Assembly (NCBI RefSeq): GCF_001431425.1
Contig: NZ_LDJG01000015.1
Coordinates: 62,001-126,000, forward strand
Direction of reading: 5' to 3'
DNA from: Stenotrophomonas nitritireducens
Lineage (GTDB): Bacteria; Pseudomonadota; Gammaproteobacteria; Xanthomonadales; Xanthomonadaceae
Length of the DNA: 64,000 nt
This document shows positions 1 to 64,000 of the stretch, piece after piece. The notes beneath the pieces were generated by a model. It was not told the origin of the DNA, did not search any database, and worked only from the letters and a program-made list of their open reading frames with translations. A program made the translations under genes and the position numbers. Every line of letters begins with the position of its first letter. Positions within the stretch are counted from its first letter, which is position 1.

Positions 1-322
1 TCTTGCCGATGTTGATATCGGCCGAACTCCAGTGGCTGTTGCCGTAGGCCTTGGAATAACCGATGCCGGTGCTGAGCGCGCCGTGCACCTGCAGCTTGTC
101 GTCGACCACCGTCGCGGCCGTGGCGTCCTTGCGCGGCAACGGGCCGCTGTGGTCGCCGTAGTAGGTGCCCGGAGCATCGGCCTGGTAGGACGGATCGTTG
201 AGATAGCGCATCGGCGCCTGCGGCACGCTCAGGTCCAGCGAGCCCGGCGCGGTGCCGGCCGGCTGCGCCGTCGCCAGGGCCGGCGCCAGCAGGCAGGCAA
301 GGATCGTGAAGGACCGGTTCAT
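1..322 (-). CDS. Exported protein of unknown function, C-terminus cut off by the window edge
   Basis: The first 107 codons are visible; the rest lies to the left of the window. The N-terminus has one Arg followed by a hydrophobic stretch and an A-T-A site before Gln20, a good Sec signal peptide, so the product is probably periplasmic or outer-membrane. The mature part begins with a Pro/Gly-rich section with an acidic Asp-Pro-Ser-Tyr segment and ends in Gly/Ser-rich sequence around the cut. No catalytic motif is visible and I do not recognise the family. The start ATG is immediately followed by the signal peptide. The gene is transcribed away from the FAD oxidoreductase on the same strand, with about 97 bases between them, so shared transcription is possible but not shown. 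Confidence 0.75.
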   Translation of the reverse strand, partial: MNRSFTILACLLAPALATAQPAGTAPGSLDLSVPQAPMRYLNDPSYQADAPGTYYGDHSGPLPRKDATAATVVDDKLQVHGALSTGIGYSKAYGNSHWSSADINIGK

Positions 323-419
323 CGCGCTGGCGCTCCTGGCTGGGGCCGTCATCGTGGCAGGTGGGAGACGCTGACGCTAGCGCGGCGGCGGTGAACCGGG
401 GCTGTCGTGGGCGGCGCGC

Positions 420-1631
420 TCACTCCTGGCGGGCGAAACCGAACAACCCCGACAGCCGGTGCCGGCGCCGCTCGATCGCCGCGCGCAGCAGGCCGGCGCC
501 GAGCATCGAGTAGGTGATGCCGTTGCCGCCATAGGCCATGGCGAACAGCACGCGTGGTCCCCATTGCGGATGTGCGCCGAAGAACGGCAGTCCGTCGCGG
601 GTTTCGGCGAAGGTGCCGGCCCAGGCGAAGGCCGGCTTCACCGGCAGTTGCGGGAACAGGCGCCGCACCTTGGCGACCAGCCGATGCGCCTTGCGGTCCA
701 CGCGCGCATCGCGGCGTGCCGGAACGTCCACGGCGTCGTCCTCGCCGCCGACCAGCAGGCGCAGGTCGGCGGTGCTGCGCAGGTACAGGTAGGGACGGGC
801 CGATTCCCACAGCATGGTCCGGCGCAGCGGCCCGAGCGCCTCGGCCGGCAGCGGATCGGTGACGAAGGCATAGCTGCTGCGGTTGCGCGCGACGCGCTGG
901 TCGAGCCAGCGTTCGTTGGCATAGCCGGCGGCCAGCACCACATGGCCGCAGCGTACCTGCACGCCATCGGCGGTGGTCGCCACCACGCCGTGCGAGATCG
1001 GGCGCAGGCTGGCGATGGTGGTGCGGTCGAACACCCGCGCGCCGCGCCGCTGCAGGCGCGCCAGCAGGCGGTGCGCCATGCGGTACGGGTCCAGGCTGGC
1101 GGCCAGGTCGCTGAGGATGGCCGCCGGCGCCTGGAAGCCATAGGCGGCAAGCAGGTCGCCCGGTTCCAGCCAGTGCACGCCGAAGCCGTGCTTCCTGCGC
1201 AGCCCGAACTCGGCGCGCAGGTCGTCGCGATGGCGCCTGCGGCTGGCGTAGTAGAGGCTGTCGCCGCGGCGGAAGTCGACGCCGCGCACTTCCGCCGCGA
1301 GCGCCTGCAGCGCCGGGATCGCGTCGGCGCAGGCGCGGTAGGCCAGCACCGCCGCCTGCTCGCCGTAACGTTTGGCCAGGTCGACCATGTGCGTATCGAT
1401 CTCGTACTGCAGCAGCGCGGTGCTGGCCGCGCTCGATCCCCAGCCGATGTCGCGCTGTTCCACTACCGCCACGTCGTGCCCGTGGCGGGCCAGCTCGTCG
1501 GCGACCAGCGCGCCGGTGATGCCGCCGCCGATCACCAGGACATCGCAGCGCAGCGCCTGCCGCAACGGCGGATAGGCGCGCATCAGGCCGTTCCTGACCG
1601 CCCAGAAGGGGTAGCCGCTCTTCAGGTCCAT
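420..1631 (-). CDS. FAD-dependent oxidoreductase (DAO family)
   Basis: A 403-residue flavoprotein of the D-amino-acid oxidase / glycine oxidase fold. A Rossmann nucleotide-binding motif (GGGITG, residues 35-40, preceded by V-L-V-I) is followed by a valine-rich strand ending in Glu that would bind the FAD ribose, then the W-G-S-S-A-A-S-T segment typical of this family. The C-terminal part has W-A-G-T-F-A-E-T-R-D-G-L-P followed by G-G-N-G-I-T-Y, the usual flavin-contacting region. There is no signal peptide, so it should be cytosolic; the substrate cannot be deduced. The ATG chosen starts M-D-L-K-S; the longer open frame upstream runs through the lipocalin in another frame and is not coding. 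It lies 23 bases downstream of the lipocalin gene and is probably co-transcribed. Confidence 0.85.
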   Translation of the reverse strand: MDLKSGYPFWAVRNGLMRAYPPLRQALRCDVLVIGGGITGALVADELARHGHDVAVVEQRDIGWGSSAASTALLQYEIDTHMVDLAKRYGEQAAVLAYRACADAIPALQALAAEVRGVDFRRGDSLYYASRRRHRDDLRAEFGLRRKHGFGVHWLEPGDLLAAYGFQAPAAILSDLAASLDPYRMAHRLLARLQRRGARVFDRTTIASLRPISHGVVATTADGVQVRCGHVVLAAGYANERWLDQRVARNRSSYAFVTDPLPAEALGPLRRTMLWESARPYLYLRSTADLRLLVGGEDDAVDVPARRDARVDRKAHRLVAKVRRLFPQLPVKPAFAWAGTFAETRDGLPFFGAHPQWGPRVLFAMAYGGNGITYSMLGAGLLRAAIERRRHRLSGLFGFARQE

Positions 1632-1654
1632 GCAGCGGTCCCGTCGCAGGCCGT

Positions 1655-2146
1655 TCAGGCGGTCGGATGGCCGGTGTGCGGCGTGTGGATCAGGCGCTCC
1701 ACGTCGAAGCCCTGTTGGCGCGCGTAGCCGATGTAGTGCTGGCGGGTGGTCTCGTCCATGTGCGGTTCGCGCGCCAGCAGCCACAGGTACTTTCGGTCCG
1801 GGCTGCCGACCAGCGCGTTGGCATAGCCGGCATCGACCAGGATCACCCAGTAGTCGCCCTTGGTGAACGGAATCCAGCGCAGCCCTTCGGGCAGGAAGCT
1901 CACCTCCAGGCGGCTGTTGGACGCATCGATCGGCCGGGCCTGGCCGATGGCCTCCTGCAGTTCGCCATCGCGCAGGCAGCGGTTGCGCACGCGGATGCCG
2001 CCATCGTCTTCGAGCGTGTAGTGCGCGCTGACGTCGGTGGCATCTTCCGGTTCGTGGCGCATCGGCAGGCGGTCGATCTCGTACCAGGTGCCGAGATAGC
2101 GCGGCAGGTCGAGGGCGGCGACGGTGGGCAGCGGCGGATGGTTCAT
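1655..2146 (-). CDS. Lipocalin family protein (Blc-like)
   Basis: A 163-residue bacterial lipocalin. The first structurally conserved region of the family, G-T-W-Y-E-I, is at residues 19-24, and a C-terminal segment with K-Y-L-W-L-L-A-R-E-P is the typical second block with its Arg. Length matches the Blc family. Unlike E. coli Blc, which is an outer-membrane lipoprotein, there is no signal peptide or lipobox: the protein starts M-N-H-P-P-L-P and goes directly into the fold, so a cytosolic location is inferred. Lipocalins bind small hydrophobic ligands such as lysophospholipids; the ligand here is unknown. It is the first gene of a likely pair with the downstream FAD oxidoreductase. Confidence 0.88.
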   Translation of the reverse strand: MNHPPLPTVAALDLPRYLGTWYEIDRLPMRHEPEDATDVSAHYTLEDDGGIRVRNRCLRDGELQEAIGQARPIDASNSRLEVSFLPEGLRWIPFTKGDYWVILVDAGYANALVGSPDRKYLWLLAREPHMDETTRQHYIGYARQQGFDVERLIHTPHTGHPTA

Positions 2147-2289
2147 GGCGGACTCCGGCAGGGCGGGCCCATGGAGCTATAGGCCAGCGGCGGTGAATGC
2201 GATGTGCCCAAGCGCTCGCCCGCGGCGTCGCGGCACGCTCCGGCAACGCGCTTGCGTTAGGCTTGCAGCTCCGAAAACGGGAGAGGCCG

Positions 2290-2538
2290 ATGTACGCCGT
2301 GATCCTTCTCAAGGACCCGGAGCGCTTTGCGCGCGAACGCTGGGAGCAGGTCCCGGACCTGGTCGACTACGAGGGCGGAAGCTACTCGCTGCGCGCCGGG
2401 CCGCGGCAGCCGCTGCCGACCGACCGCGAGTGGGACCCGGTGGCGGTGTATGCGCTCGACGAGCTCACCGAGGAAGAATTCCAGGACCTCTACGCGTCGC
2501 ATCGGCCGCACGTTGCCGAGCTCGGCCTGAAGTACTGA
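2290..2538 (+). CDS. Small conserved-type protein of unknown function
   Basis: An 82-residue acidic cytosolic protein with no signal peptide or membrane segment. The ATG was chosen because a Shine-Dalgarno-like GGGAGAGG lies just upstream (about 2280-2287); the longer frame upstream is Arg/Ala-rich and looks non-coding. The sequence is rich in Asp/Glu and aromatic residues (W-E-Q-V-P, D-R-E-W-D, Y-A-L-D-E-L-T-E-E-E-F), which is unlike a random high-GC shadow frame. I do not recognise the family. It is divergent from the lipocalin gene and followed after 134 bases by the mechanosensitive channel gene, where a -10-like TATAGT sits at about 2623-2628. Confidence 0.65.
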   Translation: MYAVILLKDPERFARERWEQVPDLVDYEGGSYSLRAGPRQPLPTDREWDPVAVYALDELTEEEFQDLYASHRPHVAELGLKY

Positions 2539-2672
2539 GCCGGGCTGCGCGATGCTCGCCGTGCGGGCAACAGGACGGCGCTGGCAGGCGCGCTGTTGTC
2601 GGAGCGTGGACGCGGGCTGACTTATAGTCCGTACACGCGCGGTAGTCCGCGCATGACCGCGGATCCACCGCC

Positions 2673-5123
2673 TTGTCCTTCCGCCACCGTTTCCCGTTGC
2701 TGCGCGCGTTGTTGCTGGTGTTCCTGCTGGCCGGGAGCGGCATGTCGCCCCTGGCGGCCAGTGCCGCCGACCCGGGCGCCGAGGCGCCGTCGCCGCAGGC
2801 GCGCATCGGCCAGGCCGAGCGCGCGCTGCAGGCGGTGCGTCGTTCGCTGGACGACGCCGACGCGCCGGAAACACTGCGCACGCTTTCCGAACAGGCGCTG
2901 CAGGCCAAGCGCGATGCCGATGCCGCGGTGGCGGCGCTGGTGCCGCAGCTGGAGCAGATCGACGCACGCATCGCCCAGCTCGGGCCGCTGGACGACGGTG
3001 CCACCGAGGAGCGCAGCATCACCCGCCAGCGCAACGCGCTGGATCAGCAGCGCAGCCAGGTCGATGCGGACGTCAAGCGCGGCAAGCTGCTGGCCGAGGA
3101 TGCGCGCCAGCTGAGCGATTCGATCGAGAAGGCGCGCAGCCAGCAGATCGGCGAGCAGTTCGGACGCAAGGTCGGTTCGCCGCTGTCGCCGGCGCTGTGG
3201 CGCCAGTTCGCCGGCAGCCTGCCCGACGACCTCACGCGCATCCAGGGGCTGTACCGGCAGGCGGCAGGCGGCCTGGAAACGGCGGTGGCCGCGCATGGCT
3301 GGAGCTCGCCGCTGCTGGGGGCGGCGCTGGCCCTGCTGATGGTGTTCCCGCTGCGGCTGTGGCTGCGCCACCTCGGCCGCCGCTATGCCGCTTCCGACCA
3401 CGCGCCGGCCGGGCGCCTGCGCCGTTCGGGACTGGCGGTCTGGCTGCTGCTGGTCGGTACCCTGCTGCCGGGTTTCGCCGCCGTGGTGATGGTCGCCAGC
3501 CTGCATGGGATCTCGGCGATTCCGCCGCGGCTGGAGTCGGTGGCGGACAAGTTCATCTGGGTCACCTTCGTATCGGCCTTCATCGCCGCGCTGGCGGCCT
3601 GCCTGCTGGTACCGCACCGGCCATCGTGGCGGCTGCTCAACATCGACGACACGGCGGCGCTGCGCCTGCGCTGGTTCGCCAGGGGAGCCGCCGGACTGAC
3701 CTGGCTGACCGTGCTGCTGCGCGAGATCAACCGCGCCGCGCGCACCTCGCAGGTAAGCACGGTCACGCTCGACGGCCTGGTCGCGTTGACGTACGTGGCG
3801 CTGATCATGGCAATGCTGGCGACGTTGACCCGGCTGCACCGGCGCCGCGCGGCCGAGGCCGCGCTGGCCGAGCAGCAGGCCGACGCGTCGCCGGGAGCGA
3901 AGCTGCCGCGCGCGGCGCGCAGCGGCTGGCTGGTGCTGGCGCGCCTGGGCGGCCACCTGACCGTGCTGGCGGCGCTGCTGGCGACCCTGCTGGGTTACCT
4001 CAACTTCGCCATGTTCGTCGCCCAGCAGATGGTCTGGATCACCGTCGTGGTGCTGGCGATCTCGCTGCTGACCCGCTTCGCCGACGACCTGTCGTTGTGG
4101 CTGCTGGCCCCGGACAGCGCCTTCGGCCGTACCCTGCGCCTGTCCACCGGCGTGCAACCGGCACGGCTGGAGCAGGCCGGGGTGCTGTTGTCGGCGGTAC
4201 TGCGGGTCGGCCTGGTGCTGCTGGGCATCGTCGCGGTGGTGGCGCAGTTCGGCAATCTCGGCGCTCTGTACGGGCTGGCCGACACGCTGGAGGCGGGCCT
4301 GAAGATCGGCGGCCAGTCGCTGCGCCCGTCCGCGGTGTTCTGGGCGGTGCTGGTGCTGGTGCTGGGCCTGGCCCTGATGAAGGCGCTGCAGCAGTGGCTG
4401 GTGGATACCTACCTGCCCAAGACCGGGCTGGACATCGGCGCGCGCAATTCGATCAGCACCGTCGCCCGCTACCTCGGCATCGTGCTGGCGGTGCTGTGGG
4501 CGCTGGCCACGCTGGGCATCGGCTTCGAGAAGCTGGCGTTGCTGGCCAGCGCCCTGTCGGTGGGCATCGGCTTCGGCCTGCAGGCGATCACCCAGAACTT
4601 CGTCTCCGGGCTGATCCTGCTGGCCGAACGGCCGGTGAAGATCGGCGACTGGGTGAAGATCGGCGACCAGGAGGGCGACATCCGCCGCATCTCGGTGCGC
4701 TCGACCGAGATCCAGGTGGGCGACAAGTCCACCCTGATCGTGCCCAACTCGGAACTGATCACCAAGACCATCCGCAACATGACGATGGCCAATGCGCTGG
4801 GCCGCATCCAGATCCAGTTCTCGGTACCGCTGGGCACCGACGTGGGGCAGGTGCGGCAACTGCTGCTGGACATCTTCGCCGGCAACGAGAAGGTGCTGGC
4901 CGAGCCGGCACCGTCGGTGTTCATCGATTCGATCGGCGGCGGGCTGGTGGCGCTGAACTGCTTCGCCTATGTGTCCAGCCCGCGCAGCGTCTATGGCGCG
5001 CGCAGCGAGGTGCTGTTCGAGCTGCTCAGGCAGCTGGCCGCGCATGGCATCCCGTTGTCCACGCCGACCGATGTCAGGCTGGTGCGCGGGGCGGTGCCGC
5101 CGGAGGCGGACGTCGCCGGCTAG
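2673..5123 (+). CDS. Mechanosensitive ion channel, MscS type with DUF3772 periplasmic domain
   Basis: An 816-residue inner-membrane channel of the large MscS group. Order of parts: signal peptide (residues 1-33, ending A-S-A-A); a helical periplasmic region (about 35-200) rich in Ala/Gln/Leu and containing the DUF3772-type segment; several transmembrane helices (about 215-560); and the MscS core from about 590. In the core, pore-lining G-I-G-F-G-L-Q-A-I-T-Q-N-F-V-S-G is followed by the G-D-W-V-K-I-G beta domain and a cytoplasmic C-terminus. The channel should open under hypo-osmotic membrane tension. The start used is TTG, because it gives an intact signal peptide; no in-frame ATG precedes the hydrophobic core, and the Shine-Dalgarno is weak. 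It converges with opgB across about 40 GC-rich bases; both genes relate to osmotic adaptation. Confidence 0.88.
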   Translation: MSFRHRFPLLRALLLVFLLAGSGMSPLAASAADPGAEAPSPQARIGQAERALQAVRRSLDDADAPETLRTLSEQALQAKRDADAAVAALVPQLEQIDARIAQLGPLDDGATEERSITRQRNALDQQRSQVDADVKRGKLLAEDARQLSDSIEKARSQQIGEQFGRKVGSPLSPALWRQFAGSLPDDLTRIQGLYRQAAGGLETAVAAHGWSSPLLGAALALLMVFPLRLWLRHLGRRYAASDHAPAGRLRRSGLAVWLLLVGTLLPGFAAVVMVASLHGISAIPPRLESVADKFIWVTFVSAFIAALAACLLVPHRPSWRLLNIDDTAALRLRWFARGAAGLTWLTVLLREINRAARTSQVSTVTLDGLVALTYVALIMAMLATLTRLHRRRAAEAALAEQQADASPGAKLPRAARSGWLVLARLGGHLTVLAALLATLLGYLNFAMFVAQQMVWITVVVLAISLLTRFADDLSLWLLAPDSAFGRTLRLSTGVQPARLEQAGVLLSAVLRVGLVLLGIVAVVAQFGNLGALYGLADTLEAGLKIGGQSLRPSAVFWAVLVLVLGLALMKALQQWLVDTYLPKTGLDIGARNSISTVARYLGIVLAVLWALATLGIGFEKLALLASALSVGIGFGLQAITQNFVSGLILLAERPVKIGDWVKIGDQEGDIRRISVRSTEIQVGDKSTLIVPNSELITKTIRNMTMANALGRIQIQFSVPLGTDVGQVRQLLLDIFAGNEKVLAEPAPSVFIDSIGGGLVALNCFAYVSSPRSVYGARSEVLFELLRQLAAHGIPLSTPTDVRLVRGAVPPEADVAG

Positions 5124-5165
5124 CGGCGGGCCGCCGGCAGGAACGCGGCCCGGCGGCGAGGGAGC

Positions 5166-7268
5166 TCAGGAACGGGGCCGGCCGCGGATCGCCGGCACCA
5201 GCGCGTAGCTGTCCACCGCCAGTTTCTCCGCATGGCCCAGCCAGGCGCGGATCTCCAGGTCGTCGATCTCCTCGTCCAGGCCCAGCGGCAGGGTGATGCG
5301 GCCGTCGCGGTCCGGCAGCACCCATTGCTGGGCCACCACCACCTTGCGCTGCGAGGACACCGCCTCGACCCAGAACGCGCGTTCCGGGCGCTGGCTGGCG
5401 TACAGCTCCAGCACGTACCGGCCGGGACGCGTGTGCTGCGCCTGGCGGCTGATCATGCGCGACTGGCGCACGCTCGGGCGCGGGCCGTGGAATGGCTCCA
5501 GCGGCGCGTCCACGGCGATGCCGCGGCGCAGCTGCGGATCGCGGTACAGGCGCATGCCCTGGTCGCTGTCCACCAGCAGCGCGCACCAGTCGCCGTCGGC
5601 CGAGGCGTCCTCGAAGGCGGTGCAGCGGTCCACATAGGCCAGGCGATGGCTGGGGTCGGCCTCGTCGAACCGGCGCGAGGTGTTCTCCAGATACACCGAT
5701 TCCAGCGCCCATTGCGCGTCGTATTCCAGCAGCACCGGCGGCTGCACCTTCTGCACGCCGACCAGCACCTGGCCATCGTCCAGGCGCAGCATGCGGGTCT
5801 GGTCGCCCAGCCACAGCGAGCGGGCGAAGGCGCGGTAGCGCGCATAGTCGGACGGATCGGCCTTGAGCGCGGCGACGCTGGCGCTGGCCGCGCGTGGCGT
5901 GGCCAGCAGCGAACGGCCGAAGCCGATCGCATCGATGCCCGGATCCAGCAACTGCAGCAGGGTCGCGCCCGAATCCAGGGTGGTGCCGGCGTCGGCGGCC
6001 AGCTGGCGCGGGGCGATGTCCTTGCCCAGGAATAGCAGCAGGTTCTCGCGCTGCAGGTTCTCCAGCACATCGCTCAGGTCGTTGGGCATGGCCAGGTGGT
6101 CGGAGGCGACCACCACCAGCGTATCGTCGCCGAACTCGCTGGCGCGGATGCGGTCCACCAGCTGCGAGATCAGCCGGTCGGTGCACTTGAGCGCCTTGAG
6201 CAGGCCGATGTCGCCATACGCGCTCGGATAGCGCGTGCCCTTGCAGGCTACCGGCAGGTGCCCGGCCGGATGATGCGTGTCCATGGTCAGCGCGGTGAGC
6301 ATGAACGGCTGGCCGGCGCGTGAGAGTTCGACGAAGCGGTCGAAGGCGCGTTCCAGCAGCACGTCGTCGTGGATGCCCCAGTTGGAGAAATGCTTGTCGG
6401 CGATGCCCTGTTCCTTGAACCAGGCCAGGTCGCGGATGTCGTCATAGCCATGGCTGGCGAGGAAGTCGGCCTTGGCCGCGAACTGGCCGTTGGCGCCGCC
6501 CATGTAGTGGTTGCCGTAGCCCTGCTGTTTCAGGTAATCGCCCAGGCAGAACGCCTCGGGCAGGAAGTGGCCCATGCGGCCCATGCTGTTCTCGTCGCCC
6601 TGCGCGGTGGTCAGCGGCACGCCGCACATCGACGAGACCAGGCCGGCGATGGTCCAGCCGCTGCCGTCGGCCGAGGCGATGCCGCGGAAATCCAGCGCTT
6701 CGCCGGCGAGGCGGCGCAGGTTGGGCATCAGCCCCGGAAACGCCTTCTCGTCCAGGTAGGTGCGTTCCAGGCTTTCGCCATAGATCCACACGATGTTCTT
6801 CGGCCGCGCCAGCGTGCGCGCGGGCACCACGTACTCCGGCGCCACCGCGCTGTAGTCCACCGGCTTCATCTGCTGGTACATGCGGCGCGCATCGCCATAC
6901 AGCGGGCTGCCGAGGACGGCGGCCACCAGCAGCGCGGCGAACGCCGCCGACAATCCCGCGCCGTGCCGCGGCAGTCGGAAACGGCGCACGCGCAGCAGCA
7001 GCAGCGGAGCCAGCGACAGCAGGGCCAGGACCACGAAAGCGGCGATGTAGCCAGTGAAATCGCCGACCCCGGCGCCTTCCATGTCGCTGCGCAGGTGGTA
7101 GAGCGTGGCCGAATTGATGCCGTCGCCGCTGAGTCTATCGATCAGCCACCAGGCGCTGGAGGCCAGCAGCAGCAATGACAGCAGGCCCGCCTTGAGCCGC
7201 GCCAGCATGGGCGTGGCCAGCAACAACAGGAACAGCGCGGGCAGGTACAGCCAGAAGGTCCAATGCAT
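5166..7268 (-). CDS. opgB: Phosphoglycerol transferase I (OpgB-type, LTA synthase/sulfatase fold)
   Basis: A 700-residue membrane enzyme expected to transfer phosphoglycerol from phosphatidylglycerol to periplasmic glucans. Four hydrophobic segments occupy about residues 1-170, then a periplasmic sulfatase-like catalytic domain. The latter has N-I-V-W-I-Y-G-E-S-L-E-R-T-Y, with the metal-binding Glu and candidate nucleophile Thr, then T-M-D-T-H-H-P and V-V-A-S-D-H-L-A-M as the other metal-ligand blocks. This combination is characteristic of OpgB/MdoB rather than of EptA. A C-terminal domain of about 200 residues follows. The ATG chosen starts directly before the first membrane helix; the 21-residue extension upstream is basic and out of character. 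opgG/opgH are not in the window. Confidence 0.88.
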   Translation of the reverse strand: MHWTFWLYLPALFLLLLATPMLARLKAGLLSLLLLASSAWWLIDRLSGDGINSATLYHLRSDMEGAGVGDFTGYIAAFVVLALLSLAPLLLLRVRRFRLPRHGAGLSAAFAALLVAAVLGSPLYGDARRMYQQMKPVDYSAVAPEYVVPARTLARPKNIVWIYGESLERTYLDEKAFPGLMPNLRRLAGEALDFRGIASADGSGWTIAGLVSSMCGVPLTTAQGDENSMGRMGHFLPEAFCLGDYLKQQGYGNHYMGGANGQFAAKADFLASHGYDDIRDLAWFKEQGIADKHFSNWGIHDDVLLERAFDRFVELSRAGQPFMLTALTMDTHHPAGHLPVACKGTRYPSAYGDIGLLKALKCTDRLISQLVDRIRASEFGDDTLVVVASDHLAMPNDLSDVLENLQRENLLLFLGKDIAPRQLAADAGTTLDSGATLLQLLDPGIDAIGFGRSLLATPRAASASVAALKADPSDYARYRAFARSLWLGDQTRMLRLDDGQVLVGVQKVQPPVLLEYDAQWALESVYLENTSRRFDEADPSHRLAYVDRCTAFEDASADGDWCALLVDSDQGMRLYRDPQLRRGIAVDAPLEPFHGPRPSVRQSRMISRQAQHTRPGRYVLELYASQRPERAFWVEAVSSQRKVVVAQQWVLPDRDGRITLPLGLDEEIDDLEIRAWLGHAEKLAVDSYALVPAIRGRPRS

Positions 7269-7599
7269 GCGGTCGCTTGGGTAGTGGAAACGGAAGGCGC
7301 CCCGACGCGGGAGAGAAAAGGCGCGATCCACAGGCCCGTGTCAGGCTCATGAAATGTGGATGACAGAAATCATGCACAGACAAACCTGACTGAAATGTTT
7401 GCTGGAAACGGCATAGTGCGCGCTGTGCGGCAGCGGGTGTCGCAGGCGCCGCGTTGCCTTCTGAAAGCGCCGTGGCGCAGAACATCGCGGCCCGTGGCGA
7501 TGCGGTCCGCACGGCCTTCGATCGCTGCGCAGGGGTCCGTGCGTGCCGGATATGGCGGGTATTCCGGAAATTGCGCTTCCCGCGCGGTGCGGCCGCTGC
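7269..7599. other. Non-coding gap between opgB and the UbiB-like gene
   Basis: No convincing gene. The AT-richer part (about 7335-7420) lies where the leftward opgB promoter should be. On the minus strand it contains short T-rich hexamers such as TTGTCT and CATGAT, but no well-spaced sigma-70 pair that I would insist on. The remainder (7430-7599) is GC-rich trailer of the upstream minus-strand gene without a clear terminator. Confidence 0.4.
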
Positions 7600-9300
7600 T
7601 CAGCGGTGCCCGCGTTCCTCGCGCGCACGCGCCCGGGTGCGGCGGTCGAACAGCAGCGCGCTCACGATCAGGCCCAGGCCGATGACCACGCCGATGACGA
7701 GCAGCAGCATCGCGAACGCCGGATAGCCGAACAGCGAGAAGCGGCTGGGAACGCGCATCAGCAGCGCCGAGGACAGCAGCAGCGCAGCGGTGATCAGGCC
7801 GGCGGCGATGCGGTTGGCGACCTTCTGGATGTTCTCCATCAGCCGCGATTCCTCCAGCCCGGTGACCTTCATCTGCAGGCGGTTCTCGGCGACCAGGCTG
7901 AGGATGTCGGACATGCGCCGCGGCCCGGTGCGCAGCAGCTGCTGCAGCTCCATCGCCTCGCTGGCGAGGTTGGCGACCGACAGCGATTTGACCAGGCGCG
8001 CGCGCATCACGTGCTGCAGCTGGCGTTCGACCACCTGGCGCGTATCCAGCTCGGGCGCCAGCAGCCGGCACGCGCCTTCCAGGTTGAGCAGGGCCTTGCC
8101 GAGCAGGCTCAGTTCCGGCGGCGTGCGCAGGTTGCAGGCGGTGGCGATGCGCACGATCTCCAGCACCACGCGGCCCTCGGACAGGGTGTCGTTGGCGGCG
8201 TAGCGCGCGATCATCTGCCCGGTCAGGCGCAGGTAGCGCTCCTCGTCGTAGTCCTCCAGGCGCGTGCTGATGCCGATGATCTCGTCGGCCACTTCCTCGC
8301 CGCGCCCGTCCACGGCGGCGAACAGCACCTTGAGCAGGCGCTCGCGCAGGCGCGGCGGCACGTGCGCGACCATGCCCAGGTCGAACACCGCCAGGCGCTG
8401 GTCGTCGGTGACGCGCAGGTTGCCGGGATGCGGGTCGGCATGGATCTCGCCATGCACGAAGATCTGGTCCAGGTAGCCGCGCACCAGCGCCGCGGCCAGC
8501 GGCAGCATCGACTGCTCGGTGCGCCGCACCGGCGGGATCGCATCCACGCGCACGCCATGCACCAGCTCCATGGTCAGTACCCGCCGGCGGCACAGGTCCC
8601 ACAGCGGCTGCGGTACCCACAGCTCCGGATAGGGCGCCAGGTGCTGGCCGAAGCGCGACAGGTTGGTGGCCTCGGCTTCGTAATCCAGCTCCATGCGCAG
8701 GGTCGTGGCGAACTCGTCCAGCCAGTCGGCGAAGCGCACGCGGCGGCCGATGCGGGTCAGGTGGTCGGCGGCGCTGGCGAAGCTGCGCAGCACGGCGATG
8801 TCCGAGCGCAGCTGCGCGGCGACCTCGGGCTTCTGCACCTTGATCGCGACTTCGCGGCCGTCGTGCAGCACGGCCCGGTGCACCTGGGCGATGGAGGCGC
8901 AGCCCAGGGGTTCGGGATAGAACAGGGCGAACAGCTTGCCGACCGGCGCGCCGAGTTCCTGCTCGATCACCGTGCGTATCTGCTCCACCGGGATGGGCGC
9001 GACCTGTTCCTGCATGCGCTCCAGCGCGGCCACGTACTCCAGCGGGATCATGTCCGGGCGCGTGGACAGCACCTGGCCGAGCTTGACGAAGGTCGTGCCC
9101 AGCGCTTCCAGGTCGGAGACGAACTGCGCCGGGTCGGCGTCGTCGGGAAGCTTCGTGTTGCGTGGCAGTCCGCCATCCAGCTGCAGGCCGGAGAAAACGC
9201 CCGAGTTGCGGTAGCGCAGCAGCAGCCGCAGGATCTGCTGGCGTCGGCTCATGCCGCCGACGGTCGTGGGGGTGGCCGGATCGTGTTTCGCTGCAGTCAA
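7600..9300 (-). CDS. ABC1/UbiB-family protein kinase-like membrane protein
   Basis: A 566-residue member of the atypical kinase family of UbiB/AarF/COQ8. Family hallmarks: the K-x-G-Q motif as F-V-K-L-G-Q-V-L-S-T-R, the Ala-rich nucleotide loop as C-A-S-I-A-Q-V-H, V-A-I-K-V-Q-K-P with the kinase Lys, H-A-D-P-H-P-G-N as catalytic loop and V-F-D-L-G-M as metal-binding Asp. Two C-terminal transmembrane helices (about residues 500-550) anchor it in the inner membrane. The family supports ubiquinone biosynthesis as an ATPase, but no ubi gene is nearby and many genomes hold a second paralogue, so I give no symbol. The TTG start has GGAGAA six bases upstream; the internal ATG at 9252 has no ribosome site and is the alternative. 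Confidence 0.82.
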   Translation of the reverse strand: MTAAKHDPATPTTVGGMSRRQQILRLLLRYRNSGVFSGLQLDGGLPRNTKLPDDADPAQFVSDLEALGTTFVKLGQVLSTRPDMIPLEYVAALERMQEQVAPIPVEQIRTVIEQELGAPVGKLFALFYPEPLGCASIAQVHRAVLHDGREVAIKVQKPEVAAQLRSDIAVLRSFASAADHLTRIGRRVRFADWLDEFATTLRMELDYEAEATNLSRFGQHLAPYPELWVPQPLWDLCRRRVLTMELVHGVRVDAIPPVRRTEQSMLPLAAALVRGYLDQIFVHGEIHADPHPGNLRVTDDQRLAVFDLGMVAHVPPRLRERLLKVLFAAVDGRGEEVADEIIGISTRLEDYDEERYLRLTGQMIARYAANDTLSEGRVVLEIVRIATACNLRTPPELSLLGKALLNLEGACRLLAPELDTRQVVERQLQHVMRARLVKSLSVANLASEAMELQQLLRTGPRRMSDILSLVAENRLQMKVTGLEESRLMENIQKVANRIAAGLITAALLLSSALLMRVPSRFSLFGYPAFAMLLLVIGVVIGLGLIVSALLFDRRTRARAREERGHR

Positions 9301-9430
9301 GGCGTTCTCCCGCACGGCATGATCGGGCAGTGTCACCGCCCGCCGGTGGGCGGGGGGTGAATGCGGCGGCCATGTCGCACCGGGCCGCGATGCGGGACAA
9401 TCCGCGCATTCCACGCGCCCACGGTGCCCC

Positions 9431-10339
<909 letters not shown>

Positions 10340-10783
10340 GTTGCGCCCGCCATTTGTAGCGGCATCCATCCAGCGCCGCCCTCGAATTTCGCGCCCGGCA
10401 GCGATCCACAGGAAGCGTGTTTGCCATTCGCGGTGATTGGACGCGCGGACGGAACAGTGCATGCAATGCGGAGGGGCACGCCGGGATCCATGCCGCTTTT
10501 CCAGTTCCGATCACCGGATGGGGATCCAGATATGTCAATGCGCCATGTACACATTGCGCATGACGATGGGGAACGGGGACATTGAGGGGCGCCGGATGAT
10601 CGCGCCTGCGATTTCGTTGATCGCGTCAGGAACAGTGGACGCGCCGCTGTCAGCATTGACAGTTGCATGCGCACACGCGTTCCGGATCAAATCGTCGGGT
10701 TCGCGGCGCATGGATGCCGTGTCGTGCCTGCCGGCCCATGTGGATGCCGGCGCGTTGTTCCGAACATAAGACAAGGGGAAATG
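10340..10783. other. Long non-coding leader region before the M16 protease gene
   Basis: About 440 bases without a credible gene. A perfect -35-like TTGACA is at 10656-10661, but the bases 16-19 further on (GTTCCGG) make a poor -10, so I do not call a promoter. An imperfect inverted repeat with arms ATGCGC/GCGCAT surrounds about 10538-10562. A purine-rich AAGGGGAA directly precedes the two start codons of the next gene. The composition is less GC-rich than the flanking genes. Confidence 0.4.
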
Positions 10784-13531
10784 ATGCTGAAGCTGTCTTC
10801 CTGCGCCCTGGGCGTAGCGCTTTCGTTCGCGTTGATGCCGACGGCGTACGCCAAGGGCGAAACGGCCGTGCTGCCGAAGTCGGTAGCTGCCGGGCCGTGC
10901 GTCGAAGGCATCTGCGAGTACCGCCTGCCCAACGGCCTGCGGGTGCTGCTGTTTCCCGATGCGAGCAAGCCCACCGTCACCGTCAACCTGGTCTATGGCG
11001 TGGGCTCGATGCAGGAGAACTACGGCGAGACCGGCATGGCGCACCTGCTGGAGCACCTGCTGTTCAAGGGCACGCCGAAGCATCCGGACATCCCCGGCGA
11101 GATGCAGCAGCGCGGGGTGAGCAAGAACGCCACCACCTCGCTGGACCGCACCAACTACTTCGCTTCGTTCCCGGCCAACGACGACACGCTGGACTGGCTG
11201 CTGGCGCTGGAAGCGGACCGCATGGTCAATTCCAGGGTCGCCAAGGCCGACCTGGACAGCGAGATGACCGTCGTCCGCAACGAAATGGAAGCCGGCGACA
11301 ACAATCCCGCCGGCGTGCTGATGAAGCGCATGCGTTCGGTCGCCTACGACTGGCACAACTACGCCAACCTGCCCATCGGCGCGCGTTCGGACGTTGAGAA
11401 CGTGCCGATCGAGAACCTGCAGGCGTTCTACCGCACCTGGTACCAGCCGGACAACGCGCTGTTGATCGTGGCCGGCCGCATCGACGCCGACAGGGCGCTG
11501 GCGCGGGTCGCCGCGCATTTCGGGCCGCTGAAGAAGCCGGCGCGCGTGCTGCCGGCGTTCCACACCGTCGAGCCGACCCAGGACGGCGAGCGCGAGGTGA
11601 CGGTGCGCCGCACCGGCGACCTGTCGCTGGTGGCCACCACCTACCACGTGCCGGCGCTGGCGCAGGCCGACAGCGCGGCGCTGGCGGTGCTGGGCAACGT
11701 GCTCGGGCATACGCCCAGCGGGCGCCTGCACAAGGCGCTGGTGGAAACCAAGCTGGCGGCGGGTGCGGGAGCCGGCAGCGGGAGCATGCGCGATCCGGGG
11801 CTGTTCAACGTGATCGCGGTGCTGCCCAAGGACGGCGACGCCGCCAAGGCCGAGGCCGAACTGCTCCGGCAGGCCGAGGCTGTCGTGGCCCGGCCGGTGA
11901 CCGGGGAGGAGGTGGAGGCCGCGAAACAGCGCATCGCCAATGACCAGGAAAACCTGCTCAACAACGTCAACGCGGTGGCGATGGCGTTGTCGGAGTACCA
12001 GGCGGCCGGCGACTGGCGCCTGCTGTTCGTGCAGCGCGACGCCATCGCCAGGGTGACGGCCGCGGACGTCAACCGGGTGGCCGCGGCCTACCTGAAGCCG
12101 AGCAACCGCACGCTGGGACGGTTCGTGCCCACCGATGCGCCGGACCGCGCCGAGGTGCCGGCCGCGCCGGCCATCGCCAGCGTGGTCGACAGCTATACCG
12201 GCCGGACCGCGGTGGAGGCGGGCGAGACGTTCGAGGCGACCCCGCAGAACATCGCCGCGCGCACGCAGACGTTCACCCTGGGCGAGGGCCTGAAGGTGTC
12301 GCTGCTGCCGCGCCGGACCCGCGGGCAGACGGTCGCGGTCAATGCCAGTTTCGAGTTCGGCAACGAACAGGCCGTCACCGGACGCGACACCGCCGCGCAG
12401 TGGGTGGGGTCGATGCTGCTGCGCGGCGCGGCGGGGCAGAGCTACGAGCAGCTCGTCGCGCGTTTCGATGCGCTCAAGACCGAGGCGTCCATCGGCGGCA
12501 ACCTGCAGGGCGCGCAGATCCGCCTCGCCGGCAAGCGCGAAACCCTGGCCGAGGCGCTGGCGCTGGCCGCGCAGGTGCTGCGCCAGCCCGACTTCCCGCA
12601 GGACCAGTTCGAGCAGCTGCGCCTGCAGGCCGTCACCGGCATCGAGGCCCAGCGCAAGGAGCCGGGCATGCTCGCGTCGATGGCGATGGCGACGTACTTC
12701 GATCCGTGGCCGGCGGGTCATCCGCTGCATGCGGATTCGCTGGACGAATCCCTGGCCAAGCTCGAGGCGCTGAAGCTGGAAGACCTGCGCGCGTGGCACC
12801 GCGATTTCTACGGTACCGCCAGCGGCCAGATTAGCGTGGTGGGCGACTTCGATCCCGAAGCGGTCAAGGCGCAACTGCAGGAACTGTTCGCCGGCTGGAA
12901 GCCGCCGGTGCCGTATGCGCCCATCTCCACCCGTTACCAGCCGCGCGCCGCGCACCGCGAGAGCTTCGCCACGCCCGACAAGCCCAACGCGGTGCTGCTG
13001 GCGCGGCAGAACGTATCGCTCAACATCGCCGACGCCGACATGCCGGCGCTGAGCATCGCAGTGGACATCCTCGGCGGCGACCCGCTCAAGTCGCGCCTGG
13101 CCGACCGCATCCGCCAGCGCGAAGGCCTGAGCTATGGCGTCAGCGCCGGCCTGCGCGCGGATGACAGCCGCATCGGCCGCGACGACAACGGCAGCCTTAC
13201 CGTGCAGGCCATCGCCGCCCCGGAGAACATGGGCAAGGTCGAGGCTGCGCTGCGCGAGGAGCTGGCGCGGCTGGTCGCCGATGGCGTGACCGCGCAGGAA
13301 CTGCGCGACGCCGTCGCCGCGCGCCTCGTGCAGCGCGAACAGTCGCGCGCCACCGATGGCGCGGTGGCCGGCCTGCTGCAGGGCCTGCTCGATTACGACC
13401 GCACCATGTCGTTCGTGATCGAGCGCGATGCGGCCTACCAGGCGTTGACGGTCGAGCAGGTCAACGCCGCCCTCCGCAGGCACCTGAAGCCGGACAGCCT
13501 GAGCGTGTTCGTGGCCGGCGACTTCAAGTAA
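10784..13531 (+). CDS. Secreted M16-family zinc metalloprotease (pitrilysin-like)
   Basis: A 915-residue periplasmic protease. A signal peptide (residues 1-23, ending A-Y-A) precedes the first M16 unit. The inverted zinc motif H-L-L-E-H is at residues 87-91, and the third zinc ligand Glu is expected in the R-N-E-M-E-A-G segment about 75 residues later. The second half (from about 480) has the M16C-type inactive domain with the conserved R-x-x-x-G-L-S-Y-G. Length and two-domain layout match the long bacterial M16 peptidases that degrade small peptides. Two adjacent ATGs are possible (10781 and 10784); the second gives better spacing to AAGGGGAA. It converges with the diguanylate cyclase gene. 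Confidence 0.9.
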   Translation: MLKLSSCALGVALSFALMPTAYAKGETAVLPKSVAAGPCVEGICEYRLPNGLRVLLFPDASKPTVTVNLVYGVGSMQENYGETGMAHLLEHLLFKGTPKHPDIPGEMQQRGVSKNATTSLDRTNYFASFPANDDTLDWLLALEADRMVNSRVAKADLDSEMTVVRNEMEAGDNNPAGVLMKRMRSVAYDWHNYANLPIGARSDVENVPIENLQAFYRTWYQPDNALLIVAGRIDADRALARVAAHFGPLKKPARVLPAFHTVEPTQDGEREVTVRRTGDLSLVATTYHVPALAQADSAALAVLGNVLGHTPSGRLHKALVETKLAAGAGAGSGSMRDPGLFNVIAVLPKDGDAAKAEAELLRQAEAVVARPVTGEEVEAAKQRIANDQENLLNNVNAVAMALSEYQAAGDWRLLFVQRDAIARVTAADVNRVAAAYLKPSNRTLGRFVPTDAPDRAEVPAAPAIASVVDSYTGRTAVEAGETFEATPQNIAARTQTFTLGEGLKVSLLPRRTRGQTVAVNASFEFGNEQAVTGRDTAAQWVGSMLLRGAAGQSYEQLVARFDALKTEASIGGNLQGAQIRLAGKRETLAEALALAAQVLRQPDFPQDQFEQLRLQAVTGIEAQRKEPGMLASMAMATYFDPWPAGHPLHADSLDESLAKLEALKLEDLRAWHRDFYGTASGQISVVGDFDPEAVKAQLQELFAGWKPPVPYAPISTRYQPRAAHRESFATPDKPNAVLLARQNVSLNIADADMPALSIAVDILGGDPLKSRLADRIRQREGLSYGVSAGLRADDSRIGRDDNGSLTVQAIAAPENMGKVEAALREELARLVADGVTAQELRDAVAARLVQREQSRATDGAVAGLLQGLLDYDRTMSFVIERDAAYQALTVEQVNAALRRHLKPDSLSVFVAGDFK

Positions 13532-13538
13532 GCGGATG

Positions 13539-13563
13539 CCGGGGCGGGCATGTACCGCCCCGG
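13539..13563. terminator. Hairpin between convergent genes
   Basis: A perfect 9-base stem (CCGGGGCGG / CCGCCCCGG) with a 7-base loop sits between the stops of the M16 protease and the diguanylate cyclase. It has no T-run on either side, so it may act as a bidirectional 3'-end stabiliser or a weak terminator rather than a classical intrinsic terminator. Confidence 0.5.
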
Positions 13564-13615
13564 TCCTGTCGATGGACGCGCATGCGCCTGCCCGCGGTCC
13601 GCGCCGACGGCGGGG

Positions 13616-15169
13616 TCAACCGGCGTTGCCCACCCGGTCGCGGCCGGCCTGCTTGGCCGCGTAGAGCGCGCGGTCGGCGCGCTGCAGCAGCGCGTCGGCG
13701 GATTCGCCGGCGCGCCATTGCGCGATGCCGGCGCTGAAGCGCACGTGCACGCGCTGGCCTTCGTGCAGGAACGGGCGGTGGGCGAGGGCCTCCTGCAGCC
13801 GGCGCAGCTGCGCGTCGGCCTGGTCCTGCGGCATGCCGGGCAGGACCAGCACGAACTCGTCGCCGCCCAGGCGCGCGACCTGGCCGTGGCTGCCCAGGCG
13901 CGTCTGCGTGGTCGCCACCAGGTGGCGCAGGGCATGGTCGCCGCCGGCATGGCCGTAGTCGGCATTGGTCTGGCTGAAATGGTCCAGGTCCAGCATGGCG
14001 ATGCTGAGTGGCGCCTGCGCGGCGCCCATCGCATCGGCGAGCAGTTCCTGCAGCCCGCGCCGGTTCAGGGCGCCGGTCAGCGGATCGGTGCGCAGCTGGC
14101 TGCCGGCTTCTTCCAGCTCGCGTTCGAGCTGTTGCACGCGCTGCTCGGCGGCCAGCGCTTCCGCGCGCGCGCTGGACAGGCGGTCGCGCGCGCGCAGGGC
14201 CTGCGACTGCAGCCGGGCGGTGTCCTGCAGCACGCTCTGCAGCAGCTGGCCCAGGTCGGCGAGGCTGCGCGCCTGGCGCACGGCTACCGCGTAACTGGCG
14301 ATGCGGTCGTGGTACTCGCCGGTCTGCGAGGCCATGCCATCCACCTGCTCGACGAAATCGACCATCAGGTCGCGCATCGCCGCCTTGGATTCGTCGATGC
14401 CCTGCTTGAGCACGCCCTGCCGGTAGATCACCTCGCGCAGGTCGTTGCGGGTGCGCTCCAGCGAGGTGCGGTCCAGAGGCCCGGCGAGCATCTGCCGCAC
14501 ATTGCCGATCTGGCCGTGCAGCCAGCTGCCGCCATCGATCAGCTCGGCGATGTTCTGCAGCAGCAGGTCGAACAGGTTGAGCAGCAGGTCGTGCTGTTCG
14601 TGCAGCACGTCGTTGCGCACGCCGACCTGGTGGCAGAGTTCGCGCAGGTGCTGCTCCACCGGCTCCAGCGATTGCCCCGACCGCCAGCCGCGCAGTTCCT
14701 CGCCCATGCGCCGGGCCTGGGTTTCCAGTTCCGGCGCCTGCTGCAGCAGGCTGGACAGCACCGCGCCGAGGGTATTGCGCAGCATGTCGCGCAGGCGCTC
14801 GGCCTCGCCGTTGCCGCCGTGCGCGGGTTCCAGTTCGATGGTGCGGATGTACTTGTCGATCAGCTGGCGCAGCAGGCGGCCGTAGCGTTCCCATTCCTGG
14901 CGGTCGTAGGCGCTCTGCAGCAGCCGGCCGAGGTCGCCGAGTTCGCCGGGAAGGCTGGACATCCCCTGGGCGAAGGCATGCAGCAACGCTTCCGGCGCGT
15001 GCGCCTGGGCGAACATCCGCTGCAGCGGCGCCGCGCCGTGGCCGTGGGATGCCGGAGCGGATGCGGCGGGTGCGCCGGGTGCGGTCGGCTCGGCCATGGA
15101 CTGGCGGCGTGACAGGATGCGTCCCAGTCCGGCAGGCTTGGGGGGCGGAGTGTCGGTGCTGTCGGCCAT
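13616..15169 (-). CDS. Diguanylate cyclase with long helical N-terminal region
   Basis: A 517-residue protein predicted to make cyclic di-GMP. The C-terminal GGDEF domain begins at D-P-L-T-G-A-L-N-R-R and has an intact G-G-D-E-F active site at residues 435-439. The product-inhibition site R-x-x-D expected five residues before GGDEF is absent (the sequence there is S-H-G-Q-V-A-R-L). The first 350 residues are helical, rich in Leu/Gln/Arg, without membrane segment or recognised sensor domain, and the stretch just before GGDEF is a coiled coil (E-Q-R-V-Q-Q-L-E-R-E-L-E-E-A). It is therefore probably a soluble cyclase controlled by its N-terminal domain. The ATG used starts M-A-D-S-T-D-T. Confidence 0.87.
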   Translation of the reverse strand: MADSTDTPPPKPAGLGRILSRRQSMAEPTAPGAPAASAPASHGHGAAPLQRMFAQAHAPEALLHAFAQGMSSLPGELGDLGRLLQSAYDRQEWERYGRLLRQLIDKYIRTIELEPAHGGNGEAERLRDMLRNTLGAVLSSLLQQAPELETQARRMGEELRGWRSGQSLEPVEQHLRELCHQVGVRNDVLHEQHDLLLNLFDLLLQNIAELIDGGSWLHGQIGNVRQMLAGPLDRTSLERTRNDLREVIYRQGVLKQGIDESKAAMRDLMVDFVEQVDGMASQTGEYHDRIASYAVAVRQARSLADLGQLLQSVLQDTARLQSQALRARDRLSSARAEALAAEQRVQQLERELEEAGSQLRTDPLTGALNRRGLQELLADAMGAAQAPLSIAMLDLDHFSQTNADYGHAGGDHALRHLVATTQTRLGSHGQVARLGGDEFVLVLPGMPQDQADAQLRRLQEALAHRPFLHEGQRVHVRFSAGIAQWRAGESADALLQRADRALYAAKQAGRDRVGNAG

Positions 15170-15277
15170 CGCGAGGCGGTTCCGGACGGGGCGCGGCCGG
15201 GCCGCGGGCGGGGATTGATGCCCCCATTATCGGCATTGCGGATGCCGGCTTGAACAGCCGTGCGAAGGAGGAGCGGG

Positions 15278-15910
15278 ATGCGCGTATTGCTGGCCGGGGC
15301 CACCGGACTGGTTGGATCGCAGGTGTTGCGGCGGCTGCTGGCCGACGCGCGCTGCACGGCGGTCGTCGCACCGGGCCGGCGGCCGCCGGCATTGCAGGAT
15401 CCGCGCCTGTCCAGCCCGGTGCTGGATTTCGACCAGCTGTCGCTGGAGGCGCCCTGGTGGAATGTGGACGCGGCGATCTGCGCGCTGGGCTCGACCCTGA
15501 AACAGGCCGATTCGCGCCAGGCTTTCCAGCGCGTCGACCACGGGTATCCGCTGGCCATCGCACGCGCCGTGCGGGCCCATGGCTGCACGGTCTTTGCCTT
15601 GAACTCGGCGATGGGCGCCAATCCGCGCTCGCCGTTCTTCTACAACCGGGTCAAGGGCGAACTGGAGCGGGACCTGCGCGCGCTGGAATTCGCATCGCTG
15701 GCGCTGGTGCGGCCGGGCTTGATCGGTGGCGAACGCGTCGAGCCGCGCCCTGGCGAGCAGGCCGCCGCACGGGTGCTGGGAGCGCTGGCGCCCGTGCTGC
15801 CGCGCGCGTGGCGGATCAATCCGGCCGGACGCATCGCCGATGCGCTGGTCGAAGCGGCATTGGCGCCACGGCCGGGCGTACGGGTGATCGGATCGGCGCA
15901 ACTGGTCTAG
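15278..15910 (+). CDS. NAD(P)-binding epimerase/reductase-like protein (atypical SDR)
   Basis: A 210-residue Rossmann-fold protein. The N-terminus M-R-V-L-L-A-G-A-T-G-L-V-G-S is the glycine-rich dinucleotide motif (G-A-T-G-L-V-G). N-S-A-M-G-A-N followed by Y-N-R-V-K-G-E-L-E is the S...YxxxK arrangement of HTATIP2/CC3-like atypical short-chain dehydrogenases. The substrate is unknown; cytosolic. The ATG follows a strong AAGGAGGAG ribosome site. It is transcribed divergently from the diguanylate cyclase gene, about 108 bases apart, and converges with the next SDR gene. Confidence 0.83.
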   Translation: MRVLLAGATGLVGSQVLRRLLADARCTAVVAPGRRPPALQDPRLSSPVLDFDQLSLEAPWWNVDAAICALGSTLKQADSRQAFQRVDHGYPLAIARAVRAHGCTVFALNSAMGANPRSPFFYNRVKGELERDLRALEFASLALVRPGLIGGERVEPRPGEQAAARVLGALAPVLPRAWRINPAGRIADALVEAALAPRPGVRVIGSAQLV

Positions 15911-15960
15911 GCGCGAGGCAGGAATGGAGCCGGCCGGTGGCCCGCTGGCGCGGGACGCGC

Positions 15961-16719
15961 TCAGGCCGGCAGCGACTGGCCGCCGTCCACCGCCAGGACC
16001 TGCCCGGTGATCCAGCGCGCGGCGGGCGAGCACAGGAACACCGCGGCCGCGGCCACGTCGTCGGCATCGCCGAAGCCGCCGAACGGAATCCGCTCGCGGA
16101 TGCGTTCATACAGCGCCGGATCGGAGGCGCGGCGCTGGTCCCACAGCCCACCGGGGAACTCGATGGAGCCCGGGGCGATGGCATTGACGCGGATGCGCTC
16201 GCGCGCCAGTTCGGTGGCCAGGGTGACGGTGTAGTAGTCCAGCGCCGCCTTGGCGGTGGAATAGGCGGCCGCGCGCGGCGTCGGCACGCGGCCGTTGATC
16301 GAGCTGATGTTGAGGATGACCGGGGCCGCGCTGCGCCGAAGGTGCGGCAGCGCGAAACGGTTGGTGCGCACGGCGGCCATCAGGTCGACATCGAAGCCGG
16401 CCTGCCAGCTGGCGTCGTCGTTGCCGTTGCCGAACCCGGAGGCGTTGTTGACCACGATGTCGATGCCGCCCAGCGCGGTGGCGGCCGCTTCGACCCAGGC
16501 TTCGATCTGCGCCGCATCGGCCAGGTCGCAGGCGTGCACGTGTATGTGGGCGCCATTGGCCTGCAGCGTTTCCCGCGCACGCTGCAGGCCCTCGTGGCCG
16601 CGCGCGCACAGGCCCAGTCGTGCGCCGTGCCGGGCGAAGGCGGCGGCGATGGCCAGGCCGATGCCGCGGCTGCCGCCGGCAACCAGTACACGGGCCTGGC
16701 CCAGGTCGGGAAGGGACAT
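15961..16719 (-). CDS. Short-chain dehydrogenase/reductase (classical SDR)
   Basis: A 252-residue classical SDR, probably NADP-linked. G-G-S-R-G-I-G-L is the cofactor motif (residues 15-22), N-N-A-S follows at 91-94, and the catalytic Ser140 and Tyr153-x-x-x-Lys157 (Y-S-T-A-K) are all present. The C-terminus ends G-Q-V-L-A-V-D-G-G, typical of 3-oxoacyl-ACP-reductase-like members. The substrate cannot be set from sequence; no fatty-acid gene is adjacent. The start lies 53 bases after the stop of the upstream VOC gene on the same strand, so the two may share a transcript. Confidence 0.87.
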   Translation of the reverse strand: MSLPDLGQARVLVAGGSRGIGLAIAAAFARHGARLGLCARGHEGLQRARETLQANGAHIHVHACDLADAAQIEAWVEAAATALGGIDIVVNNASGFGNGNDDASWQAGFDVDLMAAVRTNRFALPHLRRSAAPVILNISSINGRVPTPRAAAYSTAKAALDYYTVTLATELARERIRVNAIAPGSIEFPGGLWDQRRASDPALYERIRERIPFGGFGDADDVAAAAVFLCSPAARWITGQVLAVDGGQSLPA

Positions 16720-16772
16720 CGTCGGGCTCCGCTGCAGGGGAAGGCGGACATTGTCGCCGCAATTGCCCGCCA

Positions 16773-17159
16773 CTATTCCCAAGCGTTGGCGGGCTGCCCT
16801 TGGTCGGGATGGCGCATGCGCACCACGCAGAAGCGGTGACCGGTGGGCGCTTCCATCACCCACCAGCGCTTGACCAGGCCGATGCGGCGCGCGCCCAGGG
16901 CTTCGAGCCGGTCGGCCTCGGCGTCGATGTCGTCGGCCTCGATGTCCAGGTGCACGCGCGAGGGATGGCCGACGCGCTGCACTTCCACGTGCAGTCCGCC
17001 GGGCGCGCCCAGCAGTTCGGCGTACTGCGCGCCATCGGCATCGGTTTCGGCGGGGCGCGATGGCAACCCCAGCGCGGCGCTCCAGAACGCGGCGGCGGTG
17101 TCGCTGTCGGTGTCCTGGCAATCGATGATGAAGCCGGCCAGACGGCTGCGATGGGCCAT
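16773..17159 (-). CDS. VOC-superfamily (glyoxalase-like) protein
   Basis: A 128-residue single-copy glyoxalase/dioxygenase-fold protein. The N-terminal half has the F-I-I-D-C-Q-D-T-D strand and an A-A-A-F-W-S-A-A-L-G helix typical of the glyoxalase-like domain. The second half carries V-H-L-D-I-E-A-D-D and ends with a M-E-A-P-T-G-H-R-F-C-V-V strand, a common metal-ligand region. Reaction unknown; cytosolic. It lies between a DUF998 protein and an SDR, all on the minus strand. Confidence 0.82.
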   Translation of the reverse strand: MAHRSRLAGFIIDCQDTDSDTAAAFWSAALGLPSRPAETDADGAQYAELLGAPGGLHVEVQRVGHPSRVHLDIEADDIDAEADRLEALGARRIGLVKRWWVMEAPTGHRFCVVRMRHPDQGQPANAWE

Positions 17160-17189
17160 GCGGGTGCTCCTGTGTCGGGAAAGGCGAGC

Positions 17190-17822
17190 TTACGTCCGCG
17201 ACGCCGGAGCGCGCGTGGACGCCGTGGCATGGGCTTGTCCGCCAAGGCGCCATGCGGCGCCGCACAGCGCGCCGTAGACCAGCCATTCGGCCAGCCGCTG
17301 CAGCAGGCCGCGCCAGGGCTGCAGGTCCGGTGCGCCCATCAGCACGAACAGCAGCAGCCATGTCGCCGCCAGCGCGATCCACAGCAGGCGGAAGCCGGTA
17401 CGCAGGCCGGGCGCGGTCGCCAGCAACAGCAGGCCCAGCGCGGTTCCGCCGTAGGTGACCAGGCCCAGCAGCGTATGCAGCAATTGACGGGTGCTGCCGC
17501 CCGCCGGGCAGCCCAGATCGCACGGCGCCAGCGCCGAGCCGATCCAGGCCAGCGGCTCGCACAGCAGCAGCCAGTAACCGAACCGGCTGGCGCCGCCAAC
17601 CGGCGCGAAGGGCGCGGTGGCGACCAGCAGCCAGGCCGCGACCAGCCCCACCGGAACGAAGCTGGCCAGGCTGATCAGCCGCGCATGCGCGCTGCCGCTG
17701 GCGCCCAGTTCGCTGATGTACTGCGCCAGGTGAGAATAGCCCGGCTTGAGCAGCGCACCGCCGAACAGCATGCACAGGTAGGCGAGCGCGAACAGCACGA
17801 CGATACGGCGGGGATGGCGCAT
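17190..17822 (-). CDS. DUF998-family polytopic membrane protein
   Basis: A 210-residue inner-membrane protein with about six hydrophobic segments (starting at residues 8, 46, 78, 112, 140 and 182). The pattern Y-S-H-L-A-Q-Y-I-S-E-L-G in the first loop is the hallmark of DUF998 proteins, and C-D-L-G-C-P marks a central loop with two Cys. Function unknown. It is preceded, 30 bases away on the same strand, by a zinc-ribbon protein gene and followed by the VOC gene, so this may be a small operon. Confidence 0.8.
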   Translation of the reverse strand: MRHPRRIVVLFALAYLCMLFGGALLKPGYSHLAQYISELGASGSAHARLISLASFVPVGLVAAWLLVATAPFAPVGGASRFGYWLLLCEPLAWIGSALAPCDLGCPAGGSTRQLLHTLLGLVTYGGTALGLLLLATAPGLRTGFRLLWIALAATWLLLFVLMGAPDLQPWRGLLQRLAEWLVYGALCGAAWRLGGQAHATASTRAPASRT

Positions 17823-17852
17823 GGCGGCTTCCAGGTGTGGCGTCGCGCCGGA

Positions 17853-18191
17853 TCAGCGCGGCGCGCTGGAAAGGAACAGTTCGACCTTGCCGCAGGACGG
17901 GCAGGCATGCAGGTCGAACTCCTCGCGGTTCACCAGCAGTTCGCCGATGCCGCCGAGCAGGAACGGCATGGCCTGCGAGCCTTCGTGGAAGCGCTTGCGG
18001 CCGGCGAACACCATGGGCGTGCCGGGGCAGCGCAGGCAGTGGAGCAGGCGTGGCGGCCAGGCCTGCGGATCGCCGTTGTCGGGCCGGAAGTCCGGGTCCG
18101 CGCTGCCATCGGCGCGCGTGCCGCATTTCCAGCATTGTTCGAAACCGTCCTCGTTGCTTTCCCTGCAGTGGGTGCAGATCCAATGCGTCAT
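17853..18191 (-). CDS. Zinc-ribbon protein of unknown function
   Basis: A 112-residue soluble protein with a RanBP2-type-like N-terminal zinc ribbon: C-T-H-C (residues 6-9) and C-W-K-C (20-23) framed by W-I-C and E-Q-C. A second pair, C-L-R-C and C-P-S-C, near the C-terminus makes up another four-Cys site. Two zinc ions are therefore likely. Role unknown; it may bind nucleic acid or protein. Starts with a clear ATG (M-T-H-W-I-C). It sits downstream of two tandem terminators that separate it from the dehydrogenase operon. Confidence 0.78.
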   Translation of the reverse strand: MTHWICTHCRESNEDGFEQCWKCGTRADGSADPDFRPDNGDPQAWPPRLLHCLRCPGTPMVFAGRKRFHEGSQAMPFLLGGIGELLVNREEFDLHACPSCGKVELFLSSAPR

Positions 18192-18301
18192 GGCGTTGCC
18201 GGGTGGAGAGGAGTCGACATCGTAGCCCGGCCGTGCCGCGATGGCCGGAGCCTGGCAGGAGTTTCATCCGGCGCGCTTGCGGCCAGCGCCGGGCCGCCGA
18301 C

Positions 18302-18329
18302 AAAAAAACCGCCGCCGGGCAGCGCGGCG
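18302..18329 (-). terminator. Probable second intrinsic terminator of the dehydrogenase operon
   Basis: Reading leftward, a 6-base stem (CGCCGC / GCGGCG) is followed by a run of seven T. It lies about 80 bases beyond a stronger terminator, so it may be a back-up or end another transcript. Confidence 0.5.
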
Positions 18330-18405
18330 ACAAAGCGACCGCCCGGTGTGATCGCGGGTGTTTCCGGTCGATGGCCCGCGCGGTTGTCGTCATGGAGGGC
18401 GGCAA

Positions 18406-18432
18406 CAAAAAAAGCCCGCATCGCTGCGGGCT
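18406..18432 (-). terminator. Intrinsic terminator of the 2-oxoacid dehydrogenase operon
   Basis: Reading leftward, a perfect 8-base stem (AGCCCGCA / TGCGGGCT) with a 4-base loop is followed by a run of seven T. It lies 37 bases downstream of the E2 stop codon. Confidence 0.85.
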
Positions 18433-18468
18433 CAAGTCTTGCTGCAAAAAAGCGTCCGTCGCCGGCGG

Positions 18469-19815
18469 TCAGTCCGGCCGGGCCAGGTCGTCGATCAGCA
18501 CGCGCAGGAAGCGCGCGGCCTCGCCGCCGGTGCAGGCGCGGTGGTCGAAGGTGACCGACAGCGGGATGACCTTATGCGTCTCCACGCCGCCCATCACCGG
18601 GGTCACCTGGAAGCGGGCGCGGCCGGCGGCGACGATGGCCACGCACGGCGGCACCACCACCGGGGTGGCGTAGCGGCCGGCGAACATGCCGAAGTTGCTC
18701 AGCGAGATGGTGTAGCCGCTCAGTTCCGATGGCGCGATGCTGCGCTCTTCCACCTGCTGGCGCAGGCGGTTGATGCCTTCGCGCACGCCGCGCGCGTCGA
18801 GCATGTCGGCGTTGCGCAGGGCCGGCACGAACAGGCCGTCGTCGGTGTCCACGGCGATGCCGATGTCCACCTGCGCATGCAGGGTGCGGGTCAGGTTGTC
18901 GCCGTCGAACCAGGCGTTCATCGCCGGCACCGCCTGGCAGGCGGTCACGATCCCGCGCACCAGGCGCGAGGTCATGTCGTTGCCCGGTGCCCAGGCATGG
19001 ATGTCGGCGTCGTCGGTCAGCGTGGTCGGCACGACCTTGCTGTGCGCGTCGGCCATGACCCGCGCCATGTTGCGGCGCACGCCCTTGAGCGGTTCCGGCT
19101 GGCCCTTGGCGACCACGCCCGGGGGCGCGGTGCGCATCGGCTTGCCGGCGGCCGAGAGCGGGGTGCGCGCGGCTTCGGCGCGCACGGCCGGCGCCGCTGC
19201 GGCGGCCGCCTGCGGAGCGGCGGCGGGCGCCGAGCCGATGCGCGCGGTACCCGCGGCGGCGGCCTGCTTGACGTCGTTCATCGTCACCGCGCCCTCGGCG
19301 CCGGTGGCGCGCACCAGCGCCAGGTCCACGCCCAGCTTGCGCGCCATTGCGCGCACCGCCGGCACGGCCTTGACGCCGCCCACGGCCACGGCCTGTTCGG
19401 TATGCACGGCGTTGGAGCTGACCATCGCGCCGACCACGGTGCCTTCGTCGGCGCGTTCGGCCGCTGCCGTGGCTGCCGGTGCCGGTGCAGCGGCAGGTGC
19501 CGGCGCGGCTTCGGCCGGCGCGCCATGGTGGTGGCCGGTGTCCTGGCCTTCGGCGCGCTGCGGCAGGTTGGGGTCGATCTCGAACTGGGCCAGCATGTGC
19601 CCGGTCACCACGATGTCGCCGGCCGCGCCAGCCAGCTTCAGTACCTTGCCGGAGACCGGCGAGGGCACTTCCACCACGGCCTTGGCGGTCTCCATCGACA
19701 CCAGCGGCTCGTCCAGCTTGATCACGTCGCCTTCCTTGACGAACCACTCCACGATGGTCGCGTCCGGCAGGCCTTCGCCCAGGTCGGGCAGATTGAAATT
19801 CTTGGTCTGGCTCAT
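18469..19815 (-). CDS. 2-oxoacid dehydrogenase E2 component (lipoyl acyltransferase)
   Basis: A 448-residue dihydrolipoyl acyltransferase, core of a branched-chain-type complex. One lipoyl domain (residues 1-80) carries the lipoylated Lys45 in S-M-E-T-A-K-A. Then comes an Ala/Pro-rich linker with three consecutive His, a peripheral-subunit-binding domain (about 150-185, V-P-A-V-R-A-M-A-R-K-L-G-V-D), a second Ala-rich linker and the catalytic domain. The catalytic motif reads D-H-R-A-C-T-G-G: His is kept, but the usual Asp of H-x-x-x-D-G is Thr. With E1 alpha and beta upstream it should transfer branched acyl groups to CoA. No E3 gene is present here. The start ATG follows the SH3-protein stop by one base. 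Confidence 0.9.
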   Translation of the reverse strand: MSQTKNFNLPDLGEGLPDATIVEWFVKEGDVIKLDEPLVSMETAKAVVEVPSPVSGKVLKLAGAAGDIVVTGHMLAQFEIDPNLPQRAEGQDTGHHHGAPAEAAPAPAAAPAPAATAAAERADEGTVVGAMVSSNAVHTEQAVAVGGVKAVPAVRAMARKLGVDLALVRATGAEGAVTMNDVKQAAAAGTARIGSAPAAAPQAAAAAAPAVRAEAARTPLSAAGKPMRTAPPGVVAKGQPEPLKGVRRNMARVMADAHSKVVPTTLTDDADIHAWAPGNDMTSRLVRGIVTACQAVPAMNAWFDGDNLTRTLHAQVDIGIAVDTDDGLFVPALRNADMLDARGVREGINRLRQQVEERSIAPSELSGYTISLSNFGMFAGRYATPVVVPPCVAIVAAGRARFQVTPVMGGVETHKVIPLSVTFDHRACTGGEAARFLRVLIDDLARPD

Positions 19816-19816
19816 T

Positions 19817-20167
19817 TCAGGGGGTTTCTTCCAGTAGTTCCAGGTCGCGTGCCGGCAGCCAGCCGAGCGCGCCGTTGGCGCGTTCGGCCCACCACCAGCC
19901 ACCGTGTTCGTGATGCAGTCGCACCAGTTCGCCGCTGTCCACGTCCAGCTCCTGCGCGGTGTAGTCGCGCAGCGCCTCGGCGCGGCCGTCGCCGAGCACG
20001 CGCAGCCAAGCGACCGGCGCCCAGCCGGCGCGGTTGTCGGCGGTGCGTACCCAGGCGAAGTCCGGCCATTCCTCGTCGCGCACGCCGAGCTGGACGATCT
20101 CGCCAGCCCGGAAACGCAGCGGCACCGGATACTGGCTGCGGTAAGCGCTGAGCAGTCGCGCGCGCAT
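19817..20167 (-). CDS. SH3-domain protein encoded within the dehydrogenase operon
   Basis: A 116-residue cytosolic protein made of two SH3-like halves. The second contains A-L-R-D-Y-T-A-Q-E-L-D-V-D-S-G-E-L-V-R-L (ALYDY-like), W-W-W-A-E and G-W-L-P-A, the classical SH3 landmarks. The first half (F-R-A-G-E-I-V-Q-L-G-V, then W-V-R-T, then A-G-W-A-P) repeats the same pattern. Its stop is one base before the E2 start and its ATG one base after the E1 beta stop (TGACATG), so it is translated as part of the operon. The Pro-rich E2 linkers are possible ligands, which is inference. Function otherwise unknown. Confidence 0.8.
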   Translation of the reverse strand: MRARLLSAYRSQYPVPLRFRAGEIVQLGVRDEEWPDFAWVRTADNRAGWAPVAWLRVLGDGRAEALRDYTAQELDVDSGELVRLHHEHGGWWWAERANGALGWLPARDLELLEETP

Positions 20168-20168
20168 G

Positions 20169-21155
20169 TCAGCCCGCCGCCACCGCGCGCCTGGCTGCGG
20201 CCACGATCCGCTCCACGCTCGGCAGGTACTTCATTTCCAGGCGGAACAGCGGGATGTGGGTGTCGTAGCCGGTGACGCGTTCGACCGGCGCCAGCAGGTC
20301 GTACATCGATTCCTCGGCCAGGCGCGCGGCGATCTCGGCACCAAAACCGGCGGTCTTGGGTGCTTCCTGCACGATCACGCAGCGGCCGGTCTTGGCCACC
20401 GACTCGGCGATGGTGGCGAAATCCAGCGGGCGCAGCGTGGCCACGTCGATGACTTCGGCGCTGATGCCTTCGCCGGCCAGCTTGTCGGCCGCTTCCAGCG
20501 CTTCCTTGACCTGCGCGCCCCAGGTCACCAGGGTCACGTCGGTGCCGTCGCGCAGCACGAAGCACACGTCCAGCGGCAGCGCCTCGCCGTCGTTGGCGAC
20601 CACTTCCTTGTACTGGCGGTAGATGCGCTTGGGCTCCATGTAGATCACCGGATCCGGCTCGCGGATCGCGGCCAGCAGCAGGCCGTAGGCGCGCTGCGGG
20701 CTGGACGGCAGCACCACGCGCAGGCCCGGCACGTTGGTGAAGATGGCCTCGTTGGCTTCGCTGTGGTGTTCCGGCGCGCGGATGCCGCCGCCCCACGGCA
20801 CGCGCAGCACCATCGGGCAGTGCAGGCGGCCGCGGGTGCGGTTACGCAGGCGCGCGGCATGGCAGACGATGTGGTCGACCATCGGGTAGACGAAGCCGTC
20901 GAACTGGGCCTCGGCCACCGGCTTCATGCCCTGCGCAGCCAGGCCGACGGTGAGGCCGGCGATGGTGGTCTCGTCCAGCGGGGTGTCGAGCACGCGCTGC
21001 GCGCCGAACTGCTGCTGCAGGCCGGCGGTGGCGCGGAACACGCCGCCGTTGACGCCCACGTCCTCGCCCAGCACCAGCACCGACGGGTCGTGCTCCATCT
21101 CCCAGGCCAGCGCCTGGGTCACGGCTTCGATCAGGGTGATGGGAGTGGCGGTCAT
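20169..21155 (-). CDS. 2-oxoacid dehydrogenase E1 beta subunit
   Basis: A 328-residue transketolase-type beta subunit. The N-terminus I-T-L-I-E-A-V-T-Q-A-L, L-G-E-D-V-G-V-N-G-G-V-F-R-A-T, D-T-P-L-D-E and V-P-W-G-G-G are strongly conserved landmarks of branched-chain/pyruvate E1 beta. The C-terminal transketolase domain follows from about residue 200. It pairs with E1 alpha to decarboxylate the 2-oxoacid with thiamine diphosphate. The ATG used follows GGAGAA with good spacing. An alternative ATG at 21245 overlaps the E1 alpha stop (ATGGATGA) and would add 30 residues of Gly/Ala/His-rich sequence; translational coupling through that overlap is possible. Confidence 0.9.
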   Translation of the reverse strand: MTATPITLIEAVTQALAWEMEHDPSVLVLGEDVGVNGGVFRATAGLQQQFGAQRVLDTPLDETTIAGLTVGLAAQGMKPVAEAQFDGFVYPMVDHIVCHAARLRNRTRGRLHCPMVLRVPWGGGIRAPEHHSEANEAIFTNVPGLRVVLPSSPQRAYGLLLAAIREPDPVIYMEPKRIYRQYKEVVANDGEALPLDVCFVLRDGTDVTLVTWGAQVKEALEAADKLAGEGISAEVIDVATLRPLDFATIAESVAKTGRCVIVQEAPKTAGFGAEIAARLAEESMYDLLAPVERVTGYDTHIPLFRLEMKYLPSVERIVAAARRAVAAG

Positions 21156-21237
21156 GGTGGTTTCTCCGCTGGCGCCTGCGGCGCCGTGGTCGCTGACGGG
21201 GTCGTGGCCGGCGTGCGCGCCAGCGCTGCGCTTCATG

Positions 21238-22326
21238 TCATCCATGGCGCTGCTCCAGGGCGATGGCGGCGGCGCGCTGGGCCAGCAGGTCCGGCGGCGG
21301 ATCGGCGTACAGGTAGTCGAACATGGCTTCCACCGGCTGCACCGGGCAGTTGAGGTAGGCATTGACCTCCTCGTCCACGCGAGCGCCGCATTCGGCGATC
21401 CAGTTCTTCTCTTCTTCCTCGCTCCACACGCCCTGCGCGGTCAGGTATCTGCGCAGGCGGATCAGCGGCTCCTTCAGCCACGCGGCCTTGACCTCGGCAT
21501 CGTCGCGGTAGCGGCGCGCGTCGTCGGCGGTGGTGTGGTCGGACAGGCGATAGGTGAGGAATTCCAGCACCGTGCCGCCCTGGCCGGACAGGGCGCGCTC
21601 GCGCGCCTGCTCCATCGCCGCCAACACCGCGATCAGGTCGTTGCCGTCCACCTGCAGGCAGAACAGGCCGCCGGCCAGGCCCTTCTGGGCCAGTGTTTCG
21701 GCGCCGGTCTGGGCCGCACGCGGCACCGAGATCGCCCAGCCGTTGTTGACCACGCACAGGATCAGCGGCAGCTGGTAGGCACCGGCCGAGTTCACCGCGG
21801 CGTAGAAGTCGGTCTTGGAACTGCCGCCGTCGCCGCAGACGGTCACCGCCACCTGCGGCTTGCCCTGCAGCTTGAACGACAGCGCCGAGCCGGCCGCATG
21901 CAGGCACTGGGTGGAGATCGGCACGCAGATCGGGAAATCGCGCACCGCATCGCTGTTGCGGTCGTAGTCGCTGCCGCGCTCGTCGCCGCCCCAGTACATC
22001 AGTACGTCGCGCGGGCGCACGCCGCGCATGAACATGGCGCCGTACTCGCGGTAGCTGGGGGCGAACACGTCGCCGGGCTTCATCGCCGCGCCGATGCCGA
22101 CGTGGGCCGCTTCATGGCCCAGGCAGGAGGCGAAGGTGCCGAGCTTGCCGGTGCGCTGCAGCGCCACGGCCTTGGTGTCGAACACCCGGGTGGCCAGCAT
22201 CTGCCGGAACATCGGCAGCAGCGCGCGGGGATCGCGCAGCGAGGGTGGCAGGTCGTCGCGTACCAGGGCGCCGTCGGCATCCAGGTACTGCAGGTATTCG
22301 ATTTGGAACTGGGCGGAAACCGTCAT
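21238..22326 (-). CDS. 2-oxoacid dehydrogenase E1 alpha subunit
   Basis: A 362-residue alpha subunit of a branched-chain-type 2-oxoacid dehydrogenase. The thiamine-diphosphate motif is intact: G-D-G-G-S-S-K-T-D-F opens it and V-V-N-N-G-W-A-I-S closes it 26 residues later. Upstream, C-L-G-H-E-A-A-H-V-G and S-Y-R-E-Y-G-A are substrate-channel blocks. Y-R-x-S-D-H-T-T-A-D-D-A-R-R-Y-R near the C-terminus is the phosphorylation-loop region typical of branched-chain E1 alpha, supporting branched 2-oxoacids as substrate; these supply primers for the iso/anteiso fatty acids characteristic of xanthomonads. It is the first gene of the operon; the promoter should lie in the 280-base divergent gap shared with tryptophan dioxygenase. 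Confidence 0.9.
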   Translation of the reverse strand: MTVSAQFQIEYLQYLDADGALVRDDLPPSLRDPRALLPMFRQMLATRVFDTKAVALQRTGKLGTFASCLGHEAAHVGIGAAMKPGDVFAPSYREYGAMFMRGVRPRDVLMYWGGDERGSDYDRNSDAVRDFPICVPISTQCLHAAGSALSFKLQGKPQVAVTVCGDGGSSKTDFYAAVNSAGAYQLPLILCVVNNGWAISVPRAAQTGAETLAQKGLAGGLFCLQVDGNDLIAVLAAMEQARERALSGQGGTVLEFLTYRLSDHTTADDARRYRDDAEVKAAWLKEPLIRLRRYLTAQGVWSEEEEKNWIAECGARVDEEVNAYLNCPVQPVEAMFDYLYADPPPDLLAQRAAAIALEQRHG

Positions 22327-22606
22327 TGCAGCAACACCTTGGACAGATGGTTTCAAATGATAGGAATTGCGCATGGTAAGGAATCGGACCGGAAAAGCCG
22401 TCCTGCGCCGCAGCACGAATTTCCGCACGCCAGCCCATGCACGGTCCCGACAGCGCATGGATGCTGCGCATTCAGCCTGTCGCGGCGACCGCGGACGGAT
22501 TGTCGCGCCGGTTGCGGTTGCAAGTGTTGGCATTCCGTTTGCGCGCTGGCGGCGGCCGGCCGCCGCGCTGCGTTACCCTTTGCGCCCCGCGCAAATGGCA
22601 AGGCCG

Positions 22607-23485
22607 ATGACCGTAGAACAGAACCAGCGTGAGCTCGAAGCCGGTATCCATACCGACCTGCACGGGCGGCTCACCTATGGCGGCTACCTGTGCCTGGACC
22701 GGCTGCTGTCGGCGCAGCAGCCGCTGTCGAACCCGGCGCACCACGACGAGATGCTGTTCATCATCCAGCACCAGACCTCGGAGCTGTGGCTGAAGCTGCT
22801 CGACCACGAACTGCGCGCGGCCATGGGCTTCCTGCAGCGCGACCAGGTCTGGCAGTGCCGCAAGGTGCTGGCGCGCGGCAAACAGGTGCTGCGCCAGCTG
22901 ACCGAGCAGTGGTCGGTGCTGGAGACCCTGACCCCGTCGGAGTACATGGGCTTCCGCGACGTGCTCGGGCCGTCCTCGGGCTTCCAGTCGCTGCAGTACC
23001 GCTGCATCGAGTTCCTGCTGGGCAACAAGAACGCGGACATGCTGCTGGTGTTCGGGCACGACCCGGACGGGCAGGCCAGGCTGCGCCAGGCGCTGGAGGC
23101 GCCGAGCCTGTACGAGGAATTCCTGCGCTACCTGGCGCGCTTCGGCCACGCCGTCCCGCCCGCCTACGAAGGCCATGACTGGACCCTGCCGCATGTCAGC
23201 GATCCGGCGCTGCGCCCGGTCTTCGAGAACATCTACCAGGACACCGACCGCTACTGGCGCGAGTACTCGCTGTGCGAGGACCTGGTGGACCTGGAGAGCC
23301 AGTTCCAGCTGTGGCGCTTCCGCCACATGCGCACGGTGATGCGGATCATCGGCTTCAAGCGCGGCACCGGCGGGTCCAGCGGCGTGGGTTTCCTCAAGCA
23401 GGCGCTGGAGCTGACCTTCTTCCCCGAGCTGTTCGAGGTGCGCACCAGCATCGGCGGGGAACCGGCGGCCCCGGCGGGGGCCTGA
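22607..23485 (+). CDS. kynA: Tryptophan 2,3-dioxygenase
   Basis: A 292-residue haem enzyme opening L-tryptophan to N-formylkynurenine, the first step of the kynurenine pathway. Clear family blocks: I-H-T-D-L[10 protein letters not shown], [36 protein letters not shown] and [11 protein letters not shown], where the last His is the haem ligand. G-T-G-G-S-S-G-V-x-F-L closes the active site. Length equals that of Xanthomonas homologues. The start M-T-V-E-Q matches the family N-terminus and has AAGG just upstream; another in-frame ATG lies four codons earlier. No other kynurenine gene is in the window. Confidence 0.95.
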
Positions 23486-23683
23486 AAGGCCTGCGTATTC
23501 AGCGCGGCGGGGACGGCCGCCGGCTGCTTCCGGCCGCCAACGCCGGGCTGGCGGCGGCGATCTGGCCGTTGCGCTGTGGATTTGACGTGAAGCCGGCGCT
23601 TCGGTGATCCTCGCCCGTCGTGCCGATTCCGGCCGACTTCATTTGCCTTTTTTGCCCAACGAAACATTCAGGGGGAACCCCGC

Positions 23684-25174
23684 ATGAGCGCTGCCGCGCC
23701 GAATTCCGCAACGACCCCGGCGCCCGTGCCGGAGTTCAAGAACCTCCTCGGTCACCCGCGTCCGCTGTGGATGCTGTTCATGACCGAGTTCTTCGAGCGC
23801 TTCGCGTTCTACGGCATCCGCTGGGCGCTGACGCTGTACATCGTCGCCCAGTTCTCCGAAAGCCAGGCCGGGGCCAGCAAGCTCTATGGCGCCTACCTGG
23901 CGCTGGTCTACGCCGCGGCGCTGTTCGGCGGCTTCGTCGCCGACCGCATCATCGGTTACCAGCGCTCGATCCTGATCGGCGCGGCGGTGATGTCGCTGGG
24001 GCTGTTCCTGATCGCTATTCCCGACGACCAGGTGTTCCGCCTCGGCCTGGCTACGGTCATCGCCGGCAACGGCCTGTTCAAGCCCAACATCTCCAGCATG
24101 GTCGGGCAGTTGTACGGGATCAACGATTCCCGCCGCGACTCGGGCTTCACCATCTTCTACATGGGCATCAACGCCGGCGCGCTGGTCGCCCCGGTGCTGA
24201 CCGGCATCCTCGCCGAGAACGTGTTCGGCACCGAGGCCATGCCGGCCTACAAGTACGTGTTCATCGCCTCGGGCATCGGCATGCTGGTCAGCCTGGTGTG
24301 GTTCTGGATCGGCCGCCGCCAGCTCGGCACCATCGGCGCCGCCCCGGCCGGGGCCGGCATCGGCCGCACCATCGCGGTGCTGATCGGCGCGCTGGTCGCC
24401 GTGCCGGTGGCCTACGGCCTGCTGTCGATCGACGCCGGCATCCTCGGCTGGATCCTCGGCGCGCTGTTCACCGTGCTGTGCGTGATGATCCTGGTCGAGG
24501 GCGTGCGCGAGGGCAGGGTCGCGCGCGACCGCTCCATCGCCATGCTGATCATCTTCGTGTTCAACGTGCTGTTCTTCATGTTCTTCGAACAGGCCGGCAG
24601 CTCGTTCAACTTCCTGGCGCAGAACATCGTCAACCGCGACCTGTCCGGCTGGATGTTCCCGGTGGGCTGGTTCCAGTCGGTGAACTCGGTGGCCATCCTG
24701 GCGCTGGGCCCGATCTTCGTGTGGCTGTGGACCGCGCTCGGCTCGCGCAACCCGTCGATCCCGCGCAAGTTCGGCCTGGGCCTGATCTTCAACGGCCTGG
24801 CCTTCCTGCTGCTGATGTACGCGCTGTCCTCGCTGGTCGACGGCGCCGGCAAGATCCCGTTCTGGACCCTGTTCATGGTCTACGTGATCCAGACCGTCGG
24901 CGAGCTGTGCCTGTCGCCGATCGGCCTGTCGATGACCACCAAGCTGGCCCCGCTCAAGGTCGTCGGCCTGGCGATGGGCGGCTGGTTCCTGTCCACCGCC
25001 ATCGGCAACAACCTGTCGGGCATCTTCGCCGCGGTGGTCAGTGGTGAAAGCGGCATGACCGTCGAATCGGCCCTGAAGGGGTATACCTTCGGTTTCTGGT
25101 CGCTGCTCGGCGCCGGCGTGCTGCTGTTCCTGATCGCGCCGCTGGTGCAGAAGCTGATGCATGGCGTGAAGTGA
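23684..25174 (+). CDS. Proton-dependent oligopeptide (POT) family peptide transporter
   Basis: A 496-residue major-facilitator protein with 12 or more hydrophobic helices. The first helix carries F-M-T-E-F-F-E-R-F-A-F-Y-G-I-R-W, the E-x-x-E-R-F-x-x-Y/F-G motif that identifies POT/PTR peptide:proton symporters. Helices 4-5 contain G-N-G-L-F-K-P-N-I-S and F-Y-M-G-I-N-x-G-A-L, also family signatures. It should import di- and tripeptides. A Shine-Dalgarno GGGGGAA lies before the ATG. The small thioredoxin-like lipoprotein gene starts 10 bases after its stop and is probably co-transcribed. Confidence 0.92.
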   Translation: MSAAAPNSATTPAPVPEFKNLLGHPRPLWMLFMTEFFERFAFYGIRWALTLYIVAQFSESQAGASKLYGAYLALVYAAALFGGFVADRIIGYQRSILIGAAVMSLGLFLIAIPDDQVFRLGLATVIAGNGLFKPNISSMVGQLYGINDSRRDSGFTIFYMGINAGALVAPVLTGILAENVFGTEAMPAYKYVFIASGIGMLVSLVWFWIGRRQLGTIGAAPAGAGIGRTIAVLIGALVAVPVAYGLLSIDAGILGWILGALFTVLCVMILVEGVREGRVARDRSIAMLIIFVFNVLFFMFFEQAGSSFNFLAQNIVNRDLSGWMFPVGWFQSVNSVAILALGPIFVWLWTALGSRNPSIPRKFGLGLIFNGLAFLLLMYALSSLVDGAGKIPFWTLFMVYVIQTVGELCLSPIGLSMTTKLAPLKVVGLAMGGWFLSTAIGNNLSGIFAAVVSGESGMTVESALKGYTFGFWSLLGAGVLLFLIAPLVQKLMHGVK

Positions 25175-25184
25175 GGAAGCAACG

Positions 25185-25781
25185 ATGAAGCGGATGTCCG
25201 GCGGAATCTCCCTGCTGCTGGCCGCGGCGCTGGGCGGCTGTTCGCAGCCGCCGGCGCAGCCGGCGGAGAAGGTGCAGCCGCTGGACACTTCCGAGCAGAA
25301 GGCGCCGGTGGCTGATACCAGCCAGCCGGTCGCCTCCGGCAATACCCCGGCCGCGGCGGACATCGCCGCGGTGGCCGCGCTCAACGCGCGGTTCGATCCG
25401 GCGCGGGATCCGGTCGCCGACCTGGAGACCGCCAAGGTCGAGGCCCAGCGCGGCGGCAAGCGGATCGTGCTGGACGTAGGCGGCGAGTGGTGCTCCTGGT
25501 GCCACCTGATGGACGCCTTCATGGAGGGCGACTCGGAGATCCGCCGTTTCCGCGACGCCCACTACGTGTGGATGAAGGTCAACTACAGCGAGGACAACGA
25601 GAACGCGGCGTTCCTGTCGCGCTTCCCGGCCATCACCGGCTACCCGCACCTGTTCGTGCTCGATGCCGAGGGCCGGCTGCTGCACTCGCAGTTCACCGGC
25701 GAACTGGAAAAGGGCAAGGGCTACGACCGCGGCAAGTTCTTCGCCTTCCTCAAGGAATGGGCGCCGCCGGCAGCGCCCTGA
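25185..25781 (+). CDS. Thioredoxin-fold lipoprotein
   Basis: A 198-residue exported lipoprotein. The lipobox L-G-G-C puts the lipidated Cys at residue 19, followed by Ser, so an outer-membrane destination is expected. A Pro/Ala-rich spacer (20-70) leads to a thioredoxin-like domain with W-C-S-W-C-H-L-M-D as the redox motif, F-P-A-I-T-G-Y-P-H-L-F-V-L with the cis-Pro, and an F-A-F-L-K-E-W C-terminal helix. The W-C-x-W-C form is more like DUF255/YyaL-type or DsbD-gamma-type domains than a standard C-G-P-C thioredoxin. It probably reduces or folds envelope proteins, which is inference. A terminator follows. Confidence 0.85.
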   Translation: MKRMSGGISLLLAAALGGCSQPPAQPAEKVQPLDTSEQKAPVADTSQPVASGNTPAAADIAAVAALNARFDPARDPVADLETAKVEAQRGGKRIVLDVGGEWCSWCHLMDAFMEGDSEIRRFRDAHYVWMKVNYSEDNENAAFLSRFPAITGYPHLFVLDAEGRLLHSQFTGELEKGKGYDRGKFFAFLKEWAPPAAP

Positions 25782-25804
25782 CGGAGCGGGGGATGAAGGG
25801 AAAG

Positions 25805-25828
25805 ACGGCGCCGCAGGGCGCCGTTTTC
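25805..25828 (+). terminator. Intrinsic terminator after the thioredoxin-like lipoprotein
   Basis: A perfect 8-base stem ACGGCGCC / GGCGCCGT with a 4-base GCAG loop runs into TTTT, 24 bases after the stop codon. Confidence 0.75.
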
Positions 25829-25900
25829 CTTGCGGGCTTCATTTCCGCGCCGGGCTGCCGTTAACGGGAGCATTCCCTTGCTCGCCGGGGCCGACTCCCC

Positions 25901-27019
25901 ATGCCGTTTCCTTCCGATGCCACTCCTGAAGCCGCCGTCCCGGCCGCCACCGATGCGGCCGGCACGGGCCTGCCCACGGTGGATGCGCTGATGGACGAAC
26001 AGCCGCCGGCCGATGGCGACGCGGCGCCGCCGCACTACCGCCTGCCGCAGGCGGCGGTGCCGCCGAACATCATGTTGCAGGCCGCGGTGGCGCGGCTGGT
26101 GGAGCAGAAGGAGCGGATCGACCTGCTGGCCCGCGAAGGGCTGCTCGATGGCCTCTTCCCCGCCGAATGGAGCGCGATGCCGGGCAACGAACTGCGCGCC
26201 TTCGTGGCCTCGGTGGTGCCGTTCGCCTCGGACAGCGTGCGCGGCGAGACCGTCGCCGCGCGTGCGCCACTGAAGTACCTGCTGGGGCAGTCGCACCGCT
26301 GGGGCAAGGCCGACGTCGCCGAGCCGCGTTCGCTGGGCGCGTTCCTGGCCAGCGACGAGCGCGCCGGCGCGGGCGCGGCCGACGCGGCCGAGGTGATGCT
26401 GCTGGGGCCGCTGGGGCTGGGCTGGGCGCAGGTGGGGCGCAGCCGGGTCGGGTTCCTGCGCGCGATGGGCGTCGAATCGCTGGCCGCGCGGGTCACCGCC
26501 TTGCCGTATCCGGCACCCGAGCAGCTGGCGCTGTACCACGTGACCGTGGCCGGGGTGGCGCAGGTGTGGTGCGTGCTGGACAGCCGCAGGCTGCGCGCGC
26601 TGTCCGCTCCTTCATTGACGGTCCCGTTGTTGACCGCCTATGGCGTGGCCGCACCGCAGGCATGGCCGGCGCAATGGCCGGATCCGGTCGAGGTGGAGGC
26701 CGAGATCGGCCTGGCGCGGGCCGGAAATGGCGCCCACGAGGTCGACCTGGTCCGGCTGGTGGACAAGATCCAGCGCAGCCGCGCCGGCGAGGCCTGGAGC
26801 AGCGCCAGCCTGATGCAGCTGCATACCTGGGTGCCGCGCTGGCGCTTCTTCCTGACCTCGTTCATCGGCCTGCCGGCGGCGCTGCTGCTGATCGCGGCGC
26901 TGGCCCTGCCCGGCCGCGTCGAGGCGGCCGCGGTGGCCGTGGCGCTGGGCTTCGCCGGCGGCGCCATCGCCGCGCTGGCCGCGCCGTGGATCTACGCGCG
27001 GCGCAAGTTCCTGAGCTGA
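25901..27019 (+). CDS. Membrane-anchored protein of unknown function
   Basis: A 372-residue protein with a Pro/Ala-rich acidic N-terminal 50 residues, a mainly alpha/beta cytosolic region (50-310) and two adjacent transmembrane helices near the C-terminus (about 316-340 and 342-362), ending in the basic A-R-R-K-F-L-S. It has no signal peptide, so the bulk probably faces the cytoplasm. No motif or family is recognised. The real-gene case rests on normal codon use, the charged, non-repetitive middle region and the plausible membrane anchor. The ATG is about 70 bases beyond the preceding terminator. It converges with the MarR gene. Confidence 0.7.
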   Translation: MPFPSDATPEAAVPAATDAAGTGLPTVDALMDEQPPADGDAAPPHYRLPQAAVPPNIMLQAAVARLVEQKERIDLLAREGLLDGLFPAEWSAMPGNELRAFVASVVPFASDSVRGETVAARAPLKYLLGQSHRWGKADVAEPRSLGAFLASDERAGAGAADAAEVMLLGPLGLGWAQVGRSRVGFLRAMGVESLAARVTALPYPAPEQLALYHVTVAGVAQVWCVLDSRRLRALSAPSLTVPLLTAYGVAAPQAWPAQWPDPVEVEAEIGLARAGNGAHEVDLVRLVDKIQRSRAGEAWSSASLMQLHTWVPRWRFFLTSFIGLPAALLLIAALALPGRVEAAAVAVALGFAGGAIAALAAPWIYARRKFLS

Positions 27020-27074
27020 GCCGGCCGCAGCGGGCCCGGCCCGATGCCGGGGCCAGCCCGGGGACGGGCGTGCC

Positions 27075-27569
27075 TCAGTCGATGCTCATCTGCGCAAGGC
27101 CGGCGTCGGCCAGCCGGGTGATGAGCCGCTCCAGCACCTGCTCCTCTTCCTCGGTCAGTACCGACATCAGCTTGCGGGTGATTTCCATCACCATCGGCGC
27201 CACGGTCTCGTAGACCTCGAAGCCCGCCGCCGACAGGGCCAGCACCGAGCGGCGGCGATCGTCGCCATGGGTCTCGCGCCGGATGAAGCCGCGCTCCAGC
27301 AGGCGCGCCACCGCGCGGCTGACCGCCACCTTGTCCATCGCCGTGCGATCGGACACCTCGCTCGCCGACGAGCCCGGGTACAGCGCCAGGATGGTGATCA
27401 CGCGCCATTCCGGAATCGACAGGCCGTAGCGCTCGCCGTACAGCCGCGCGATGTTGCCGCTGACCCGGTTGGACAGGACGCTGATGCGATAGGGCAGGAA
27501 CTGTTCGAGATCGAGCAGCACGTGCGAGGAGCGGAAGCTGGTGGACTTGCTGTAGTCGGAAGAGCTCAT
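27075..27569 (-). CDS. MarR-family transcriptional regulator of tyrosine catabolism (probable)
   Basis: A 164-residue winged-helix regulator. After an N-terminal dimerisation stretch (L-P-Y-R-I-S-V-L-S-N-R-V-S) come I-P-E-W-R-V-I-T-I-L-A, S-A-S-E-V-S-D-R-T-A-M-D-K-V-A-V-S-R-A-V as recognition helix, and the wing D-D-R-R-R-S with the conserved D-x-R. This is the HpaR/HmgR-like type of MarR protein. It is divergent from hppD across 126 bases that hold a 14-base palindrome inside the hppD promoter, so it most likely represses hppD-hmgA and responds to an aromatic intermediate such as homogentisate. Target and ligand are inferred from location. Confidence 0.87.
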   Translation of the reverse strand: MSSSDYSKSTSFRSSHVLLDLEQFLPYRISVLSNRVSGNIARLYGERYGLSIPEWRVITILALYPGSSASEVSDRTAMDKVAVSRAVARLLERGFIRRETHGDDRRRSVLALSAAGFEVYETVAPMVMEITRKLMSVLTEEEEQVLERLITRLADAGLAQMSID

Positions 27570-27582
27570 GTTGCAGTGCACC

Positions 27583-27611
27583 TTGATGGTGGTTTCATGT
27601 GAAACTATAAC
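27583..27611 (+). promoter_or_regulatory. hppD promoter with a palindromic MarR operator in the spacer
   Basis: A -35 TTGATG (27583-27588) and a -10 TATAAC (27606-27611) are 17 bases apart. The spacer holds a perfect inverted repeat GTTTCA-TG-TGAAAC (27592-27605). Length and position suit a MarR-dimer operator blocking RNA polymerase. Confidence 0.6.
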
Positions 27612-27695
27612 CTTCAGTCTCGACCCGCGTTCGCCGCGCGTCTTCCTGTATCCCGCCGCCGGCATCGGCGACGGCCCCACTTCCGGAGGCAAGCC

Positions 27696-28811
27696 ATGAA
27701 TACCCAAGTCCACGCCGCATCCAACGCGCCCAACCTGGGCATGCAGGTCACCACCTTCGAAAACCCGATGGGCATCGATGGCTTCGAGTTCGTCGAGTTC
27801 GCCGCGCCGGCAGGGCAGGCCGCCCAGCTGCACGACTACTTCCGGAACATGGGGTTCACTGCCGTGCTCCGCCACCGGCAGCGTGCTATTACCGTCTACC
27901 GTCAAGGCGGCGTCAACTTCCTCGTGAACGAGGAGCCGGACTCCTTCGCCGCCGACTTCGCCGCCAAGCACGGCCCCTGCGCCTGCGGTTTCGCCATCCG
28001 TTTCCAGAAGCCGGCCGCCGACGTGCTCGCTGCCGCGCTGGGCAATGGCGCCGAGGAAGTGAGCCTGCTGGCCGACACCCGCGCGGTGCCGGCGCCGGTG
28101 ATCAAGGGCATCGGCGACTGCATGCTGTACCTGGTGGACCGCTACGGCGAGGCCGGCAGCATCTACGACGCCGACTACGTGCCGGTAGACGGCGCCGAGC
28201 AGGACCCGAAGGGCTTCGGCCTTACCTTCATCGACCACCTGACCCACAACCTGTACCTGGGCAACATGCAGCAGTGGTCGGACTACTACGAGCGCCTGTT
28301 CAACTTCCGCGAGATCCGCTACTTCGACATCAAGGGCGCCAAGACCGGCCTGGTGTCCAAGGCGATGACCGCGCCGGACGGCATCGTGCGCATTCCGCTC
28401 AACGAGTCCTCCGACCCGAAGAGCCAGATCAACGAATACCTGGACGCGTACAAGGGCGAGGGCATCCAGCATATCGCCTGCTTCACCGACAACATCTACG
28501 ACACCGTCGAGGCGATGCGCGAACATGGCATCGAGTTCCTGGACACCCCGGATACCTACTTCGACGTGGTCGACCTGCGCATCCCGGACAATGGCGAGGA
28601 CGTGCCGCGCCTGCGCCGGAACAAGATCCTGATCGACGCCGACCCGGAGACCAAGCAGCGCAAGCTGCTGCAGATCTTCACCCAGAACTGCATCGGCCCG
28701 ATCTTCTTCGAGATCATCCAGCGCAAGGGCAACGAGGGTTTCGGCGAAGGCAACTTCCAGGCGCTGTTCGAGAGCATCGAGCGCGACCAGATCAAGCGCG
28801 GCGTGCTGTAA
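27696..28811 (+). CDS. hppD: 4-hydroxyphenylpyruvate dioxygenase
   Basis: A 371-residue non-haem iron dioxygenase converting 4-hydroxyphenylpyruvate to homogentisate in tyrosine degradation. The iron triad is expected at His in I-D-H-L-T-H-N-L-Y, His in I-Q-H-I-A-C-F-T-D, and Glu in the C-terminal P-I-F-F-E-I-I-Q-R. G-F-G-E-G-N-F-Q-A-L-F-E-S-I-E-R-D-Q at the end is the hallmark gate helix. Two VOC-fold halves are present and the length is normal for the family. GGAGGC precedes the ATG. It is first of a likely operon with a small ORF and hmgA; its promoter contains the probable MarR operator. Confidence 0.95.
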   Translation: MNTQVHAASNAPNLGMQVTTFENPMGIDGFEFVEFAAPAGQAAQLHDYFRNMGFTAVLRHRQRAITVYRQGGVNFLVNEEPDSFAADFAAKHGPCACGFAIRFQKPAADVLAAALGNGAEEVSLLADTRAVPAPVIKGIGDCMLYLVDRYGEAGSIYDADYVPVDGAEQDPKGFGLTFIDHLTHNLYLGNMQQWSDYYERLFNFREIRYFDIKGAKTGLVSKAMTAPDGIVRIPLNESSDPKSQINEYLDAYKGEGIQHIACFTDNIYDTVEAMREHGIEFLDTPDTYFDVVDLRIPDNGEDVPRLRRNKILIDADPETKQRKLLQIFTQNCIGPIFFEIIQRKGNEGFGEGNFQALFESIERDQIKRGVL

Positions 28812-28842
28812 CGTTGGCGGTCCACTCCCCGAGGAACACGCG

Positions 28843-29307
28843 ATGCTGACCGAACTGATCACCCTGTTGACCTGCGATGGCCTGGAAGGCGACGACCTGG
28901 CCGACTGCGTGGCCAGGATCGAGGCATCGCCGGCGGACCCGGAACTGGAGTGGATCGAGGGCGACGGCCCGGCGGCGTTCATGCAGTTCGCGATCCTCGC
29001 CGAGCTGGGCGATTTCGTCGCCATCGGCGACAAGGTCGACGAACTGCACGAAGAGATCAGCGAGCAGTTCGCCGACCCGCTGCCGGCGTTTCCGGGACAG
29101 GAAATGCCGGCGGCGGAGTACTTCCAGTGGCTGGACGGGCAGCTGGCCGCCCGGCCTACGCCCTACGAAATCCTGCTGTGGGGCAATCACTTCGATGACA
29201 ACCTCTATGCCTTCATCGTCCGCCGCAAGGACACCGCACGCGTCCTCGACCTTGCCGACGGACTGGGGCTGCTGGCCGAGCGCGCGACCCGGCGCCAGCT
29301 GACCTGA
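28843..29307 (+). CDS. Small acidic protein between hppD and hmgA
   Basis: A 154-residue very acidic soluble protein without signal peptide or membrane segment. It is rich in Asp/Glu/Leu (for example [11 protein letters not shown] and [12 protein letters not shown]) and has [17 protein letters not shown] as its most distinctive block. It may belong to DUF6630, but I am not sure. It lies 31 bases after hppD and 40 bases before hmgA on the same strand, which places it in the tyrosine-degradation operon; no catalytic role is evident. Confidence 0.75.
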
Positions 29308-29347
29308 AACCGCCTGCCCGTCCGGGCACATCCACGCGAGCGCAGCC

Positions 29348-30643
29348 ATGTCCCAGAGCAACAACGCCTATCAATCCGGTTTCGGCAACGAGTTCGCCAC
29401 CGAGGCGGTGCCCGGCACCCTGCCGGTGGGACGCAATTCGCCGCAGCGCGTGGCCCACGGGCTGTATGCCGAGCAGTTGACCGGCACCGCTTTCACCGCG
29501 CCGCGCGGCAGCAACCGCCGCAGCTGGCTGTACCGTATCCGCCCGGCGGCGATGCATGGCAGGTTCACGCCGTTCGAGCAGCCGCGCCTGCACGGCGACT
29601 TCTGCCATGGCGCGGTGTCGCCGGACCAACTGCGCTGGAATCCGCTGCCGCTGCCGGAAGCGCCCACCGATTTCGTCGAGGGGCTGTACACCATGGGCGG
29701 CAACGGCTCCCCCGAGGCGCACGCCGGCGCCGGCATCCACCTGTACGCCGCCAACGCCGACATGCGTGGCCGGTACTTCTATGACGCCGACGCCGAACTG
29801 CTGATCGTGCCGCAGCTCGGCCGGCTGCGCCTGCGCACCGAGCTGGGCGTGATCGAGATCGAGCCGCAGCAGATCGCGGTGATCCCGCGCGGCGTGCGCT
29901 TCGCGGTGGACCTGCCGGACGGGCAGGCGCGCGGCTATGTCTGCGAGAACTTCGGCGCGCTGCTGAAGCTGCCCGACCTCGGCCCGATCGGCAGCAACGG
30001 CCTGGCCAACCCGCGCGATTTCGAAACGCCGGTGGCCGCGTACGAGAACGTGGAGGGCGATTTCGAACTGGTCGCCAAGTTCCAGGGCCGGCTGTGGCGC
30101 GCGGACATCGGCCACAGTCCGCTGGACGTGGTCGGCTGGCACGGCAACTACGCGCCGTACCGCTACGACCTGCGCCGCTTCAATACCATCGGCTCGATCA
30201 GCCACGATCACCCCGATCCGTCGATCTTCCTGGTGCTGCATTCGGCCAGCGACACGCCCGGCACCAGCAACCTGGACTTCGTGATCTTCCCGCCGCGCTG
30301 GCTGGTGGCGCAGGACACGTTCCGCCCGCCGTGGTTCCACCGCAACATCGCCAGCGAGTTCATGGGCCTGGTCCACGGCGCCTACGACGCCAAGGCCGAG
30401 GGCTTCGTCCCCGGCGGCTGCTCGATCCACAACTGCATGACCGGCCACGGCCCGGACGCGGCCACCTTCGACAAGGCCTCCAGCGCCGACCTGTCGCGCC
30501 CGGACGTCATCGTCGACACCATGGCCTTCATGTTCGAGACCCGTGGCGTGATCCGCCCGACCGAACAGGCCATGGCCGCCGGGCACCGCCAACGCGACTA
30601 CCAGGCCTGCTGGAGCGGGCTCGCGAAGCACTTCCAGGGTTGA
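29348..30643 (+). CDS. hmgA: Homogentisate 1,2-dioxygenase
   Basis: A 431-residue iron dioxygenase opening homogentisate to maleylacetoacetate. It starts [13 protein letters not shown], the family N-terminus. The active-site region has [16 protein letters not shown] (iron ligands His and Glu) followed by [13 protein letters not shown] (third ligand His). The family-typical C-terminal block [12 protein letters not shown] follows. Length is normal. It completes the hppD-ORF-hmgA unit; maleylacetoacetate isomerase and fumarylacetoacetase genes are not in the window. A diverged copy of its last approximately 100 bases occurs at 38.1 kb. Confidence 0.95.
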
Positions 30644-30981
30644 GCGGGGCGCCCTGGCACTTTCCGCCAGGGCCGATCGAGCGTTTGGATGCACATGAGC
30701 TGTCGAGGCCCGCGAAAGCGGGAGGTGCAGTCGTGCCCGCTTCCCGCTCTTTGCCTATTCTGGCCGTTTGCGTCAAATAGTGACTTATGTCACTGGTGTT
30801 GGGTGGGCTGGTTCTATCGATCGAGTGATGTTAGCTTTCCGTTGGGCTGCGGACATGGGGGCTTTGATGCTGCAACGGCATCAATAGGTGGGAGCCGCCA
30901 TGCGTTGCCTGACACGGTGGCCTGGGGAAAGTCCGCCGCCGACGACCGTCACATCCATTTCAGCGCTTTTAGGGGAGTTTC
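30644..30981 (+). promoter_or_regulatory. Leader region of the TonB receptor gene with a CRP/Clp-like site
   Basis: This 338-base gap carries no convincing gene and is AT-richer than its surroundings. At 30779-30794 it holds AGTGAC-TTAT-GTCACT, a perfect inverted repeat containing GTGA-N6-TCAC, the core of the CRP/Clp consensus. A -10-like TATCGA at 30815-30820 would place the transcription start near 30827, with the palindrome centred about 41 bases upstream, as in class II CRP activation. GGGGAG precedes the start codon. Confidence 0.45.
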
Positions 30982-33858
30982 ATGAAGACAAGCAAATTGC
31001 GTGATGCGATTCTGGTTGCATTGGTCGGTTCCATGGGTCTTGCCGGCACGGCAATGGCGCAGGATGCGGCCAAGTCCGAGTCCGACGCTGCCACCAATCT
31101 CGATGCCATCACTGTCACCGGCAGCCGCATCAAGAGCCAGACCTTCACCGCATCCTCGCCGGTCACGGAAATCACCGCCGAGGAGTTCACGCAGGTTGGC
31201 GCCACCAAGGTCGAGGATCTGGTCAACCAGTTCCCGCAGGTCGATCTGAGCTTCGACAACTTCGCCAACAACGGTTCCTACGGTCATGCGACCATTTCCA
31301 TGCGTGGCCTCGGCCCCGAGCGCACGCTGACCCTCGTCAACGGCCGTCGTCTTCCGGCCAGCCGCAATGAGATCGCCGACCCGTCGATCATTCCGGTGGC
31401 AGCGATCAAGCGGGTGGACATCCTTTCCGGTGGCGCTTCGGCCGTGTATGGCGCCGACGCCGTGGCCGGCGTGGTCAATTTCGTGCTGGACGACAAGTTC
31501 GAGGGCGTGAGCCTCAACCTCGGCTATTCGGCTTTCCAGCACAACAACGACGACAAGACGGTCCAGCAGCTCAACAAGGACAGGGGCTTTCCCTACCCGA
31601 CCGGCAATTCGGGCCTGGATGGCACGAGTCATAGTGCCGAGCTGGTGCTGGGCAGCAGCTTTGCCGACAACAAGGGTCACGCCATGGGCTGGCTGACCTG
31701 GCGTGAAAACGAAGCGCTTTACCAGGCCGAGCGTGACTACTCCGCCTGCTCGGTATCGGCCACCTCAGCGGCCTGCGGCGGTTCCGGCACGGCCAACCCG
31801 GGCCGTTTCACGGTCAATCAATATGCAAACGGCGGCGTGGTCAATTGGCCGACCGGAAAGAACGCCAACTACGTCTGGAACGGCAAGAACTACCAGAACG
31901 GCACTTACCTGTACAACTACGCGCCGATCAACTTCTACCAGCGTCCGGACAATCGCGTCACCGCAGGCTTCATGGCCAGCTATGACATCAACGACTACGC
32001 CACGCCGTATGTCGAGGCCATGTTCCTTGAGCGCCGTTCCAGCACGCAGATCGCCGAATCCGGCGCTTTCGGCGTGCCGATCGTCGTGGACTGCAACAAC
32101 CCGCTGATCGGCACCATGTGCGCCGATGCCGGCGTCGCCACCAGCCAGGCGCAGGTCACCCTGTGGAAGCGCAACGTGGAAGGCGGTCCGCGCATCTCCT
32201 CCAGTGATGACAGCACCTACCGCATCACGGCGGGCATGAGGGGTGGTTTGTTCGGCTCGTCCTGGACCTATGACGCTTCGGCGACCTTCGGCCGGACCAA
32301 AACCATCGATATCGGCAAGAACGACTTCCTCAACACCAATATCGCCGCTGCCGCGCTGGGTTGTACCGATCCTGTTTACGGCACCTTCCCGGGTTGCTCG
32401 CTGTACGACATCTGGACCGACAAGATCTCCAAGGAAGCGGCCGATGCGATGGCCGGCACCAGCTTCAGCATCTACAAGACCAGCTACAGTTCGCTGTCGG
32501 CCGTTGCCGACGGTTTCCTCGGCTGGGGTTTCCCGACCGCAGGCGGCGAGGAAATCGGTCTGGCGGTAGGTGCCGAGCGCCGCCATTACACCTACACCAG
32601 CGACTACGATGGCGATTCGGCCGCGGGCAACTTCGCCGGCGCCGGTGCCGCCAGCCTGCCGGTGGACGCGGGCAATACCGTGAACGACTTCTTCTTCGAA
32701 GCGGCGTTGCCGGTCTACGTGGGTGACGGCCTGTTCAACCGCTTCGACGTTTCGCTGGGTTATCGCTATTCGGATGACGAGACCTCGGGCAACTACGACA
32801 CCTACAAGCTCGGCCTGAGCAGCGCGCTGTGGGACAGCAAGCTGCTGCTGCGCGGCGGCTACAACCGTGCCGTGCGCGCGCCGAGCCTGAACGACCTGTA
32901 CTACTCGCAGCGCATCGCCCTGGATGGCGAAGAGGATCTGTGCGCCGGACCGAAGCCGGCCTACACCGCGGCGCAATGCGAGCGCGCCGGCGTGCCGACC
33001 TCGGCCTACGGCAACGTGCCGGTCAATCCTGCCGAGCAGTATTTCGGCCTGGTCGGCGGCAATCCCAACCTGGCGCCGGAAATTGCCGACACCTACACCG
33101 TTGGCTTCGCGGTCGAACCCCTCGAGAATCTGAACATTTCCCTGGATTGGTACGACATCAAGATCGAAGGGGCGATCGCCGGCATCGGCCACGAAACCAT
33201 CCAGCGGCTCTGCCTGGAGAATGGCCTGTATTGCGACCGGATCAAGCGCGACGCGCGTGCGGGCAACTACGACCTGTGGATCGGCCAGGCGTCGGATCCG
33301 AAGTCCGGCTACGTCATCAACCTGCCCGACAACATCGGCGTCTACAAGCGTTCGGGCCTCGACCTGGCCACGAGCTATTCGTTCCAGTTCGGCCCCGGCC
33401 GCTTGAGCGCAAGCCTGGTGGCCAACTACGTCCTGAAGCAGTTCACCCAGTCGCTTGCTTCCGAACCGAGCACCGCCTTCGAGTGCAAGGGGCTGATCAA
33501 CAACGACTGCGGAAACTCGCCGAAGTGGCGTCATATCGCCTCGGCGAACTATGCCTGGGACCGCTACACCGTGGGCATGCGCTGGCGCCATATCGGCGGC
33601 ACCAGCTACAAGGACGTGAACGGCAACAAGCTGAGCAGCAACATCTGGCTGGGTAGCGGTGTTTCCACCTACAACTACCTCGATCTGAATGCCAGCATGA
33701 GCATCGGCCCGGCATTGATCTCCCTGGGCGTGAACAACGTGTTCGACAAGGAGCCGCCGTTCGTGGGTTCCGCCAGCTTCGCGGCCAATGCCAACGCCGT
33801 GGGTGGCTACGATCAGGCCGGCCGTTACATCTTCGGCAGCTTCAGCCTGAAGTTCTGA
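30982..33858 (+). CDS. TonB-dependent outer-membrane receptor
   Basis: A 958-residue receptor. A signal peptide (residues 1-27, ending A-M-A-Q) leads to a TonB-box-like D-A-I-T-V-T-G-S-R-I segment, then a plug domain with I-S-M-R-G-L-G-P-E-R-T-L-T-L-V-N-G-R-R and D-I-L-S-G-G-A-S-A-V-Y-G-A-D-A-V-A-G-V-V-N. A 22-strand barrel follows, ending in aromatic Phe. This version with R-x-L-x-L-V-N-G-R-R-x-P is the group common in xanthomonads and caulobacters and often linked to carbohydrate or peptide uptake; the substrate is unknown. Conserved blocks include L-L-R-G-G-Y-N-R-A-V-R-A-P-S-L-N-D-L-Y. It ends before a strong terminator and converges with a cluster holding two hydroxylases. Confidence 0.93.
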   Translation: MKTSKLRDAILVALVGSMGLAGTAMAQDAAKSESDAATNLDAITVTGSRIKSQTFTASSPVTEITAEEFTQVGATKVEDLVNQFPQVDLSFDNFANNGSYGHATISMRGLGPERTLTLVNGRRLPASRNEIADPSIIPVAAIKRVDILSGGASAVYGADAVAGVVNFVLDDKFEGVSLNLGYSAFQHNNDDKTVQQLNKDRGFPYPTGNSGLDGTSHSAELVLGSSFADNKGHAMGWLTWRENEALYQAERDYSACSVSATSAACGGSGTANPGRFTVNQYANGGVVNWPTGKNANYVWNGKNYQNGTYLYNYAPINFYQRPDNRVTAGFMASYDINDYATPYVEAMFLERRSSTQIAESGAFGVPIVVDCNNPLIGTMCADAGVATSQAQVTLWKRNVEGGPRISSSDDSTYRITAGMRGGLFGSSWTYDASATFGRTKTIDIGKNDFLNTNIAAAALGCTDPVYGTFPGCSLYDIWTDKISKEAADAMAGTSFSIYKTSYSSLSAVADGFLGWGFPTAGGEEIGLAVGAERRHYTYTSDYDGDSAAGNFAGAGAASLPVDAGNTVNDFFFEAALPVYVGDGLFNRFDVSLGYRYSDDETSGNYDTYKLGLSSALWDSKLLLRGGYNRAVRAPSLNDLYYSQRIALDGEEDLCAGPKPAYTAAQCERAGVPTSAYGNVPVNPAEQYFGLVGGNPNLAPEIADTYTVGFAVEPLENLNISLDWYDIKIEGAIAGIGHETIQRLCLENGLYCDRIKRDARAGNYDLWIGQASDPKSGYVINLPDNIGVYKRSGLDLATSYSFQFGPGRLSASLVANYVLKQFTQSLASEPSTAFECKGLINNDCGNSPKWRHIASANYAWDRYTVGMRWRHIGGTSYKDVNGNKLSSNIWLGSGVSTYNYLDLNASMSIGPALISLGVNNVFDKEPPFVGSASFAANANAVGGYDQAGRYIFGSFSLKF

Positions 33859-33886
33859 TCGAAGCGTTACGTTTCATGGCAAGAAG

Positions 33887-33918
33887 AAGGCGGCGGGCTT
33901 GGGCCCGCCGCCTTTTTT
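33887..33918 (+). terminator. Strong intrinsic terminator after the TonB receptor gene
   Basis: A perfect 10-base stem GGCGGCGGGC / GCCCGCCGCC with a TTGG loop is followed by six T. It starts about 30 bases after the stop codon. Confidence 0.92.
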
Positions 33919-33958
33919 GGCCCCTTCCGTGGCGACCGTCCGTGCGGTCGCGGCTGTT

Positions 33959-34318
33959 TCAGCCTTCGTCACCGTCCTTCGCCACCGGCTTTGCATCCAG
34001 TTCGCGGGTGAAATCCTTTGCCGCTTTCTGGCGCGCTTCCCATTGTTCCGGTGTGAGGCAAATCCGCTTCTTCATGCGGCTGCCGGTGATGTCTTCGTAC
34101 TCGCAGATCCTGACGGGCTTGCCCTGCTTGGCCGGGGGGGCGGCTTCTTGGGCTTCGGGAGAATTTGCGGGAGCGCTTGTCTGCGCCGCTACCTGGCCGA
34201 TGGGCAGCATGCCGAGGGCCGCCGTTGCGAGCATCAGGCGAGCAGTGCGCCACGGCTGCGGTGTGTCAGTTGCAGGCGCGGACGATGGGCGGGCGGGACG
34301 AATGGAATCGACGTGCAT
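33959..34318 (-). CDS. Small exported protein with a conserved-looking Cys pair
   Basis: A 119-residue protein. A basic, Pro-rich N-terminus leads to a hydrophobic signal segment (L-M-L-A-T-A-A-L-G-M-L-P-I-G) ending A-A-Q, so it is probably periplasmic. The mature part is a low-complexity Ala/Pro/Gln stretch followed by a compact domain with I-C-E-Y-E-D-I-T-G-S-R-M-K-K-R-I-C, two Cys 14 residues apart that could form a disulfide, then a charged helix. Similar C...T-G-S-R...C proteins are widespread and unnamed in related bacteria (family knowledge, not checked). The start is uncertain: an ATG 23 codons upstream also exists. It faces the TonB receptor across its terminator. Confidence 0.65.
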   Translation of the reverse strand: MHVDSIRPARPSSAPATDTPQPWRTARLMLATAALGMLPIGQVAAQTSAPANSPEAQEAAPPAKQGKPVRICEYEDITGSRMKKRICLTPEQWEARQKAAKDFTRELDAKPVAKDGDEG

Positions 34319-34466
34319 GGCGGCATCTTCGGCTGGGTAAGGTAGGCCCGCCATGGGTTTGGCGGGGGGAACGGCATGACACCTCATGGTGCGCGAAAGC
34401 CATGCGCTGCGCCAGAACTCCAGGGCCGCCGCGGCTCCATGGGCTCGGGGCCTGCCTGGTAGGGCG

Positions 34467-36155
34467 TCAGTTCTTCGGCTGCACGTCGAAGGCGATGGTC
34501 AGCCGCGACTCGGGGTCGTCGAACGGCACGGTGCCGTGCCACATGTAGGAAGGGAACAGGGCCAGATGCCCGGGCCTGGGCTGGATGAGGCGACGAGGCG
34601 GCAGGTCAAGTCCCAGGCTTTCCAGCGGCTGCCCGAACTGTATCCAGCCTGCGCATGACGTGGCGTCCGACGCCAGTACGCTGCCGGGCAGGGCGACATA
34701 GAAGGCGGAGCTTGCCCAGCCCTTGGTATGGATGTGGTTGGAATGATGCCCCGATGAGCGGAGTTTCACCGACCAGGAGCCGGCGAAGCGGATCTCGCGC
34801 CGTCTGCGCGAGAGGAACGGGTGCGTCGGGTCGACCGGCATTGTCGCCAGCCAGGTTTCGACAGCGTTGCTCAGGGCGGCCTGGGCAGCATCGATTACCG
34901 TGTCGCTGCGTCCGAACAGCTGGCCTGCCGTCTGCGTGCCGCCGCGCACGCTCTGGTTCACCGGCTCGCGGGTGGCACCGTGCATGGCATCGAGGGTTGC
35001 GGCCAGCGCATGCAGGAACGCGGGGAGATCGTTGAAACCGGGTGGGGGGGCGATCTCGACATAGCCGACCAGCTTTTCGTAATCGAACAACCAATGCTCG
35101 CGCTCGTCGCCGGCCAGCCGCCATGCCGTACCCAGGTGGCTCCAGCCTTCCTGGTTGTGCGGGTCGAGCCGGACCGCCTTTTCCGCGCACCTGGCAGCCA
35201 GGTCGAAGCGTTCCGTGCGGAATGCGTGCCGTGCGTGGGCGTTGAGGAATTCCGGCAGCACGCCCAATTCGCCGCGTGCCGCCGCGGCGTACAGCGGCGC
35301 GGCCTGCTCATGCTGTTGCAGCGTGTCCAGCGCATCAGCGGCGAACCACTCCAGCATGGCGTTTCCGGGTTCGCGCCGGCGCAGCGGGGTAAGGAGCGCG
35401 ATGGCCTCATCGGCGTTCTTGGTCGCCACCAGCATGCGCACGAAAGCCAGCTGCAGCGCCCGGTTGTCCGGCTGTGCCCGTGCCGCGGCGCGAAGCGCAT
35501 CCAGCGGGTCTTCGCCCGGCGCCAGTGTCGCGCCGTTTTCCCAGAGCAGGTTCCCCAGGGTTTCGTGCGCAGGCGCATGGCCCGGATGCCGGGCGACCAG
35601 CCTGCGTGCACCGGCCAGTGCTTCGGCGGTGCGGCCCGCATCGGCCAGCACGCCGTTGATGGCGTCCTGCAGCTCGGGCGCATCGACGCCACGCCGGCGC
35701 AGCAATTCCTCTGCCTGCCGGTAGGCGGACAAGGCTTCGTCGATGCGCCCCAGCAAGCGCAGTACGGCCCCGAGGTCGACCCATGCGGAGGCCTGCTCCG
35801 GCGACAGGGCGAGCGCTTTGCGCAACACCGGTTCGGCTGCTTCCAGTCGATCCTGTGCACGCAGCGCCTTGCCGTGGCGGGCGAGGGAAATTCCGTAATT
35901 GCGCGATACCGTGGCATTGCCCGGCAGCAGGGCCAGGGCGCGTTCGAACGCTGCATTCGCCTCCGCCTGGCGGCCATCGTCCGCCAGGCACATGCCCAGC
36001 AACTGCCATGCGTCGACAGCCTGCGCTGCCTGCTGGGTCAGCGCTTCGGCGATGGACAGCGCCTGCGCGCGCTGTCCGGACTGCAGCAGGCCCTGCGCCT
36101 GCTTGAAGCGCTGGGCCTGCGCTGGGTTCAACGGCTGGCCGTGCGGTGCGGGCAT
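34467..36155 (-). CDS. TPR-repeat 2-oxoglutarate/Fe(II) oxygenase
   Basis: A 562-residue cytosolic protein. Residues 10-350 are tetratricopeptide repeats (for example A-W-Q-L-L-G-M-C-L-A-D-D-G-R and A-W-V-D-L-G-A-V-L-R-L-L-G-R). The last 190 residues are a putative 2OG-Fe(II) oxygenase domain: H-H-S-N-H-I-H-T-K-G-W-A-S-S-A-F-Y-V supplies the first iron ligands, and G-H-L-A-L-F-P-S-Y-M-W-H-G-T followed by R-L-T-I-A-F-D supplies the last His and the 2-oxoglutarate-binding Arg. It probably hydroxylates a protein bound by the TPR, which is inference. It lies 6 bases downstream of the next small gene, in one operon with a second TPR hydroxylase. Confidence 0.87.
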   Translation of the reverse strand: MPAPHGQPLNPAQAQRFKQAQGLLQSGQRAQALSIAEALTQQAAQAVDAWQLLGMCLADDGRQAEANAAFERALALLPGNATVSRNYGISLARHGKALRAQDRLEAAEPVLRKALALSPEQASAWVDLGAVLRLLGRIDEALSAYRQAEELLRRRGVDAPELQDAINGVLADAGRTAEALAGARRLVARHPGHAPAHETLGNLLWENGATLAPGEDPLDALRAAARAQPDNRALQLAFVRMLVATKNADEAIALLTPLRRREPGNAMLEWFAADALDTLQQHEQAAPLYAAAARGELGVLPEFLNAHARHAFRTERFDLAARCAEKAVRLDPHNQEGWSHLGTAWRLAGDEREHWLFDYEKLVGYVEIAPPPGFNDLPAFLHALAATLDAMHGATREPVNQSVRGGTQTAGQLFGRSDTVIDAAQAALSNAVETWLATMPVDPTHPFLSRRRREIRFAGSWSVKLRSSGHHSNHIHTKGWASSAFYVALPGSVLASDATSCAGWIQFGQPLESLGLDLPPRRLIQPRPGHLALFPSYMWHGTVPFDDPESRLTIAFDVQPKN

Positions 36156-36161
36156 GGATGC

Positions 36162-36635
36162 TCAGCGCATGCGGCGCACGCCAAGGCGCACGCCTGCGGG
36201 TGTTACCAGCACATAGCTGCCCAACAGCCCCTTGCGCAGTTGTACGTTGTCGCCGGCCTGTACATGGCCGCTGCTGCGCGATTCGGCCTGTGTCCAGACC
36301 TGCCCGTTCTCGAGCGTGAAACTGCGTTGCCCGGCGCGGCCGTACTCCACCTTGACCACCCGGCTTTCGATCCGTTCCGGGGCGGCCTGCTCATGCGTCT
36401 GTCCCGGGTTGAGCAGGGGCTCATGGGGTTTGGCCAAGCCGAAATCCGCCTGCGCCTTTTCCGCCGCCGCCGCATGCACGGCAGGCGGTGGCGGGAACGC
36501 CTTGTCGTAGCAGGCCAGCCGCGCGGCCGGCTCGGCCACGCTGGCGCAGGCATGAAGGAGGGGTTGCGCCGCCAACGTCGGGGCGAGCAGGTACAGGAGC
36601 GAGGGCAACAGGCGGCGCATCAACATGGGCGGCAT
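36162..36635 (-). CDS. Small exported protein of unknown function
   Basis: A 157-residue protein with a signal peptide (M-L-M-R-R-L-L-P-S-L-L-Y-L-L-A-P-T-L-A-A-Q), so it is probably periplasmic. A-C-A-S-V-A-E-P-A-A-R-L-A-C-Y-D-K-A-F follows, a two-Cys helical motif common in small exported proteins of unknown role. The C-terminal half is a likely beta barrel (V-W-T-Q-A-E-S-R-S-S-G-H-V-Q-A-G-D-N-V-Q-L). Three start codons are possible (36635, 36626, 36620); AGGAT precedes the first. It sits between the two hydroxylase genes, 34 bases from the upstream one. Confidence 0.7.
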   Translation of the reverse strand: MPPMLMRRLLPSLLYLLAPTLAAQPLLHACASVAEPAARLACYDKAFPPPPAVHAAAAEKAQADFGLAKPHEPLLNPGQTHEQAAPERIESRVVKVEYGRAGQRSFTLENGQVWTQAESRSSGHVQAGDNVQLRKGLLGSYVLVTPAGVRLGVRRMR

Positions 36636-36669
36636 CGATCCTATGGAAGGGGCAGCATAACCGGCCGGT

Positions 36670-37944
36670 TCAGGCTCCGTCGTCCGCCATGCGCCAGCTG
36701 CGCATCGCGCCAGCCAGTGCCGTCGCCATTTCGCGCTCGGCCACAGACAGCAGCGGGTTCCATACGTCGAACATCAGGATCACGCGCAGTGCGCTGCCGT
36801 CGTTGCGCGCTTCGTGTTCGAGCGTATCGTCGAACACCCAGCACTTGCCTTCCCGCCACTGTCGCCAGTCGTAGCCGACGCGGTAGTGGCAGCCGTCCGG
36901 CACCACCAGCGGAAGGTGCGCGACCAGCCGCGCATTGGTCTCGCCTGTATGCGGTGGAATGTGCGCGCCGGGCGCCAGCGCGGAGAACATGGCGTTCGGG
37001 CAGAGACCGGCTATTTCCACTGAATCCACCAAGGCCAGCGCTTCGGCGGTGCGCGGGCACTGCGCCAGATGTTCGTGTACCGGTTCGCCATGCGCATAGA
37101 GGTGGAAGCCGCTCCAGCTATGCGAATGGTTGAGCTTGTCCCACTGGTTGACCGGCGTGCCCGGTGGATACTGGATGTACGGCACGAATTCGGATCCGCG
37201 GCGCACGATCATCTCCTGCAACTCGGCCTTGATCGCATCGGTGCGCGATTCGAGCTCGCGCATCCAGGGGAACAGGGCATCGTCGTAAAAGGTGATCGCC
37301 GGCAGGCGGGGTACCTGCAACTGGTTGCAGACGGAGTGGTAGGGCCTGCTTTTTCCGGCGAGCAGGGAGATCGCTTCATCCCAGCGGCTGCCCAGCGCGG
37401 CATTCACGGCCGCGCGTTGCGCGCCGGTCTGGTGATGCAGGAATGCGGCGATCTCCTCGGTGTCCCGCGCGACGGCATCGCGCGCGTGCTGCAGGCGCGC
37501 TTGCAGCGCGCGCGGCCATTGCTCCTGCGGCGGCGCCACCTTCATTACGTCGCGGAACACCGCTGCGGCGGCCCGGGAGCGTTTCTGTCGTTCAAGGAAT
37601 TCACCACGGGCCAGCAGGCCCGGCAGGAAATACGGGTCGATATCGAGCGCTGCGATGATGGCAGCCCATTCCTGTTCCGTACGCCCCGCCTCCCGGTGCA
37701 CACGGGCAATGCTCAACGGAATCATCGGGTCGCCAGGTGCGCCCGCGCGCGCCTGCTCAAGCAGGTCGAGCGCGGCGGCCGAATCGTTGCGCTGGAACGC
37801 ATGGACCCCGAGGCTGAAGAGGGCTTGCACATGGCCGGGATCGCGTGCGCGGACCTGCGCCCACAGGCGCTCCGCTTCCTGCCAGTGTCCGGCTGTCGCC
37901 GCCGCACCCGCCGCATTCACCAGTCCGGCCAACAGGTCGTTCAT
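36670..37944 (-). CDS. TPR-linked aspartyl/asparaginyl beta-hydroxylase
   Basis: A 424-residue cytosolic protein. Residues 1-200 are TPR-like helices. The C-terminal domain is of the aspartyl/asparaginyl beta-hydroxylase family: H-I-P-P-H-T-G-E-T-N-A-R-L (first iron His and 2-oxoglutarate contact), P-D-G-C-H-Y-R-V-G, W-R-E-G-K-C-W-V-F-D-D-T-L-E-H-E-A-R-N (second His) and R-V-I-L-M-F-D-V-W-N-P. All signature residues are present. It should hydroxylate Asp/Asn side chains of a protein or peptide. The ATG (M-N-D-L-L) was preferred to a GTG eight codons upstream at 37968; neither has a strong ribosome site. It is the first gene of the leftward operon. Confidence 0.88.
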   Translation of the reverse strand: MNDLLAGLVNAAGAAATAGHWQEAERLWAQVRARDPGHVQALFSLGVHAFQRNDSAAALDLLEQARAGAPGDPMIPLSIARVHREAGRTEQEWAAIIAALDIDPYFLPGLLARGEFLERQKRSRAAAAVFRDVMKVAPPQEQWPRALQARLQHARDAVARDTEEIAAFLHHQTGAQRAAVNAALGSRWDEAISLLAGKSRPYHSVCNQLQVPRLPAITFYDDALFPWMRELESRTDAIKAELQEMIVRRGSEFVPYIQYPPGTPVNQWDKLNHSHSWSGFHLYAHGEPVHEHLAQCPRTAEALALVDSVEIAGLCPNAMFSALAPGAHIPPHTGETNARLVAHLPLVVPDGCHYRVGYDWRQWREGKCWVFDDTLEHEARNDGSALRVILMFDVWNPLLSVAEREMATALAGAMRSWRMADDGA

Positions 37945-38091
37945 GCTTTCATGTCCATGAGCGCTCACGGGACGCTTTGGCGCATTCTAGGACAGGTCAA
38001 GTGGCAAGGCGGCCATTGGCGTTGCGGTCATGCCGGGTGCCGGACGGCCCGCGCTGCGGGGCGGATGGGCAGGGCTGCAGCCATCCGCCAC

Positions 38092-38197
38092 GGTCTTCAT
38101 GCTCCAGATCCGTGGCCTGATCCGCCCGGCCGAACAGGCCATCGCCGCCGGGGCACCGCCAGCGCGACTGACAGGCCTGCTGTGGTGGGCTGCGCGG
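38092..38197 (+). pseudogene. Decayed fragment of the 3' end of a homogentisate dioxygenase gene
   Basis: About 105 bases align with the end of the intact hmgA (30522-30625) at close to 90% identity in the best part (hand count: six mismatches in about 57 bases), then a +1 frameshift (an extra G) breaks the frame. The partly translated fragment reads F-M-L-Q-I-R-G-L-I-R-P-A-E-Q-A-I-A-A-G against [19 protein letters not shown] in hmgA. There is no start codon or upstream hmgA sequence. It is a relic of duplication, rearrangement or a lost second hmgA. The surrounding gap (37969-38223) holds nothing else. Confidence 0.75.
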
Positions 38198-38223
38198 CAA
38201 CTTCGCGCCGCCACGGGAATGGT

Positions 38224-38724
38224 TCAGGCCGGCAGCGGCGTCTCCAGCACCGCGGCCAGGTGCGACTCGGGCAGCACTTCGCGCAGGCGGTCGCGCACGC
38301 GCTGCACGTAGCCGTCGGAGGTCATCGCGGGGAGCTGCGCCAGCGCCAGGCGCAGCGCATGCAGGGTGTCCGACTCCTCGCGCGTGGCCTGCAGCAGCTG
38401 GTGCAGGCGCGCCGCCGCCGGATTGCGCTGCAGTGCGAGCATGTCCAGCAGGTAGATGCGCGCGGCGACCAGCGAACGGCGCCGCGCCATGGCGGCGGGG
38501 GCGGCGTCCGCCGCCACTGTCGGCGCCGGTTGTTCCACGTGCAGGTAACCCTCGCGCTGCAACTGTGCGATCAGCGCCGGCGCATCGTCGCCGAGCAGGT
38601 TGCTCAGTTCGCCGAGGCCGCGCTTGCCGTCGCACAGGATCAGGGCACGGCGTTGGCGCAGGTCCAGCGGGGCGCGGTGGGCCTGGAGTGCGGCATGCGC
38701 GAGGTCGGTCTTGCGCGGTTGCAT
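38224..38724 (-). CDS. Small cytosolic protein, possible winged-helix-like fold
   Basis: A 166-residue protein starting M-Q-P-R-K-T-D-L-A-H. The first half, with R-R-A-L-I-L-C-D-G-K-R-G-L-G-E-L-S-N-L-L and L-I-A-Q-L-Q-R-E-G-Y-L, resembles a small winged-helix domain. The second half is a long helix pair (R-S-L-V-A-A-R-I-Y-L-L-D-M and T-S-D-G-Y-V-Q-R-V-R-D-R-L). No signal peptide; function unknown. It is 86 bases downstream of the mrpG stop on the same strand; linkage to the antiporter is unclear. Codon use and charge pattern support a real gene. Confidence 0.72.
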   Translation of the reverse strand: MQPRKTDLAHAALQAHRAPLDLRQRRALILCDGKRGLGELSNLLGDDAPALIAQLQREGYLHVEQPAPTVAADAAPAAMARRRSLVAARIYLLDMLALQRNPAAARLHQLLQATREESDTLHALRLALAQLPAMTSDGYVQRVRDRLREVLPESHLAAVLETPLPA

Positions 38725-38810
38725 GGGCGGAGGGGCGATGCGGCGCGGAGCCCTGAGCCTGCCCGGCGCAGGTGAAAGCGTGATGACAGGGCGCGACCGC
38801 CCTGCGGCCT

Positions 38811-39182
38811 TCAGTCGCCGTCGCGACCTTCCGGCGGCGGCAGCTGTTCCTTGCGCGCACTGCTGTCGCCCGGCACTTCCGGCCGGCTTTCCATCATCAG
38901 CGACAGCGCGGCCTTGGCCATCAGGTGCGCGCTGATCGGCGCGGTGATGAACAGGAACACGGTGATCAGCAGCTCGCGCGGCTGCGGGTCCTCGCCGAGG
39001 AAGATGTGGTAGGCCACCGAGCACACCAGCACGCAGCCCACGCCCAGCGTGCTGGCCTTGGTCGGCGCGTGCAGGCGCTTGAAGAAGTCGGACAGGCGTA
39101 CCAGGCCGAGCGCGCCGACCAGGATGAAGAAGCAGCCGGACAGCAGCAGCGCCGACAGCAGGACTTGGAGGAAGAGCATCAT
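38811..39182 (-). CDS. mrpG: Mrp/Mnh cation/proton antiporter subunit G
   Basis: A 123-residue inner-membrane subunit of the multi-protein Na+(K+)/H+ antiporter. Three hydrophobic helices are present with the family blocks F-I-L-V-G-A-L-G-L-V-R-L-S-D-F-F-K-R-L-H-A-P-T-K-A-S-T-L-G and I-T-A-P-I-S-A-H-L-M-A-K-A-A. The basic/acidic tail is longer than usual. Two adjacent ATGs (ATGATG) overlap the mrpF stop, so translation is coupled. It is last in the operon. The homologous naming pha/mnh G is equally valid. Confidence 0.9.
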   Translation of the reverse strand: MMLFLQVLLSALLLSGCFFILVGALGLVRLSDFFKRLHAPTKASTLGVGCVLVCSVAYHIFLGEDPQPRELLITVFLFITAPISAHLMAKAALSLMMESRPEVPGDSSARKEQLPPPEGRDGD

Positions 39183-39463
39183 TCGACGATGTCCCGGCGC
39201 AGCACGAACTTGCTCAGCACCACGGTGCTGCAGAAGCCGAGCATGGCGATCACCAGCGCGGCCTCGAAGTAGACCGCCGAGTTGATGTACATGCCGAACA
39301 GCATCAGTTCGGCGATGGCGGTGACCGAGAGCGTGTCCAGGGCGAGGATGCGGTCGGGCACGGTCGGGCCGCGCAGCAGCCGCCACAGCGCCAGCAGCAT
39401 CGCCAGCCCGACCATGTGCATGCACACCACCAGCGTGGTCTGGAAAACCAGGTGTCCGGTCAC
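39179..39463 (-). CDS. mrpF: Mrp/Mnh cation/proton antiporter subunit F
   Basis: A 94-residue subunit with three helices. G-P-T-V-P-D-R-I-L-A-L-D-T-L is the conserved loop of MrpF, followed by A-E-L-M-L-F-G-M-Y and a C-terminal A-L-V-I-A-M-L-G-F. The start is GTG inside the GTGA overlap with the mrpE stop. The mrpG start overlaps its stop. The subunit is small but required for antiporter assembly in studied systems. Confidence 0.88.
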   Translation of the reverse strand: MTGHLVFQTTLVVCMHMVGLAMLLALWRLLRGPTVPDRILALDTLSVTAIAELMLFGMYINSAVYFEAALVIAMLGFCSTVVLSKFVLRRDIVE

Positions 39464-39966
39464 GGGAAGATCTCCATCAGCGGCGCTTCGTAGCGGGACT
39501 TGATCTCGGCGATCAGGGCCTGCGGGTCTTCCAGGTGCAGCACGTGCACCAGCAGGTGGCGGCGGTCGTCGGACAGGGCCGAGGACACCGTGCCCGGGGT
39601 GAGGGTGATCAGGCTGGTGAGCGCGGCGATGCCGTGGATGTTGCCGATGTCCAGCGGCACCCAGATGAAGCCCGGGGTGAGACGGCGCTCCGGCCCCAGT
39701 ACCTGTGCGGCGACGCGGAAGTTGGACAGCAGGATGTCCCACAGCATCACGCCCACCAGCCGCGGCAGCGGCCGCAGCGAGCCGATGCGGGCGAACTCGC
39801 GGTCCAGGCGCGCGGCGAACAGCGGGATCACCACGCCCAGCAGCATGCCCAGCAGCAGCTGGCCGAGGTCGAAGCTGGCCGACATCACCATCCAGAACGC
39901 GACAACGGTGATCGACAGCACGGGCGACGGGAACAACCGCCGCAGCAGGGACGGGCGCGGGCTCAT
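39460..39966 (-). CDS. mrpE: Mrp/Mnh cation/proton antiporter subunit E
   Basis: A 168-residue membrane subunit. Hydrophobic helices occupy about residues 12-55; the C-terminal cytosolic domain has P-G-F-I-W-V-P-L-D, A-A-L-T-S-L-I-T-L-T-P-G-T-V-S and V-H-V-L-H-L-E-D, all typical of MrpE/PhaE. The start codon overlaps the mrpD stop by ATGA. Not a catalytic ion channel by itself; the D and A subunits form the transport path. Confidence 0.9.
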   Translation of the reverse strand: MSPRPSLLRRLFPSPVLSITVVAFWMVMSASFDLGQLLLGMLLGVVIPLFAARLDREFARIGSLRPLPRLVGVMLWDILLSNFRVAAQVLGPERRLTPGFIWVPLDIGNIHGIAALTSLITLTPGTVSSALSDDRRHLLVHVLHLEDPQALIAEIKSRYEAPLMEIFP

Positions 39967-41510
39967 GGCTGCCTCGATTGCGGGGCGGTGCCGCGCACGT
40001 CGTGCAGGTACTGCTGCGGTGCCAGCAGCTGCGCGGCGATGGCATCGGTCTGGCGCATCAGCGGCGCGGCGAAGACGCTCATCGCCACCGCGCAGGCCAG
40101 CAGCAGGGAGGTGGCGGCGGTCTCGAACGGCCGCGCCGGTACGTCGGGGTCGGGCGGCGGCGCCGCATCGTCCTCGCCGGGCACGTGCCAGAACAGGCGG
40201 ATGCCGCTGCGCACCAGGCCGATGATCACCAGCAGCCCGCCGCCGAGCACCACCGCCCACACCATGCCCGTATGTGCGGCCGGCACCGCCGACAGCAGCG
40301 CGGCCTTGGCCAGGAAGCCGGCCAGCGGCGGCAGCCCGGCCACCGCCACCGCGCCGACCAGGAACAGCAGGCCGGGCACGGTCTTGCCCGGCAGCGCCGC
40401 GGCCAGGTCGCGCTCGCCGCGTTCGCCGTTGCGGAAACGGCGGCGGCGGATCAGGTCGGCGACCAGGAACAGGGCGGCGGCAGTAAAGGTGCTGTGCGGC
40501 AGGTAGTACAGGCCGGCCGAGATCGTGCCGGCGTTGCCGAGCGCGAAGGCGATGAACAGCGTCGCCGCCGAGACCACCACCAGATAGGCCACCTGCACCC
40601 GCAGCCGGGTCGCCGCCAGCGCGCCGAGCGCGCCCAGCAGCAGCGTCGCCGCGCCGGCCCACAGCAGCCAGTCGGCGCCGTAGCCGGCCAGCGCGCCGGC
40701 GCCTTCGCCGAACCACAGCGTGCCCACCCGCAGCACCGCATACAGGCCGACCTTGGTCATGATCACGAACAGCGCCGCCACCGCCGCCGGCGCGCGCGCA
40801 TACGACTCGGGCAGCCACAGGTACAGCGGCAGCAGCGCGGCCTTGGCGCAGAACACCACCAGCAGCAGGCCCAGCGCGGCCTTGGCCAGCTTCAGGTGCG
40901 AGGGCGGCAGCTCGGCGATGCGCTGGCCGATCTCGGCCATGTTGAGTGAACCCAGGGTGGCGTAGAGCATGCCCAGGGCGACCAGGAACACCGTCGAGGC
41001 CGAGACGTTGAACACCACGTAGTGCAGGCCGATGCGCAGGCGCAGGCCGCGGCCGCCGGACAGCAGCAGGCCGTAGGAGGCGATCAGCAGCACCTCGAAG
41101 AACACGAACAGGTTGAAGATGTCGCCGGTCAGGAAGGCGCCGTTGAGGCCGACCAGCTGGAACTGGAACAACGCGTGGAAGTGCGGCGCGCGCCGGTCCC
41201 AGCCGGTGCAGGCGTGCAGCAGGCAGGCCGCGGCCAGCAGCAGGGTGGTGCCGAGCATCCAGCCGGACAGGCCGTCGGCGACCAGGGCGATGCCCAGCCG
41301 CGCCGGCCAGTCGCCGAGCAGGTAGACCATCACCTCGCCCTGGCTGGTGGCGGCGATCAGCAGCGCTTCGACCAGCGCCAGCAGCGCCATGCCGGACCAG
41401 GCCACGCTGCGCTGCACCCGGGGGCCGTAGCGGCGGTGTTCGACGAACAGCGACAGCGCCGCGGTCAGCAGCGGCACCAGGATCGGCAGGATCGGCAGGT
41501 GGTTCGTCAT
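39963..41510 (-). CDS. mrpD: Mrp/Mnh cation/proton antiporter subunit D
   Basis: A 515-residue polytopic subunit homologous to the complex I NuoM/NuoN-type proton channels, with about 14 helices. F-N-V-S-A-S-T-V-F-L-V-A-L-G-M-L-Y-A-T, H-L-K-L-A-K-A-A-L-G-L-L-L-V-V-F-C-A-K-A and L-P-L-Y-L-W-L-P-E-S-Y are strongly conserved, including the Lys that forms the proton path. It pairs with subunit A in the antiporter. It overlaps mrpE and mrpC by ATGA, so translation of the whole operon is coupled. Confidence 0.93.
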   Translation of the reverse strand: MTNHLPILPILVPLLTAALSLFVEHRRYGPRVQRSVAWSGMALLALVEALLIAATSQGEVMVYLLGDWPARLGIALVADGLSGWMLGTTLLLAAACLLHACTGWDRRAPHFHALFQFQLVGLNGAFLTGDIFNLFVFFEVLLIASYGLLLSGGRGLRLRIGLHYVVFNVSASTVFLVALGMLYATLGSLNMAEIGQRIAELPPSHLKLAKAALGLLLVVFCAKAALLPLYLWLPESYARAPAAVAALFVIMTKVGLYAVLRVGTLWFGEGAGALAGYGADWLLWAGAATLLLGALGALAATRLRVQVAYLVVVSAATLFIAFALGNAGTISAGLYYLPHSTFTAAALFLVADLIRRRRFRNGERGERDLAAALPGKTVPGLLFLVGAVAVAGLPPLAGFLAKAALLSAVPAAHTGMVWAVVLGGGLLVIIGLVRSGIRLFWHVPGEDDAAPPPDPDVPARPFETAATSLLLACAVAMSVFAAPLMRQTDAIAAQLLAPQQYLHDVRGTAPQSRQP

Positions 41511-41869
41511 GCGCCGCCCCCGTGGCCTGCGTCGGGCTCATGCGCGTCGACATGGTCGCTGTGGTTGTCGCTGCGGCTGCGCATCGCCAGCACGATGCTG
41601 ACCGCGGTCATGGCGAAGGCGATGACGATGGCGGTCAGCACCAGCGCCTGCGGCAGCGGGTCGGTGTAGTGCGCCAGGTCCGAGGCCACGCCGTCCTTGA
41701 GTACCGGCGCCTTGCCGCTGACCAGCCGCCCGGCGCTGAAGATCAGCAGGTTGGTGGCATAGGACAGGAAGGTCATGCCCAGGATCACGTCGAAGCTGCG
41801 CGCGCGCAGCAGCAGGTACACGCCGATCGCGGTGAGCACGCCGATCGCGCTTGCCAGGGCCAGTTCCAT
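41507..41869 (-). CDS. mrpC: Mrp/Mnh cation/proton antiporter subunit C
   Basis: A 120-residue NuoK-like subunit with three helices. It has L-G-M-T-F-L-S-Y-A-T-N-L-L-I-F and D-P-L-P-Q-A-L-V-L-T-A-I-V-I, the MrpC signature, and a basic/acidic His-rich tail. The start overlaps the stop of subunit A by one base (TGATG) and the end overlaps mrpD. Confidence 0.92.
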   Translation of the reverse strand: MELALASAIGVLTAIGVYLLLRARSFDVILGMTFLSYATNLLIFSAGRLVSGKAPVLKDGVASDLAHYTDPLPQALVLTAIVIAFAMTAVSIVLAMRSRSDNHSDHVDAHEPDAGHGGGA

Positions 41870-44697
41870 CAGTGCATCTCCCCGGTGCGCGCCGAACGGC
41901 GGTGGATGTCGATCTCGCCGTTGCGCGCGTTGCGCGTACGCGACGGCTTGATGGTGCCCATCATCGACAGGATCAGCATCACCCCGCCGAACACCACCAG
42001 GTACACGCCGGTGTCGAAGCCCATCGCACTGGCCAGCGGCACTTCGCCGATCAGCGGCAGGTGCAGGTCGAGGTGGCCGCTGGTCAGGAACGGCACGCCG
42101 AACAGCATCGACGCCACGCCGCTGAGCAGGGCGATCAGCAGGCCCAGGCCGATGCAGCGGATGTAGTCGAAGCCGAAGCGCGATTCCACCGACACCGTGC
42201 CCTGGATCACGTACTGGATCAGCAGCGGCACCGCCAGCACCAGGCCGGCGATGAAACCGCCGCCCGGCGCGTTGTGGCCGCGCAGGAACAGGAAGATCGA
42301 CACCGTCAACGTCAGCGGGAACATGATCTGGGCAAGATCCGCCGGCACCGGCAGCTTGATCGGCGGGCCCGGCATGATCTGTTCCGGCGCCATCCGCGAG
42401 CGGCGCAGCAGCGCGTGCACAACCAGCGCGGCGATGCCGAACACGGTGATCTCGCCGAAGGTGTCGAAGCCGCGGAAGTCGACCAGGATCACGTTGACCA
42501 CGTTGTGCCCGTAGGCCTCGGGTAGCGCGCGCCGCAGCATCTCGCCGGCCATGGTGTTGGGCGGCAGGGTCATCATCGCGTAGGCCAGCGCGGCCAGGCC
42601 GCCACCGGCGACGATGGCGATCAGCGCGTCGCGGCGTTTGCGCCACGCCGCGCGTTCGGGCGGCGACTGCGCCGGCAGGTAGTTCATGCCCAGCAGCATC
42701 AGCGCCAGCGTCACCGTCTCCACCATCAGCTGGGTCAGGGCCAGGTCGGGGGCGGACAGGAACACGAAGGCCAGCGCCACCATCAGCCCGGTACCGCCCA
42801 TCACGATCACCGCCAGCAGGCGCTGCCGGTACAGGAACAGCGCGCCCAGCGCGCAGGCCAGCATCACCAGCCACAGCGCCCAGCCCAGCAGCGGCATCGG
42901 CTGCGCCGTCGGCCAGTCGGGGAGCGACGGCGCGGCGGCATAGGGCGCGGCGGCCACCACCACCGCGACCAGCACCAGCGCCAGCAGCATGCGCTGCAGG
43001 CTGCCGTTGGCCAGGGTATGGGTGAGGCGCTGGGCCAGCCCGAACAGCGCGTCCATGCCGCGCTGGAACAGCTGCTTGCCGAGCGGTCGGTTGCTGGCGG
43101 CGTACAGGTCGGTCAGACGGCGCAGGCCGAAATACAGGGCGATGCCGCCGGCCACGCCGACCGCGCTCATCGCCAGCGGCAGGTTGAAGCCGTGCCAGAT
43201 CGACAGGCTGTAGGCGGGCATGGCCGGGCCGAGGATGGCCTGCGCGCTGGCCTGCAGCACCGGCGCCACGGTCAGCGCCGGCGCGATGCCGACCGCCAGG
43301 CAGATCAGCACCAGCACCTCCACCGGCACCTTCATCCAGCGCGGCGGCTCGTGCGGCACCACCGCGATATCGAGCGGGCCCTTGCCGAAGAACGTGTCGT
43401 GGACGAAGCGCAGGCTGTAGGCCACGCCGAGGATGCCGGCCAGCAGCGCCGCGCCGCTCATCGCCGTGCGCATCCATTGCGGGCCGCCGGTGGCCAGCGC
43501 CTCGGCGAACAGCATTTCCTTGGACAGGAAGCCATTGAGCAGCGGGATGCCGGCCATCGCCAGCGAGGCGATGATCGCCAGCGCGCTGGTGATGGGCATC
43601 AGCCGGCGCAGGCCGCCGAGCCGGCGCATGTCGCGGGTGCCGGTCTCGTGGTCGATGATGCCGGCGGCCATGAACAGCGAGGCCTTGAAGGTGGCGTGGT
43701 TGAGGATGTGGAACACGCCGGCCACCACCGCCATCGGCGTGGACAGGCCGAACAGCAGGGTGATCAGGCCCAGGTGCGAGATCGTCGAGTAGGCCAGCAG
43801 GCCCTTGAGGTCATGCTGGAAGATCGCGTTCCAGGCGCCGATCAGCAGGGTGGCCGCGCCGATGCCGCTGACCAGGTAGAAGAACAGTTCGCTGCCGGCC
43901 AGCGCCGGATGCAGCCGCGCCAGCAGGAACACGCCGGCCTTCACCATCGTCGCCGAATGCAGGTAGGCCGACACCGGCGTCGGCGCGGCCATGGCGTGCG
44001 GCAGCCAGAAGTGGAAGGGGAACTGCGCGCTCTTGGTGAAGATGCCGGCCAGCACCAGCAGCAGCGCCCACGGATACAGAGGGCTGCTGCGGATCAGCTC
44101 GCCGGAGGCCAGCACCACGTCCAGGTCGAAGCTGCCGACGATGCGCCCGATCAGCAACACGCCGGCGAGCAGCGCCAGCCCGCCGCCGCCGGTGACGACG
44201 AAGGCCATGCGCGCGCCTTCGCGCGCGTCCCTGCGGTGCGACCAGAAGCCGATCAGCAGGAACGAACTGATGCTGGTCAGCTCCCAGAACACCATCAGCA
44301 GCAGCAGGTTGCCGGACAGCACCATGCCCAGCATCGCGCCCATGAACAGCAGCAGGCAGCTGTAGAAGCGGCGCGCGCTGTCCTGTGCGGAGAGGTAGTA
44401 GTGCGCGTACAGCACCACCAGCGCGCCGATGCCCAGCACCAGGCCGGCGAACATCCAGGCCAGCCCGTCCAGGCGCAGGGTGGCGTCCAGCCCGATCCGC
44501 GGCAGCCAGGCCCAGCTCTCGCGCAGCACCGCGCCATCGAGCACGGCAGGCGTCATCGCTCCGAGCAGCACCAGGCCCAGCAGCGGCGCCGCGCCGGCCA
44601 GCCACGCGGCCGCCGTACGTGACAGGCGGGCGTGCAGGGCGATGAGCGCGGCCATCAGGAATGGCAGCGCGAGCAGCAGGGGGAGAACGGATGTCAT
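41869..44697 (-). CDS. mrpA: Mrp/Mnh cation/proton antiporter subunit A, fused to B
   Basis: A 942-residue fusion of a NuoL-like subunit A and an MnhB-like C-terminal part. The A region has about 18 helices with G-F-W-S-H-R-R-D-A-R-E-G-A, F-T-K-S-A-Q-F-P-F-H-F-W-L-P-H-A-M and A-Y-S-T-I-S-H-L-G-L-I. After about residue 770, I-M-F-P-L-T-L-T-V-S-I-F-L-F-L-R-G-H-N-A-P-G-G-G-F-I-A-G-L is the classic subunit-B motif, so A and B are one chain here. It is first in the operon and starts with ATG. The antiporter exports Na+ or K+ and helps with alkaline and salt stress. Confidence 0.93.
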   Translation of the reverse strand: MTSVLPLLLALPFLMAALIALHARLSRTAAAWLAGAAPLLGLVLLGAMTPAVLDGAVLRESWAWLPRIGLDATLRLDGLAWMFAGLVLGIGALVVLYAHYYLSAQDSARRFYSCLLLFMGAMLGMVLSGNLLLLMVFWELTSISSFLLIGFWSHRRDAREGARMAFVVTGGGGLALLAGVLLIGRIVGSFDLDVVLASGELIRSSPLYPWALLLVLAGIFTKSAQFPFHFWLPHAMAAPTPVSAYLHSATMVKAGVFLLARLHPALAGSELFFYLVSGIGAATLLIGAWNAIFQHDLKGLLAYSTISHLGLITLLFGLSTPMAVVAGVFHILNHATFKASLFMAAGIIDHETGTRDMRRLGGLRRLMPITSALAIIASLAMAGIPLLNGFLSKEMLFAEALATGGPQWMRTAMSGAALLAGILGVAYSLRFVHDTFFGKGPLDIAVVPHEPPRWMKVPVEVLVLICLAVGIAPALTVAPVLQASAQAILGPAMPAYSLSIWHGFNLPLAMSAVGVAGGIALYFGLRRLTDLYAASNRPLGKQLFQRGMDALFGLAQRLTHTLANGSLQRMLLALVLVAVVVAAAPYAAAPSLPDWPTAQPMPLLGWALWLVMLACALGALFLYRQRLLAVIVMGGTGLMVALAFVFLSAPDLALTQLMVETVTLALMLLGMNYLPAQSPPERAAWRKRRDALIAIVAGGGLAALAYAMMTLPPNTMAGEMLRRALPEAYGHNVVNVILVDFRGFDTFGEITVFGIAALVVHALLRRSRMAPEQIMPGPPIKLPVPADLAQIMFPLTLTVSIFLFLRGHNAPGGGFIAGLVLAVPLLIQYVIQGTVSVESRFGFDYIRCIGLGLLIALLSGVASMLFGVPFLTSGHLDLHLPLIGEVPLASAMGFDTGVYLVVFGGVMLILSMMGTIKPSRTRNARNGEIDIHRRSARTGEMH

Positions 44698-45022
44698 GCA
44701 GGGAATGCGGGATTCGCGAGCAGGTTTTGCAGTCTAACAGGCGCTTTTTTGCTACCGGAACCCCATACATGAACGGACCGTTCGGGTTCCGCGCGTGCCG
44801 GCGAGCGCGCCGCGCCTGCCCTGGCGCCGGTCCGCGCAGGTGTCCGGCGGGTGGCTGCCCGATGGCCGGGGAGCGCGCCTGGTGGGGCATGGCGCGGCGG
44901 ACGCGGCCACTGGCGCATCCGCGTGCAACGCGTGGAGCGATGCTTCGTTGCGCATGCCGGGCGAAGGCATGCCGTGGGCAGGGACAGGAGGAGTTGGCGC
45001 CTGCCGGAGCGGCAGGCGGGCC
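44698..45022. other. Gap upstream of the Mrp operon
   Basis: The 325 bases between mrpA and the universal stress gene hold no gene. An imperfect palindrome GAACGGACCGTTC lies at about 44769-44781 and a poly-T tract just before it. The leftward mrp promoter probably lies here, but I do not see a well-matched -35/-10 pair. Confidence 0.35.
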
Positions 45023-45943
45023 TCAGGGTTCCGGTTGTGGTGGCAGCGAGCGCGGATCGCGGACCAGCAGCGTGTCCGTTTCCAGGGTGGCGACCAGGCG
45101 CCGCGCGACACTGCCGATCAGCAGTTCGAACAGCGCGCCGCGGCCATGCGTGCCGACCACCGCCAGGTCGATGTCCTCGGCCTCGGCATGCTGGCGCAGC
45201 AGTCGCGCCGGATCGCCAGGCTCGATCACGGCCTGCACCTGGCCCGGCGCCGCCAGGGTCGGCAGGCCGGCCTGGAAATCGCGGGCCTGCTCGTTCGCGC
45301 GCAGCCGGGCCTGCGCCTGCAGCATCTCGCGGTCGCCGGCCAGCAGCGCGCTGCCCGGCGTTTCCAGCGCATGCACCAGCGCCAGCCGCAACGGCGGGCC
45401 GAACAGGTCCAGCGCCTGACAGGTCGCGTGGCGGGCGCTTTCCGAGAAATCCGTAGCCACGGCCAGGTTGCGGTAGGGCGCGCGTACGCGCCGGTGCACG
45501 ACCAGCAGCGGCAGCGGGCAATGCCGGGTCAGCCACAGCACGCTCGAACCGAGTGCGGGCAACTCGAACGCCGGATCGCTGGCGATCCCGGTCACGATCA
45601 GGCCGCAGCCGGCTTCGGCAGCGAGCTGCAGCAAGGCGCGGCCGACATGGCCTTCGCCGATGCGCACTTCCAGCGCGATGCCGTCGGCCTCGGCGCCCAG
45701 GTCGAGGCGCAACCGCCATTCCACGGATTGGCGGGCATGCTCGCGGACCAGCGGGTCGGGCGCGTCGAGGATGCCGGCGATCATCCGCTGCGCCGGCACC
45801 GGCGGCAGCACGGTCGCCACCACCAGCCGCGCATTCCATTGCCGCGCCAGCTGCAGGGCGCGCGACAGGGCGCGGTCGCAGCGCGCACTCAGGTCGGTGG
45901 CCAGCAGGATGGCGCCCGGCGGCGCGGAGCGGGAGTTCGGCAT
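45023..45943 (-). CDS. Tandem universal stress protein
   Basis: A 306-residue cytosolic protein with two UspA domains. The first begins I-L-L-A-T-D-L-S-A-R-C-D-R-A (residues 12-25); the second begins L-A-V-A-T-D-F-S-E-S-A-R-H-A and carries the ATP-binding-type G-T-H-G-R-G-A-L-F-E-L-L-I-G-S-V-A. In the first domain the equivalent loop reads T-G-I-A-S-D and lacks the glycine-rich nucleotide motif, so only the C-terminal half is likely to bind ATP. It starts with ATG. Its promoter would be shared with the divergent NAD(P)-binding protein gene, about 75 bases away. Confidence 0.87.
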   Translation of the reverse strand: MPNSRSAPPGAILLATDLSARCDRALSRALQLARQWNARLVVATVLPPVPAQRMIAGILDAPDPLVREHARQSVEWRLRLDLGAEADGIALEVRIGEGHVGRALLQLAAEAGCGLIVTGIASDPAFELPALGSSVLWLTRHCPLPLLVVHRRVRAPYRNLAVATDFSESARHATCQALDLFGPPLRLALVHALETPGSALLAGDREMLQAQARLRANEQARDFQAGLPTLAAPGQVQAVIEPGDPARLLRQHAEAEDIDLAVVGTHGRGALFELLIGSVARRLVATLETDTLLVRDPRSLPPQPEP

Positions 45944-46018
45944 GGCGTCCTCGGCAGGTCGGTCGCGCCGAGTCTACCCGCTGGGCGTCAGCCTGTTCCG
46001 ATCGCCTATCCTTTCGCC

Positions 46019-46906
46019 ATGGAAGCAGGGCGACACGACCAAAAGACGCCGCGGCGCGCGCTGGTGTTCGGCGGCAGCGGACAGATCGGCGAGCGGGTGC
46101 TGGCCGGGCTGCTGGCCGATGGCTGGCAGGTCAGCGCGGTATCGCGCGCGCCGCGCGCGCCGGCACCGGGGCTGGCGTGGCGGCAGGGCGATCTGTCCGG
46201 CGACTGGCAGGACGCGTGTCCGTTCGACGCGGTGTTCAGCTGCGGCCCGCTCGATCACTTCGCGCGTTGGTACGCGGCATCAGGCATCGCCGCACCGCGC
46301 GTGGTCGCATTCGGTTCCACCAGCGTCGAGGTCAAGGAGGATTCGAGCGAAGCGGCCGAGCGCGACGTCGCCCGCCGGCTGCGCGAGGCCGAGTCCCTCC
46401 TGTTCGCCACCGCGCGCGACCGCGGCGCGGCGGCGACGGTGCTGCGACCCACCCTGGTCTACGGCGCCGGCCGCGACGTCACGTTGACCGCGATTGCTCG
46501 GTTGGCGTCACGCGCAGGGGTGTTCGTATTGCCCTCCGGAGCCGATGGCCTGCGCCAGCCGGTGCACGTGCAGGACCTGGCCGACGCCGCGCTGCAGGTG
46601 CCGCGGCATCCGGACACGGCCGGGCGCGCCTATGCGCTGGGGGGCGGCGAACGCCTGGGCTATGCGGAAATGGTGCGGCGGGTGCTGGCTGCGCTGCAGC
46701 CGCAACCGCGACTGCTGCGCGTACCGGCGCCCCTGTTCCGCACCGCGCTGGCGCTGGCCCATGCCGCCGGCCGCCTGCGCGGCATGAACGCCGCCGCGCT
46801 GGCGCGTATGCGCGAGCCGCTGGTGTTCGACATCGGCCCGGCGCAGCGCGATTTCGGCTATGCGCCGCGTCCGTTCCTGCCGACCCGGGACATGTTCGGC
46901 CTGTAG
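46019..46906 (+). CDS. NAD(P)-binding reductase/epimerase-like protein
   Basis: A 295-residue protein of the extended or atypical SDR group. R-A-L-V-F-G-G-S-G-Q-I-G-E-R-V is the dinucleotide-binding motif, and G-S-T-S-V-E-V-K-E-D followed by T-V-L-R-P-T-L-V-Y-G-A-G-R-D matches epimerase/dehydratase-type proteins. The usual YxxxK is not evident, so catalytic activity is uncertain. H-V-Q-D-L-A-D-A-A and L-G-G-G-E-R-L-G-Y-A-E-M-V-R-R-V are typical C-terminal blocks. The stop codon TAG is part of the first GTAG repeat downstream. The ATG used avoids the Arg-rich upstream frame that runs antisense through the stress protein. Confidence 0.8.
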   Translation: MEAGRHDQKTPRRALVFGGSGQIGERVLAGLLADGWQVSAVSRAPRAPAPGLAWRQGDLSGDWQDACPFDAVFSCGPLDHFARWYAASGIAAPRVVAFGSTSVEVKEDSSEAAERDVARRLREAESLLFATARDRGAAATVLRPTLVYGAGRDVTLTAIARLASRAGVFVLPSGADGLRQPVHVQDLADAALQVPRHPDTAGRAYALGGGERLGYAEMVRRVLAALQPQPRLLRVPAPLFRTALALAHAAGRLRGMNAAALARMREPLVFDIGPAQRDFGYAPRPFLPTRDMFGL

Positions 46907-47141
46907 AGCGGGGCAGCGTTCGGCCGGGGCATCACCGGCAAAGCCCCGCCGGGCGTCGCCCGGCGCTACAGAGCTGCAGGGCTCGTCCTGTAGAGCGGGG
47001 CAGCGCCCCGCTGGGGCATCACCGGCAAAACCCCGCCGGGCGTTGCCCGGCGCTACATAGCCGCAGCGCTCATCCTGTAGAGCGGGGCAGCGCCCCGCTG
47101 GGGTATCACCCAAAACCCCGCCGGGCGTTGCCGGGCGCTAC
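46903..47141. repeat. Three tandem copies of an approximately 87-base GTAG palindromic repeat pair
   Basis: Copies start at 46903, 46990 and 47077 (GTAGAGCGGGGC...). Each unit has one GTAG-ended hairpin with a G-rich stem (AGCGGGGC/GCCCCGCT in copies 2 and 3) and, about 20 bases later, a second one in inverted orientation (CGCCGGGCG...GCTAC). This is the layout of SMAG-like REP elements in pairs. Copy 1 supplies the stop codon of the preceding gene. Confidence 0.85.
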
Positions 47142-47192
47142 AGGGGTATCCGCGATCCGGACGGACGGGCTTTCCCTCAAGGGACGGGGCGT

Positions 47193-47672
47193 TCAGTACT
47201 TCCAGCCGAACTGGCGGTACAGCTTGGCCAGTACCCAGATCGGGCCGATCAGCAGATACGTCAGGTCGGTGAGGAAGCTGGGCCGGCGGCCTTCGATGTG
47301 ATGGCCGATGAACTGCGCGATCCATGCCACCACGAACACGCCGATGCCGGAGAAAAGCAGGCCGCGCAGGCCGATGCGGTCTTCCAGCAGCCGGCACAGG
47401 CAGCCGGAGATGAAGAACAGGATCAGCATGCCGATGCCCAGCGGCCGCGACAGGCGGTTGTAGTACGCCCAGGCGCCGAACATCGCCAGCGCCGCCCAGA
47501 TGCCGTACTGGAACCACGGCAGCAGCGGCGGGATGCACCACAGCAGGGCGATCACCGACCACGCGATGGCCGGCACCGCGACCACGTGGATGGCCTGGTT
47601 GGTGGCATTGCGATGGTCGCCGGAATAACTGGCGAACCAGCGGTCGATGGGGCGTGCGGCGCTCATGTCCAT
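47193..47672 (-). CDS. Mpo1-like (DUF962) membrane protein
   Basis: A 159-residue protein of the Mpo1/DUF962 family; yeast Mpo1 is an iron dioxygenase acting on 2-hydroxy fatty acids. Conserved blocks here: Y-S-G-D-H-R-N-A-T-N-Q-A-I-H-V-V-A-V-P (two His) and I-A-Q-F-I-G-H-H-I-E-G-R-R-P (two His), with three to four hydrophobic helices between. These His residues are the probable iron ligands. The N-terminus M-D-M-S-A-A has two possible ATGs six bases apart. It follows purC on the same strand by about 57 bases and may share its transcript. Confidence 0.85.
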   Translation of the reverse strand: MDMSAARPIDRWFASYSGDHRNATNQAIHVVAVPAIAWSVIALLWCIPPLLPWFQYGIWAALAMFGAWAYYNRLSRPLGIGMLILFFISGCLCRLLEDRIGLRGLLFSGIGVFVVAWIAQFIGHHIEGRRPSFLTDLTYLLIGPIWVLAKLYRQFGWKY

Positions 47673-47728
47673 GCTGCCTCTTCTCCCGGCGGGGCGTGTG
47701 GGGCGCGCCCGGGCGGGCGCGCCGGTGG

Positions 47729-48661
47729 TCAGTCGATGTGGATGCCGGCCAGCTTCTGCAGGGCTTCGGCGTACTTGTCGCGGGTCCGCGAGATCACCTC
47801 GGCCGGCAGCTCCGGGCCGGGGGCGGTCTTGTTCCAGTCCAGCGTTTCCAGGTAGTCGCGCACGAACTGCTTGTCGTAGCTCGGCGGGCTGGTGCCGACC
47901 TCGTACTCGTCGGCCGGCCAGTAACGCGAGGAATCCGGCGTCAGCATCTCGTCCATGATGTACAGGCGGCCGTCGGCGTCGGTGCCGAACTCGAACTTGG
48001 TGTCGGCCAGCAGGATGCCGCGCTCGGCGGCATAGGCGGCGGCGAACTTGTAGATGCGCAGGGTGGCGTCGCGCACCTTTTCGGCCAGGTCGGCGCCCAC
48101 CGCCTTGACCATCGCATCGAAGTCGATGTTCTCGTCGTGGTCGCCCACCGCCGCCTTGGTGGACGGGGTGAAGATCGGCTCGGGCAGCTGCTGCGCCTGC
48201 TGCAGGCCGTCGGGCAGCTTGATGCCGCTGACCTGGCCGGTGCGCTGGTAGTCCTTCCAGCCGCTGCCGATCAGGTAGCCGCGGGCGATGGCTTCCACCG
48301 GCACCGGCTTCAGCTTCTTCGTCACCACCGCGCGCCTGGCGTACAACGCCGGGTCCACGCCCTCGGGCAGCACGCTGGCCACGTCGATGCCGGTCAGGTG
48401 GTTGGGCATCAGGTGTTCGGTCTTGCCGAACCAGAAGTTCGACACCTGGCACAGCATCTCGCCCTTGCCGGGAATCGGGTCGGGCAGCACCACGTCGAAC
48501 GCGGACAGGCGGTCGGTGGCCACGATCAGCAGGTAGTCGCCGGCAGGCGTGTCGGCGGGCAGACGTTCGCGCGGGATATCGAATACATCGCGCACCTTGC
48601 CGCGGTGGCGCAAGGGCAGGCCGGGAAGATCGGATTGCAGCAGCGTGGTCGGCACGGGCAC
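47729..48661 (-). CDS. purC: SAICAR synthase (phosphoribosylaminoimidazole-succinocarboxamide synthase)
   Basis: A 310-residue enzyme of purine synthesis joining CAIR and aspartate with ATP. The family signature is clear: R-G-K-V-R-D-V-F-D (phosphate loop), [40 protein letters not shown] and the aspartate site D-T-K-F-E-F-G-T-D. Length is typical of the long bacterial PurC that resembles the eukaryotic type. No other pur gene is near. The start M-P-V-P-T-T has a weak upstream ribosome site. Confidence 0.95.
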
Positions 48662-48799
48662 TCCTGGAACTTGGCGATGAAGCCGTCGGCACAGGACCCG
48701 GGGGGCCCGCGGCGGACGGCGGGCGGCCTAGTGTAAGGCCGTCCGGGGCCGCTGTGGCATAAAATGCGCGTCCGATCTGTCAAGGCCACAGCCCCACCC

Positions 48800-49129
48800 A
48801 TGCGCTGGTACGGAAAACTGCTGGGATTCATCGCCGGCGCCCTGCTGTTCAGGCCCAACCCGCTGTTCGGCGCGGTGGTGGGCATGCTGCTGGGGCACGC
48901 GTTCGACAACGACTGGTTCAAGCTGGGCAAGGACCTGCCCTACCGCGAACTGGGCGTCACCCGCGATGCCACCGACGCCGAGATCGACCTGGCCTATCGC
49001 CGCCTGATTTCCCAGTACCACCCCGACAAGGTGGCCGGCGCCGCGCCCGAACTGCGCGCCCAGGCCGAAAGGAAGGCCCGGCAGATCAACGCCGCCTACG
49101 ACCGCATCAAATCCCTGCGCAAGCGCTGA
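48800..49129 (+). CDS. Membrane-anchored J-domain protein
   Basis: A 109-residue protein. The N-terminus [15 protein letters not shown], followed by [12 protein letters not shown], is the glycine-rich membrane segment of DjlA-type co-chaperones. The J-domain occupies residues 45-109 with H-P-D-K-V (residues 75-79), the motif that stimulates DnaK ATPase. The TerB-like middle domain of full DjlA is missing, so this is a short form. The ATG chosen fits the hydrophobic N-terminus. A -10-like TAAAAT at about 48758-48763 lies upstream. It is 11 bases before rpe, probably in an operon with it. Confidence 0.83.
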
Positions 49130-49140
49130 AAGGCTCCGAC

Positions 49141-49815
49141 ATGTCCAACTGCATCATCGCCCCGTCCATCCTCTCGGCCGATTTCGCCCGGCTCGGCGAG
49201 GAAGTCGACAACGTCATCGCCGCCGGCGCCGACTGGGTCCATTTCGACGTGATGGACAACCATTACGTGCCCAACCTGACCATCGGCCCGATGGTCTGCC
49301 AGGCGCTGCGCAAGCACGGCGTGACCGCGCCGATCGACGTGCACCTGATGGTCGAACCGGTGGACCGCATCGTGCCGGACTTCGCCGAAGCCGGCGCCAG
49401 CCTCATCAGCTTCCATCCGGAGGCCTCGAAGCACGTCCACCGCACCATCCAGCTGATCAAGTCGCACGGCTGCAAGGCCGGCCTGGTGCTGAACCCGGGC
49501 ACGCCGGTGGAAGTGCTGGACTGGGTGCTGGAAGACCTGGACCTGGTGCTGCTGATGTCGGTCAACCCCGGCTTCGGCGGCCAGGCCTTCATTCCCTCCA
49601 CGCTGGACAAGCTGCGCGCGGTGCGGGCGATGATCGACAAGCGCGGCAAGCCGGTGATCCTGGAAGTCGATGGCGGCGTGAAGGCCGACAACATCGGGCA
49701 GATCGCCGCGGCCGGCGCCGATGCCTTCGTCGCCGGCTCGGCCATCTTCAACGCCCCGGACTACGCACAGGTGATCGCGCAGATGCGCGGCAACGTCGCC
49801 GCGGCGCGGGGCTGA
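49141..49815 (+). CDS. rpe: Ribulose-phosphate 3-epimerase
   Basis: A 224-residue TIM-barrel enzyme of the pentose phosphate pathway. [14 protein letters not shown] opens it; [14 protein letters not shown] carries the first metal His and catalytic Asp; D-V-H-L-M-V-E-P the second metal His; [12 protein letters not shown] the phosphate loop; and E-V-D-G-G-V the second catalytic Asp. All residues are intact. Length is normal. It follows the J-domain gene closely. Confidence 0.95.
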
Positions 49816-49851
49816 GGCAAGCAGGCCTCTCCCTCTGCGGCTGGGCATGAC

Positions 49852-51009
49852 ATGAGGCTTTGCCTCCAGGGCCGGCGCTTCGCAGCCTTCTGTCGGGGGA
49901 CGATATTGGCGTGCCTCATCTGGAGCGGAAACTCGCAAGCCCAGCCAGACCCGGTATCGGTGGTCGAAACCCTCTGCGCCAAGCGTGTGGTCGCCTTGGG
50001 AGAACTCCCCAGCCATGGCGAGGCATCGGCATTCCGGTTCAAGGCCGAGGTGGTGCGGAGGCTGGTCGATCAGTGCGGGTTCGATGCTGTCCTGTTTGAA
50101 GCGCCGATCTACGATTTCCTGGGCTTTGAGCATGGCTTGGAAGAGGGAGCCGCCGGGCAGCGGCAACTGGACAATGCGATCGGCCGGTTCTGGTGGGTGC
50201 AGGAACTTGCCGACTGGCGTCGATGGTTGATGGTCTCCTCGATGCAGCGCCGGCTTTTGGTCGGCGGCCTGGACGATCAGGTCAGTGCGACAAGCGTTTA
50301 TGCAATGACGGTGCTTCCGGCGCTGGTAGGGCGTCGATTGCCGGGTGACGAGGGCATGGCATGTAAAAATGCCGTGGAAAGAAATCTGCTCTGGAGCTAT
50401 GACGACAGCGTCCCCTATGACGCTGCGGAACAGCGGTTGCTGGACGATTGCGCGCGGCACGCGCGGCACGCGCGGGATTCCGTGGTTCGGTCTTTGAGTG
50501 AAAACGAACCGCATATGCTTGGGAATCTAGCCACCTATCATCATCGGACCGCTGGAGGAGCATCCGTTGTCCCGCGCGACGATGTGATGTATCGGAATGT
50601 GCTCTGGTACCTGGAGCGGCTACCCGGGGATGCGCGGATCGTCATCTGGACCGCAAACGTGCATGCTGCCCGCAAGAGCGTTCCGGAGCGGGCGTCGTCG
50701 ATGGGCGCGTTGCTGGCAGAGCGGTTCGGTGGCGATTTCGCCGCCATTGGTGGAACCGCACTGGATGGTTGGTCGCGGATGGCTGGAGGACCTGTGCGGC
50801 GGTTGGCACCAGTTCCCTTCATTGCATTGGAAAGAGAAGCGTCCGCAGCTGCCGGTCCGGTGGACTATCTGGACGGCACACGCTTGAGTGCGATGGGGCG
50901 GGTCGCGTCACGGTTGTTCGGGGAATTCCGCGTCGAGAACTGGGGTGACTATTTCGACGGCGTATTCATCGTCCGTGACGAGAAAGGTCCGACGCCAGGC
51001 TGGGAGTAA
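49852..51009 (+). CDS. Exported erythromycin-esterase-like protein
   Basis: A 385-residue protein with a signal peptide (A-A-F-C-R-G-T-I-L-A-C-L-I-W-S-G-N-S-Q-A), so it is probably periplasmic. Blocks of the erythromycin esterase / EreA-like fold follow: L-G-E-L-P-S-H-G-E-A (family L-G-E-x-T-H-G, here with one extra residue), G-F-D-A-V-L-F-E-A-P (catalytic-site Glu), R-D-D-V-M-Y-R-N-V-L-W-Y-L-E-R and I-V-I-W-T-A-N-V-H-A-A (distal His). Many such proteins are not antibiotic hydrolases; true substrate unknown. The gene is visibly lower in GC and Ala content than its neighbours, suggesting recent acquisition. It starts 36 bases after rpe. Confidence 0.78.
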   Translation: MRLCLQGRRFAAFCRGTILACLIWSGNSQAQPDPVSVVETLCAKRVVALGELPSHGEASAFRFKAEVVRRLVDQCGFDAVLFEAPIYDFLGFEHGLEEGAAGQRQLDNAIGRFWWVQELADWRRWLMVSSMQRRLLVGGLDDQVSATSVYAMTVLPALVGRRLPGDEGMACKNAVERNLLWSYDDSVPYDAAEQRLLDDCARHARHARDSVVRSLSENEPHMLGNLATYHHRTAGGASVVPRDDVMYRNVLWYLERLPGDARIVIWTANVHAARKSVPERASSMGALLAERFGGDFAAIGGTALDGWSRMAGGPVRRLAPVPFIALEREASAAAGPVDYLDGTRLSAMGRVASRLFGEFRVENWGDYFDGVFIVRDEKGPTPGWE

Positions 51010-51069
51010 CAGGGGACAGCCCGGTGCGGTGTTGGCAGAATGCGGCGTTCCCTGCTGAGCGAGGTTGAG

Positions 51070-51552
51070 ATGCCAGAGTTGAACATCCGTCCAGCCGTCG
51101 CCGATGACGCCGGCCTGATCCTGCATTTCATCCGCGAACTGGCGATCTACGAAAGAGCCGAATCGTCGGTGCAGACCGACGAGGCCGGCATCCGCGCCAG
51201 CCTGTTCGGCGCCGGTGCCAAGGCGCAGGCGCTGGTCTGCGAGCGCGACGGCAAGGCCATCGGTTACGCGGTGTATTTCTACAACTACTCCACCTGGCTG
51301 GGCCGCAACGGCATCTACCTGGAAGACCTGTACGTCAGCCCGGAACATCGCGGATGCGGCGCGGGCAAGGCGCTGCTGCAGCACATCGCGCGGTTGGCGG
51401 TGGCGCAGGGCTGCGGCCGTTTCGAATGGTCGGTGCTGGACTGGAACACGCCGGCGATCGATTTCTACCGCGCCGCCGGCGCGCTGCCGCAGGACGAGTG
51501 GACCGTGTACCGGCTGCAGGGCGATGCCCTGCGGCGGTTCGCCGAAGGCTGA
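51070..51552 (+). CDS. GNAT-family N-acetyltransferase
   Basis: A 160-residue GCN5-type acetyltransferase. The acetyl-CoA site is in V-S-P-E-H-R-G-C-G-A-G-K-A-L-L (family Q/R-x-x-G-x-G/A), following Y-L-E-D-L-Y. The N-terminus L-N-I-R-P-A-V-A-D-D-A-G-L-I-L-H-F-I-R-E-L-A resembles spermidine/spermine acetyltransferase-like members, and the C-terminus has W-N-T-P-A-I-D-F-Y-R. The acceptor may be a polyamine or amine; that is inference. The ATG at 51070 has GAGG just upstream and is preferred to one 30 bases earlier. The gene ends just before a long repeat array. Confidence 0.85.
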   Translation: MPELNIRPAVADDAGLILHFIRELAIYERAESSVQTDEAGIRASLFGAGAKAQALVCERDGKAIGYAVYFYNYSTWLGRNGIYLEDLYVSPEHRGCGAGKALLQHIARLAVAQGCGRFEWSVLDWNTPAIDFYRAAGALPQDEWTVYRLQGDALRRFAEG

Positions 51553-51593
51553 AACACGCGGACTCCGGGCGCTGCACGGAACACCACCGCCTC

Positions 51594-52190
51594 GTAGAGC
51601 GGGGCAAGGCCCCGCTGAAGCTTTCCCGGTGAAGCCCCGCCGGGCGCTGCCCGGCGCTACAGAACCTGCCGCCTCGTAGAGCGGGGCAACGCCCCGCTGA
51701 AGCTTTCCCGGTGAAGCCCCGCCGGGCGCTGTCCGGCGCTACAGAACCCGCCGCCTTGTAGAGCGGGGCAACGCCCCGCTGAGGCTTTCCCGGCGAAGCC
51801 CCGCGGGCGCTGCCGGCGCTACAGAACCCACCGCCTTGTAGAGCGGGGCAAGGCCCCGCTGAAGCTTTCCCGGTGAAGCCCCGCCGGGCGTTGCCCGGCG
51901 CTACAGAACCCGCCGCCTTGTAGAGCGGGGCGGCGCCCCGCTGAAGCTTTCCCGGCGAAGCCCCGCCGGGCGCTGCCCGGCGCTACAGAACCCGCTGTCT
52001 TGTAGAGCGGGGCAACGCCCCGCTGAAGCCTTCCCGGCGAAGCCCCGCCGCGCGCTGCCCGGCGCTACAGAACCCGCTGTCTTGTAGAGCGGGGCAACGC
52101 CCCGCTGAAGCTTTCCCGGTGAAGCCCCGCCGGGCGTTGCCTGGCGCTACAGAACCTGCCGTCTTGTAGAGCGGGGCAAGGCCCACCCTG
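51594..52190. repeat. Tandem array of 82-base GTAG repeat pairs (seven full copies and one partial)
   Basis: Copies begin (GTAGAGCGGGGC) at 51594, 51676, 51758, 51838, 51920, 52002, 52084 and a partial one at 52166, so the period is 82 bases (80 once). Each unit is a GTAG-ended hairpin (AGCGGGGC/GCCCCGCT stem) plus an inverted one (CGCCGGGCG...GCTAC), matching SMAG-like REP pairs. Copies differ at a few positions (aagctt, cggtg/cggcg, loop bases). No spacer-like variable sequence exists, so it is not a CRISPR. Confidence 0.92.
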
Positions 52191-52265
52191 CGGGGCCTCA
52201 CAAGCTCCGCCGGACGCAGCTCGTCATGCGCCTCGCGTACTCCGCTTCCGGGAAGTGATGGGAAT

Positions 52266-52297
52266 AAAAAAAAGGCCGTGGCGTCGCCGCCACGGCC
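52266..52297 (-). terminator. Orphan intrinsic terminator read leftward
   Basis: Reading leftward, a perfect 10-base stem GGCCGTGGCG / CGCCACGGCC with a 4-base loop is followed by eight T. No protein gene reads into it; on the plus strand there is no T-run. A second hairpin GGAGGC-N7-GCCTCC lies at 52311-52329. Confidence 0.8.
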
Positions 52298-52442
52298 GGG
52301 GGAATTCGTGGGAGGCTGATCCTGCCTCCATCCATCATCCCTGCTATGGCCTTCCATTCTCCGGACGGGCGATGACGCGACGATGACGGCAGCATTGCCG
52401 CTTCGTGGCAGTGGCGGACATTACAGAGCGTTCATGCGTGCG
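52298..52442 (-). ncRNA. Possible small RNA ending at the orphan terminator
   Basis: Inference: a strong minus-strand terminator with an upstream hairpin and no protein gene in front of it suggests a short transcript starting around 52440 or further right. No good promoter was found; the ORF overlapping it (52198-52395 minus) crosses the terminator and is not credible as a gene. Confidence 0.3.
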
Positions 52443-52542
52443 CCACGTTCCCGTTAGCCGGCGTGGCGCAACCTGTCCTCGATGGTTGGAAACACCATCC
52501 TCCTGAACCTCCACCCTGCAGCCAGCCCAAAGGATCACGCAT

Positions 52543-52785
52543 ATGAAGACCTCCGCCCTTCTCCTCGCCGTCGGCCTGACCCTGGGCGCCGGCACCGCGT
52601 TCGCCGCGCAGTCGACCGCCCCGGCCACGCCCGCCACCCCGGCGGCGCCGGCCACGCAGATGGCCCCCGCCGCCAAGATGGCCGCCGCGCCGGCCGCCAA
52701 GCACCACGGCAAGAAGCATCACCACCGCGCCGCCACCGCCAAGCCGGCGGTCGCCGCCCCGACCTCGGGTGCGGGCAGCAAGTAA
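52543..52785 (+). CDS. Small exported Ala/Pro/His/Lys-rich protein, acid-shock (Asr) like
   Basis: An 80-residue periplasmic protein. Signal peptide (residues 1-22, A-F-A-A), then Ala/Thr/Pro repeats, then a basic His-rich tract A-K-H-H-G-K-K-H-H-H-R and an Ala-rich end. This composition resembles E. coli acid-shock protein Asr and its relatives, which are made at low pH; identity is by composition only. A hairpin GATGGT-N7-ACCATC is in its 5' leader (about 52481-52499) and a gene pair for a two-component system follows, suggesting it may be a target of that system. Confidence 0.75.
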   Translation: MKTSALLLAVGLTLGAGTAFAAQSTAPATPATPAAPATQMAPAAKMAAAPAAKHHGKKHHHRAATAKPAVAAPTSGAGSK

Positions 52786-52872
52786 GTTCCTGGCTCGGGA
52801 TGGCCACGCCGGTCCATGGGCCGGCGTGGCCCGCCTGTGTCCGGTCCGGTCAGCGTGACGGAGGGCAGGGCA

Positions 52873-53136
52873 ATGAACGCGAATATCCGCCGCCTGCATC
52901 GGGCGATGGCCTTGGTCCTGCTCGCCGTCCTTGGCGGCGCGATGGCGGGGGGCGCCGTTGCCGGGCCTGTCACGCCGCCGGTTCCCAGTTCCAGTTCTCC
53001 CTCTTCAAGGCCGCCGCCCGTGGTGGCGAAGGCGCCGCCACGCTGCCTCAAGCGCAGCGCCTTGGGCAAGTGCGAACGCCGCGCGCCAGCCACCGGCCGC
53101 CGCAATCCGCCCGCCGCCCCCGCCGCGACGCATTGA
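52873..53136 (+). CDS. Small exported Pro-rich protein of unknown function
   Basis: An 87-residue protein. The start ATG follows GAGGGCAGGG. The signal peptide M-A-L-V-L-L-A-V-L-G-G-A-M-A-G-G-A-V-A precedes a Pro/Ser-rich stretch and a C-L-K-R-S-A-L-G-K-C-E-R-R segment with two Cys in a basic context. Function unknown. It lies between the Asr-like gene and the response regulator, all on the plus strand, and may be a member of the same transcription unit. Confidence 0.6.
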   Translation: MNANIRRLHRAMALVLLAVLGGAMAGGAVAGPVTPPVPSSSSPSSRPPPVVAKAPPRCLKRSALGKCERRAPATGRRNPPAAPAATH

Positions 53137-53210
53137 GCCGGACCGCGGGCCTGCCAGCGGCGCCGCCGCCGGCGCTATGCTTCCTCCACCCAGGCCACAC
53201 CCACGCCTCC

Positions 53211-53891
53211 ATGCGCATACTGGTCGTCGAGGACGATACGCAGATTTCGGCATTCATCGCCAAGGGGCTGCGCGAGGACGGGCACGTCGTCGACTGCGTG
53301 GACAACGGCCGCGACGGCCTGTTCATGGCCACGACCGAAGCCTATGCGGCGGTCGTGCTGGACCGCATGCTCCCCGGGCTGGACGGCCTCACCGTGCTGC
53401 GCACGCTGCGCGGTGCCGGCAATGCGGTGCCGGTGCTGCTGCTGACCGCGCTGGCCGACGTCGACCACCGCGTCGAAGGCCTGCGCGCCGGCGCCGACGA
53501 CTATCTGGTCAAGCCCTTCGCCTTCGCCGAGCTCAGCGCCCGGCTTGACGGGTTGTCGCGCCGCAGTCCGGCCGCGTCGCAGGCCGCGCCGTCGACGCGG
53601 CTGCAGGTCGCCGACCTGGAACTGGACCTGCTGCGCCGCGCCGCCTCGCGCGGCGGCCGCGCCATCGAACTGCTGCCGCGCGAGTTCATGCTGCTCGAAT
53701 ACCTGATGCGCAACGCCGGCCGCGTGGTCACCCGCACGATGCTGCTGGAGTCGGTGTGGAACTACCACTTCGATCCGCAGACCAATGTGATCGACGTGCA
53801 CATCAGCCGCCTGCGGCAGAAGATCGACCACGGCTTCGCCACGCCGCTGCTGCACACGGTGCGCGGCGCCGGCTACCGGCTCGGCGATTGA
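53211..53891 (+). CDS. OmpR-family response regulator
   Basis: A 226-residue regulator. The receiver domain has V-E-D-D acidic residues (7-9), phospho-acceptor Asp51 in V-V-L-D-R-M-L-P-G, T-A in L-L-L-T-A-L and Lys in Y-L-V-K-P-F. The C-terminal winged helix has L-P-R-E-F-M-L-L-E-Y-L-M-R-N-A-G-R-V-V-T-R and Y-H-F-D-P-Q-T-N-V-I-D-V-H-I-S-R-L-R. This is the PhoP/QseB-like type, with no name assigned. The stop overlaps the sensor kinase start (TGATG). The likely partner is the next gene. Confidence 0.92.
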   Translation: MRILVVEDDTQISAFIAKGLREDGHVVDCVDNGRDGLFMATTEAYAAVVLDRMLPGLDGLTVLRTLRGAGNAVPVLLLTALADVDHRVEGLRAGADDYLVKPFAFAELSARLDGLSRRSPAASQAAPSTRLQVADLELDLLRRAASRGGRAIELLPREFMLLEYLMRNAGRVVTRTMLLESVWNYHFDPQTNVIDVHISRLRQKIDHGFATPLLHTVRGAGYRLGD

Positions 53892-55282
53892 TGCGCCTGC
53901 TGCGCTCCACCACCTCGCGGCTGGCGCTGGCGGTGTCCATCGCCTTCCTGCTGTCCTTCATCCTGCTCGGCACCGGCATCTACGCGGCGGTGTCGACCCT
54001 GCTCGAACGCGATGCGCACGAAGTAGTACGCACCGATGCGGCCGGGCTGCGCGATCTCTACCGTCACGCCGGTTACGCGCGGCTGCGCGAGGAACTGCTG
54101 GGGCGCATCCAAACTCCGGACGATCCGGACATGGTCTACCTGCTGCTGGACGCCGACGGCAGGGTCATCGCCGGCACGCTGGCGGCCCTGCCCGGCTGGA
54201 GCGCGAGCGCGCATTGGCTGGAGTTCATCGACGAGGAGTCCGACGACGACCCGCGGGTGATCGCGCACCAGCAGCTGCTGGACAACGGTCAATACCTGGT
54301 CGCCGGCCTGCGCATGCGCTCGGAAGACGGCTTCCTGCGCCTGATCCTGCACTCGGCACTGGCGGCGCTGCTGGCCGCGGCGGTGATGGGCGCGATGGTC
54401 GGGCGCTGGACTTCGCGCTGGGTGGCGCGGCGCCTGGGCAGCCTGGACCGCACCGCCGAGCGCGTGGCCGCCGGCGAAATGGACCTGCGCGTGCACAGCG
54501 ACGGCAGCGGCGATGCGTTCGACCGCGTCGCGCTGCGCTTCAATGGCATGCTGGACCGGATCCAGGCGCTGCTCGACGCGGTCCGCCATGCCACCGACCA
54601 CATCGCGCACGACCTGCGCACCCCGCTGAGCCGCCTGCGCACGCGGCTGGAATCGATGCGCGACGTACCGGCCATCGCCGGCTCGCCGGCGGCGCTGGCC
54701 GAACTGGAGGCGGGGCTGGCGGAAACCGATGGCCTGCTGCAGTCCTTCTCCGCGCTGCTGCGCCTGTCGCGGATCGAGGCGCAGCCGGCGACCGCCGGCG
54801 ATGCCTCCGTCGTGGATCTGGACCGGTTGATCGACGATGTGGTCGAGCTCTACCAGCCGGTCGCCGCCCAGCGCGGCATGCGGCTGCGCGTCCTGGGCGA
54901 ACCGCTGCAGGTGATGGGCGATCCGGACCAGTTGTTCCAGGTGCTGGTGAACCTGCTCGACAACGCGCTCAAGTACGGGCCGGCCGGTGGTACCGTCACC
55001 ATCGCCATGGCCGCGGCGGGCGAGCAGGCCGAACTGAGCATCCGCGATGAAGGCCCCGGCATCCCCGAGGGCGACCGTCAGCGCGTGTTCGATCGGTTCC
55101 AGCGCCTGCAGGCCGACCGCGGCCAGCCCGGCACCGGGCTGGGCTTGAGTCTGGTGCGCGCCATCGTCGCCCGCCACCGCGGCACCATCGTCCTGTCCGA
55201 CGGCGACGCCGGTCCCGATGGCAATCCGGGGCTGTGCGTGACCCTCCACCTGCCGCGGCGGCATCCACCTGCCATGGATTGA
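53891..55282 (+). CDS. Sensor histidine kinase, partner of the upstream regulator
   Basis: A 463-residue membrane kinase. First helix about residues 10-35, periplasmic domain about 36-150 rich in Asp/Glu, second helix about 150-172, HAMP region about 173-230, phospho-acceptor His240 in I-A-H-D-L-R-T-P-L-S-R, then an ATPase domain with N-L-L-D-N-A-L-K-Y-G (N box), D-E-G-P-G-I-P (G1) and G-L-G-L-S-L-V (G2). All boxes are intact. The acidic periplasmic domain (E-F-I-D-E-E-S-D-D-D-P) would suit sensing of divalent cations or acid, by analogy to PhoQ; this is inference. Start and stop of the pair overlap by one base. Confidence 0.93.
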   Translation: MRLLRSTTSRLALAVSIAFLLSFILLGTGIYAAVSTLLERDAHEVVRTDAAGLRDLYRHAGYARLREELLGRIQTPDDPDMVYLLLDADGRVIAGTLAALPGWSASAHWLEFIDEESDDDPRVIAHQQLLDNGQYLVAGLRMRSEDGFLRLILHSALAALLAAAVMGAMVGRWTSRWVARRLGSLDRTAERVAAGEMDLRVHSDGSGDAFDRVALRFNGMLDRIQALLDAVRHATDHIAHDLRTPLSRLRTRLESMRDVPAIAGSPAALAELEAGLAETDGLLQSFSALLRLSRIEAQPATAGDASVVDLDRLIDDVVELYQPVAAQRGMRLRVLGEPLQVMGDPDQLFQVLVNLLDNALKYGPAGGTVTIAMAAAGEQAELSIRDEGPGIPEGDRQRVFDRFQRLQADRGQPGTGLGLSLVRAIVARHRGTIVLSDGDAGPDGNPGLCVTLHLPRRHPPAMD

Positions 55283-55408
55283 GGTGGGCGACAACCGCGG
55301 CATGGCCGCCCGAAAGCACCATGGGACGGGCGTGAACAGTTGCCCCTGCAAGTGTTCCGTGGCGGTGCCGCGGCACCCGCGGCCGCCCATTTGCGGTACA
55401 GTTGCGCG

Positions 55409-55558
55409 GTGTCCAATCTGACGACCAAGCGTTCCCTTTCTTCCGCTCGCCGCTGGTGGCGATGGTGGCCCGTTGCCGTCGTCCGTACCGCCACCACCGA
55501 TTTCCGGAAGGAAGACCGTCTTGATCACGTTCGAGCAGTTCCAGCAGCAGGCCGCTGA
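55409..55558 (+). CDS. Candidate trp leader peptide (four Trp codons in five)
   Basis: A 49-codon reading frame starting GTG, encoding W-W-R-W-W at 55454-55468, about 55 bases before trpE. Its stop (55556-55558) lies inside trpE, out of frame. A -10-like TACAGT (55396-55401) would start the transcript almost on the GTG, so translation could be leaderless, as reported for the Sinorhizobium trp leader. No Shine-Dalgarno is visible before GTG. The Trp run is very unlikely by chance at this place, but the actual start is not certain. Confidence 0.5.
   Translation: MSNLTTKRSLSSARRWWRWWPVAVVRTATTDFRKEDRLDHVRAVPAAGR
55436..55515 (+). promoter_or_regulatory. Possible RBS-sequestering element of trpE
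   Basis: CTTTCTTCC at 55436-55444 can pair over nine bases (one G-U wobble) with GGAAGGAAG at 55506-55514, the trpE Shine-Dalgarno. The Trp codons lie between the arms. A ribosome stalled there would keep the first arm from pairing and leave the trpE site open. No T-run follows, so this would be translational rather than classical transcriptional attenuation. Inference from sequence only. Confidence 0.35.
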
Positions 55559-57011
55559 AGGCCATACCCCCGGCTCCCGTAATTTCGTTCCCGTCGTCCG
55601 CGAAGTGCTGTCCGACCTGGACACGCCGCTCTCGGTCTACCTGAAGCTCGCCGACGGTCCGCATACCTACCTGTTCGAATCGGTCGAGGGCGGTGAACGC
55701 TTCGGCCGCTATTCGATCATCGGCCTGCCGGCGCGGCGCATCTACAGCTTCCGTGGGCATACGCTGGAAGTCAGCGAGCTGGGCGAAGTGGTCGAACGCC
55801 GCGAAGTGGCCGATCCGCTGGCCGAAGTGGAAGTGCTGCGCAACCAGTATTCGGTGCCGCAGCTGGAGGGCCTGCCGGGCTTCACCGGGGGCCTGGTCGG
55901 CTGGTTCGGCTTCGAGTGCATCCAGTACATCGAGCCGCACCTGGGCGCCGGCGACAAGCCCGACGAACTCGGCACGCCGGACATCTACCTGATGCTGTCC
56001 GAAGAACTGGCGGTGTTCGACAACCTCAAGGGCCGGCTGTACCTGATCGTGCATGCCGATCCGACCCAGCCGCAGGCCTGGGCGCGCGCCAACCGCCGCC
56101 TCGACGAACTGGCGCATCGGCTGCGCCAGGCCGGCGCCGGCTACCCGCAGGCGCAGGTGTCCGACGCCATCGACGAGCAGGATTTCCAGTCCTCCTTCAC
56201 CCGCGAGCAGTACCACGACGTGGTGCGCAGGGCGCAGGACTACGTGCGCGCCGGCGACATCTTCCAGGTGGTGCCGAGCCAGCGCCTGCGCGTGCCGTTC
56301 CGTGCGCGGCCGATCGACGTGTACCGCGCGCTGCGCGCGCTGAATCCGTCGCCATACATGTATTTCATCGACGTCGGCGGCACCCAGGTGGTGGGCTCCT
56401 CGCCGGAGATCCTGGCGCGCCTGCGCGACGGCATCGTCACCGTGCGCCCCATCGCCGGCACCCGCCCGCGCGGCGCCACGCCGGAGCTGGACAAGGCGCT
56501 GGAAGTCGAGCTGCTGGCCGATCCCAAGGAGCGCGCCGAGCACGTGATGCTGATCGACCTGGGGCGCAACGACGTCGGTCGCGTCGCCGAGCCGGGCACG
56601 GTCAAGGTGGGCGAGCAGTTCGTGATCGAGCGCTACAGCCATGTCATGCACATCGTCAGCGAGGTCACCGGCACGCTGAAGGCCGGGCTGAGCTACAGCG
56701 ACGTGCTGCGCGCCACCTTCCCGGCCGGCACCGTCAGCGGCGCGCCGAAGATCCGCGCGCTGGAGATCATCCGCGAGCTGGAGCCGGTCAAGCGAAACGT
56801 GTACTCCGGAGCGGTCGGCTACATCGGCTGGCACGGCGACGCCGACACCGCCATCGCCATCCGCACCGCGGTCATCCAGGACGGCTACCTGTACGTGCAG
56901 GCCGGCGGCGGCGTGGTCTACGACTCGGACCCGGATGCGGAGTGGCACGAGACCATGAACAAGGGCCGCGCGCTGTTCCGTGCGGTGGCGCAGGCGGCGA
57001 AGGGGCTTTGA
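55521..57011 (+). CDS. trpE: Anthranilate synthase component I
   Basis: A 496-residue chorismate-using enzyme for the first step of tryptophan synthesis. The N-terminal regulatory region has Y-L-F-E-S-V-E-G-G-E-R-F-G-R-Y-S-I-I-G (the family L-L-E-S tryptophan-feedback region). The catalytic part has F-Q-V-V-P-S-Q-R, R-P-I-A-G-T-R-P-R-G, E-H-V-M-L-I-D-L-G-R-N-D-V-G-R-V, F-P-A-G-T-V-S-G-A-P-K and Y-S-G-A-V-G-Y. The start is TTG with GGAAGGAAG six bases upstream; no ATG lies near. It is followed by a SIMPL gene and then trpG. Upstream lies the candidate Trp leader. Confidence 0.95.
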   Translation: MITFEQFQQQAAEGHTPGSRNFVPVVREVLSDLDTPLSVYLKLADGPHTYLFESVEGGERFGRYSIIGLPARRIYSFRGHTLEVSELGEVVERREVADPLAEVEVLRNQYSVPQLEGLPGFTGGLVGWFGFECIQYIEPHLGAGDKPDELGTPDIYLMLSEELAVFDNLKGRLYLIVHADPTQPQAWARANRRLDELAHRLRQAGAGYPQAQVSDAIDEQDFQSSFTREQYHDVVRRAQDYVRAGDIFQVVPSQRLRVPFRARPIDVYRALRALNPSPYMYFIDVGGTQVVGSSPEILARLRDGIVTVRPIAGTRPRGATPELDKALEVELLADPKERAEHVMLIDLGRNDVGRVAEPGTVKVGEQFVIERYSHVMHIVSEVTGTLKAGLSYSDVLRATFPAGTVSGAPKIRALEIIRELEPVKRNVYSGAVGYIGWHGDADTAIAIRTAVIQDGYLYVQAGGGVVYDSDPDAEWHETMNKGRALFRAVAQAAKGL

Positions 57012-57078
57012 CCCTTGCCTCAGCGCCGCCGGTTTCCGACGTAAATGCCGTTCCTCTCGCCATGACAAGGAGTGCCGC

Positions 57079-57873
57079 ATGAAGTTTTCCCGCATGTTGC
57101 TGTGGTCGGCGTTGCTGGCTGCCGTGGTTCCGCAGGCGTGGGCGCAGGCCAACTCGGTTCCCTCGCAACCGCATCTGCTGGTGAAGGGGGATGCAAGCCG
57201 CAAGGTGATGCCGGATCGCTTCGTGGTGAAGGTCGCGCTGGAATCGGTGGACATGCAGACCGATATCGCTCGCCGCAAGGTTCAAGCCAATGCCGAGCGG
57301 ATCATGGGTTTGTTCGCCAGGCATCGTGCCATCGCGGAGACGGTGCGCATGGATAACCTGAGCATCGAGCCGTCCACACGCTACAAAGACGATGAGGAAG
57401 TGTTCGCGGGCACGGCTGTCAGCCGTGACCTGGAAGGCGCCTTCGAGAATCCAGAGCAGTTGCGGGACTTTCTTGCCGAGTTGAAGGCCAGCAAGGAGAT
57501 TCAGGTGCGCACCGCCACCCCGAAGTACTCGGGTGAGCTACGCCTGCGTGCCGAACTCAAGGCCGAAGCGGCAGCGCAGACGCGCGCGTCGGCCAAGGGG
57601 CTGGCGGATGCCTATGGGGCGAAGATTATTGGCCTTTATACGATTTCCGACGTCGCCCCCAGTTTTGCCTATGGCGTGCAGGCCGGCAGCTGGCCAAACG
57701 TCAATAGCGGCGGCGATTTCTACGAGCGTGGCGGCTCGCTGGATCGGGTGCAGGTGTCCGGCAGCCGCAACCAGGTTGCGGCTGCATCTGCAGCTGGCGA
57801 GCTGCTCACGGCCGCACCCATCACCTACACCGAAAACGTCTACGCCATCTTCCTGATTAGCGACGGAAACTGA
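57079..57873 (+). CDS. SIMPL (DUF541) domain periplasmic protein
   Basis: A 264-residue exported protein. The signal peptide ends at A-W-A-Q (residue 24); the mature part is a SIMPL/DUF541 domain with L-L-V-K-G-D-A-S-R-K-V-M-P-D-R-F-V-V-K-V-A-L near the start and R-A-S-A-K-G-L-A-D-A-Y-G-A-K-I-I-G-L as its central helix. Relatives in E. coli (YggE) are linked to oxidative stress; no enzyme activity is known. AAGGAG precedes the ATG. It is lower in GC than trpE or trpG and lies between them, an unusual insertion into the trp block. trpG starts 3 bases after its stop, so the two are coupled. Confidence 0.85.
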   Translation: MKFSRMLLWSALLAAVVPQAWAQANSVPSQPHLLVKGDASRKVMPDRFVVKVALESVDMQTDIARRKVQANAERIMGLFARHRAIAETVRMDNLSIEPSTRYKDDEEVFAGTAVSRDLEGAFENPEQLRDFLAELKASKEIQVRTATPKYSGELRLRAELKAEAAAQTRASAKGLADAYGAKIIGLYTISDVAPSFAYGVQAGSWPNVNSGGDFYERGGSLDRVQVSGSRNQVAAASAAGELLTAAPITYTENVYAIFLISDGN

Positions 57874-57876
57874 ACC

Positions 57877-58461
57877 ATGCTGTTGATGATCGACAACTAC
57901 GACAGCTTCACCTTCAACCTCGTGCAGTACCTGCAGATACTGGGTGCCGAGGTGAAGGTGGTGCGCAACGACGCGCTGAGCGTCGAGCAGATCGCCGCGC
58001 TGCAGCCTTCGCACATCGTGGTGTCGCCGGGGCCGAAGACGCCCGACGACGCCGGCGTGTCGCTGGAGGTGATCCGCCGCCTCGGGCCGTCCATCCCGGT
58101 CCTCGGCGTATGCCTGGGCCACCAGGGCATCGGCCAGGTCTATGGCGGCCGCGTGATCCGCGCCGGCAACATCATGCACGGCAAGACCTCGCCGATCCGC
58201 CATGAAGGCAAGGGCGTGTTCGCCGGCCTGCCGGACCGCTACGAGGCCACCCGCTATCACTCGCTGGTGGTGGACAAGAACGCGCTGCCGGCCGAGCTGG
58301 AAATCACCGCCTGGACCGAGAATGCCGATGGTTCGATGGAGGAGATCATGGGCCTGCGCCATCGCGAATACCCGGTGGAAGGCGTGCAGTTCCATCCCGA
58401 GTCCATCCTGACCCAGCACGGCCACGCGCTGATGAAGAATTTCCTGGACCGCACGTGCTGA
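57877..58461 (+). CDS. trpG: Anthranilate synthase component II (glutamine amidotransferase)
   Basis: A 194-residue class I amidotransferase supplying ammonia to Trp[11 protein letters not shown] at the start, V-V-S-P-G-P at 48-53, nucleophile Cys79 in [11 protein letters not shown], and the C-terminal H-P-E-S His/Glu are all intact. The single-domain form matches trpG rather than a trpGD fusion. It starts 3 bases after the SIMPL gene and its stop overlaps the LysE GTG start by 7 bases. Confidence 0.95.
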
Positions 58462-59105
58462 TCGAACCGGCGCAACTGCTGCTGTTCATGCTGGCCGGGT
58501 GGGTGTTGAACCTGACGCCGGGTCCGGACGTGCTCTACATCGTCAGCCGCTCGCTGCGCGGCGGGCGCCGCACCGGCTTTGCCGCCATCGCCGGTATCAG
58601 TGCCGGTTGCCTGGTGCATGTGGCGCTGGCCTCGCTGGGGCTGGGCGTGCTGCTGGCAACCTCGGCCATCTTGTTCACGGTGATCAAGTGGGTCGGCGCG
58701 GCCTATCTGCTGTGGGTGGGCGTGCGCCTGCTGCGCAATACCGGCGAGTCGACCCTGCAGGCCGATATCGCCGCCAACAGCGGTAGCGTCGGCTCGTGGT
58801 GGCAGGTATTTGCCGGTGGCTTCCTGACCAATGTGCTGAACCCGAAGGTGGTGCTGTTCTTCCTCGCCTTCCTGCCGCAGTTCATCGCCCCGTCGGTGCA
58901 GAACAAGGCCTTGGCGTTCGCCTTGCTTGGGCTGGTGTTCACCGTCAACGCGCTGCCGATCAATGCCGCCTATGTGCTGGCCGCCGACCGCGTGCGCAGC
59001 AGCCGCTGGGCCGCGCGTGGCATGCAGTGGCTGGACAAGGTGGCCGGCGTGCTGTTCATCGGCTTCGGCCTGCGCCTGGCATTGACCGCAAGGCCGACAC
59101 CGTGA
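58455..59105 (+). CDS. LysE/RhtB-family amino-acid exporter
   Basis: A 216-residue inner-membrane exporter with six hydrophobic segments. [14 protein letters not shown] is the family signature of LysE/RhtB proteins, and [22 protein letters not shown] is the conserved central block. Members export basic or neutral amino acids. Location inside the trp block suggests tryptophan or a related compound, by inference. The start is GTG and lies inside the end of trpG; the stop overlaps the next gene by GTGA. Confidence 0.9.
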
Positions 59106-59614
59106 GCCTGGAAGACTTGCGCCTGTTCGTGGTGATGCTCGGTGGCCGCCATGCGCGCGCCAATACCGAAGTGCATGACGTGGTGTTCGCGGTAGGGCCC
59201 GGCATCGAGCAGACCTACCCGCAGCTGCGCCAGCAATGGTTTGGTGAAGCGGCCGGCCTGCACCTGGATTCGTGGATGACGGTGGATGGCGTCGAGGACT
59301 GGCAGGTGCGCCTGTCGCCGGACGCGCCCGCCGCGGATGCACCGACGCTGTTCTTCGTCAACCTTGGCGGTTACGTCGATGGCCAGTTCGGCGAGGACCA
59401 CCGATACCTGCTGGTGGTTGCCGCCAATGCGGTCGAGGCCAAGCGCAAGGCGCTGGCACAGGCCGCCGCGCAGTGGATCAAGCCGCACCGTGATGCCCTG
59501 CTGGAAGTAGACAGCTGCTTGCCGGTAGGCCCGATCGGCGGTCTGCACGTGCAGCTGCTGCGCGGGGCGCACGCGGGCATCCACAGCCAAAGCGACTACA
59601 TCGTTATTTCCTGA
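59102..59614 (+). CDS. DUF1543-domain protein
   Basis: A 170-residue cytosolic protein with GTG start overlapping the LysE stop. The DUF1543 repeat region has [22 protein letters not shown] near the N-terminus and [16 protein letters not shown] in the second half. No catalytic residues known; function unknown. It lies 14 bases before trpD and is translated in the same operon as trpG and trpD, which makes it a candidate accessory factor of amino-acid metabolism. Confidence 0.82.
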
Positions 59615-59628
59615 TTTCTGGAGTTGTC

Positions 59629-60660
59629 ATGACCATCACCGCGCAGGAAGCCCTGCAACGCACCATCGAACACCGCGAGATCTTCTTCGACGAGATGGTC
59701 GACCTGATGCGGCAGATCATGCGCGGCGAGGTTTCCCCGACCATGACCGCGGCCATCCTCACCGGTCTGCGGGTGAAGAAGGAAACCGTCGGCGAGATCG
59801 CCGGCGCGGCCACGGTGATGCGCGAGTTCGCGTTGCCGGTGGCGGTGGCCGACAAGACCCATCTGGTCGACATCGTCGGCACCGGCGGCGACGGTTCGCA
59901 CACCTTCAACATCTCCACCTGCTCGATGTTCGTGGTCGCCGCCGCCGGCGCCAAGGTGGCCAAGCACGGCAACCGCAGCGTGTCGTCCAAGTCCGGCAGC
60001 GCCGATGCGGTGGAGGCGCTGGGCGCGGTGATCGAGCTCAATCCCGGGCAGGTGGCGCGCGCCATCGAACAGACCGGCATCGGCTTCATGTTCGCGCCGA
60101 TGCACCACCCGGCGATGAAGGTGGTGGCGCCGGTACGCCGCGAGATGGGCGTGCGCACCATCTTCAACATCCTCGGCCCGCTGACCAATCCGGTCGGCGC
60201 GACCAACATCCTGATGGGCGTGTTCCATCCCGACCTGGTCGGCATCCAGGCGCGCGTGCTGCGCGAACTCGGCGCCGAACGCGCGCTGGTGGTGTGGGGC
60301 CGCGACAACATGGACGAGATCTCGCTGGGCGCCGGCACCCTGGTCGGCGAGCTGCGCGACGGCAAGGTACGCGAGTACGAGATCCACCCGGAAGACTTCG
60401 GCATCGCCATGTCGGCCAGCCGCAATCTCAAGGTCGCCGATCCGGAAGAGTCCATCGCCATGCTGCGCGGCGTGCTCGACAACCAGCCCGGCCCGGCCAA
60501 CGACATCGTCGCGCTCAACGCCGGCGCCGCGCTGTACGTGGCCGGCGTGGCCGACAGCATCGCCGACGGCCTGGCGCGCGCGCGCCAGGCCATCGCCGAC
60601 GGCAGCGCCCGCGCGCGCATGGAACAGTACGTCGCCGCCAGCCGCGCGCTGGCCGGCTGA
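59629..60660 (+). CDS. trpD: Anthranilate phosphoribosyltransferase
   Basis: A 343-residue enzyme adding phosphoribose to anthranilate. [16 protein letters not shown] is the PRPP loop, and [21 protein letters not shown] is the next conserved block. [10 protein letters not shown] and [10 protein letters not shown] complete the site. Length is typical of the unfused enzyme. It starts 14 bases after the DUF1543 gene and is followed by trpC. Confidence 0.95.
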
Positions 60661-60710
60661 CCCTTCCCCGACCATCCGATCCGTCTTACCGCTTCCAGGA
60701 AAGCAGAACC

Positions 60711-61505
60711 ATGAGCGACATCCTCAACACCATCCTCGCCCGCAAGACGCAGGAGGTGGCCGAGCGCAGCGCCCGCATGCCGCTGGCCGAGCTGAAGGCG
60801 CGCGTGGCCGATGCGTCGCCGGTGCGCGGCTTCGCCAATGCGTTGCAGGCGGCCATCGCCAACGGCGACCCGGCGGTGATCGCCGAGGTCAAGAAGGCCA
60901 GCCCGTCCAAGGGCGTGATCCGCGCGGACTTCCGTCCCGCCGAGATTGCGGTGAGCTACGAGTTCGGCGGCGCCAGCTGCCTGTCGGTGCTGACCGACGT
61001 GGATTTCTTCCAGGGCGCCGACGCCTACCTGCAGGAGGCCCGCGAGGCCTGCACGTTGCCGGTGCTGCGCAAGGATTTCGTCGTCGACCCTTACCAGGTG
61101 GTCGAGGCGCGCGTGCTCGGTGCGGACTGCATCCTGCTGATCGTCTCGGCGCTGGACGACCGCCAGCTGGCCGGGTTGTCCGACCTGGCGATGACGCTGG
61201 GCATGGACGTGCTGGTGGAAGTGCACGACATCGACGAACTGGAGCGCGCCATCCAGGTGCCGGTGCCGCTGGTGGGCATCAACAACCGCAACCTGCGCAC
61301 CTTCGATGTGTCGCTGGAGACCACGCTGTCGATGCGCGATGCGGTGCCGCGCGACCGCCTGCTGGTCACCGAGAGCGGCATCCTCGGCCCGGCCGACGTG
61401 AGGACCATGCGCGACGCCGGCATCAATGCCTTCCTTGTCGGCGAGGCCTTCATGCGCGTCGATGAGCCGGGCGAGGGCCTGCGTCAGCTATTCTTCAGCG
61501 CATGA
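60711..61505 (+). CDS. trpC: Indole-3-glycerol phosphate synthase
   Basis: A 264-residue TIM-barrel enzyme closing the indole ring. [14 protein letters not shown] carries the catalytic Lys pair, [14 protein letters not shown] the next Lys, and [10 protein letters not shown] and T-E-S-G-I the phosphate and substrate residues. It is monofunctional, not fused to trpF. Its stop overlaps the HAD gene start (ATGA). trpF, trpB and trpA are not in the window. Confidence 0.95.
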
Positions 61506-62218
61506 CCGAGTCCCATCCCGTTCCCCGCGACGACGCGCCGCTGGTCGTCTTCGATTTCGACCACACCCTGTACGACGGCGATTCCGGCAGCCACCTGTTC
61601 GCCTGGCTGATCCGGCGCAACCCGCTGCGCATGCTGGCGGCGCTGCTGATCACGCCGCTGTTCGGCCCGCTGGTGGCGCTGCTGCCGACGCGCCGCTTCG
61701 GCATTTCCGGTTACGTCTGGATCGCGACTTTCGGCCTGCACCGGGCGAGGGAGTTCAACGGCATCATCGACCAGTATGTGCGCGTGCACGAGCACGACAT
61801 CCGCGCGCGGCTGCTGCCGCAGGCGCTGGAGGTGTTCGCCGCGCATCGTCGCGCCGGCGACCGGGTGGTGGTCGCCACCGGTGCGCCGCCGGAACTGGCG
61901 CGGGCCATCCTCGCCTTCGTGGCGCACCAGGACGTGCCGGTGATCGGCAGCGAAGTAGGGCCGCGCCTGGGCGCGATGGGCGCCACCCGCCACTGCCACA
62001 ATGAAGAGAAGATGCGCATGCTGCGCGAGCGTGGCTATGGCGACATCGCCATCGCCTATTCGGACAGCGCCGCCGACCTGCCGCTGCTCAAGGCGGCGAA
62101 GGCGCCGGTGGTGGTCAACCCCAAGCGTTCGCGCGTGGACTATTTCCGCCGGGTGCTCCCCGCTGGTACGCAGATCCTCAACTGGGGTTGCGCCGACCGC
62201 GGCGGCGACAAGGCCTGA
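61502..62218 (+). CDS. HAD-superfamily phosphatase (subclass IB, SerB-like)
   Basis: A 238-residue phosphatase. Nucleophile motif [14 protein letters not shown] (D-x-D at residues 18-20), V-V-A-T-G-A-P as motif II and [12 protein letters not shown] as motif III. The N-terminal half has a hydrophobic stretch (residues 45-63) that may associate with the membrane. Substrate unknown; it is not SerB, which is longer and has an ACT domain. Its start overlaps the trpC stop, so it is co-translated at the end of the trp block. Confidence 0.87.
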
Positions 62219-62279
62219 ATCCCGCTGCGGAGCAGGCCATGTCCGGCGCCGCGGATGCGATCACTCTCGGCCAGCGCCT

Positions 62280-62352
62280 GTAGGGCGGGGGTGTCGCCCC
62301 GCTTTGGCGTTAGCGGCCAGGCTCCGCCGGGCACGGCTCCGCTTTACGGGAC
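62280..62352. repeat. Degenerate single GTAG repeat pair
   Basis: GTAGGGCGGGG...CCCCGC and a weaker inverted partner (CGCCGGGC...CTTTAC) lie between the HAD and TauE genes. It resembles one unit of the arrays at 46.9 and 51.6 kb but is diverged. It could also serve as a terminator between the converging genes. Confidence 0.6.
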
Positions 62353-62414
62353 GCCGTCGGAATGGCGGTGGTCTCTACTCCCCGCGATCAGGCGATGATC
62401 CCTGGAAGACCCCT

Positions 62415-63176
62415 TCAGCGGGCCAGCCATCCGTGCAGCGCATGCCCGATCTGGAACAGGCTGATCGACAGTACCAGCACGCCCACCGCGATCAGTACCC
62501 AGCGCTCCTTGAGGCGCTTGACCAGCAGCGCCGCGACGGGCGCGGCCATCATCCCGCCGACGAGCAGGCCGGCGACGATGCTGGCGTGCTGGATGCCCAT
62601 CGACAGCAGGAAGGTGGCGGAGATGGCGATGGTGACGACGAACTCGGCGGCATTGACCGTGCCGATGGTGGTGCGCGCCTGGCCACCGCGCGCGAGCAGG
62701 GTCGAAGTCGCCACCGGCCCCCAGCCGCCGCCGCCGCTGGCATCGAGCAGGCCGGCGAAGAAGCCGAGCACCGGCACGCGCCGCACTTCGCGGCGGGGCG
62801 TGAAGCGGCCCGCCGCGCGCGCCAGGATGAAGATCGCCAGCGCCAGCAGGTACAGATAGATGAAGGGCCGGATGATCTCGCCGGGCAACTGGGTCAGCAC
62901 ATAGGCGCCGAGGGCCCCGCCTACCGCGCCGGGCAACGCCAGGCGCAGGAACAGCCGCCGGTCGACGTTGCCGGCCACCAGATGCGATACGCCGGACGCA
63001 CCGGTGGTGAACACTTCGGCGGTATGGATGCTGGCGCTCACCGCCGCCGGCGGCAGCCCCATGCTCAACAGCACGGACGAGGACACCAGCCCGAAGGCCA
63101 TGCCCAGCGCGCCATCGACCAGCTGCGCCCCGATCCCGATCAGGATGAACCAGTAGAACTCGCTTCCAAATTCCAT
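62415..63176 (-). CDS. TauE/SafE-family sulfite/anion exporter
   Basis: A 253-residue inner-membrane protein with eight hydrophobic segments. G-I-G-A-Q-L-V-D-G-A-L-G-M-A-F-G is the N-terminal repeat typical of TauE/SafE (DUF81) transporters, and G-F-F-A-G-L-L-D-A-S-G-G-G-G-W-G-P-V is the second repeat. Members export sulfite, sulfoacetate or other anions; substrate not deducible. It converges with the trp block and lies between it and clp. Confidence 0.87.
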   Translation of the reverse strand: MEFGSEFYWFILIGIGAQLVDGALGMAFGLVSSSVLLSMGLPPAAVSASIHTAEVFTTGASGVSHLVAGNVDRRLFLRLALPGAVGGALGAYVLTQLPGEIIRPFIYLYLLALAIFILARAAGRFTPRREVRRVPVLGFFAGLLDASGGGGWGPVATSTLLARGGQARTTIGTVNAAEFVVTIAISATFLLSMGIQHASIVAGLLVGGMMAAPVAALLVKRLKERWVLIAVGVLVLSISLFQIGHALHGWLAR

Positions 63177-63341
63177 TCGTGGAGCCTGCTGGCTTGGGGC
63201 GGATGCGTCAAGCAGATGGGGAGCAGGATGTGGCTGTCCCGCTTTGCGGCTGGTGCAGCCGCGTTTCCGCCGAAGCAGCCCTCTCTGGTAAAGGGGGCGC
63301 GCCGGCAGGCGTCGGGATTCGGGTGTTCAGTACGCCGGGGG

Positions 63342-63366
63342 CCAGAGTCTGCGTTGCAGACTCTGG
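63342..63366. terminator. Perfect hairpin downstream of clp
   Basis: An 11-base stem CCAGAGTCTGC / GCAGACTCTGG with a GTT loop. No T-run follows on the leftward strand; it may stabilise the clp mRNA 3' end or work as a Rho-independent-like barrier without U-tract. Confidence 0.6.
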
Positions 63367-63370
63367 GGTC

Positions 63371-63392
63371 GAAAGCGCGTATGCGCGCTTTC
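63371..63392. terminator. Second hairpin overlapping the clp stop codon
   Basis: A 9-base stem GAAAGCGCG / CGCGCTTTC with TATG loop. The clp stop codon (63391-63393) lies at its right edge. It is the first of two tandem hairpins after clp. Confidence 0.55.
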
Positions 63393-64000
63393 AGCGCGTC
63401 CCGTACAGCACGATGGTCTTGCCGCGCGCATGCAGGATGCCGTCGGCCTGCAGCTTCTTGAGCACGCGTCCGGCCATTTCGCGCGAGCAGCCGACCAGGC
63501 GGGCGATCTCCTGCCGCGACACGCGCAGCTGGGTGCCCTGCGGGTGGCTCATGGACTCAGGCTCGCGGGCCAGGTCGTGCAGGGTGCGCACGATGCGGTC
63601 GGTCACGTCCAGGAACGCCAGGCGGCTGGCCTTGCGGCTGGTGTGCAGCAGGCGCCGGGAAATCTGCGAGCCGATGGCGTACAGCAGCTTGGGGGCATCG
63701 CTGGACAGCGGGCCCAGGAACAGCTGGTGCAGCCGCTCGTAGCTGATCTCGGCCAGTTCGCAGGGGGTGCGGGTGCGGAGGATGACCTCGCGCTTGTCCG
63801 ACTCGATGAACAGGCCCATTTCGCCTACGAACTCGCCCGCGCCGAAGTAGCCCAGCACCAGTTCGCGGTCCTCATCCTCTTCGGCGATGATGCTGACCGA
63901 GCCGCTGACCACGTAATACATGGTGCCGGCCGGGTCCCCGGGGCGGAACACGTCGGTCCGCGTCGGGTAGCGGCGGCGGTGGCTGTGGGCCAGGAACCGG
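63391..64000 (-). CDS. clp: Clp, CRP-like cyclic-nucleotide-fold regulator, N-terminus cut by window edge
   Basis: The visible 202 residues begin within R-F-L-A-H-S-H-R-R-R-Y and lack roughly the first 25-30 residues of the about 230-residue family. The cyclic-nucleotide-binding domain has Y-Y-V-V-S-G-S-V-S-I and G-Y-F-G-A-G-E-F-V-G-E-M-G-L-F-I-E. The helix-turn-helix has S-R-Q-E-I-A-R-L-V-G-C-S-R-E-M-A-G-R-V-L-K-K-L, matching Xanthomonas Clp almost residue for residue from memory. Xanthomonas Clp is a global regulator inhibited by cyclic di-GMP. A diguanylate cyclase and a Clp-like binding site are elsewhere in the window. Confidence 0.93.
   Translation of the reverse strand, partial: RFLAHSHRRRYPTRTDVFRPGDPAGTMYYVVSGSVSIIAEEDEDRELVLGYFGAGEFVGEMGLFIESDKREVILRTRTPCELAEISYERLHQLFLGPLSSDAPKLLYAIGSQISRRLLHTSRKASRLAFLDVTDRIVRTLHDLAREPESMSHPQGTQLRVSRQEIARLVGCSREMAGRVLKKLQADGILHARGKTIVLYGTR

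Follow-up and report, generated by a model that had tools for sequence, protein, structure and literature searches.

A TonB-dependent receptor gene beside two TPR-hydroxylase genes in Stenotrophomonas nitritireducens: a possible version of a modular receptor-modification cassette

Layout and products of the locus

The window, i.e. the whole 64,000-nucleotide stretch of S. nitritireducens DNA that was analysed (contig NZ_LDJG01000015.1, positions 62,001 to 126,000), carries the gene of a TonB-dependent receptor (TBDR) on the plus strand, which converges with a minus-strand group of four genes encoding, in order, a TPR protein with an Asp/Asn beta-hydroxylase domain (TPR-AspH), a VasI-like protein, a TPR-2OG oxygenase and a small Cys-pair protein. 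The features, numbered within the window, are:

30982..33858, plus strand: TBDR, 958 aa, Plug and barrel domains
32158..32160, plus strand: codon of receptor residue T393, which aligns with a Tyr in relatives whose receptor gene has a TPR-sulfotransferase next to it
33886..33918, no strand assigned: intrinsic-terminator-like hairpin with a T run, between the convergent genes (from the fold and direct reading)
33959..34318, minus strand: probably exported small Cys-pair protein; 119 aa counted from its ATG at 34318, the frame being open to 34387
34467..36155, minus strand: TPR plus 2OG-Fe(II) oxygenase (PF13759), 562 aa; catalytic domain about 34485-34778
36162..36635, minus strand: VasI-like exported protein, 157 aa, between the two hydroxylase genes
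36670..37944, minus strand: TPR plus Asp/Asn beta-hydroxylase domain (PF05118), 424 aa; catalytic domain about 36754-37239

The minus-strand genes are separated by only 34, 6 and 148 bases, as read from the coordinates, and therefore likely form an operon. The arrangement given in a preliminary description of this DNA, a TBDR converging with an operon, holds for the positions of all five genes. The hairpin between the convergent genes (fold 33886-33915, 13 pairs, -27.5 kcal/mol, z -4.3) uses the T run at 33913-33918 for its outer three pairs; a consensus terminator scan does not list the hairpin at 33886-33918.

The receptor is a TBDR by its Pfam domains (Plug, 76.6 bits for a cut-off of 23.9; barrel, 97.3 bits for a cut-off of 27). 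It was called by a crude signal-peptide scan and contains a segment, VTVTGSRI, which we take to resemble a TonB box. Its four Cys pairs (461/472, 654/666, 744/751 and 835/843) are kept in relatives; they were rejected as disulfide substrates of the AspH type because they are also kept in receptors without the enzymes.

The two hydroxylases are indeed different TPR-bearing 2OG/iron oxygenases, as had been proposed. The first belongs to the PF13759 class (74.7 bits, cut-off 27), with several TPR models above cut-off; H474, H476, H540 and D557 are invariant, and R551 is near-invariant. Its TPRs match those of O-GlcNAc transferase. In structure models built from five and four sequences only, its TPR solenoid (residues ~10-330) was modelled with good confidence, its catalytic domain and the VasI-like protein with low confidence. 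The second, TPR-AspH, is the only PF05118 match of the genome (145.3 bits, cut-off 22.6; TPR_16, 35.4 bits, cut-off 32.7) and is AspH-like: its domain aligns with human AspH (E 5e-24), the HTG...EHE sequence corresponding to the two-His HxG...H catalytic sequence. It scores below the NCBIfam equivalog cut-offs for the lipid hydroxylases OlsC (102.2 of 450 bits) and LpxO (60 of 500 bits), identities that are not supported.

An ENGQVW segment and, close to the mature N terminus, a C-x11-C-Y-D arrangement mark the VasI-like protein. It matches VasI (PF11319) only partially (21.8 bits for a cut-off of 26.5, over 33 positions, residues 30-62; 15.6 of 124.2 bits with NCBIfam) and is therefore no proven part of a type VI system. 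Type VI secretion was considered for the locus and is not supported: besides these scores below the cut-offs, no other type VI family was found among the window proteins scanned. The preliminary description had both small proteins exported, and the crude signal-peptide scan agrees for the VasI-like protein; it does not call the Cys-pair protein, which is probably exported judging from a hydrophobic stretch. The latter matched no Pfam family and has one weak further match in its own genome.

Receptor-enzyme linkage across genomes

TBDR genes, including those of relatives of the window receptor, adjoin a changeable set of enzymes far more often than expected by chance. In several of these enzymes, a catalytic domain of the 2OG oxygenase, Asp/Asn hydroxylase or sulfotransferase class is joined to a TPR solenoid, and a VasI-like exported protein is often present. 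Across the phylum, 29 strong TPR-PF13759 loci were sampled; a TBDR lies within 0.25 kb in 14 of them (1.68 expected), within 1.5 kb in 17 (2.48 expected) and within 5 kb in 22. When only the first locus per genome is counted, 13/23 have one within 1.5 kb (1.95 expected). The TBDR profiles used were widened ones, the first having missed some receptor types (L056, L076). In seven of the 29 loci, as well as in L040 and L041, the region lacks a TBDR. Short PF13759 genes, taken as a control, had a TBDR within these distances in 0/20 cases, a weak control in that at least two of the 20 genomes have no TBDR at all; with the widest profiles, one of these genes (L115) has a receptor fragment ~7 kb away.

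The linkage extends to the other TPR enzymes. Of 23 TPR-AspH matches chosen regardless of the oxygenase, 11 were fetched as loci, and a TBDR is in the region of every one of these 11. Among 20 hand-picked TPR-sulfotransferase loci, 10 have a TBDR in the region and nine within 1.5 kb (1.16 expected), or 4/12 if only the first locus per genome is counted (0.61 expected); some TPR-sulfotransferases come from genomes that have one TBDR or none. Co-occurrence beyond close relatives, set beforehand as one of the tests on which the proposal was to stand or fall, was thus found: TPR-oxygenases and TBDRs are linked in Gammaproteobacteria (the class of the window), Alphaproteobacteria and other classes of the phylum. 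Within the family (119 genomes), a receptor ortholog is present in 14 genomes, a close oxygenase in 11 and a close AspH in 11; the receptor ortholog shares nine genomes with each enzyme (hypergeometric 1e-8 each, kinship uncorrected). For three of the 14 close receptor orthologs (in G104, in G077 and in G107, the last in two pieces), the stretch that was fetched contains no cassette enzyme, and the same is true of three more distant orthologs. Oxygenase and receptor distances correlate with r 0.54, species phylogeny being uncorrected.

The enzyme set is modular. Elsewhere the hydroxylases are joined or replaced by a TPR-sulfotransferase, a methyltransferase, another 2OG oxygenase or a Trp halogenase: G017 and G064 combine the receptor with AspH and two sulfotransferases and have no oxygenase, while TPR-oxygenase and Trp halogenase occur together at four loci (L056, L067, L076 and L089).

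A receptor tyrosine that accompanies the sulfotransferase

We aligned 42 receptors and compared their columns with the presence of each enzyme. A Tyr aligned to T393 was found in 8/14 receptors with a TPR-sulfotransferase within 8 kb versus 0/28 without, and among the 20 residues at every column tested it is the best for this enzyme (p 2.5e-5 versus 2.3e-4 for controls, kinship uncorrected). In new genomes, whose data postdate the written prediction of this association, the Tyr is present in 10/10 receptors that have a sulfotransferase frame no more than 1.5 kb away and in 1/13 of those without one in the short 1.5 kb flank, a count that covers this flank only. Independent pairs on the tree gave three changes in the same direction, none opposite and four without difference, or four, none and five, respectively, when flank-only rows are counted as lacking the sulfotransferase; with only three or four such co-changes, the sign test stays short of significance (p 0.25 or 0.125). 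Outside the close clade, Phe or Gln occupies this position in six receptors linked to a sulfotransferase. The window itself has no sulfotransferase beside its receptor.

For the other enzymes, the same alignment gave no receptor column that beats the control residues, be it for AspH (best 3.9e-4 versus 4.2e-5), the PF13759 oxygenase (2.4e-4 versus 1.3e-4) or the other 2OG oxygenase (1.6e-5 versus 5.3e-6); for the methyltransferase, the best column narrowly does (1.4e-4 versus 2.5e-4). The suggestion that the receptor is a target of modification draws indirect support from the related TPR-sulfotransferase and none from the two window hydroxylases, for which no site tracks the enzyme. A Ser at receptor position 429 also goes with the sulfotransferase (13/14 versus 7/28).

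Candidate substrates and related systems

A protein substrate shared by the two hydroxylases would fit their fusion of TPRs to a catalytic domain and the catalytic sequence of the AspH type. The reading that we favour, and hold for nearly as probable as its opposite, is that the window carries one version of a modular receptor-modification cassette whose TPR enzymes modify an exported protein of the cassette, most likely the receptor. The TPR arms would capture, in the cytoplasm, a newly made and still unfolded exported protein of the same locus, whose side chains would be hydroxylated by the catalytic domains (elsewhere sulfated, methylated or halogenated) before its export. The T393-aligned Tyr would be a candidate sulfation site in the sulfotransferase-bearing relatives, and the VasI-like protein would either be modified too or act as a partner. 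The altered residues might tune the binding of a ligand or metal, or mask the receptor.

Alternatively, the enzymes could modify one of the small exported proteins, VasI-like or Cys-pair, which would then serve as a ligand, as a metal or haem carrier or as a partner of the receptor, roughly in the manner of the peptide methanobactin, which re-enters the cell through a TonB-dependent transporter. The VasI-like protein sits between the hydroxylase genes, is found in 7/60 family genomes, each time inside the cassette (7/7), is present in 7/8 sampled family genomes with a close receptor ortholog, and recurs at distant loci (L068, L073, L074, L080, L084, L088, L090 and L093). Methanobactin operons likewise pair a TonB-dependent transporter with modifying enzymes, including a sulfotransferase in some families, and a peptide precursor (PMC3621798), and aspartyl beta-hydroxylase and sulfotransferases are tabulated in clusters beside a lasso-peptide B2 protein (PMC10040529). 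However, no small exported frame was found beside L058, L059, L060, L062, L081 and L171 by a crude scan, which also missed the window Cys-pair protein, and the RLxCYD part of the VasI-like protein is common to VasI, to which the match is partial. The Cys-pair protein, previously put forward as a hydroxylation target, has lost ground: the profiles give no match for it at many of the linked loci. No invariant Asp or Asn is evident among the Cys-pair proteins when these are compared by eye. On balance we regard a small-protein substrate as rather unlikely.

We consider it improbable that the enzymes act on a compound imported by the receptor, or build a small molecule that the receptor recaptures. 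Receptor-linked enzymes do lie in catabolic neighbourhoods in some genomes, an MFS transporter is annotated beside the Trp-halogenase type in Catenovulum (with a recurrent cluster read as MFS in L060, L067 and L089), and lipid hydroxylases, too, fall within PF05118 (OlsC model, 102 bits for a cut-off of 450); yet receptors with unrelated catabolic surroundings have one and the same enzyme type beside them, as seen for the linked oxygenases, a receptor residue tracks one enzyme, the sulfotransferase, and TPR fusion is typical of protein-modifying enzymes. Very improbable, in our judgement, is a mobile block of receptor and enzymes without a shared substrate, or enzymes acting on an unlinked protein or lipid. 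The distribution among congeners is patchy (three sampled ones lack the close oxygenase and at least 20 the receptor ortholog), and the S. nitritireducens genome keeps, in gene order, a cassette-free version of the site at which relatives carry a cassette (L124), but hitch-hiking alone does not account for the way in which three classes of TPR enzymes are paired with receptors again and again in distant groups.

Should hydroxylation or sulfation of the receptor or its companion be real, it would amount to an unrecognised layer of protein modification on outer-membrane receptors for iron, vitamins and sugars, and would give a common purpose to the TPR oxygenases, TPR sulfotransferases and Trp halogenases beside such receptors, the sulfotransferase-associated Tyr being one concrete candidate residue. 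The extension of the receptor-modification reading to the Proteobacteria is a tentative proposal that may well be wrong: TPR-guided cytoplasmic hydroxylases, sulfotransferases, methyltransferases and halogenases would edit the TBDR encoded next to them, and perhaps its VasI-like companion, before export (e.g. by Tyr sulfation at the T393 position), so that each lineage would have its own modified residues with which to bind a ligand or metal, or to hide the receptor from phages and bacteriocins. No receptor-enzyme cassette of this kind is described among the literature matches listed.

Known systems resemble parts of the locus. Methanobactin operons differ from it in that the window-type enzymes carry TPRs, and a methanobactin-type RiPP locus is not supported, neither a precursor nor an MbnB/MbnC-type family being found among the eight window proteins scanned (Pfam). 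Anti-phage defence is likewise not supported (0 PADLOC matches at E <= 0.001 for four window proteins and one TPR-sulfotransferase). Human AspH also combines TPR repeats with a PF05118 oxygenase, but it is described as acting in the ER lumen on EGF-like domains, whereas the window enzyme is bacterial, has no signal peptide by the crude scan and is encoded beside a TBDR; the Pfam scan of the eight window proteins found no EGF-like domain. The likeness to the type VI protein VasI is confined to ~33 N-terminal residues with the RLxCYD motif. Finally, Trp halogenase genes beside TBDRs show the same adjacency of receptor and modifying enzyme, including the four loci with a TPR-oxygenase, but the receptor there belongs to a different type (cluster 25) and the enzyme is flavin-dependent.

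Gene content of the locus and of related cassettes

The five genes listed by the preliminary description, a TonB-dependent receptor (TBDR) beside two hydroxylases and two small exported proteins, were all recovered in the window by gene reading and Pfam searches:

30982-33858, + strand: TBDR, Plug and barrel domains above Pfam cut-offs
36670-37944, - strand: TPR-AspH (TPR plus PF05118 Asp/Asn hydroxylase), converging on the receptor
36162-36635, - strand: VasI-like exported protein, converging on the receptor
34467-36155, - strand: TPR-PF13759 2OG-Fe(II) oxygenase (hereafter the oxygenase), converging on the receptor
33959-34318, - strand: small Cys-pair protein, converging on the receptor

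From TPR-AspH to the Cys-pair gene, the minus-strand intergenic gaps are 34, 6 and 148 bases, and a stable hairpin with a T run divides the convergent units. The genome holds 48 receptor-barrel matches and a single match each to PF05118 and PF13759; among named loci, those of four Luteimonas records and one Pseudoxanthomonas MAG come closest to the window's. Upstream of the receptor, on the same strand, lie genes for hydroxyphenylpyruvate and homogentisate dioxygenases (27696-30643); nothing in the window gene calls or Pfam matches was seen to tie them to the cassette.

Human AspH and the window's AspH domain can be aligned across PHTG-TN-RL--HL and FDD--EHE, which is the HxG two-His form. In the oxygenase alignment (the window plus 63 rows, several almost identical), H474, H476, H540 and D557 are invariant and R551 is present in 98% of rows; in our reading, a His would stand where the usual HxD...H set has its acid. 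Protein-modifying enzymes such as O-GlcNAc transferase and AspH are built as a TPR solenoid joined to a catalytic domain, and by sequence comparison the window enzymes share this layout.

Among 119 Xanthomonadaceae genomes, the oxygenase was found in 20 (E<=1e-20; 11 at >=47% identity), the receptor in 18 (E<=1e-90; 14 at >=46%) and AspH in 31 (E<=1e-40; 11 at >=50%). The receptor shared nine genomes with the close oxygenase and nine with the close AspH (hypergeometric 1e-8 each, kinship not corrected), and in all eight shared genomes besides the window's the oxygenase and receptor occupy a single locus (L035-L039, L042-L044). Two close oxygenases (L040 and L041, with 50 and 54% identity to that of the window) are located elsewhere, with the receptor absent and no TBDR seen in their regions; the genes next to that of L040 were interpreted as a formate-dehydrogenase-like operon. 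At least one cassette enzyme lies beside 11 of the 14 close receptor orthologs; G017 and G064 combine receptor, AspH and two sulfotransferases without the oxygenase. None of these enzymes was found in the stretches fetched around the close receptors of G104, G077 and G107 (the last split in two pieces at contig starts), nor around three more distant receptors (G059, G086 and G092), G086 having a Cys-type match only. Outside the nine shared loci there are 23 AspH matches; 11 of the 12 best-scoring were fetched, and a TBDR was present in the region of all 11. Plug matches number 14 to 69 per genome in eight AspH-bearing genomes.

Elsewhere in the window's own genome (L124, G000:C11:58000-70000), the flanking genes of the relatives' cassettes are kept in order, with another receptor and no cassette. 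The receptor ortholog is absent from at least 20 congeners and its best match (74%) belongs to another genus. The block was probably acquired or moved. The cassette site of relatives, kept without the cassette in L124, adjoins a gene read as Hsp33; in the congener locus L094 (G071:C111), this gene has a TBDR, a methyltransferase and a weak oxygenase beside it.

Linkage of receptors and TPR enzymes across the phylum

PF13759 was found in 72 of 299 Pseudomonadota genomes. Outside the window's genome, 37 of 40 matches with an open frame >=400 aa formed the long set (excluded were two with scores typical of the short genes and one under the cut-off), and 29 of these were strong, i.e. reached >=130 bits with a profile built from close relatives. 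A TBDR lies within 5 kb of 22 strong loci, within 1.5 kb of 17 and within 0.25 kb of 14. The co-occurrence past close relatives on which the preliminary description depended is thus observed: the 17 of 29 compare with 2.48 expected from the same genomes' Plug counts (P 9e-12), and the first strong locus per genome gives 13/23 vs 1.95, the P values for linkage being too small because the genomes are related. Only one of the eight weak long loci has a TBDR in its region. None of 20 shorter PF13759 genes fetched as a control has a TBDR within 5 kb (one lies ~7 kb away), a control weakened because G184 and G279 lack TBDRs and four more genomes belong to their group, f52, where each of four genomes counted had no more than one TBDR. 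Seven genomes contain a short control as well as a strong long gene; in these, a TBDR lies within 5 kb of 5/8 long vs 0/7 short genes (Fisher 0.026).

TPR-sulfotransferases were sampled at 20 loci (12 genomes, five groups), which were hand-picked from profile matches and are therefore not random: a TBDR is in the region of 10 and within 1.5 kb of nine (1.16 expected), and the first locus per genome gives 4/12 vs 0.61 (P 1.7e-3). Four of the 20 sit in genomes having 0 or 1 TBDR.

The partners recurring at linked loci are TPR-AspH, TPR-PF13759, two kinds of TPR-sulfotransferase (PF13469), a SAM methyltransferase (PF08241), a 240-aa 2OG oxygenase (PF13661/PF13640), a Trp halogenase (PF04820), the VasI-like protein and small Cys proteins. 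The receptor-enzyme pair adjoins a set read from sequence as exbB/exbD/tonB at L075, L081 and L085, and part of such a set at L078 and L086. Oxygenase matches occur on 22 of 72,556 plasmid records, six covering >=80% of the query; the oxygenase adjoins a TBDR on a Catenovulum plasmid, with GH32, amylosucrase and Trp halogenase genes, and on Sphingobium and Croceicoccus plasmids near SDR and PQQ-enzyme genes, the plasmid-linked receptors being of other types than the window's. The window's genome has a separate receptor-enzyme pair, a 1080-aa receptor frame (L137, G000:C7:177029-180812) with a TPR-sulfotransferase immediately downstream.

A receptor tyrosine and the TPR-sulfotransferase

No receptor column was associated with AspH, the PF13759 oxygenase or the small 2OG oxygenase better than control residues. 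By contrast with receptors lacking a TPR-sulfotransferase (0/28), 8/14 receptors with one carry a Tyr aligned to window T393 (codon 32158-32160), the top association with this enzyme over all 20 residues and every tested column. The position immediately precedes a (K/R)RNVEGGPR stretch. A Ser aligned to window residue 429 (W428/T429 column) occurs in 13/14 sulfotransferase-linked receptors vs 7/28 others.

The Tyr-sulfotransferase prediction was recorded before new genomes were examined. The receptor was found in 53 of 395 family genomes (E<=1e-170), and the best 30 of these matches were read with 1.5-kb flanks, 23 being in genomes not seen before. Among the new receptors, Tyr was present in 10/10 whose flank holds a sulfotransferase frame and 1/13 whose flank does not; the exception, L217, is a sister of two receptors having both Tyr and sulfotransferase, and was read in 1.5-kb flanks only. 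On a receptor tree constructed without the T393 stretch, the 41-row clade round the window has Tyr in 18/18 receptors with the sulfotransferase and 0/10 known to be without; outside it, six sulfotransferase-bearing receptors carry Phe or Gln. Independent pairs numbered three in the same direction, none opposite and four without difference (sign test 0.25), or 4, 0 and 5 when flank-only rows count as lacking the enzyme (0.125), too few for significance. Tyrosine sulfation sites often have acidic residues just upstream, and such residues precede many of these Tyr (TDDEFTVY).

Candidate substrates

A crude scan called no signal peptide on either hydroxylase, and both are for this reason taken as cytoplasmic; if tied to an exported protein, they would have to act before its export. 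We rank the receptor first as substrate of the cassette enzymes, at somewhat short of an even chance, because linked loci contain it by definition, it is paired with the enzymes in varied catabolic settings and one of its residues goes with the presence of one enzyme. Cassette loci supply all 31 best matches of the window receptor (73 to 27% identity), which rank above the other own-genome receptors, in a set of 100 receptors drawn from cassette loci and the own genome only. At least one cassette enzyme lies within 8 kb of 37 of 42 aligned relatives, a share biased upward because most loci were fetched via an enzyme; the other five comprise four lacking any cassette gene and one with a Cys-type match only. 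Four Cys pairs and a YN-AP-N stretch are common to these relatives and rare among 52 added own-genome sequences (receptors and a few large frames chosen by size).

The VasI-like or the Cys-pair protein comes second as substrate, and we consider it rather unlikely. The VasI-like protein occurs in 7 of 60 family genomes (E<=1e-6), by position inside the cassette in all seven, and is present in seven of the eight genomes of this set with a close receptor ortholog; distant members occur at L068, L073, L074, L080, L084, L088, L090 and L093, and many other linked loci gave no profile match. Least probable of the three is a small molecule, imported or built. In the parts of PMC10040529 seen, these gene types are tabulated among clusters co-occurring with salt tolerance and not treated as a set; for Pontixanthobacter, its table places a lasso-peptide B2 protein, an aspartyl beta-hydroxylase and sulfotransferases under neighbouring cluster numbers; a peptide of this kind may be a substrate for similar enzymes. 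No description of the receptor and TPR-enzyme combination was found in the titles, abstract starts and passages searched, a coverage with most subscription journals and preprints outside.

At L095 (10603-10971), a Cys-rich exported peptide with GEGKCG repeats, which we take to be bufferin-like, adjoins a pair of TPR-oxygenase and sulfotransferase genes. The Cys-pair proteins of the window (33959-34318), L038, L043 and L044 have in common C-x(n)-[TA]G[ST]R[hydrophobic]-x(n)-C, the central motif of which, by coincidence or mimicry, looks like the VTGSRI stretch by the receptor's N terminus.
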